IMG/VR virus record: IMGVR_UViG_3300042554_000305
Coordinates: 1-27,220 of that record
DNA from: a virus
Reading direction: 5' to 3' (one strand)
DNA: 27,220 nt
Made by a program: the position numbers and the translations under genes. The notes beneath the pieces are model-generated. The model worked only from the letters and a program-made list of their open reading frames with translations. It was not told the origin of the DNA and did no database searches. Shown here in pieces: positions 1-27,220 of the stretch; position 1 is the first letter of the stretch, and each line of letters opens with the position of its first letter.

Positions 1-37
1 TCGCTCGATACCCAACTTGTCACGATTTATTGTGGGT

Positions 38-439
38 TTACCACATTGATTCTGAATCATCCTTCACGGCTGGTTCAACCTTGGCCTTGTACAACTTTGG
101 TGCGTTGAAGGCTTTTGATTTCTTTTCGCCATCACCGGTGTACTTGACGGTCAGTTTCGTTCCAACCATTGTCGATGCACCGATGGCTTGAGCTGCTTCA
201 CGGATTGCTTTAACCATGTTGCCTCTCGCCCAAAGGTTCCCGATGCCATCGGCTGTGTTCATGGTGAATACGAAGACGTATCGCACGTCGCCGTTGTCCC
301 AAGTTTTGACTGTCCCAGATGGGTCACGGTCTTCGAGTTTCTTCACCTCGATTACCGTGCCGGTGTGGGTGTCGTTGACATTCTCAAACTTGAGTGCAGG
401 ATATTTACTGCCCCCGTCGCTAAGGAATATGTCTGTCAT
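38..439 (-). CDS. SSB-like (OB-fold candidate) DNA-binding protein
   Basis: 133 residues. A beta-rich core (about residues 26-60: GTVIEVKKLEDRDP, then VRYVFVFTMNT), a middle helix (MVKAIREAAQAIG, 75-87) and a last strand (TKLTVKYTGDG) suit a small OB-fold. The KLYKAKVEP stretch and an acidic C-terminus ending DDSESMW resemble single-stranded DNA-binding proteins of phages, whose acidic tails recruit partners. The ATG at 439 overlaps the TGA of the upstream gene (ATGA), with AGGAG about 9 bases before it. It sits downstream of two PD-(D/E)XK nucleases, which supports a role in replication or recombination. The OB-fold call rests on pattern and context only; a recombination-accessory protein is the alternative. 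Confidence 0.65.
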   Translation of the reverse strand: MTDIFLSDGGSKYPALKFENVNDTHTGTVIEVKKLEDRDPSGTVKTWDNGDVRYVFVFTMNTADGIGNLWARGNMVKAIREAAQAIGASTMVGTKLTVKYTGDGEKKSKAFNAPKLYKAKVEPAVKDDSESMW

Positions 440-861
440 GATGCTTGCTCCTCTATGTGGAATTGATTGGTTTCTGGGATGTAGATCAGGTTCAGCAAGT
501 CACGTGCGATGCCGTGACAAGCGTTAGCGAATCGCTGTGCTTGTTTCACGTCAAGGCAAGCTAAGGCTTCACCTGGTTTTGTGTATTTCTGCGAGGTGAT
601 TTGGGAACAAATGTCCTTCACCAAGTCTTCATCGAATTGACCTGAGTCGAACAGAAGGAATAACCCTCTGGCGATTTCAAACCTTCGAAGAGATTTTGTT
701 TCTTTGAGGCTGATGCTGCGACCAGCAAGTTCGGCTTGCGTGATAAGCATCGCCATCCTTGCCCTGTCAGCACCTTGAATGCCGTTTAAGCGTTCACGGA
801 TATAGGTGACTGCTTGGTCGTCGCCTGGTTGGTCTAGTTCACGACCTTCAACGGCGTTCAT
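436..861 (-). CDS. Conserved hypothetical protein in the DNA-processing operon
   Basis: 141 residues, not recognised. It is predicted mostly alpha-helical, with basic patches (TYIRERLNG, KSLRRFEIARG) and no cysteine motif beyond scattered C residues, no signal peptide and no membrane segment. Its ATG overlaps the TGA of the RecB-like nuclease by four bases (ATGA), and its own stop overlaps the SSB-like start in the same way, so the three are almost certainly co-translated. That coupling suggests a helper in DNA processing, but no residue pattern points to a specific function. Confidence 0.75.
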   Translation of the reverse strand: MNAVEGRELDQPGDDQAVTYIRERLNGIQGADRARMAMLITQAELAGRSISLKETKSLRRFEIARGLFLLFDSGQFDEDLVKDICSQITSQKYTKPGEALACLDVKQAQRFANACHGIARDLLNLIYIPETNQFHIEEQAS

Positions 862-1997
862 GATGGCACCTCCTCAAATGCTTTGAGCTTGCGTTTGATT
901 GCCTTCTTCATCGCTGGATCAGGGTCAAAGAATGGTGACGAATGCTCAGCCTCAACGGTTGTGATGGCTTGGATCAGTTTGTCAATCTGTTCCATCGTGC
1001 AGTTCTGCAACTTCGGCACATCATCAGGCCACATCAAGATCAGCAACTTCTGTGCTTCTTTTGGTAGTGCTGAGATGCGAGCCTTCATCCAATCCTGACG
1101 GGTTGTCAGGGCTAGAGAGGTGGAATCGTCTGCCTGTGGCATCGGATTTGCCACAGGCTCGACGACTCTCCGCTTCTCGTCAGAGAACTGATATGGCTTG
1201 AAGAGGTCTTTGCGTTTACGCCAGTCACGGGTTGCGAACGACATTTTTGCTGCTTCCCATCCTGCTTCAAGGTCAACTGTGTAGAACTTGCACGTTGCTT
1301 CGCCTGCTGGAAGATGGCAGATGATGCCTTCTTTCATGTCTAAGCCTTCTGGAAGTGCTGTGCGTTCGCCTGTTTTCCAGTCGTATATCCAGTCTGCGTG
1401 TGCATACATGGCAAGTTGAACTGCAATAGAGCCGTAGGAGTAACTAAGGTCTGTTCCTGTCTTTAGGTCAAAGATGCAGATTCGATTATCACGGGTAGTG
1501 ACGATGCGGTCTGCTGTACCTGCGTACTCAAACTCATCGTTAATGAGTAGCACTTCAATCCATTCTTTGCGCATACCAAAATCCCAAGCTGCGATTGATG
1601 CAACATAGGTTTCAATATCAGCCTGCAATCCTTGAAGGATTTGTGGCTTCATACCCAGGTCTAACTGCTGGGTGATTGAGTGAAGTGCGGTACCAAGGTT
1701 TGCTCGTGAATATGCACCAGCAGCATCAATGGCATCGTTAGCAATCTTGTTTAGTTTGCTTCGATCATCTAATGCGGTTGATGCCTGAGCAAGCAGATCG
1801 GCTCGTTGAACGATACCGGTGATTGCCATCCGTGTTTTCCAATCAGCAAGTGACGATGAATCGTCCAATACTTTTGCGATTGTTGTGACTCGTGTGTAGC
1901 CACGTTCTTTGCCTGATGCAGGATCGCTAATTTTGTAGCGACCCCAACGGTCTTTTGGTGCTTCGGCTAATAAACTGAACTCGTCTGATGTTGTCAT
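858..1997 (-). CDS. RecB/Cas4-like PD-(D/E)XK exonuclease
   Basis: 379 residues from the ATG at 1997, chosen because AGGAGG stands 7 bases upstream. The frame stays open to an ATG at 2069 (24 more residues), but that start has no clear ribosome binding site. RecB-type nuclease motifs appear in order: GTALH (about 102-106), GTADRIV with Asp163, IFDLKTG with Asp177 and Lys179, and a following QLAMYA (about 194-199). These are the metal-binding and catalytic positions of the Cas4/RecB/YqaJ-like group. The likely role is 5'-3' or end-processing nuclease activity in phage recombination, working with the SSB-like protein downstream. Family assignment is good; the precise polarity cannot be read from sequence. 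Confidence 0.85.
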   Translation of the reverse strand: MTTSDEFSLLAEAPKDRWGRYKISDPASGKERGYTRVTTIAKVLDDSSSLADWKTRMAITGIVQRADLLAQASTALDDRSKLNKIANDAIDAAGAYSRANLGTALHSITQQLDLGMKPQILQGLQADIETYVASIAAWDFGMRKEWIEVLLINDEFEYAGTADRIVTTRDNRICIFDLKTGTDLSYSYGSIAVQLAMYAHADWIYDWKTGERTALPEGLDMKEGIICHLPAGEATCKFYTVDLEAGWEAAKMSFATRDWRKRKDLFKPYQFSDEKRRVVEPVANPMPQADDSTSLALTTRQDWMKARISALPKEAQKLLILMWPDDVPKLQNCTMEQIDKLIQAITTVEAEHSSPFFDPDPAMKKAIKRKLKAFEEVPS

Positions 1998-2072
1998 TCG
2001 CAGGCCTCCTAAAGCTTGGGAAATGTTTGGGATAGTGACGGTAGCAGGTTTTGCTACCTTGTCAAGCATGGT

Positions 2073-2441
2073 CTACTTCGGGGGTGTAACAGAGTTTTGA
2101 TTCGGTTGGTCAAGCATAAGCATCAGTTCACCCCACACCTTCGCAGGCATGACTGCATACCAATCATCAACATTCATTGAACCTCTACGTTTGATAATGA
2201 CGGTACCTGTCCACGCTTTAGCGTTCTCCATCTCCACTTCAAGTTCACGCAAATAGCCTGGTAGGTCAAACTTCTTTTCTGCTTTGACCTCGATACAGAC
2301 ACCAGGCATCCCGTCTATGTCGCCTCTGTCGTCTGTCCAACCTGCACGACTGCGTTCAGCATGAACCCAGCCAAGTTTGCGCAACCACTTCGCCACAGCA
2401 AGTTCAGCTGCGGAACCTTTACGCTTCTGAGGTGATGTCAC
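2073..2441 (-). CDS. Holliday-junction-resolvase-like PD-(D/E)XK nuclease
   Basis: 122 residues. The N-terminus has KRKGSAAELAVAKWLRKLGW (Glu13), then SRAG and DDRGDIDG (Asp41), and CIEVKAEKK (Glu51, Lys53): the classic E...D...ExK layout of archaeal Hjc-type resolvases and phage VRR-NUC-like nucleases. The length is normal for a single-domain enzyme. The ATG lies inside the end of the WhiB gene (23-base overlap), so it is translated from the same message. It probably resolves branched DNA during replication or before packaging. Together with the nuclease that follows it forms a two-nuclease recombination unit. Confidence 0.85.
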   Translation of the reverse strand: MTSPQKRKGSAAELAVAKWLRKLGWVHAERSRAGWTDDRGDIDGMPGVCIEVKAEKKFDLPGYLRELEVEMENAKAWTGTVIIKRRGSMNVDDWYAVMPAKVWGELMLMLDQPNQNSVTPPK

Positions 2442-2721
2442 CAGTACGCCTCCTAGACCGTTTCAACCGTTGACGCTCCATAGTAGTCGTACCACCCCAA
2501 ATACCGACCTCATCGTTATCTAACGCAAACTTGAGACAGATTCGACGCACGTTGCAACCAGCGCAAAACAGTTTCGCATCAGCGATTGCGTTAGGTGAAC
2601 CCTCGTTAAAAAATAAATCGGTTTCACCTCTGCATCGTGCCTTCTCTTGCCAGTCTGGTCGTTGAGGTCTGAAGGTGTTGTCACCGTCTGACCACATATC
2701 AACTACATGACCGCTACTCAT
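2419..2721 (-). CDS. whiB: WhiB-family iron-sulfur transcriptional regulator
   Basis: 100 residues from ATG 2721, which overlaps the stop of the preceding membrane protein (ATGA). A TTG at 2769 would add 16 residues but would give a long overlap. The four cluster-binding cysteines are C30, C53, C56 and C62 (C-x22-C-x2-C-x5-C), with CRGETDLFF before and FCAGCNVRRICLKFAL across the cluster. The turn motif GIWGG (73-77) and a basic C-terminal tail (RQRLKRSRRR) complete the family signature. WhiB proteins bind a 4Fe-4S cluster and act with the principal sigma factor in Actinobacteria. A phage copy may retarget host transcription or affect superinfection; which one is not visible here. Confidence 0.93.
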   Translation of the reverse strand: MSSGHVVDMWSDGDNTFRPQRPDWQEKARCRGETDLFFNEGSPNAIADAKLFCAGCNVRRICLKFALDNDEVGIWGGTTTMERQRLKRSRRRTGDITSEA

Positions 2722-2990
2722 TGGGCGGTTGGGTGACTGTTGCGTGAACGGGTTTCCATTCGTTGCCAATGGCGTTCTTGTGCTTCAATACGCAACTGTC
2801 GTTGATGTTCACGCACATTCAAGATGTGCAGATAGATGATTGCTGCGAAGTTGAGTGCGATGAATAGTTTCCATTCGAGCGGGGTTGCTGGTTGCGCATC
2901 TGGTAGGTCTTCTGCTGTTGGTAACAGCCAGAATCCCCACAAGATTCCCATTCCGATAACTGTTCCGATTTGCTTTTGTCTGTTTGTCAT
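2718..2990 (-). CDS. Small two-helix membrane protein
   Basis: 90 residues with two hydrophobic segments, about 8-25 (IGTVIGMGILWGFWLLP) and 41-57 (KLFIALNFAAIIYLHIL), then a charged, Arg/His/Gln-rich C-terminus probably in the cytoplasm. The ATG at 2990 has AAGGAGG seven bases upstream, an unusually strong site for this window. It follows the secreted lytic transglycosylase and precedes WhiB, overlapping the WhiB start by four bases. I do not recognise a family. A holin-like or superinfection-exclusion role is possible but is inference from topology only. Confidence 0.75.
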   Translation of the reverse strand: MTNRQKQIGTVIGMGILWGFWLLPTAEDLPDAQPATPLEWKLFIALNFAAIIYLHILNVREHQRQLRIEAQERHWQRMETRSRNSHPTAQ

Positions 2991-3049
2991 GATGCCCTCC
3001 TTTGGGTAGAAACGAACTTAGAACATAGTTGATGTGGTGTGGTGGATGG

Positions 3050-3511
3050 TTAGAGACTCCAATGGCGTAACCCGCCATTGTCGTAGAGATACTTGGCTAC
3101 GGATAGGTTGCAGTCCACGTTGAATAGGCCATTGATGTCGGTGCCACAGATGTTGCGGGTGACTGTCTTCCAAGAGGAGTTGATTTGAACAAGCCCTAGG
3201 TCTTGGCTTCCGTTCCGGTTGAGTGTGGTGTTGTGTGCTTTGATTCTGCATCGTGATTCACGCCAAGCGATATAGCTGAATGCTTGAATCGGTAGACCGT
3301 GTTGAGCGAACTTTGGTTCCCATTGTGGGCATCGCTTGGACTTATCTTTTGGTACGCCTGTTGGCAGTATTTCGATGACTGTGGTCATCGGTTCACGGGT
3401 AAGTTGGGTTTGAGTGGATGGGTGGGTTTGGGTGGGTTTGGGTTGGGTTGCGAAGGCGGTGCCTACGAAGAGGGTGGATAGGGCTATGAGGCTTGCTGTG
3501 ATTATGCGCAA
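3050..3511 (-). CDS. Secreted lytic transglycosylase (SLT/lysozyme-like fold)
   Basis: 153 residues with a TTG start at 3511, supported by GGAAGG 7 bases upstream. The N-terminus is a signal peptide (MRIITASLIALSTLFVGTAFA, likely cleaved after residue 21), followed by a Pro/Thr/Gln-rich linker to about 40. The catalytic domain has SYIAWRESRC with the general-acid Glu85, then GSQDLGLVQINSSW (101-114), the GLxQIN signature of transglycosylases, and YLYDNGG near the end. Four cysteines (61, 88, 122, 134) could form disulfides outside the membrane. It cleaves peptidoglycan glycan strands. Its place among early-type genes, away from the M15 endolysin, suggests cell-wall work other than final lysis, or a SAR-like second lysin. 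Confidence 0.88.
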   Translation of the reverse strand: MRIITASLIALSTLFVGTAFATQPKPTQTHPSTQTQLTREPMTTVIEILPTGVPKDKSKRCPQWEPKFAQHGLPIQAFSYIAWRESRCRIKAHNTTLNRNGSQDLGLVQINSSWKTVTRNICGTDINGLFNVDCNLSVAKYLYDNGGLRHWSL

Positions 3512-3541
3512 GTGGTTTCCTTCCGTTTGTCCGATAAATAA

Positions 3542-3569
3542 CGCACACCCAAGGAGGGGAAGGTGTGCG
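3542..3569 (-). promoter_or_regulatory. Perfect 8-bp hairpin in the leader of the lytic transglycosylase
   Basis: The arms CGCACACC and GGTGTGCG are perfectly complementary around a 12-base loop. On the transcribed strand the loop carries CCCCTCC and the base is followed by TTATTTATC. It could be a weak intrinsic terminator for the ribbon-helix-helix operon upstream, or a translation-control hairpin, because CCTTCC at the stem-loop junction is complementary to the GGAAGG ribosome binding site of the next gene. The pairing is seen; its function is inferred. Confidence 0.5.
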
Positions 3570-3614
3570 GGTGTTCAAGCCCAATGAAGGCGGGCGAACG
3601 ATCCGTGATTCAGT

Positions 3615-3794
3615 CTAGCCGTTTGGCTGGTATTTGGTTTGGTAGTAGAGATTGAGTGCTTCTCTGACGACTTCTGCCTTAGACATCTGATATTCGGTGC
3701 ATTCCTCATTGATCCAATCAATGGTGTATTGGGGAAGGCGAACTGTCAGGGTTGGGTATTGAGGGGGATGATGAGGGTTGCGTATTGAGGTCAT
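3615..3794 (-). CDS. Ribbon-helix-helix (Arc/CopG-type) DNA-binding protein
   Basis: 59 residues from the ATG at 3794, which overlaps the TGA of the previous mini-gene (ATGA); a longer in-frame reading from 3842 is not needed. The strand LTVRLPQYT (16-24) precedes helix WINEECTEY, the turn QMSKAEV, and helix EVVREALNLYYQTK: the beta-alpha-alpha pattern of the RHH fold. The Ser-Lys at the helix 2 N-cap is typical. Such proteins bind DNA as dimers of dimers on short inverted repeats. It is the third gene of a small operon whose promoter region contains an 8-bp inverted repeat (4167-4191), so autoregulation is plausible though not shown. Confidence 0.85.
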   Translation of the reverse strand: MTSIRNPHHPPQYPTLTVRLPQYTIDWINEECTEYQMSKAEVVREALNLYYQTKYQPNG

Positions 3795-3922
3795 CGTGCG
3801 AGGATTTCTGCTTCGTGTGCATCGTCTAAACATTCGTTGCACTCATCGTGACTGTTCATGACGCTTGCGTCCATGTGGATTGAGCAAACGATGTTGCCAT
3901 GCTTATCTGTATAGGTGTTCAT
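3791..3922 (-). CDS. Cys/His mini-protein (zinc-binding candidate), 43 residues
   Basis: 43 residues starting MNTYTDKHGN and ending in LAR. Both ends overlap neighbours by four bases as ATGA, which makes the frame convincing despite its size. Potential ligands are C13 and H16 (GNIVCSIH) and C28 and C31 (ECNEC), a C-x3/2-H plus C-x2-C arrangement that could hold one zinc. The N-terminal knuckle resembles that of the neighbouring 76-residue protein (GRIACEKH versus GNIVCSIH), so the two may be paralogous. No named family recognised. Confidence 0.75.
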   Translation of the reverse strand: MNTYTDKHGNIVCSIHMDASVMNSHDECNECLDDAHEAEILAR

Positions 3923-4149
3923 GCGCTGTACCTGCATGATTCGCAAACGCTCTTGTCATGACCAACAATTTCGGCAAACTCAGTTACTTCTGCTTCGGTC
4001 ATTTTGAACCATTTGGTCATTGAGGTTGTGATGGTCTTTGCTGACTTGCGAGTGGCAAGCCTGCTTGATGCTTCCATTCCGAGATGCTTTTCGCAAGCGA
4101 TCCGACCATTTAGGTCTTCCCAAAATGCCATTGTCTTTACTGCTTCCAT
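3919..4149 (-). CDS. Cys/His small protein (zinc-binding candidate), 76 residues
   Basis: 76 residues from the ATG at 4149, preceded by AAGGAGG seven bases upstream. The open frame continues to 4224 but would place the start inside the promoter. C19-x2-H22 (RIACEKH) near the N-terminus and C69-x2-C72 (VCESC) at the C-terminus could form one zinc site bringing the ends together. Between them lies a helical, basic section (SSRLATRKSAKTITTSMTKWF). It is the first gene after the candidate promoter at 4197-4224, and its stop overlaps the next start. Function unknown; small zinc proteins in phage early regions often bind host enzymes or nucleic acid. Confidence 0.8.
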   Translation of the reverse strand: MEAVKTMAFWEDLNGRIACEKHLGMEASSRLATRKSAKTITTSMTKWFKMTEAEVTEFAEIVGHDKSVCESCRYSA

Positions 4150-4166
4150 GATGTCCCTCCTTGGAC

Positions 4167-4191
4167 TATCAGCAAGTGGTTCCTGCTGATA
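4167..4191. promoter_or_regulatory. Candidate operator: perfect 8-bp inverted repeat
   Basis: TATCAGCA and TGCTGATA flank a 9-base centre, a perfect dyad just downstream of the candidate -10 box and before the ribosome binding site of the 76-residue gene. Spacing and position fit a repressor operator over the transcription start; as RNA it would form a leader hairpin instead. The ribbon-helix-helix protein encoded in the same operon is the natural candidate ligand (inference). Confidence 0.5.
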
Positions 4192-4196
4192 AGTCA

Positions 4197-4224
4197 AGTA
4201 TACGGATTGTAAGACAAATAGCAA
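4197..4224 (-). promoter_or_regulatory. Sigma-70-type promoter candidate for the RHH operon
   Basis: On the minus strand TTGCTA (4219-4224) and TATACT (4197-4202) are separated by 16 bases: four of six and five of six matches to the housekeeping consensus. The predicted start falls near 4190, about 40 bases before the ATG at 4149, in one of the few non-coding gaps of this half of the window. Read from sequence only. Confidence 0.5.
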
Positions 4225-4232
4225 GCATTATT

Positions 4233-4547
4233 TCAAGATTTTTTTGACCCTTTATCTATAAGGGTTTGCGGGGCTAGACCAGGGATATTCTTGGTCATGA
4301 CCTTCATATCCTGCACCATCGCCACCGGAATACACAGCACCCCATCCACGTCATCAGCGTCAGTCTTTGACTGGAATATGGTGATGTGGTCTTCTTTGCC
4401 ACCATCGCTAGTAGGGAGCAGGAACCCACAGCTGACGACCTCGCAGGGGTCGGTGCCGATGTCGTCTATTGGTGTCCATGTGTCGGTTGCAGAATGAGCG
4501 TCATGCCATCTCACCACAACCATCGTCCTCATCTCATCGTGCGACAT
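4233..4547 (-). CDS. Conserved phage protein of unknown function, 104 residues
   Basis: 104 residues from the ATG at 4547, which overlaps the end of the metallophosphoesterase gene and follows GGAGAGG. The same frame is open to 4973, but that part is antisense-style shadow of the metallophosphoesterase and is not used. The pattern VVRWHDAHSATDTWTPIDDI, GFLLPTSDGG, HITIFQSKTDADDVDGVLCIP and VAMVQDMKV is a beta-rich fold that I recognise as recurring in tailed phages without a known role. It ends with a Lys-rich tail (GSKKS). Neighbours are the metallophosphoesterase upstream and a promoter gap downstream. Confidence 0.8.
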   Translation of the reverse strand: MSHDEMRTMVVVRWHDAHSATDTWTPIDDIGTDPCEVVSCGFLLPTSDGGKEDHITIFQSKTDADDVDGVLCIPVAMVQDMKVMTKNIPGLAPQTLIDKGSKKS

Positions 4548-5502
4548 AATCCCGTCCTCTCCACCTAGCCCAACCGTCACGAATAGGAACCATCTCAAGA
4601 TTAAACTCACCATCACCAGGCACATACTCAACAACTGAGAGTCCTTGTTGCCAGTCTTCAGCTCGATACAACGGGCGACCATCCAAGTCATGTCCTCCAC
4701 GTGTTGAAGGAACAGCACCATCGATGCGAGCCAAACAACCAGGCGATGCAGCGAGAATTGTTCTTGCTCCGTCGTGGTCATCCCGTGTGCGTTCAGCCCA
4801 TTCTCGTCGGTGGATGTGACCGTAGATGACAGAGGTTTTAACTGTCGCAAGATACTTGTGGGCAGTACTTCCACCGGAGGCAACCTTGTCACCATGAATG
4901 ACATGAAGACGCTGGTTGATCCAATGCGCACCCGTCGGATAACCAGGCAGATACTCAACCCCATAGTCGTCAAGGTTGCAAAGATACGGCACCGACATCA
5001 CAGGCCACTCGTCAGGACGCAAACCACGCCTCAACCCGAACGCTGCACCAGCACCGTCAAGGATGAAGTTGCCGAGCCGTTCCTCATGGTTGCCTGCGAT
5101 CCAAACGATTCGAGCGTCTGGGGCTAGTTTGCGGAGCTGTGCGCACAGCTGACTAGCCCTGTCAATCGCTGCTTGAGTAGTGCGAGCGAACGCTGGGGTG
5201 TACCGATATTTGCCAAACTCACAGAGGTCTAAGTTGTCGCCGACTAGAACGATTTGGTCAGGCTTGGACGCTTTGACGATTTGTAATGCAACGTCTAAGG
5301 CTTGCTCATCGTGGATTGGTTCAAGGTTGTTGTCGTGTGACCTGAAGTATCCGAGTTGCATGTCTGGTAGGACGACTGCGACTGCGTAGTCTCGTTGCGG
5401 TGTCTTCGTTGCCTTCGTTGTAGGGAGCGCATACTTCTTGCCTTGTTGTATAACAGGCCACGCAGGATAATAGTTGTGCCTAATTTCATTGAGTAATGAC
5501 AT
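4534..5502 (-). CDS. Calcineurin-like metallophosphoesterase
   Basis: 322 residues. The metal-binding motifs occur in order: VVLPDMQLGY (Asp47, with Gln49 where the canonical D-x-H has His), VLVGDNLD (GDN, 88-90), WIAGNHEERL (GNHE, 137-140), VIHGD (His203) and YGHIH (228-231). This is a full-length two-metal phosphoesterase. The substrate could be DNA, nucleotides or RNA ends; phage homologues are usually annotated only as metallophosphatases. The ATG at 5502 overlaps the upstream gene by 17 bases. The D-x-Q first motif is the one departure from consensus and may define a subfamily rather than loss of activity, since all other ligands are present. Confidence 0.92.
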   Translation of the reverse strand: MSLLNEIRHNYYPAWPVIQQGKKYALPTTKATKTPQRDYAVAVVLPDMQLGYFRSHDNNLEPIHDEQALDVALQIVKASKPDQIVLVGDNLDLCEFGKYRYTPAFARTTQAAIDRASQLCAQLRKLAPDARIVWIAGNHEERLGNFILDGAGAAFGLRRGLRPDEWPVMSVPYLCNLDDYGVEYLPGYPTGAHWINQRLHVIHGDKVASGGSTAHKYLATVKTSVIYGHIHRREWAERTRDDHDGARTILAASPGCLARIDGAVPSTRGGHDLDGRPLYRAEDWQQGLSVVEYVPGDGEFNLEMVPIRDGWARWRGRDYVAR

Positions 5503-5713
5503 TGGCAGCCCTATATCGTGTGATGACTGACGGAGAGAGCTTTATCTGTCGGGCTTGTAACGCTTTAATGATTTGGGTCGGACGAATCGTCGGATCATTC
5601 AACGCATCAATCAGGTCTCGTCCATCGGCTTCACCGAGTTTGGCAAGAATGAAGTCAATGCTTCCGCTGTTACCAACGGGCTGTCCTTTAATTTCGCTTA
5701 GGAACTTCCCCAC
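5486..5713 (-). CDS. Small helical protein, possible HTH
   Basis: 75 residues from a GTG at 5713, chosen because AAGGAGG is six bases upstream, inside the end of the preceding gene. The protein is helical, with RDLIDALNDPTIRPTQIIKALQARQIKLSPSVITRYRAANV in its second half: the segment from Thr (IRPTQIIKAL) to VITRYR looks like a helix-turn-helix with a basic recognition helix. No family is recognised. It sits between the lysis genes and the metallophosphoesterase, overlapping both. Confidence 0.7.
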   Translation of the reverse strand: MGKFLSEIKGQPVGNSGSIDFILAKLGEADGRDLIDALNDPTIRPTQIIKALQARQIKLSPSVITRYRAANVITQ

Positions 5714-5906
5714 CTGTAGCCTCCTTGAGATGCCAGTCGATATGCGAATCTAACTTACTATCAATTCGCTCCACTTTTCCACCGACTGACCGCAGGATTT
5801 CCATGACGCTTGCATGGTCGTTCGTGTTTTCTTTCCGTACCTTCAACAGAATCGTAGTAATGATTCCACCAACAGCGGTGACCAACGCTGCGAGGACAAC
5901 CTCCAC
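5688..5906 (-). CDS. Single-helix membrane protein with a C-terminal coiled coil
   Basis: 72 residues from a GTG at 5906, directly after the endolysin stop. Residues 3-22 (VVLAALVTAVGGIITTILLK) form one membrane helix with almost no N-terminal domain. Residues 30-62 (HASVMEILRSVGGKVERIDSKLDSHIDWHL) are an amphipathic coiled coil facing the cytoplasm. This layout matches small proteins encoded next to endolysins in actinobacteriophages (DUF2746-like), often suspected of holin or antiholin roles. The assignment is by topology and position. Confidence 0.75.
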   Translation of the reverse strand: MEVVLAALVTAVGGIITTILLKVRKENTNDHASVMEILRSVGGKVERIDSKLDSHIDWHLKEATGGEVPKRN

Positions 5907-5907
5907 G

Positions 5908-6468
5908 TCACGCCTGCACCTTCGAAGCCAGCCAAGCCTTCACACGCTCCGGCTTATTGTCGCCAGCAACATAACGAAGATGCCAAGGCTCACTAGGAAC
6001 CACTTCCCACGAGAACCCAAACGACACAGCGTTCTTCTTCAACCATTCCAACCGTTTCCCGTTGGCGTTCGCAATATCGACTGCGATACCGAGGTTGTGC
6101 TTTGATGTGCCAGGGGTAGCAAGTGGTGCCATGCCCTTCTTGAGATACCAGGCTTGACCTTTGTAGACCTTCGGCTTCACGTTTTTTATAGGTTCTAGTT
6201 GGTGCCTTTGATAGAAGCCATACTCCTGAGTTTCCAAACTGCGATATGTATCGGCTTGCGAAGTCGGAGATAGGTCAATTCCTTCAGCGTTTGCAGCAGC
6301 ATCCATCGCCTCATACGCATCAGCAGCGCAATGATGCAACTTGCCTTTGCCCTCAATGGCTCGAAGCAGTTTTGGTGGCAACTTGCCAGGCACAGCGTTC
6401 TTCAAACATGAACACAGCACAACAGGGATGATCGGCAGGTCAGAGACCTGCTTCTTGGCTGAGGCCAT
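5908..6468 (-). CDS. Endolysin: M15-family L,D/D,D-peptidase
   Basis: 186 residues. The zinc-peptidase motif SKHNLGIAVDI gives Ser122, His124 and Asp131, and SEPWHLRY gives Glu160 and His163, the complete M15 (VanY/Ply500-like) active site. TYRSLETQ (74-81) is the substrate-side element usual in this family. The first 50 residues (VLCSCLKNAVPGKLPPKLLRAIEG, with CAAD near 47) form an unassigned extension that may bind the wall. It has no signal peptide, so export would rely on a holin; two holin candidates immediately precede it. The start overlaps the stop of the upstream membrane protein as TAATG. It cuts peptide cross-links in peptidoglycan. Confidence 0.92.
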   Translation of the reverse strand: MASAKKQVSDLPIIPVVLCSCLKNAVPGKLPPKLLRAIEGKGKLHHCAADAYEAMDAAANAEGIDLSPTSQADTYRSLETQEYGFYQRHQLEPIKNVKPKVYKGQAWYLKKGMAPLATPGTSKHNLGIAVDIANANGKRLEWLKKNAVSFGFSWEVVPSEPWHLRYVAGDNKPERVKAWLASKVQA

Positions 6469-6695
6469 TACTTAGCCTTGCCGAATGCTTCCGAGATTTC
6501 CTCTTTGGTGAGAACACCATCGGATGACCAAGCACGAAGAAGGGCTTCGGTGACTTTTGCTGCTGCAACGATACCTGCGATTGCTGCTGCCTTCCAGAGT
6601 TCCACGTCGAGGACTGCACCACCGGCAACAGCAGCCAAAGCTGATGAACCGAATACTGCAACGATACGAAGGATGAGGGTCTTGAGGGTTTCCAT
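6468..6695 (-). CDS. Holin candidate with two membrane helices, 75 residues
   Basis: 75 residues. Two hydrophobic, Ala/Val-rich segments, about 5-28 (KTLILRIVAVFGSSALAAVAGGAV) and 33-52 (LWKAAAIAGIVAAAKVTEAL), then a charged C-terminus (SSDGVLTKEEISEAF). The layout and the location directly upstream of the endolysin gene, with a TAATG overlap, are those of a class II holin. The C-terminal DGVLTKEE stretch resembles a loop of an EF-hand, perhaps only by chance. Small phage holins vary too much in sequence for a firmer call. Confidence 0.78.
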   Translation of the reverse strand: METLKTLILRIVAVFGSSALAAVAGGAVLDVELWKAAAIAGIVAAAKVTEALLRAWSSDGVLTKEEISEAFGKAK

Positions 6696-6859
6696 TAGTT
6701 GTTGTCCTTATTGGTGTATGCGCCGATGAAGTGCAGAACGAGAGCTGCTGCTGTGAGCCAGATCACGATCTGTTGCAACTTGCCAGACAACGTGAGAATC
6801 GTGGTGACTGATGCTGCGATTGTCCATATCAACGCATGGAACTCACCCCAAAACTTCAT
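6695..6859 (-). CDS. Second small membrane protein in the lysis cassette, 54 residues
   Basis: 54 residues, MKFWGEFHAL to AYTNKDNN. Two hydrophobic stretches (LIWTIAASVTTILTL, about 10-24, and IVIWLTAAALVLHFIGAY, about 31-48) are separated by the short polar turn SGKLQQ. Start and stop both overlap neighbours (TGATG with the Thr-rich gene, TAATG with the holin candidate), which supports translation. It may be an antiholin or a second holin subunit; the pair with the next gene resembles double-holin lysis cassettes in actinobacteriophages (inference). Confidence 0.75.
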   Translation of the reverse strand: MKFWGEFHALIWTIAASVTTILTLSGKLQQIVIWLTAAALVLHFIGAYTNKDNN

Positions 6860-8337
6860 CACCGAATCCTTCGTGCTGGTGCAGGGGCTACCGTCAAGAA
6901 TACAGCACCCAAAGCAATCAGCGCACGACGAGTGCTAACTGGCACAGTCGAGTTGAGTGGAACATAGTTGTCTGCGAAACCTTGGAAGATATTCAACACA
7001 GACTCAAACGCTTCACGCACCGAGTTCGGTGCCTCCTGCACCGCTTCAACTACCGCTTCGGCTTCGTCGGGGCTGAGTTCGGTTGGGGCGATTTCGCTGA
7101 AGAGCTGTTCGGCTTGGTCGGTGGTGATGTTTTCAAGTACGGCTGGGGAGGTGATGAGCAGGGTGGCTTGGCTGGTGTCTAGGTCTTTGCTGAGGACTGA
7201 TTCCACGATGGCTTCTATGGCCTCTGTGGACGCTTCTGAGAGGGCTTCTAGGGTGTTTAGTAGTTCTGTTTGTGTTAGCGGTTCTGGCTCGTCTGTGGGG
7301 GCTTGTAGCGTTGTGGTCACATCTGGTTGAGTTGTGGTCACGGGAGGGAGGGTTGATGTCGTTGTTGGTGGATTTGTTGTCGTTGTCGTGGTTGTTTCTA
7401 ACGGAGGCGGGAGCGTTGTGGTGGGGACTGGTTCTGGTTCCGTTGTGGTGGTTGTCGTTGTTGTTTCGGGAACAGTAGTTGTCGTTGCCGGTGGCACATA
7501 AACCGTCGTCGTCGTGGTTGTTACCGTTGGAACATAAACCGTCGTGGTCGTTGTTGGGGCTACAGTCGTTGACGTACTTGTCGTCGTTGAGCTAGTTGAG
7601 GTAACCGTTGAAACTGTTTCTTGGATTGTTGTTGTTGTTTGTGGTGGTGCCGTTGTGGTTGTTGGGACGGACGTTTGAGGAAGACTCGAACTCGTAGTTG
7701 AAGAAGTTGTAGTTGTTTCTTGAACTGTCGTAGTAGTCGGGTTGGTGACAGGGACAGTCGTTGACGGGACAGTAGTAGTAGAGGTCGTCGTCGTTGTTGT
7801 GGATGAGGTTGTAGATACCCATTCACCCAAGCCTAATGTCAACCCTGTAATCGTGAGGTTGCCTGGTTGGCAGCATGAGTCAGTCGAGTACTGCTGGAAT
7901 GCGAACACATCGCCAGCCTCAACCTCAATCAGTCCTGATCCGGTGGCGTTGTTCTCATTGGTCAGCTTCGTCACAACTCCATTGAGAATGATTTGTGGAG
8001 GGTCATACGAAGACCCATCATTGGTTTGATACGCCCATTGGAAACCGAGTTCGTTTGTCTCCTCTGGGATGATGGCCTGCATCCGAACATAATGAGACTT
8101 ACCAGCACACGTCCCACCATCAGCACCCGTGAGTTTGAACCCACCCTCAACCGGCTCAACCGTGCCACCCTGCTCAGCGAGACAAGACTTCGAGAACTCC
8201 CAAACACCAAACCCATCAGCCTTCGCTGACGATGATGTGATTAGAAAACCTAGTAGCGCAGGAACAAGGACTAACCAGCGACTACGGCTCAGGAATCTCA
8301 GGAGCAACGAAGGTATCCGACTCTTCGCTATATGCAA
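6859..8337 (-). CDS. Secreted Thr-rich, C-terminally anchored surface protein
   Basis: 492 residues if the TTG at 8337 is used (AATAGG just upstream; no ATG is available before the signal peptide). Residues 1-40 are Arg-rich then hydrophobic (WLVLVPALLGFLITSSSAKA) and act as a signal peptide. Residues 41-175 form a beta-rich domain with cysteines at 52, 77, 155 and 156. Residues about 176-345 are almost only Thr, Val, Pro and Ser, a mucin-like spacer. Residues about 350-460 are an acidic helical domain. The end (TRRALIALGAVFLTVAPAPARRIR) is a membrane helix with a basic tail. It lies between tail-tip and lysis genes. It may be an adhesin, a superinfection-exclusion factor or a virion component; I cannot decide which. 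Confidence 0.85.
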   Translation of the reverse strand: MHIAKSRIPSLLLRFLSRSRWLVLVPALLGFLITSSSAKADGFGVWEFSKSCLAEQGGTVEPVEGGFKLTGADGGTCAGKSHYVRMQAIIPEETNELGFQWAYQTNDGSSYDPPQIILNGVVTKLTNENNATGSGLIEVEAGDVFAFQQYSTDSCCQPGNLTITGLTLGLGEWVSTTSSTTTTTTSTTTVPSTTVPVTNPTTTTVQETTTTSSTTSSSLPQTSVPTTTTAPPQTTTTIQETVSTVTSTSSTTTSTSTTVAPTTTTTVYVPTVTTTTTTVYVPPATTTTVPETTTTTTTTEPEPVPTTTLPPPLETTTTTTTNPPTTTSTLPPVTTTQPDVTTTLQAPTDEPEPLTQTELLNTLEALSEASTEAIEAIVESVLSKDLDTSQATLLITSPAVLENITTDQAEQLFSEIAPTELSPDEAEAVVEAVQEAPNSVREAFESVLNIFQGFADNYVPLNSTVPVSTRRALIALGAVFLTVAPAPARRIR

Positions 8338-8533
8338 AACCTATTCCAGCGTAAGCCCCACGAAACGACCCTGAATAAGATGTTTGCAACCATTCGCCTT
8401 CAATACCGAGTGAGGCGATGAACGCTTGACCTACTGGTTCTGATGCGGGGAAGTCTCCACCACCGCAATCGCTGTTAGCGACAACAATGACTTGTTCGAC
8501 TGTTCCGTTATTTAGTTTTGCAAAGTGAGCCAT
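8282..8533 (-). CDS. Small conserved tail-associated protein
   Basis: 83 residues. It begins MAHFAKLNNGTVEQVIVVANSD and contains WLQTSYSGSFRGAYAGIGFAYSEESDTFVAP. The MAHFAKL...VIVV start and the W-QTSY-G-FR-YAGIGY-Y-E pattern are widespread in tail-fibre regions of tailed phages, including cyanophages. The role is unknown but it is normally encoded among tail-fibre genes, as here. The start lies three bases after the stop of the glycine-rich protein, with GGAAGG inside the preceding coding end. Length is complete for the family. Confidence 0.85.
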   Translation of the reverse strand: MAHFAKLNNGTVEQVIVVANSDCGGGDFPASEPVGQAFIASLGIEGEWLQTSYSGSFRGAYAGIGFAYSEESDTFVAPEIPEP

Positions 8534-8536
8534 TAG

Positions 8537-9547
8537 TTAAACCTTCCAACGAATGTAAACAATTCCAGACCCGCCAGCACCACCAGCGTTTACTGCATTA
8601 GCTGAACCACCGCCACCGCCTCCGCCTGTGTTTGCTGATGCTGTTGATCCTGCGCTGTTAGTTCCACCGGCACCGCCAACGGACGAACCGCCAGCACCAC
8701 CAGTAGTACCACCGCCACCACCGCCACCACTTTTGAATAATGCTGACCCGCCAATAAATGCGCTGACATCATAGCCCGCACCGCCAGCACCGCCTGTTGT
8801 TGTGACACCGTTATTGCCTACTGCTGTTGCTCCACCGCCACCACCACCGCCGTTTGTGTCTGATGCAGAGTTTCCGCCTGCAAAACCGCTTACGCTTGGC
8901 GCCATTGATGGCTTGCCCGTGTTGCCGACATACCCACCGCCACCGCCAGAACCACCCATTGTGCTGAAAATTGCTTGAGCAGAAAAACCTTGTCCGTTAC
9001 CACCACCAGCAACCGACAAAGATCGAGCGGTGTTATTCAAACTGGATGAACTACCTGTTGCGTTAGCTGCACCACCACCACCGATTGTTACGGTTTGGTT
9101 TGCGCTTAAATAAACGGTTGCTTGCGCAACTCCACCAGCTCCACCACCGCCACCGATAGCACCACCGCCACTTGAAGTACCACCAGCACCACCACCACCA
9201 CCGCTAAAAATAAGCACATCAAATAGACCTGCTTTAGTTACCGTAAAAGTTCCGGTTGCTGTTATTGAAGCAAAAGCATAAGCAGTACCACCAACAGTTG
9301 CAGTACCAGTAGCACCACTTGCAACACCATAACCAGTTGACAGATCAACCCATGCTGAACCGTCATAAACCTGCAACGATGTTGCTGTCGAATAGGCAAC
9401 CATTCCGGCTGATGGGGTTGGGATGGCTGAGGCGCGGGCTGCGGTGCCTGCGAACACCATCACGGATTGATCCATGAGATATCCGTTTACGTCTGCTGCG
9501 TTTAGTGTGTCGCCAGGCGACCATTCTTTTCTTCCAAGTCCAGCCAT
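8537..9547 (-). CDS. Glycine-rich tail-tip protein / adhesin
   Basis: 336 residues. Residues 1-70 (MAGLGRKEWSPGDTLNAADVNGYLMDQ, then AGMVAYSTATSLQVYDGSAW) form a conserved attachment module of actinophage tail proteins. Residues about 75-115 are a beta segment. Residues from about 115 to the end alternate Gly-rich runs (GGGGGAGG) with short TVTIGG and STMGG elements, the pattern of glycine-rich adhesins in phage tails that form polyglycine-II-like sandwiches and contact the host. The C-terminal GGAGGSGIVYIRWKV is the usual cap of such domains. It is probably a receptor-binding protein. Its first domain is duplicated in the gene just upstream (9560-9769). Confidence 0.88.
   Translation of the reverse strand: MAGLGRKEWSPGDTLNAADVNGYLMDQSVMVFAGTAARASAIPTPSAGMVAYSTATSLQVYDGSAWVDLSTGYGVASGATGTATVGGTAYAFASITATGTFTVTKAGLFDVLIFSGGGGGAGGTSSGGGAIGGGGGAGGVAQATVYLSANQTVTIGGGGAANATGSSSSLNNTARSLSVAGGGNGQGFSAQAIFSTMGGSGGGGGYVGNTGKPSMAPSVSGFAGGNSASDTNGGGGGGGATAVGNNGVTTTGGAGGAGYDVSAFIGGSALFKSGGGGGGGTTGGAGGSSVGGAGGTNSAGSTASANTGGGGGGGSANAVNAGGAGGSGIVYIRWKV
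9513..9547. repeat. 35-bp direct repeat, copy 1
   Basis: This 35-base segment, covering the first codons of the glycine-rich protein, is identical to 9735-9769. The two copies start the two paralogous genes 222 bases apart, and similarity continues with mismatches further into both genes. It marks a recent duplication and could serve as a site for homologous exchange. Confidence 0.9.
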
Positions 9548-9559
9548 GATGCTCCTACT

Positions 9560-9769
9560 TTACACGCTCACCCAGGCTGTGCCGTTGTACACGACGAAAC
9601 CTGTTGCTGTTGAATATGAAACCATTCCTGCTGATGGTGAAGGAATCGCCGATGATCGTGCAGCTGTACCAGCGAACACCATCACCATCTGATCCATGAG
9701 ATAGCCGTTGACATCTGCTGCGGTCAGCGTGTCTCCAGGCGACCATTCTTTTCTTCCAAGTCCAGCCAT
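9560..9769 (-). CDS. Stand-alone copy of the tail-tip attachment module, 69 residues
   Basis: 69 residues, almost the same as the first 69 residues of the glycine-rich adhesin downstream (MAGLGRKEWSPGDTLTAADVNGYLMDQ, AGMVSYSTATGFVVYNGTAW), then a stop. It has its own start with GTAGGAACT before the ATG. It is either a free-standing tail-tip subunit that occupies the same site as the adhesin, or the remnant of a second tail fibre whose distal part was lost. Length, start and ribosome binding site look intact, so I annotate it as a gene. Confidence 0.82.
   Translation of the reverse strand: MAGLGRKEWSPGDTLTAADVNGYLMDQMVMVFAGTAARSSAIPSPSAGMVSYSTATGFVVYNGTAWVSV
9735..9769. repeat. 35-bp direct repeat, copy 2
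   Basis: Identical to 9513-9547, at the 5' end of the short paralogue. See copy 1 for its meaning. Confidence 0.9.
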
Positions 9770-9781
9770 AGTTCCTACAGT

Positions 9782-11662
9782 CTAGGCGACAGCAAAATCT
9801 GTGTCATCAAGCGGTGAGCCAACGAAACTCGATGTCAGTCCCCATGTGGCTGTGCTAGTTGAAGCATCTGCTGTGCCGTTCCATGCTTGTTCGGTGAGCG
9901 TGTAGCCCGTGTATGGCTCTGAATAAGTACCATCAAAATAAGGCAACAATGTTGAACCCGTTTCAAAGAGTGCGCCGTCAGCATAAGTTGTGCCAGTTAC
10001 CGTGTTAGTAAGTCTTACAATGTTTACTTGGGCAAACGAATACCCAACTGGGCAAGAACCAGTTGCGCTGTACCTAGTCCAAGTATTTGCCGTGATAAGT
10101 GCTGAGGTTCCACCCGTGTCGGTAACTGTTCCGCCAGTAACAGCCGTAGCCCAACGAATGTCAACTCTGTAATCGTCAGCATTATCTGTAAATAAATAAA
10201 CTGATGCCGTATATGTTTGACCTGCTACAACAGGAATACGAAAAGAACCAGCACCAGGGTTATATACCAAAAGAGGTGACGCCAAAGTTGATGGGTAGTC
10301 CCACTTTATAGATGCTGTGCCAAACAAATATTGCAAAGTGCTTCTTACACCTGTTGAACCTGTACCCGAAACAATCCAGCCTGTTGCATTTGTTTCTAAA
10401 CTAGGGTTTGTTGCAAGGTTGGTGCGTGTCGTTGTAGTGGTGTAACCGCCAACAATGAATGGTGACACCAACTGCACCTGACCCAACCCCAAAAACACCT
10501 CATGACGTGACGGGGCGATCTGATGCCGAATGGATTCAACCACCACGTTCTGTCGAACCACCGAAGGCGTACCAACAGCGAACCGTTTCTCCACCGCCAA
10601 AATATCGCCAATCTCTAACGAGGCCATCAACTCCTGCTGAGCCGAAGACAACCCGTTCAACAACACACTTGTTTCATTGAACACCACCTCTGGTGTCTGA
10701 TACCTGCCCAGCAAAGCCACAGCCAAAGCCGAACCAGCAGCATCATTCACCAACGGCAAATTATTCAACGCAAAGTTCTTGATGCCATACTCAGCCTGAG
10801 AAGCCGTACCATTCACCACACTCAACACACTTGAACCTTGCACCTGAACCGAAATACGATTCAACACAGTCTCAGCCCCATACAAATTATTCAACGAACG
10901 AATCGGAACATCCGTCACCGCAGTCCCACCCAACACCGCCACAGCCGTCCCAAACGAAACCTGCACACGAGGATCAAACACCAACATCCCATCACGAGAC
11001 GCATAAAACCGACCATTCTCCGAAACCTGCAAAGCCTGCAAAGCCTCCAACACGTTCGCATTATCCTCATACGCAACAGTCCCAACCGTTGCCAACCCAG
11101 GGTTAATCTCACGCAACGCAGTTGACCAAGCCACCTCATTCCTAGACAAGATTGCGTCAACCCGCTCAGACGTAAGCTGTTGTGATGGGTTGAACCCGAC
11201 AAGGTTTGTCTGGGCTAACTGTGCCAAAGCGTCAACAGCTAAAACCTGTGCAGATGACAAGTTCGGCTCATCGTATTCAATGTTTAAGTCATAGATGTAA
11301 CCCTTGAACATCGCAGCCGTTCCAGCCGAACCACCATAAACCTCAATCGCTCGACGTGGGGCAATACCCAAGTCTCCCTGATACCAAGGTGAGTCTGTGT
11401 TCAACGGGTCAAATGACCTGCCAGATGCACGGTCATCAGCGAGGATGGCAAGCGTTCCGGTGTTGAATGTGTCTAGCTGGTTTGTGCGTCCACGATTGAT
11501 CGTGATGTTCTGAACATACTCAGTAATATCTACGAACTCTGTGGAACCTTCTAGGGTGTCCTCACCATCAAGAAGGCTGGAGTCAAGTTTGAAGATGTTG
11601 GTCTTGAATCCGACATCCAAATTGACCTTAAGGGTTTCCCCCCATACCGCAGTCCTAGCCAT
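9782..11662 (-). CDS. Minor tail protein with C-terminal carbohydrate-binding-like domain
   Basis: 626 residues, directly after the tape measure gene (TAATG overlap), the usual place of distal tail or baseplate hub proteins. Residues 1-390 are beta-rich with features of minor tail proteins (TEYVQNITINRGRTNQLDTFNTGTL, DDRASGRSFDPLNTDSPWY, GYIYDLNIEYD). From about residue 415 (RTNLATNPSLETNATGWI) begins a jelly-roll domain like carbohydrate-binding modules of the CBM4/9 type, with VAGQTYTASVYLF and YADGALFETGSTLLPYFDG. This C-terminal domain may contact host glycans. The hub role is by position and similarity; exact tail location is inferred. Confidence 0.87.
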   Translation of the reverse strand: MARTAVWGETLKVNLDVGFKTNIFKLDSSLLDGEDTLEGSTEFVDITEYVQNITINRGRTNQLDTFNTGTLAILADDRASGRSFDPLNTDSPWYQGDLGIAPRRAIEVYGGSAGTAAMFKGYIYDLNIEYDEPNLSSAQVLAVDALAQLAQTNLVGFNPSQQLTSERVDAILSRNEVAWSTALREINPGLATVGTVAYEDNANVLEALQALQVSENGRFYASRDGMLVFDPRVQVSFGTAVAVLGGTAVTDVPIRSLNNLYGAETVLNRISVQVQGSSVLSVVNGTASQAEYGIKNFALNNLPLVNDAAGSALAVALLGRYQTPEVVFNETSVLLNGLSSAQQELMASLEIGDILAVEKRFAVGTPSVVRQNVVVESIRHQIAPSRHEVFLGLGQVQLVSPFIVGGYTTTTTRTNLATNPSLETNATGWIVSGTGSTGVRSTLQYLFGTASIKWDYPSTLASPLLVYNPGAGSFRIPVVAGQTYTASVYLFTDNADDYRVDIRWATAVTGGTVTDTGGTSALITANTWTRYSATGSCPVGYSFAQVNIVRLTNTVTGTTYADGALFETGSTLLPYFDGTYSEPYTGYTLTEQAWNGTADASTSTATWGLTSSFVGSPLDDTDFAVA

Positions 11663-14241
11663 TACAGAGTTCCGATAGAACCAAACGAGAATTGTCCACC
11701 GGAGAAGAGTAAGTATTCCTTCAAATACTGCTCAATCTCCTGACCAACCTGAATGCCACTAGCACCCAAACCAGCATTGACCTCGATGTTGACATTCCCC
11801 ATACCGCCACCATTAAACAGGCTTCCAGCATTATTAGCCAAAGTACTATCAGGAACAAGGTTCGCCATCGGGTTAGGCATCCCACCCAAAACCTTCGGAT
11901 ACTTCTTAATCAAATCAGCTGTCGCCTGCAACGACTTATTGAACTCATCCTGAGCAGTCTTCGTGTTAGTGACCGCATCTTCCCAAGCCTCATACGCTGA
12001 AATCTGCGCACGAGTCGCATCCTCAACTTCACGCAACGCTTGGTCATAAACAATCGAACCAACAGTTGCACCAAAGATTGCCTCATTCAGCAACCGTTGC
12101 TGATCATTCAATTCCTTAGTGGATTCAATTTGTGAATCAGTAGCATCCGACACCGACAACTTGGACTCAGCCAAACTAATCTCAGCACGACGAATATCCA
12201 TCGGTGAAGAAGCAGGATCTTTACGAACCTCAGCAAGATTCTTCTCAGCATCAGCAACAGAGAACACAGCCTCCTCAACCGCATAAACAGCCCGCTCCTG
12301 AGAACGCTGAGCCTTAGCCAACTCAGCCTGCGCAGCCAACGCCTCCGGTGAACCCACACCAAAACCACGCTCAATCTGAGCCAACCTAGCCTGAGCGTTA
12401 GCCAAGTCCGTATTCGCATCAGTCAACGACGTGAGAGCTTTACCCTCAGCCTTTTGAGACTTATTAAACCTGTCCTTAGCTTTTGTGCTTTTATCCAAAG
12501 CACCTGTATATAGTTCCAACTTTTCTTTAGCCGTCTTAAGAGTCTTAGCAGCACCGGTAGTAGCAGCACCAGTATCGTTGCTTGCTTCTTCGAAAGCGTT
12601 CAATTCTTTAGAACCAACCTTCAAAGTTCCGTTCACTTGATCGAATCTTTCGTTGACGGCCTGTAACTGTGTACTGGTCAAACCAACCTGTGCGCCAAGT
12701 TTCTTAGTATCCAAAGTGATTTTAGGGATATTGGGAACTAGCGGAATCTTGTTGAATACGTCGATGAGAGTGTTGACCACCGACACAGCGATATTGGCTA
12801 ACGCTGTTTTCATCTCATCAAACTTGCCAACAAAACCCTTCACAGCATTAACAGCGATGTTTGCAATACCTTTAACAAAGGCAACAAACAATCCTGGAAT
12901 AGCAGCAACCAAAGCCACAACTGCACCAGCAAGGCCAGCGATCAACTGTCCACCAATCGTCAGAGTCCACTTAATCAACGAACCAGCAAGTCTTGCACCC
13001 ATAGCAAGAACGGCTGGGATTCCGTCTGTGAGTATGAACTTGCCAATAGTGGCAATCATGTCAACCAACTGTGGAGGTAACTGACGTGCAGCTTTACCAA
13101 CAAAACTGGCAAGCGTGTCACCCAAAGACTGAACAGCAGTTACCAACTGTGGCAAGCCCTTCGTATAAATCCATTGGTAGCCAGCCATCAAAAACTTAGT
13201 CAACTCGTTAATGAACATGGGGATTCGAGGCTCGATCCAACCGGTCAAAGAATCAGCAAGTTGACTGATACCGGCAAACAGCATCGGCAAACCTGAAGTC
13301 CCAATCCATTCAACAGCCTGAGTGATGAGTTGCCCCAACGCCTCTAGGACTTTCGGTGCTGCCTCTTTTAAGTTAGTGGCAATAAAATCAAACCCGCCAG
13401 AAACCCCACCCTCCTCTAAAGCGGTGCCAAAGTTTCGGAATGCTGGAACAACTGATTCATTCAAGAACCCGACAGCACTAGCCAAAGCTGGAAGCAACGC
13501 AATTCCAACCGCTGTGGACAAATCCTTAAAATCGTTCTGTAAAGCTTGTAGTTGACCTTCTGGTGTATCTCGAAGACTTTCGTTGAAACCCTCATAGGTA
13601 GAACCCAAGACTGCAACCAAAGCAGCAGCTCGTTCGCTTTCTGTGCCAGATTTGATTGTTTTCTTTGTTGCATCATCAAGGACGAAACCAGTCTTGGTTA
13701 GTGAAGCAAAGTTCCCCTGCAACGCTTGGGCTAGTCCGTTGGTGGATGATTTGAAATCGTCCGCTGTGGCACTAGCACCTTTTTCTGCTGTTACATAATC
13801 AAGAATTGCGGGGGTCAGCGTTTTGATTGTGTCAACTGAAAGGTCAAAGGTTGCTAACTGTGCCTGGACAACCGAGGTAGTACCTGCCGAAACAACACCA
13901 AGATTCTGTAACGCTTTTGCTTGTTCGTTTAGAGAATCAATTTGCTCATCTGATGCACCTGTGGTGGTTTGTAAGATTTGCCTAAGCCTGTTTTGCTCTG
14001 CCTCTGATTCGATAGCAGCCTCAACCGATTTATATAAGGCAGCACTAACAGCGGCGAACGCTGCGGTTCCTGCGACAGCAACCGCTTTGAAAGACGGCAT
14101 GACGCTCTTGAACTTTGAACCAAGGTTTGTGTCAACCTGTTTCCCTAAAGTGCCTAGGTCATCACCGACTTTTTTGATGCCTTTAGTGGCAGCAAGCGTA
14201 TCGGAAATAAACTTAACAACGAACGTCCGCTCACCAGCCAT
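11662..14241 (-). CDS. Tape measure protein
   Basis: 859 residues, the longest gene of the window. It has a helical N-terminus, a central hydrophobic zone at about 390-470 (TLTIGGQLIAGLAGAVVALVAA and neighbours) and long Ala/Glu/Lys-rich coiled coils around 565-790 (KAEGKALTSLTDANTDLANA, AQAELAKAQRSQERAV). These are features of the protein that sets siphovirus tail length and sits in the tail tube. By the usual rule of about 1.5 angstrom per residue the tail would be near 130 nm (inference). I see no embedded peptidase or lysozyme motif. Position after the chaperones and before the minor tail protein agrees. Confidence 0.93.
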   Translation of the reverse strand: MAGERTFVVKFISDTLAATKGIKKVGDDLGTLGKQVDTNLGSKFKSVMPSFKAVAVAGTAAFAAVSAALYKSVEAAIESEAEQNRLRQILQTTTGASDEQIDSLNEQAKALQNLGVVSAGTTSVVQAQLATFDLSVDTIKTLTPAILDYVTAEKGASATADDFKSSTNGLAQALQGNFASLTKTGFVLDDATKKTIKSGTESERAAALVAVLGSTYEGFNESLRDTPEGQLQALQNDFKDLSTAVGIALLPALASAVGFLNESVVPAFRNFGTALEEGGVSGGFDFIATNLKEAAPKVLEALGQLITQAVEWIGTSGLPMLFAGISQLADSLTGWIEPRIPMFINELTKFLMAGYQWIYTKGLPQLVTAVQSLGDTLASFVGKAARQLPPQLVDMIATIGKFILTDGIPAVLAMGARLAGSLIKWTLTIGGQLIAGLAGAVVALVAAIPGLFVAFVKGIANIAVNAVKGFVGKFDEMKTALANIAVSVVNTLIDVFNKIPLVPNIPKITLDTKKLGAQVGLTSTQLQAVNERFDQVNGTLKVGSKELNAFEEASNDTGAATTGAAKTLKTAKEKLELYTGALDKSTKAKDRFNKSQKAEGKALTSLTDANTDLANAQARLAQIERGFGVGSPEALAAQAELAKAQRSQERAVYAVEEAVFSVADAEKNLAEVRKDPASSPMDIRRAEISLAESKLSVSDATDSQIESTKELNDQQRLLNEAIFGATVGSIVYDQALREVEDATRAQISAYEAWEDAVTNTKTAQDEFNKSLQATADLIKKYPKVLGGMPNPMANLVPDSTLANNAGSLFNGGGMGNVNIEVNAGLGASGIQVGQEIEQYLKEYLLFSGGQFSFGSIGTL

Positions 14242-14250
14242 GCGACGATT

Positions 14251-14961
14251 CTACTCAATAACAGACAGCCCATTCCGCAAAGCAACAAACTCGTCAAGCA
14301 TCGCAGAATACAAAGCCTTCTCAGACAGGCCATCCCAACGAGAAATATCTACAGGCTCATTCCACCAAGCCTCAGACAATATCTCTGCACCAGCACGAGG
14401 CGCACGAGGCTGACGCACCTGCTTTGATCGAGGCGACACAGGGTTGATGACAGGTTCAACATCCAACCTGAACGACGAATCCAACAACACACCATGACCC
14501 TCATGGAACTCAAACGGCTGATTCGGTGCATGCTGTGGCAGATAGAAAATACGAGCAGGGTCTTTGGTTGCCTCGTCACCACGCAGGTTGATTCGCTCAT
14601 GCAACTCCTGCCACACCACCCGCCACAAAGACGCAGGCACCTTCTCCGCTAACGGCAACACCAAGTGATAGTGAGGGTCATCCAACCGATGCGAATAAGT
14701 CGAATACGCAAACCACTCCAACCCATCCAACCGCGCCTCATCAAACGCTTCACCGTCCATGTCCACCACAAGGGCTTCCACAGACCTGACGTTACGGTTA
14801 CCACGAGTCGTACCCTGGTCATACTCAACCGGAGACCACAACGCACCCGCAGCCTTGACAGCATTCTCCTCATGGAACGACAACAGCTCCTTGAGTTGCT
14901 CCCAAGACGAAGCGAACCGCTTCGGATAAATAGACTTCACATCCTTAAACAGAACTGCCAT
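14251..14961 (-). CDS. Archaeo-eukaryotic primase (AEP/PrimPol)-like protein
   Basis: 236 residues with its own strong ribosome binding site (AGGAGGGG before the ATG). SVEALVVDMDGEAF supplies a D-x-D metal pair, DPHYHLVLPLAEKV a conserved His with the LVLPL strand, and ATKDPARIFYLPQHAP the third motif seen in RepB-like and bifunctional primase-polymerase proteins. The upstream YSTYSHR stretch also fits. The C-terminal 70 residues are basic then helical and carry no helicase motifs. It is complete as a single-domain AEP but sits between the gp10-like tail gene and the tape measure, where structural genes are expected. It could prime DNA synthesis or be a repurposed nucleotidyltransferase. Confidence 0.78.
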   Translation of the reverse strand: MAVLFKDVKSIYPKRFASSWEQLKELLSFHEENAVKAAGALWSPVEYDQGTTRGNRNVRSVEALVVDMDGEAFDEARLDGLEWFAYSTYSHRLDDPHYHLVLPLAEKVPASLWRVVWQELHERINLRGDEATKDPARIFYLPQHAPNQPFEFHEGHGVLLDSSFRLDVEPVINPVSPRSKQVRQPRAPRAGAEILSEAWWNEPVDISRWDGLSEKALYSAMLDEFVALRNGLSVIE

Positions 14962-15001
14962 AACCCCTCCTACCTAGAGGGTACAGGAAACCCAGCCGAA
15001 G

Positions 15002-15523
15002 TCAAGCCTTATCTTTGAGGGTGTTCAACACGTTCTGAATAGCGTCCAGATATTCTCTAGCGATATTCTCTTTTTCCTTACGGACAGTAGGCCAAAAGAA
15101 GTAACCAGACCTATAACGATGCCTCAAGAATTGTCTTGTTGTTGGTCTAGCCCCACCACCGAACTCGGCACCAAAGAACACGTCGCCTCTGGTCACGGGT
15201 TTCTTGCGGTTCTTGCTCGGATTGGACTTAGAAATGAATGGCGATTTATGGCTGAGAGAAGCCGTAGGGATACGGTCAGACCTTGCCTTCATTCCTCTCA
15301 TCACCTGAATCGCTTGACGAGAACGTGTCACAGTCGCAGCTTCAGCCTTGGCCTTGATGATTATATTCGCTGCGACCTGGCGGGATGCTTTGCGCATCTC
15401 TTTATCAAAGTTTTCATTCGCTTTAGAAGCCTCACGCAAGAACTTTGCAATACCAACAATCTCGATGGCATCGTTGCCACCTGTGATTGTTACTTGTCCT
15501 GCTCTACCTATTGCTTGCGCCAT
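15002..15523 (-). CDS. HK97 gp10-like tail protein
   Basis: 173 residues. Helical N-terminus (GIAKFLREASKANENFDKEMRKASRQVA), a basic loop section (KSNPSKNRKKPVTRGDVF) and then FFGAEFGGGARPTTRQFLRHRYRSGYFFWPTVRKEKENI, a pattern common in gp10-family tail completion or neck proteins of actinophages. It starts nine bases after the end of the frameshifted chaperone extension. It is normally found before the tail terminator; here it follows the chaperone genes, a variation also seen in some phages. Exact role in tail joining is inferred. Confidence 0.75.
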   Translation of the reverse strand: MAQAIGRAGQVTITGGNDAIEIVGIAKFLREASKANENFDKEMRKASRQVAANIIIKAKAEAATVTRSRQAIQVMRGMKARSDRIPTASLSHKSPFISKSNPSKNRKKPVTRGDVFFGAEFGGGARPTTRQFLRHRYRSGYFFWPTVRKEKENIAREYLDAIQNVLNTLKDKA

Positions 15524-15532
15524 AACAACAGA

Positions 15533-15942
15533 CTACCTGTTCAGATGAATTGCTCTCCAACGCAAATAAGCGAACATCGTGAAAATCATTCGAGGTGATT
15601 CTGTCAGCAAAATTGAAGGGGCGATACCTGTCTCAACAGACAGGTACGCAATCATCCAATGGGCTGACTGATCTCCAAAGGGACGATCACAGCTTGGTCA
15701 GCATCACCAATCGATAAAGACTCAACGTCGTTAATCCAAGAATCAAAATCCAAGCCCGTCTTCTTCTGACGATATTCAGAATGCCAACCAATAAAAGCCA
15801 AGTCTGTAAGCGTTAGTTCTGCTTCAAACTTTGCGACACTTCGGTTGAACTTGTTTTCAAAAGCGATGAAGTCAGGAAACGCAGCAACAACCGTGCGAGT
15901 CTTCTGATCCAACGCCGATGTGACCTCTAGTGCTATCTTCAT
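15533..15942 (-). CDS. Tail assembly chaperone G-T fusion made by -1 frameshift
   Basis: Predicted 136-residue product: residues 1-89 from the G frame, then 47 residues in the -1 frame beginning GDQSAHWMIAYLSVETG and ending at a TAG (15533-15535). The extension contains SILLTESPRMIFTMFAYLRWR, which matches the usual T-domain pattern of actinophage chaperones (a short helix, a P-S-x-L-L turn and a D/S-P-R-M helix). The slip site is C_CCT_TTG at 15676-15682, in frame with G. G and G-T bind the tape measure protein and tail tube subunits during tail assembly, and their ratio is set by slippage. The extension has no start of its own, so frameshifting is the only sensible way to express it. Confidence 0.88.
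15631..15659 (-). promoter_or_regulatory. Frameshift-stimulating hairpin candidate
   Basis: On the transcribed strand TACCTGTCT and AGACAGGTA pair perfectly over nine bases around a GTTG loop, and GCG/CGC extends the stem by three pairs past one bulged base. It begins 16 bases after the slippery heptamer and covers the stop codon of the G frame. The distance is longer than the 5-9 bases usual for stimulators, so its part in slippage is inferred. Confidence 0.6.
15652..15942 (-). CDS. Tail assembly chaperone G (unshifted product)
   Basis: 96 residues. The sequence LTDLAFIGWHSEYRQKKTG (45-63) followed by DFDSWINDVESLSIGD is the characteristic core of the small chaperone encoded between major tail and tape measure genes in actinophages. 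The start ATG has GGAGG five bases before it. In the last codons the ribosome meets the C_CCT_TTG slip site; ribosomes that do not slip end at the TGA after SQPIG. It acts in the cytoplasm to hold the tape measure protein during tube polymerisation and is absent from virions. Confidence 0.9.
   Translation of the reverse strand: MKIALEVTSALDQKTRTVVAAFPDFIAFENKFNRSVAKFEAELTLTDLAFIGWHSEYRQKKTGLDFDSWINDVESLSIGDADQAVIVPLEISQPIG
15676..15682 (-). promoter_or_regulatory. Slippery heptamer C_CCT_TTG
   Basis: Codons GTC-CCT-TTG in the chaperone G frame give CCCTTTG, a perfect X_XXY_YYZ site (X=C, Y=T, Z=G). After slipping, Pro reads CCC and Leu pairs on TTT, and reading resumes at GGA-GAT-CAG into an open extension of 47 codons. 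Confidence 0.87.
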
Positions 15943-15978
15943 TTTTCCTCCGCAGGGTTAAGGGTTACTTAGAAAAGA

Positions 15979-16404
15979 TTATGCTCCAGAACCAGTCTTG
16001 GTTACGTTGCCGTCAATAGGGTAAGTGATTGACGCTGTGGCGATGTCGCCTACAGCACCATTCACGCTTTGCCAAGTTAGGGGCAGAACGTTAAACGCAT
16101 ATTGCGGATTGGTGCTTGAAGCGGAAGCAGTTCCGTTTGGCTTAACCGTCATCGCTACAGCAGTACCCGCAGCCCAAGCGTCATAGAACAACTTCTCAAT
16201 CGTTGGGTAATCCTGATGCAACTCAAGAGTGATCGAGTTGTCTGCAAGACCTGCGATACGAGTAACCGCACCACCCGAACCGAAACTAGTTGTAGCTACT
16301 TCAGCCTTGGTCAAATCCAATGTAATTGAAGCTACATAATTTGAAATATCGGTGTTAGCTGTGCCGAAGGTGACCGCTACGTTTGTGAGAACTTGCTTTG
16401 CCAT
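15979..16404 (-). CDS. Major tail (tube) protein
   Basis: 141 residues, beta-rich: VLTNVAVTFGTANTDIS, YVASITLDLTKAEVATTSFG, SITLELHQDYPTIEKLFYDAW, AVAMTVKPNG and the final GDIATASITYPIDGNV. This is the pattern of compact tail-tube proteins of actinophages, and it lies directly before the chaperone G gene as expected. SSTNPQYAFNVLPL includes the conserved proline-rich loop. The start has GGCAGGAG about nine bases upstream with a small GNRA hairpin abutting it, and a possible promoter stands in the gap before it, in keeping with a highly expressed gene. Confidence 0.88.
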   Translation of the reverse strand: MAKQVLTNVAVTFGTANTDISNYVASITLDLTKAEVATTSFGSGGAVTRIAGLADNSITLELHQDYPTIEKLFYDAWAAGTAVAMTVKPNGTASASSTNPQYAFNVLPLTWQSVNGAVGDIATASITYPIDGNVTKTGSGA

Positions 16405-16448
16405 GTTTGATACTCCTGCCTTCCGGCACTCGAAGAATTACTAATGAA

Positions 16449-16478
16449 ACTATACACGCCAGCAGGACGACGAATCAA
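16449..16478 (-). promoter_or_regulatory. Possible internal promoter for the major tail protein
   Basis: TTGATT (16473-16478) and TATAGT (16449-16454) on the minus strand are 18 bases apart, with four and five consensus matches, in the 78-base gap before the major tail gene. The leader then contains the hairpin TGCC-GGAA-GGCA (16417-16428), a GNRA tetraloop whose base touches the ribosome binding site. Confidence 0.4.
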
Positions 16479-16482
16479 CAGA

Positions 16483-16890
16483 CTAAGCGTACACCACCAC
16501 ACGGAAGTCAACCATCAGATACGTTGCATCGTTGCCATCCATCGTGGAGATATTCGAAGCAGACTCAACCAGCAAGTTCTGCACAACCCCACCCAAAGAC
16601 CTGTCAGCCTCCAACGCTGCACGAACCGAAGTCGTACCCTCATAAGACAAAAAGCCATCCAAAGCCCTCTGAGCTGTGCGTTCCGCTGACCTACCCACAA
16701 CTACAGAAACCACGAAGATATGGGTCACTAGCCCGCCACGCATCGCCCCGTTGTAGGTGATTGAATCCAACATAGGCCAAGCGAACGGAGCATTCAGATT
16801 GTCTGGTTGCTGGGCATAAGCCCGTAAGCCTGGGATCGTGGCAAGCGCGTTAGAGATACCAGTCTTAATGTCGGTGACTGAGTAACTCAT
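16483..16890 (-). CDS. Tail terminator / tail completion protein candidate
   Basis: 135 residues, alpha/beta: VTDIKTGISNALATIPGLRAY as helix one, then FAWPMLDSITYNGAM, THIFVVSVVVGRSAERTAQRALDGFLS and VRAALEADRSLGG, ending TYLMVDFRVVVYA. This strand-helix-strand layout and the position between the connector and the major tail protein match tail terminators (gpU/gp17-like), which cap the tube and join it to the head. It overlaps the connector stop by four bases (ATGA). Confidence 0.78.
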   Translation of the reverse strand: MSYSVTDIKTGISNALATIPGLRAYAQQPDNLNAPFAWPMLDSITYNGAMRGGLVTHIFVVSVVVGRSAERTAQRALDGFLSYEGTTSVRAALEADRSLGGVVQNLLVESASNISTMDGNDATYLMVDFRVVVYA

Positions 16891-17510
16891 GCAAAAATCC
16901 GCATACGACGATAAGGCTCGACTAACTGAGCCATATCAGGGTCAAGGAATCGAGACACACGAATCGCGCCCAAGTCACCGAACCCAGCCACACCAAGAGG
17001 CGAGTCGTAGCGTTTGAAGATGCGTGAAGCCTGAATGATTGTGGCTTGCGTGATTGGCTCCGGCACAGAAGGCCAACCGAACACAGCAGTCACTTGAACC
17101 AAAGCCTGCTCACCATAGTTCGCATTCACAGTTGGGAACAGATAATCGCCAACAGCACGAATCTTGTCGTAGCTCCACTCCAACCCATCAAGGTTTCCGT
17201 TCAACGGTTCCAACTGATAATCAGAACGACTCCAAGTAATGTCAAAAGTTCCGTCAGCCTGCGACGAAGTTTTCAATGTGATAGCAGTCCCAGCGATGTC
17301 ATCAATGGAACAGTAGAAAGAATCCTCAGCCTGATACACACGCGCTGCCGTACCACTCTGCCAGAACTTGCGGTTGCAATAACCATCAATCAGACGTGAA
17401 GCAGCCCCAACACAGTTATCAATCAAGTCGTCATCAAGGGTGTCAGCGGTACCGATGCGGAGAGCTGCTTTGACCTGATTGCGTGTGGCGTAGCCATTGG
17501 TGATCGTCAT
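16887..17510 (-). CDS. Head-tail connector (gp6-like)
   Basis: 207 residues. The start TRNQVKAALRIGTADTLDDDLIDNCVGAASRLIDGYCNRKFW is the recognised helical pattern of gp6/gp15-type connector proteins, in which two helices pack around the portal ring; the C-rich helix and CNRKFW are conserved. The middle (ITLKTSSQADGTFDITWSRSDYQLEPLN) is beta-rich, and the end has TIIQASRIFKRYDSPLGVAGF and LDPDMAQLVEPYRRMR, also typical. It forms the adaptor under the portal. Here it is separated from the capsid gene by the three-gene glycan cassette. Confidence 0.9.
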   Translation of the reverse strand: MTITNGYATRNQVKAALRIGTADTLDDDLIDNCVGAASRLIDGYCNRKFWQSGTAARVYQAEDSFYCSIDDIAGTAITLKTSSQADGTFDITWSRSDYQLEPLNGNLDGLEWSYDKIRAVGDYLFPTVNANYGEQALVQVTAVFGWPSVPEPITQATIIQASRIFKRYDSPLGVAGFGDLGAIRVSRFLDPDMAQLVEPYRRMRIFA

Positions 17511-17522
17511 GGTGTTCCGATT

Positions 17523-18230
17523 CTAGTTGATTGACGCAGCACCACGATATGGAACACCCTCAAGGGAATAGTTCACGAACGGGTTCAACGAATACACCTG
17601 ACATGAATACACATCCCACAGACGTTGCTTCATCGCTCGAAGGTGCATCTCATATAAAGCAAAATGCAAATCCCCTGGCACATACCCATCCACCCTGTCA
17701 CGACCACCCAGCGAACCACAGTCAGCCCCAACCAACACAATGAACTTCGCTCCCATGTGCGCTGCAAGGTGCATCGCCCCATGAATGCTTGATGAGCCGA
17801 TAGTCAACTGACCAGACAACACAGGCCAATCTTTTCCATGCGGGTCAAAGGATGTGCCTGGTCTGCCGGTACGAGTACCGAACGTGGTGATGTTCGGCAT
17901 AAACCCACCGAACGACCCATCAGTTCCATGCTCTCGCTCAGGGGTAAAGACACCGATACAGTCCTCACGCACAGCCTCACTCTTAGCGTCCTCGTGGTAA
18001 TGACTGAAACAGTAGTAACCCTTCAACCCGAATACTGAGCCAACGAAGTTGACTGCGATGGTCAGCTTGTCGTCAAAGAAGTCTGGTGTCAGATAGTCAA
18101 GTGTTGCACCTGAGCCAAGAACATAGATGGTCTCGCCTTCATGCAAGTTGTAGTAATCGTCTAACGGGTCACGCTGTGTGTCTAAATGATCGAAGTCACG
18201 ATCAAGCATGTGGTCATAATTTAATCCCAT
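17523..18230 (-). CDS. DUF115/MptE-like Rossmann-fold protein
   Basis: 235 residues from the ATG at 18230, which overlaps the stop of the upstream glycosyltransferase; an in-frame reading 20 residues longer is possible. ETIYVLGSGATLDYL (33-47) resembles the glycine-rich loop of DUF115 proteins, LTIAVNFVG the following strand, and GYYCFSHYHED the substrate loop. VLVGADCGSLGG (166-176) matches the conserved G-[AT]-D motif. DUF115 proteins (flagellin Maf-like) work in surface glycosylation, transferring or handling sugars such as sialic or pseudaminic acid relatives. Next to two glycosyltransferases that reading is natural here, though the donor sugar cannot be told. Confidence 0.78.
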   Translation of the reverse strand: MGLNYDHMLDRDFDHLDTQRDPLDDYYNLHEGETIYVLGSGATLDYLTPDFFDDKLTIAVNFVGSVFGLKGYYCFSHYHEDAKSEAVREDCIGVFTPEREHGTDGSFGGFMPNITTFGTRTGRPGTSFDPHGKDWPVLSGQLTIGSSSIHGAMHLAAHMGAKFIVLVGADCGSLGGRDRVDGYVPGDLHFALYEMHLRAMKQRLWDVYSCQVYSLNPFVNYSLEGVPYRGAASIN

Positions 18231-18886
18231 CCCAAATCCCTTCTTCGTGTTAAATCCCAATGACCCGCATCGGGAAGACCTGATTGCCAACGCATCGCAT
18301 GAAGCGCACCATTGGCAGAAAAACTTTTCGCATTCTTTTCTTGTAACTCTGGTGCTGATAAAAGCGTAGACGAATTGTCGTGAACTATCCCAGCGTCAGA
18401 AGTCCAGAATTGCACGTTGAGCCGTTGCGCACGTTCCTGAAAATCGTTGTCCTCAAAGTAGGCGGGAACATAACATTCCGAAAACAATCCAACCTTGGCA
18501 ATCACTTCAGACCCAATCCATGCACAAGACCAACCAGGCTGAGCCTGAGTCAATGTCACCGAATCAGGTTTGCAATCGTTATAGAAGACTTCTAACTGTC
18601 CAGGCTCGAAGAACGCATCAGAGTTCAAGATGATCCAACCGTCAGCGTGAGGCGTTGATTTGATACCGAGGTTCCATGATGGCGCGACACCGAGGTTCGT
18701 TGGCATAGACCAGACGTGATAGTTCTTGACATCGCGACGGTCAATGACCCAAGGGTAATCGTGCAACGTGGACTGACCACCATTGTCGATGACGATGAGT
18801 GTCTCCACCGGATAGTCGATGGACTGCAAGCAGCGTTCTAGTAGGTCATACCTGTTTAGGACGGGGACGATGATGACTGGCACCAT
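18221..18886 (-). CDS. GT-A glycosyltransferase (family 2-like)
   Basis: 221 residues from the ATG at 18886, with AAGGAG eight bases upstream, inside the end of the preceding gene; the open frame reaches 18916 but has no better site. The nucleotide-sugar half has VIIVPVLNRYDLLERCL, LIVIDNGG (Asp34) and TNLGVAPSWNLG, and the metal motif ILNSDAFFEPG (NSD, 88-90). The acceptor half has YFEDNDFQER (145-152), the catalytic-base region, and a His at 169. This is a complete inverting GT2-like enzyme without membrane segments. It probably adds sugar to a virion or host acceptor together with its two neighbours. Confidence 0.92.
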   Translation of the reverse strand: MVPVIIVPVLNRYDLLERCLQSIDYPVETLIVIDNGGQSTLHDYPWVIDRRDVKNYHVWSMPTNLGVAPSWNLGIKSTPHADGWIILNSDAFFEPGQLEVFYNDCKPDSVTLTQAQPGWSCAWIGSEVIAKVGLFSECYVPAYFEDNDFQERAQRLNVQFWTSDAGIVHDNSSTLLSAPELQEKNAKSFSANGALHAMRWQSGLPDAGHWDLTRRRDLGWD

Positions 18887-20166
18887 TCCGACAACTCCTT
18901 CATGATTGGCTTCCAATGGCTCTCAAATACGGCATCAGCTTCATATTGGCTGGCAAAGGCCACAGCCTCGTCTGACACGCCTCTAGGGGCTTCGTAGGCC
19001 TCAATCAGAGCCTCCACGATGGATGGCACCTGTGGGGTGCAGAACCACGACTTCTGATGGCTATCCCAGAACGGCTGGATTGCCACAGCTGACCCAACCC
19101 CAACCAACTCAGGCTGAGCGGTGTAGTCAGAAACGATGACCCGTGTACCGCAAGCCTGAGCCTCGATAACAGGGATACCGAAACCTTCACCCATCGAGCA
19201 GGCCAACAGCACATCCGAAGCGGTGTACAACGCTGCTAACGCTTGCTGAGGGAAACCAGTCCGATACGCATACGGGTCAACAATCTTGTATTGCTCAGGC
19301 TTCACACCACACGCATCGAGCAGATGCACAAGGTTGATACCACCCATCGCACCATCACGTTCTGTGTGCAGATACAGCAAAGCATCAGGACGGTCTTGAG
19401 CAAAGATTGCGAACGCCAGAATGTTTTCACCGAAAGATTTGCGTGAAGGGTTCTGACCTTTGTTCGCAGCGTTCATCATCACAACAAACCTGTCCTCATC
19501 CACCTCCATCAACTGTCTGCCGGTGAACTCGCCACGAGTATTCGACAACTTGTGTGTAGGAACAAACACCTTCTCAAAAGCATGAGGCGCATACATCGCA
19601 TCAACACCCGCATTCTGCAACATGTCCAAACCAAACTTAGACATCGCAATCGGTTTCACATTCGGACGCTTACACCAAGCAACCACCTCTGGTGGGCAAG
19701 GCGCATGGTCAATCGGAACCCACGAAGCGATATTAGGAACCTGCTCCAACGACGGGGACTTCAAAACCCACACATCAAACAACGTCATCAACATCGCAGG
19801 AATCTCACGATTACCATTCGCCCAATCCATCCAATGCGCAACCAGCACATCATCAGAATATGGGGACATCCCTCGTGGATAAAGTTTTATGCCATTCCAC
19901 ATCGAAGCCATACCCTCAATGCCGTACATCGCATGGATTGCTACTTCGTGTTTTTTGATGAGTCTTTGGACGACTTGCGCTGTCTGGGTTCCGTACCCTG
20001 TTGGGGCGAACGGGGCGTTCGAGTACCAGAGGATTCGTAACGATTCGGCATTGGTAAATCTGCCAGCTCTGGCAAGTGCGCTATTCCCCTGTGGAGCAAC
20101 AACTCCGCTTCCAGGTCTGGTAACTCGACCGGAGTGTTTTTTATTATTACGAGCATTACCCACCAT
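18856..20166 (-). CDS. GT-B glycosyltransferase (family 4-like)
   Basis: 436 residues. The first 40 are basic and low complexity, an unusual extension. RILWYSNAPFAPTGYGTQTA (44-63) is the N-terminal glycine loop of retaining GT4 enzymes, SWVPIDHAP (149-156) and AMSKFGLDML the inner domain, and MGEGFGIPVIEAQACG (325-340) carries the E-x7-E donor-binding motif (Glu327, Glu335). The architecture is complete and cytosolic. It is the first gene after the capsid terminator and starts with AAGGAG before the ATG; it overlaps the GT2 gene by 31 bases, so the two enzymes are coupled. Substrate and acceptor unknown. Confidence 0.93.
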   Translation of the reverse strand: MVGNARNNKKHSGRVTRPGSGVVAPQGNSALARAGRFTNAESLRILWYSNAPFAPTGYGTQTAQVVQRLIKKHEVAIHAMYGIEGMASMWNGIKLYPRGMSPYSDDVLVAHWMDWANGNREIPAMLMTLFDVWVLKSPSLEQVPNIASWVPIDHAPCPPEVVAWCKRPNVKPIAMSKFGLDMLQNAGVDAMYAPHAFEKVFVPTHKLSNTRGEFTGRQLMEVDEDRFVVMMNAANKGQNPSRKSFGENILAFAIFAQDRPDALLYLHTERDGAMGGINLVHLLDACGVKPEQYKIVDPYAYRTGFPQQALAALYTASDVLLACSMGEGFGIPVIEAQACGTRVIVSDYTAQPELVGVGSAVAIQPFWDSHQKSWFCTPQVPSIVEALIEAYEAPRGVSDEAVAFASQYEADAVFESHWKPIMKELSEWCQSSSSPS

Positions 20167-20189
20167 TCTCTCCTTCGCAGGTCGCAGGG

Positions 20190-20238
20190 AATAAAAAGAA
20201 ATGAGGGTAGGTCGCCCTGCGTGTTCGACCTACCCTCA
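20190..20238 (-). terminator. Intrinsic terminator after the major capsid gene
   Basis: On the minus strand TGAGGGTAGGTCG pairs perfectly with CGACCTACCCTCA (13 base pairs, 11-base loop), followed at once by TTTCTTTTTAT. It is the best terminator in the window and would act after capsid transcription, reducing transcription of the glycosyltransferase genes below it. Confidence 0.88.
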
Positions 20239-20245
20239 AACTTAC

Positions 20246-20263
20246 ACCGATATTGCTATCGGT
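20246..20263 (-). promoter_or_regulatory. GNRA-capped hairpin between capsid stop and terminator
   Basis: ACCGATA and TATCGGT form a seven-pair stem closed by GCAA on the transcribed strand, a GNRA tetraloop. It sits 18 bases after the capsid stop and seven before the terminator stem. It may protect the mRNA 3' end; the pairing is visible, the role inferred. Confidence 0.6.
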
Positions 20264-20281
20264 TGCACTACCTCAAACCAA

Positions 20282-21460
20282 TTATGGCTGGAGGAGGTGC
20301 TTGATGTGTGATGTCTGTGGCAGATCGCCGTCAGCGCGGAATGTTGCGCGGAAGGTGACGAGGCCTTGATTGAAGGCGAAGTCATCTGAACGATCCAAAC
20401 GAAGTCCACCAACCGTGCGCACGAAGTACGAAGGTAGGTGACCAACGATGACAGACTTGGTTCCCGTTGCTACGTCAACCATTGAAGGGTTCTCGTAGAT
20501 TGGCTTACCAAGCAACATGTCTGGGCTGTCCATTGAGAGGGCAGGCTGGAAAACATAATTTCCGGCGGTGTCCTTCAACTTGCGAACCTGACCAACGGAC
20601 TTACCGTTCATCATCCAACCAACACCTGGAAGGTTGCGAGCTGCACCATCCAAGGAGTAGAGGAGGTCAATGAGGTTGTCTGCGGTGAACGCTGTTGCGG
20701 TGCCTGCGGTACCACCAACGGACGATGCCGTGACGATTCCGTTTGCTGTGTCAGTTCCCGAACCAACAGTCAACGCTGAACCAACAGCAAAGCCGAGTGC
20801 GTTACCAACCTGATCTGCCAAGAATGACAACATGTCCACGCCTGAGTCTTCAAGCAGTTCAGTTGATACTTGGGTGAGGAAGCTGTACTTGAACGCGCTC
20901 AAAGTGATGAACGAGTTAAATACTGGATCGGATTCACCGATTGCTGAACCTTCGCCAGTAACAGTTCCAACCGAGTACGTTGACAACGATGGGATTTGGA
21001 GGTTCTCTCCACCAGCGGTGTTCAACACAGTTGAAGTCTGCAATACAGGTGCGATCAAACGCGCACGCATGATGACCTGATCGTAGAACGAAGTTGGCAC
21101 AGGCGAACCGGTGCTTGACTTCAAGATGTCACGCTTTTCAAACGTGTGGTTACGCTTCTCACCTGTGAACAATGAACGCAGTTGCGCTACATCGTCGCTT
21201 ACTGGTGCGCCTGCAATAGGACGAACCTGATCGGCAATTTCACGGGTTGCTGAGTCCATGCGCAATTCACGAGCTTCGTCTTCACGAAGTTTCGCGATGG
21301 TCTGCGCACGCTCATCCAATTCCTTCGAGATTCGCTCGTAGGTTTGGGTTTCTTCTGCTGTGAGGTCACGCTTCTCTGCGGTGGCTGCATCCAAGATTGA
21401 CTTGGCTTCATTCCATGCACGATTGCGAATCTCAACCTGACGGTCAATATATTCTTTCAT
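20282..21460 (-). CDS. Major capsid protein, HK97 fold
   Basis: 392 residues. Residues 1-95 are a charged coiled coil (NEAKSILDAATAEKRDLTAEE, RISKELDERAQTIAKLRED), the scaffold-like delta domain normally removed by the prohead protease. The mature part begins near 100-115 and shows HK97-fold landmarks: VPTSFYDQVIMRARLIAPVL, TGEGSAIGESDPVFNSFITL, the spine-helix region STELLEDSGVDMLSFLADQVGNALGFAVGSAL, and the A-domain end GLRLDRSDDFAFNQGLVTFRATFRAD. The upstream protease, the structured leader and the terminator after it all fit the most abundant virion protein. GGAGAAGG precedes the ATG. Confidence 0.95.
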   Translation of the reverse strand: MKEYIDRQVEIRNRAWNEAKSILDAATAEKRDLTAEETQTYERISKELDERAQTIAKLREDEARELRMDSATREIADQVRPIAGAPVSDDVAQLRSLFTGEKRNHTFEKRDILKSSTGSPVPTSFYDQVIMRARLIAPVLQTSTVLNTAGGENLQIPSLSTYSVGTVTGEGSAIGESDPVFNSFITLSAFKYSFLTQVSTELLEDSGVDMLSFLADQVGNALGFAVGSALTVGSGTDTANGIVTASSVGGTAGTATAFTADNLIDLLYSLDGAARNLPGVGWMMNGKSVGQVRKLKDTAGNYVFQPALSMDSPDMLLGKPIYENPSMVDVATGTKSVIVGHLPSYFVRTVGGLRLDRSDDFAFNQGLVTFRATFRADGDLPQTSHIKHLLQP

Positions 21461-21473
21461 GATGTTTTCCTTC

Positions 21474-21566
21474 TCCCCGTAGGGATGATGTTGATGTTTG
21501 GATACGCAGGAGATTTAACTCAAATCTGGTACGGCTCCGTACACAGCAACATCGAAGGAGGCTCCT
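21474..21566 (-). promoter_or_regulatory. Structured leader of the capsid mRNA
   Basis: The 134-base gap before the capsid gene contains four dyads: TCCC-TACG-GGGA on the transcribed strand (21474-21485, a UNCG-type tetraloop just before the ribosome binding site), AGATTT/AAATCT (21511-21527), GTACGG/CCGTAC (21529-21542, 14-base near-palindrome) and AGGAG/CTCCT (21556-21566). I found no convincing promoter here, so the elements may act in RNA processing or stability. No gene other than a possible 18-codon frame is present. Confidence 0.5.
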
Positions 21567-21594
21567 CGCATTCGACGCAGTAACGAAAAGATTA

Positions 21595-23436
21595 CTAGAA
21601 GTTCTTCAGCAATTCAAGATGCTTCGCCAACACACCAACGCTCGCAGGAGCAGACTGTGGTGTTGGTTCAAGTTTCGCAACTGTTTCACGCAACAACGCA
21701 GCATGATCAGGTGCCAAGGTTTGACCTGATTCCAACGCTGTTATCGCAACCGCAAGCTGATCGGCATCGATACCGGTGCGAGTAGCAAGCGCATCAAACG
21801 AACGAACCGAAGCCGATGTCGCTGCATACGCTGGGAAACCAGTAACCACCGAAACTTCATAGAGTTTGATTTGACGCAACTCACGGGTCATACCGTCATC
21901 ACTCCAACGGTCACCACCTTGAGGAACCGTGAAACCGAACGACATCGAGTCAACATCTTTGCGTTGCATCAAAACCGACAGGTCACGACCAACGGTTGTA
22001 TCAGGCAAATCGGCCTCAACAAACAAACCTTTAGAATCCTCAACCAAACGCATGGTCTTAGCCCTAGTGGTAGCCAACAGCATTGACGAATCATGGTTCA
22101 TGTACATACGGATATTGTTCCGTGACTTCAACGACTTAGCGAACGCTCCAGGCATAATGCGCTCGATGAACGGTAGTGGCTCAGAGTCAGAGTTAAATAC
22201 TGCTGCATAACCACTAAAGGTCATGCCGTTGCCCTCTACGGCTGCACGAAGTTCAAAGTCATTGAATGTGATGCGACGTGTCTCAACCTGTTCAGCCATA
22301 CCTGAAACATTAGCAACAAAACCACCAAGCGATCTAGAAGACTTCGGATGCTCCTTCGGGAGAAGGTCATTGTCGCCAACATACTTGTCATTCTCAGGTC
22401 TGCCGTTACGCAACAAATACAAGAACGCATTGACTCGCGCATAAGCCCATTGGTCACGAGTCATGCCTGGACGATGCGAAACGGAATACGCTCCAGCACC
22501 ACGACGGAACACAGCCCGCAACATTCCAATCGTTGCACGCTGACCAGGGTTGTCGCCAACCTTGTCATTGTGTTCCTCAACCTTGTTCGCCAAGCCTGTC
22601 TCAATCGCCTCAGACAACTCAATCGTCCCAGCACCAGCAGGAGAATCAGCCGAGCCAGGAGCGTTCTTATCTGACCCTACGATTTGATCCTTCTTCGGTG
22701 CCGGAGCGTCAGCTCGCTCATCCTTGATCTGTTCGGATTTACGCGCAAACCAATCCATCGCAGGTTCAGGATTTAACGGGTTAATCCCCCAAAGATAGAA
22801 GGCCACAGCACCAGCACCAGGGAACTCCTTGTCATCAGCGTTCGAGTTCTTCGCAGCATCCAAATCAACCATGTGACGTGCAGCCCAAGCGTTCGCACGA
22901 ATCACCTTGTCTTCTGTGATCCGACCAGCAACCATCTCACGAGCTTCACGAACAGTCGAGGCAACAATTCCCGCACCCGCCAACTTCTTACCGTAATAGT
23001 CCAAACCTTTACGCGCAGCCGATTTAATATATTCAGGCAAGTCAAGATTGACCTCACGAATATCGACACCGATTTCCTGTTCATCTTCAACCTCAACATC
23101 GGTGGACTGCCAAGCGTTGCAATAGAACGCACCGTCAACAAAGTCATCCCACTTTTCACACCACGCTTTAGTCCCATCATCGTTCTGGCGTGACTCATCG
23201 TAAAACACACAGTTCCCACACGCACGACCTTCAGGCACATCCTCAGCTAATGCCGGACGATAGTTGTCTGGTAACGCCCGCTCGCCACCTGGCTCCATCT
23301 CCTCAGCAATAGACACAGCTACCATCTGGTCAATCGCATCCTGCTTCGTCATGTGGCAACCAATGACTTCGCCATCTTCCTTTTCTACAGCCCAACCAGC
23401 ACAGTCAGCGTTCTTGTCAGAAATAAAGTAAGGCAT
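21595..23436 (-). CDS. Multidomain prohead protease with Cys-rich N-terminal fusion
   Basis: 613 residues from the ATG at 23436 (TGATG overlap with the gene before). Residues 1-50 are a Cys module (AGWAVEKEDGEVIGCHMTKQDA; C12, C27) known from phage head proteins. Residues 70-110 hold C73, C76, C93 and C106, spaced like a HiPIP-type iron-sulfur or zinc site. Residues 135-240 and 300-362 are two helical modules (ARKGLDYYGKKLAGAG; RRGAGAYSVSHRPGMTRDQW). The serine protease lies at about 388-545: FSGYAAVFN, MYMNHDSS (His448), VDSMSFGF (Ser497 or 499) and YEVSVVTGFPAY (Glu527). It cleaves the capsid delta domain during maturation. An ordinary HK97 protease is near 200 residues, so about two thirds of this protein is extra. 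Confidence 0.92.
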   Translation of the reverse strand: MPYFISDKNADCAGWAVEKEDGEVIGCHMTKQDAIDQMVAVSIAEEMEPGGERALPDNYRPALAEDVPEGRACGNCVFYDESRQNDDGTKAWCEKWDDFVDGAFYCNAWQSTDVEVEDEQEIGVDIREVNLDLPEYIKSAARKGLDYYGKKLAGAGIVASTVREAREMVAGRITEDKVIRANAWAARHMVDLDAAKNSNADDKEFPGAGAVAFYLWGINPLNPEPAMDWFARKSEQIKDERADAPAPKKDQIVGSDKNAPGSADSPAGAGTIELSEAIETGLANKVEEHNDKVGDNPGQRATIGMLRAVFRRGAGAYSVSHRPGMTRDQWAYARVNAFLYLLRNGRPENDKYVGDNDLLPKEHPKSSRSLGGFVANVSGMAEQVETRRITFNDFELRAAVEGNGMTFSGYAAVFNSDSEPLPFIERIMPGAFAKSLKSRNNIRMYMNHDSSMLLATTRAKTMRLVEDSKGLFVEADLPDTTVGRDLSVLMQRKDVDSMSFGFTVPQGGDRWSDDGMTRELRQIKLYEVSVVTGFPAYAATSASVRSFDALATRTGIDADQLAVAITALESGQTLAPDHAALLRETVAKLEPTPQSAPASVGVLAKHLELLKNF

Positions 23437-23714
23437 CAGACAGGCTCCGTCAACCAAGAAACAACATGACCAGCTTTACTTGAAACAGCGTAAAGCAAAT
23501 CTGTTGGTGAAACCGTCAACTGCAACATCACACCTTTATCCAATTTCAAACCATTTGACGTGGTGACAGCAGAACCACCAATGTAAACAGCGTCCGTGTT
23601 GTCGTTGTTATGAATCATCAGACGATACGGGTTCCCACCATTGGCACCAATCAACACGCCGTCAATGACAGTCGCAGTCGTGCCGATAGAAGTTTGACCG
23701 CTATAGAACGCCAC
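23436..23714 (-). CDS. Small beta-rich head-associated protein
   Basis: 92 residues from a GTG at 23714 overlapping the portal stop (TAGTG). The sequence YSGQTSIGTTATVIDG, YRLMIHNNDNTDAVYIGGSAV and KLDKGVMLQLTVSPTDLLYAVSSKAGHVVSWL is a compact beta-sandwich pattern found next to portal genes in actinophages and other siphoviruses. A decoration or head-stabilising subunit is likely; this is inferred from position. No signal peptide or membrane segment. Confidence 0.82.
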   Translation of the reverse strand: MAFYSGQTSIGTTATVIDGVLIGANGGNPYRLMIHNNDNTDAVYIGGSAVTTSNGLKLDKGVMLQLTVSPTDLLYAVSSKAGHVVSWLTEPV

Positions 23715-25063
23715 TACTCAACCTCATACGCTGACTGCGGGTCAAGTGGTGCGACAGTAGAAATCGGTTGTAACTGAGTTGATGGGAGACCTGTGTGAGC
23801 AATCGCAGGAAGATTGAGCGACTTCAAAACGTCAGCAGGATTAAACCCAGCGAGAATTAGACGCTGTGCAATAAGACTCTTTCGGTCTAGTTCAGCCAAG
23901 TTCGCAGCATTGATGTCCACGTTCGCCAACGGCACACGATACGAATCTCCACCATCCACAGGAGGCATGTCCTCTAGACGATGAATGTCGTTGATTGACA
24001 AGAAGCCTGACTGGAGACCCGTTGAGAACGATGTGTACCGTGACGCTTGGTCACCGCGCAACAATCCATCCACATTGAACTTCATGAAGGCACGACCATC
24101 AAGCAAACGGGAATACCCTTCCTCGATCTTCTCGATGTAAGGCCTGAGCGTATGGGTCACATACTGGATGCCGTTCTGCTCAACCGAGGCATACGACATC
24201 GCACCAGGCGTAGTCACACCCAGCATCGAAGGAGGTACACGGAAGATGCGGGCAATCTCTTCAACAGCGAAACGACGTGACTCTAGGAACTGTGCCGAAT
24301 CATTGTCAACAGTTGTCTTCGTAAACTTTGCTCCACCGAACAACACACCTGGACGATGCGAACGACGCAAACCCTTATGGCCTTCTTCAAAGCCTGACAC
24401 CAAATCTTTAGCCTGCTCACGGGTCAGGTTGCCAGGGAACTCGATGATGCCGGAAGCCGATGAGCCTTGACCGAAGAATCGTGCAGCGAACTCCTCCAAC
24501 GCTTTCGCAAGACCCAAGTTTTCCTTCATGAAGTCAATGCGTGAAATGCCACGCATCTCACCAGGCAAACGAAGCTCGGTGATATGAATCATGTCTTCAG
24601 CCGAAATTACGTCACGACTTTCATACACATAAATCGGACGACGAGTCACACGGTCACGACTGCACTCGACCCTCTGAGGGTTCAACACAACTAGCGCAGC
24701 AATCCCCTGATCGTCGCGCACGATACGAGTGAACGAGTTACCGTTCAACATCAACGAAACCAACACCTGCTGGAAATGCTCGATACGAGTCACACCAGAC
24801 TCAGGAATGTCCAACCATTGTGGACGAGGACGGAACGGTATACGAGTCCCATCCAAACGAAGGAACGTGTCAACAGGTAGCGTAGAAATTGAATCCGAAA
24901 TCATACGCACACACGCATAGACCGCTTCAATCTTGAGCGAATCTTTTTCCGTAATAACAGTTCCGCTATTTGTGGTGACACTAAATCCGTCACCTAATGC
25001 AAACAAAGACTGCGTAGATATTGCTCGGCTTTCGTTGCCATCACCCAACAGTCTTGACAACAT
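23714..25063 (-). CDS. Portal protein, HK97 family
   Basis: 449 residues from the ATG at 25063 (a GTG one codon earlier is the alternative); its start overlaps the stop of the 48-residue membrane gene as TGATG. Portal landmarks are AVYACVRMISDSISTLPVDTF (about 48-68), VSLMLNGNSFTRIVRDDQG, VLNPQRVE, DMIHITELRLPGEMRGISRI, FFGQGSSASGII, and AVEEIARIFRVPPSMLGVTT (about 270-290), all in the standard order. It forms the dodecameric ring through which DNA enters the head. The C-terminal 40 residues are Pro/Ala-rich and probably flexible. Confidence 0.95.
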   Translation of the reverse strand: MLSRLLGDGNESRAISTQSLFALGDGFSVTTNSGTVITEKDSLKIEAVYACVRMISDSISTLPVDTFLRLDGTRIPFRPRPQWLDIPESGVTRIEHFQQVLVSLMLNGNSFTRIVRDDQGIAALVVLNPQRVECSRDRVTRRPIYVYESRDVISAEDMIHITELRLPGEMRGISRIDFMKENLGLAKALEEFAARFFGQGSSASGIIEFPGNLTREQAKDLVSGFEEGHKGLRRSHRPGVLFGGAKFTKTTVDNDSAQFLESRRFAVEEIARIFRVPPSMLGVTTPGAMSYASVEQNGIQYVTHTLRPYIEKIEEGYSRLLDGRAFMKFNVDGLLRGDQASRYTSFSTGLQSGFLSINDIHRLEDMPPVDGGDSYRVPLANVDINAANLAELDRKSLIAQRLILAGFNPADVLKSLNLPAIAHTGLPSTQLQPISTVAPLDPQSAYEVE

Positions 25064-25209
25064 CACTTACCTTTCCGACCACGCTCATACGCAACCGTGA
25101 ACAATAGAACCGACAGGCCGACAAAAATCAGCCCTAATGGAATTGCTATCAAGAATAGTCCAGATGCGATGAGCAGGATTGAGAAAACTTCTAGCAGGAA
25201 AATAAGCAT
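25063..25209 (-). CDS. 48-residue membrane mini-protein
   Basis: MLIFLLEVFS to YERGRKGK: a nearly continuous hydrophobic stretch of about 40 residues broken by Gly/Pro (ASGLFLIAIPLGLIFVG), able to form two short helices, with a basic tail (YERGRKGK). The ATG lies five bases after the large terminase stop, and the stop overlaps the portal start as TGATG. Overlap and codon-consistent frame support translation. No family is recognised; a membrane protein between terminase and portal is not a standard part of the packaging module. Confidence 0.65.
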   Translation of the reverse strand: MLIFLLEVFSILLIASGLFLIAIPLGLIFVGLSVLLFTVAYERGRKGK

Positions 25210-25213
25210 GGCT

Positions 25214-26680
25214 CTAGACTACAAAGAACCCAGGCACAGGTGCTACCTCTTCACGTCGAGTCGCACGATCCACAGCCATAGACAACGCAATCGCAGCGTC
25301 AATCTTCCTGCGCGACTTACCCTTAGACAAACGAAGTCCAGCATCAGTCTGACGTGGCACAGCAGACAACACCTGATCGGTGAACATCGGATCGCCATCA
25401 TGAGCTAACTGCTGATTCACAATGCACTCATACAGCGTTCCGATAGCAGGCACCATACGTTGCGCAGACTGCGGGAACTCCACCATCGGCAAACCATCAT
25501 CAGCCAACGCCTCAGCCGAACGCTGGAAGAACGCTGGGTCATAAGCAAACTCACGCACATTGAACTCACGATGCAACCCTCGAAGATAATGCTCCACAGC
25601 TGCGATGTCAGTCATCGTCCCATCAGGAATCCAAATCTTGGCTCGAACCACCAGACGATGACCTTGCGGTTGACACAACACCACAGCAATCGAGTCATGC
25701 TTCAACGCCATGTCAACCCCAACAAACATCGGCAAGTCACGATCAACCTGAAGTTCTGATTGACATTGTTCCCACCCGCCAGCCGGAAGCCAAGGTGAGT
25801 CTTCCTGTCTGACCCATTGGTTCAACCGGTATCTGCGGAACGGAATCTCAGCCGTCTGATTCATGCTGACCTCCATGTCTTCCATGTCAAGCAAACCTTC
25901 AGCCAAGTTTGGGTTAGCCAAAGCCCAAGCATCTCGATCATGAACAGCACATCCTTCCGGTGCTTCCCACCACCAAAACCCGAACCGCTCATCATCACGC
26001 TCACCCGAAATAACCTGCTTACCGTAGTTATACAACCGTCCACAAATTGTGTCCAAGTCAAACCCTGCTGTTGTGATGGCAACAATCATCGGGTCTTTAC
26101 GCGCACCCGAACCCAACGTCAACGCATCCCACAGCTCCGAATCGCGCTGAACATGCAACTCGTCAAACACCACGCACGATGGATTGAGACCTTGTTGAAG
26201 TTTCGCATCACTAGACAGCACTCGATAGATCGCACCCGTAGACGGAACCTCAATCACATCTCGGTACACCTTGCATACACCTGACAACGCTGGCGACTGA
26301 ACAATCTGCCACTTCGCCTCATTGAACACAACTCTTGCTTGCTGTCGGTCACCTGCTGCCGAATACACCTCGGCACCTGGCTCACCCTCGATGAGTTGAT
26401 AAAGAGCTACCAAGGAACCTAGGAGGCTCTTACCATTTTTCCTGCTGAGGCCTACTAGTGAACGTCGGTAACGAAGGAGACCGTCAGCACGACGCTCAAA
26501 AAGATCATCCAATAAATCAGACTGCCAGCCAGTAAGCACCAATGGCTCACCCGCACGAACACCCTTTGACACGTGGAGAAAAGTTCTCGCAAAATCGGTG
26601 ACAAGCCCACCATCAGTCCTCTGGTACAACCTCGGTGTCGACCACGTTGGCTTTGCGCTTCCTGAACTGGTCAAGCTCAT
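25214..26680 (-). CDS. terL: Terminase large subunit (ATPase and nuclease)
   Basis: 488 residues from the ATG at 26680, inside the small terminase gene; a TTG two codons upstream is the other choice. The ATPase has the adenine-binding region GWQSDLLDDLF, a Walker A-type loop GLSRKNGKS (77-85, Lys84) and Walker B CVVFDEL (Asp173, Glu174), with a motif III at AITTAGFD. The nuclease domain has VGVDMALKHD (Asp323), FAYDPAFF and KIDAAIALSMA (Asp461), the RNase H-like acidic residues. Complete and normal in length. It powers DNA packaging through the portal and cuts the concatemer. Confidence 0.96.
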   Translation of the reverse strand: MSLTSSGSAKPTWSTPRLYQRTDGGLVTDFARTFLHVSKGVRAGEPLVLTGWQSDLLDDLFERRADGLLRYRRSLVGLSRKNGKSLLGSLVALYQLIEGEPGAEVYSAAGDRQQARVVFNEAKWQIVQSPALSGVCKVYRDVIEVPSTGAIYRVLSSDAKLQQGLNPSCVVFDELHVQRDSELWDALTLGSGARKDPMIVAITTAGFDLDTICGRLYNYGKQVISGERDDERFGFWWWEAPEGCAVHDRDAWALANPNLAEGLLDMEDMEVSMNQTAEIPFRRYRLNQWVRQEDSPWLPAGGWEQCQSELQVDRDLPMFVGVDMALKHDSIAVVLCQPQGHRLVVRAKIWIPDGTMTDIAAVEHYLRGLHREFNVREFAYDPAFFQRSAEALADDGLPMVEFPQSAQRMVPAIGTLYECIVNQQLAHDGDPMFTDQVLSAVPRQTDAGLRLSKGKSRRKIDAAIALSMAVDRATRREEVAPVPGFFVV

Positions 26681-27155
26681 TCGCAACCCGAATCTCTGCC
26701 AGACCCAACCTTGCGCGATCCGAAGGAGTGAAACCCATCAAACTCATCCAAGCCGTGTTCTGAGCATCCATCTGATCTATCTGCTTCACCGCAGGATGAG
26801 TCACAATCTGACCATTCGGACTCGTGTACCAACGACGCTCGACATCCGACCCCAACCAATTCTCCAACTCTGCGATCTTGTCGAAGTTGGAACACAACCT
26901 TGACATCAACGGAGTGTCGTGCAACTCGCTCAGATGCCTCCGACCAGCCGTCCACAAAATCCCCCAATACGCAACCCCAACCTGACCCAAACTTGCTGGC
27001 GGTTCTGGGATCACCGACAAATCCACCAACGCCAACGCTGACTCCGGCATCGGTTGCGCAGCTAAACCATTCCGAACCCGTGCGCCTCTCGCACGTTTCC
27101 GTTCCAACGGTTCGGCCTTGTTCCCTCGACCCACACCCGTTGACACTTTTGGCAT
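26613..27155 (-). CDS. terS: Terminase small subunit (P27-like)
   Basis: 180 residues. The N-terminal 40 are basic (GRGNKAEPLERKRARGARVRN), probably DNA-binding. PEPPASLGQVGVAYWGILWTAGRRHL (51-76) and LCSNFDKIAELENWL (87-101) followed by HPAVKQIDQMDAQNTAWMSLMGFTPSDRARLGLAE are typical of P27-family small terminases. It recognises phage DNA and loads the large subunit. No ribosome binding site is visible before the ATG at 27155, but a TANNNT -10 box lies six bases upstream, so the message may be leaderless, which is common in Actinobacteria. It overlaps the large subunit by 68 bases. Confidence 0.9.
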   Translation of the reverse strand: MPKVSTGVGRGNKAEPLERKRARGARVRNGLAAQPMPESALALVDLSVIPEPPASLGQVGVAYWGILWTAGRRHLSELHDTPLMSRLCSNFDKIAELENWLGSDVERRWYTSPNGQIVTHPAVKQIDQMDAQNTAWMSLMGFTPSDRARLGLAEIRVANELDQFRKRKANVVDTEVVPED

Positions 27156-27161
27156 GACCCA

Positions 27162-27192
27162 AGTGTAGGCGGTAGGGGACTACCGACCACAA
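27162..27192 (-). promoter_or_regulatory. Possible leaderless late promoter with operator-like dyad in its spacer
   Basis: On the minus strand TTGTGG (27187-27192) and TACACT (27162-27167) are separated by 19 bases; the -10 ends six bases before the terminase ATG. Inside the spacer lies the dyad CGGTAG-TCCC-CTACCG (27170-27185). The -35 match is moderate and the spacer is long, so this is a candidate only. The remaining bases to 27220 hold nothing I can name. Confidence 0.4.
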
Positions 27193-27220
27193 ATTTTTGA
27201 TGTATGATAGGCGACCACCG

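Follow-up and report, generated by a model that had tools for sequence, protein, structure and literature searches.

A -1 frameshift in the gene of a tail-building helper protein is a well-known feature of tailed phages. In phage lambda, the binding partner of G is the tape measure protein and that of T the major tail protein, and the fusion GT is the minority product (PMC5009743). The lambda G/GT gene is a small open reading frame (ORF) between the major tail protein and tape measure genes, with an X_XXY_YYZ heptamer near the ORF end and a C-terminal extension in the -1 frame. The locus studied here resembles lambda in each of these points of architecture. Among named phages, our virus is nearest to Pontimonas phage phiPsal1, or to Rhodococcus phages when the major tail protein is compared, which fits the guess of the initial annotation that it is an actinophage. 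In the literature on CCCUUUG frameshift sites and on freshwater phages with tail assembly chaperones, we found no description of this G/GT family. A scan of GTDB genomes with an alignment of G returned no relative and therefore gave no prophage or host link.

The minus strand of the window, an IMG/VR virus record of 27,220 bases, carries a structural module resembling that of siphoviruses, and all features described below lie on this strand. The module contains genes for the terminase, portal, protease, major capsid protein, head-tail adaptor, tail terminator, major tail protein and tape measure protein. The G ORF (15652–15942), which encodes a putative tail assembly chaperone, adjoins the major tail protein gene (15979–16404; phrog_4574, E 2.6e-15) directly downstream. 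The tape measure gene (11662–14241; phrog_1272, E 4.8e-7) lies further on, separated from GT by two ORFs. We notice a primase/helicase-like ORF (14251–14961; phrog_9765, E 3e-15) between the chaperone and tape measure genes, which is present in 78 of the 80 clade loci and is oddly located for a replication gene. Glycosyltransferase-like ORFs (17523–20166) are situated between the major capsid and head-tail adaptor genes, and the corresponding location of phiPsal1 holds glycosyltransferases and a methyltransferase.

On the basis of gene order, architecture and the frameshift, rather than homology, G and GT would act as tail assembly chaperones. Searching Pfam, NCBIfam and PDB, by sequence or fold, gave no named chaperone match to G or GT. 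The nearest library family is phrog_6889 ('unknown function'), which the G of the window matches weakly (E 0.07) and the GT of phiPsal1 more clearly (E 5e-6); this PHROG has no function assigned and matches the G part only, so that the T extension falls outside it. G was modelled with AlphaFold (mean pLDDT 85.6); the model matched uncharacterised phage proteins in BFVD (E < 0.001), and its comparison with the PDB gave no significant match. As these searches gave no named family for the product, one may argue that the frameshift is real and that it yields something other than a tail assembly chaperone. We consider this unlikely, since the position (major tail protein before, tape measure after), the size and the presumed minority C-terminal extension all fit the G/GT pattern.

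The ORF listing bears out G at 15942–15652 with 96 aa. Codons 87–89 of G read GTC CCT TTG, and the heptamer CCCTTTG (15682–15676) is thus in register as C_CCT_TTG. Seven sense codons lie between the heptamer and the zero-frame TGA (15654–15652). When base 15676 is read twice, translation passes into a -1 frame extension, the T domain (15533–15676), of 47 codons plus a stop (15535–15533). The predicted fusion GT has 136 aa, and its translation places the junction at Leu89-Gly90. The initial annotation had described the ORF, the heptamer, the extension and the junction correctly. It had also stated that the -1 frame has no start codon, which is not the case: an ATG is present at 15655–15653, overlapping the zero-frame TGA as ATGA, and a 40-aa ORF is listed from it.

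In-register X_XXY_YYZ motifs are not rare in this DNA, with 18 occurrences among 7505 codons in the main ORFs of the window (about 1 per 400 codons). The motif alone therefore proves little, and the evidence has to come from conservation. Another such heptamer, T_TTG_GGA (18236–18230), is in register at the end of the ORF at 18221–18916 and opens a long -1 frame. We rejected it as a second frameshift site, because relatives do not conserve the motif and an ATG is available to start the downstream ORF. It is useful as a negative control.

For the near clade, we fetched 80 viral relatives of G. CCCTTTG stands in register in all 80, and all 80 have the 47-codon -1 extension. Scanning again with the alignment of G mostly recovered the same loci. 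We also scanned DNA with the flanks of the slip site, leaving the seven heptamer positions free, and obtained 115 readable matches that partly overlap the 80 relatives. CCCTTTG was found in 115 of 115, and the 47-codon extension in every one. Neither the 80 relatives nor this heptamer-blind scan contains a case in which G is kept and the heptamer is lost or the -1 frame closed, the outcome that the initial annotation had named as contrary to its reading. Two bases of the heptamer, the last of GTC and the last of CCT, could change silently in frame 0 and never do, although G on average varies strongly at its silent sites (pS ~0.6). Immediately upstream, GTGATCGT (15690–15683) is nearly invariant in the near clade, silent sites included, hinting at a possible upstream RNA element.

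These results already refute the explanation that a chance heptamer happens to lie beside a pseudogene remnant or a sequencing frameshift. Although the frequency of in-register heptamers in the window would make a chance occurrence conceivable, the same frame relation recurs across many metagenomes, in contigs independent of each other, and in the deposited records of two phages. Besides, the T region is under purifying selection, as described below, and the control heptamer T_TTG_GGA lacks such conservation in relatives. We regard the probability of this explanation as negligible.

We analysed selection in 58 distinct near-clade sequences. Between the heptamer and the ATG, the variable sites are 15671 (T/C), 15670 (C/A), 15662 (C/A/G) and 15659 (T/C). 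Changes at 15671, 15662 and 15659 alter the amino acid in frame 0 and are silent in the -1 frame. In the overlap, pN/pS is 0.03 in the -1 frame versus 2.2 in frame 0. Past the G stop, the -1 frame has a pN/pS of 0.23, and the two remaining frames have 1.65 and 3.07. Purifying selection acts on the -1 frame only, from the heptamer onwards.

The selection upstream of the ATG bears on a different reading of the locus, in which T is a separate small protein produced by termination-reinitiation at the ATGA, and the heptamer is incidental. The ATGA overlap itself, found in the window and in most near-clade members, is what reinitiation would use. On the other hand, a -1 frame that is selected upstream of the ATG is a -1 frame that is translated there, and this speaks against T being made mainly by independent initiation. 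Several relatives carry GTA instead of ATG (L053 and 14 of the 115 DNA-scan matches) and keep the remaining extension intact. Nearly all distant relatives are without a junction ATG, and the heptamer is invariant. We consider reinitiation as the source of T very unlikely, while a minor amount of free T may be made besides the fusion in the phages that bear the ATG.

Beyond the near clade, scanning IMG/VR with an alignment of T matched at least 592 loci with T homologues. Among the best 80 of these at least 592 loci, T lies in the -1 frame behind A_AAA_AAA (60 loci) or C_CCA_AAA (19 loci), that is, in 79 of 80, and a few of the 80 contigs are cut within G. The one exception, L234, has one base fewer after its A7 run than the related L239, which puts T in the +1 frame. 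By its sequence it looks like a one-base deletion of L239, either an assembly error or a real mutant. In phiPsal1 and five related contigs, TAA or TAG comes after a terminal A_AAA_AAA in the G homologue; the T homologue is in the -1 frame with no ATG at the junction. EBPR siphovirus 6 gp13, although very distant by sequence, has C_CCT_TTG, followed by the T domain in the -1 frame. The slip site is exchanged among these relatives, and the frame relation between G and T is kept.

Runs of seven to eight A in some relatives raise the question of whether the fusion arises by transcriptional, not ribosomal, slippage. RNA polymerase slippage usually needs long homopolymer runs. The site in the window is CCCTTTG, with homopolymers of at most 3, and C_CCA_AAA sites are also found among the relatives, both of which speak against a transcriptional origin. 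We hold it to be highly improbable. Taken together, the conserved heptamer, the selection on the -1 frame and the slip-site exchange strongly support the programmed -1 frameshift proposed by the initial annotation, and this support is about as good as sequence alone can give.

The RNA downstream of the heptamer requires a different description from the one first given. A hairpin of 9 bp, extendable to 12 bp, had been placed 16 bases downstream, an unusual distance for a stimulator, and had been described as covering the zero-frame stop. By our measurement, the 9-bp stem (15646–15638/15633–15625) begins 29 nt after the heptamer and the 12-bp version (from 15649) 26 nt after it, and neither stem covers the stop. 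The hairpin forms the end of a larger predicted fold, in which GTCAGC (15668–15663) pairs with GCTGAC (15608–15603), and ATTGGA pairs with TTCAAT. The full predicted stem-loop extends over 15603–15668, with an outer stem at 15668–15663/15608–15603 and an inner 12-bp stem at 15649–15638/15633–15621 (MFE -31.6 kcal/mol, z -5.0). It covers the zero-frame stop and starts 7 nt after the heptamer, so that a stable predicted structure lies 5–9 nt after the slip site and the distance is no longer unusual. The core of the initial annotation, namely the slip site and the extension, thus stands, and its details on the start codon and the hairpin distance do not.

Along the gene, the fold signal peaks around and just past the heptamer. 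In the near clade, each of the 32 different downstream sequences folds with z < -2 (mean -3.75) and similar spacing, versus means of -0.99 for the A_AAA_AAA relatives and -1.41 for the C_CCA_AAA relatives; the sequences in this comparison are kin, and p values should not be taken at face value. In the clade alignment, 91% of the cells pair in the stem-loop, versus 32–50% for slid versions of it. Compensatory changes in the stem-loop are no commoner in the near-clade alignment than in shuffles, and the inner stem is lost in register in L047, L053 and L075. We consider the modelled downstream stem-loop plausible, not proven. We rejected a further small hairpin, predicted upstream over the slip site; the frequent T-to-C change at 15671 removes one of its pairs.

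We are highly confident, from the comparative sequence data, that the locus encodes a G/GT tail assembly chaperone pair through a -1 slip on C_CCT_TTG, with the stem-loop probably acting as a stimulator. We infer the slippage and its efficiency as follows. Most ribosomes would read the 96-aa G. A minority would slip back by one base on C_CCT_TTG, with tRNA-Pro re-pairing on CCC and tRNA-Leu on UUU, and would continue for 47 codons to give the 136-aa GT. The stem-loop, which begins 7 nt after the heptamer, is the probable stimulator of the slip. The lambda system suggests that G may bind the tape measure protein and that T may recruit the major tail protein.

We speculate, with considerable doubt, that phages within this one GT family trade the strength of the slip site against RNA stimulators, holding the G:GT ratio by different signals. 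The A_AAA_AAA clades would then combine a stop right after the heptamer with little downstream structure, and the C_CCT_TTG clade would combine a presumably weaker site with a strong stem-loop 7 nt downstream. The slip-site swaps between clades provide a natural series for relating slip site, stop-codon position and RNA structure to the protein ratio. The analysis also corrects the gene model of an abundant, uncharacterised protein family of aquatic, including freshwater, phages, counting at least 592 IMG/VR loci, and indicates what its function is likely to be.

Among described phages, gene 016 of phiPsal1 (MG835450, 'hypothetical protein') is like the window in encoding a G homologue with 43% identity and a T homologue in the -1 frame. 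It differs in that A_AAA_AAA stands directly before the stop, in the missing junction ATG and in having little downstream structure. Gp13 of EBPR siphovirus 6 (JF412301, 'hypothetical protein') shares the in-register C_CCT_TTG, followed by GPDSANWRIASLAVDTGIAPSLLMAESERMLFTL in the -1 frame. Unlike the window, it is distant and GC-rich, with no junction ATG and no clear downstream structure (z -0.4). Neither deposited record annotates the extension as belonging to the gene. Compared with lambda, whose slip site is G_GGA_AAG, the window has C_CCT_TTG, two further genes precede its tape measure gene, and there is no detectable sequence relation. The kind of system, a -1 frameshift of the lambda G/GT type, is known; the novelty lies in the family, in the correction of its gene model and in the fact that its members exchange slip sites.
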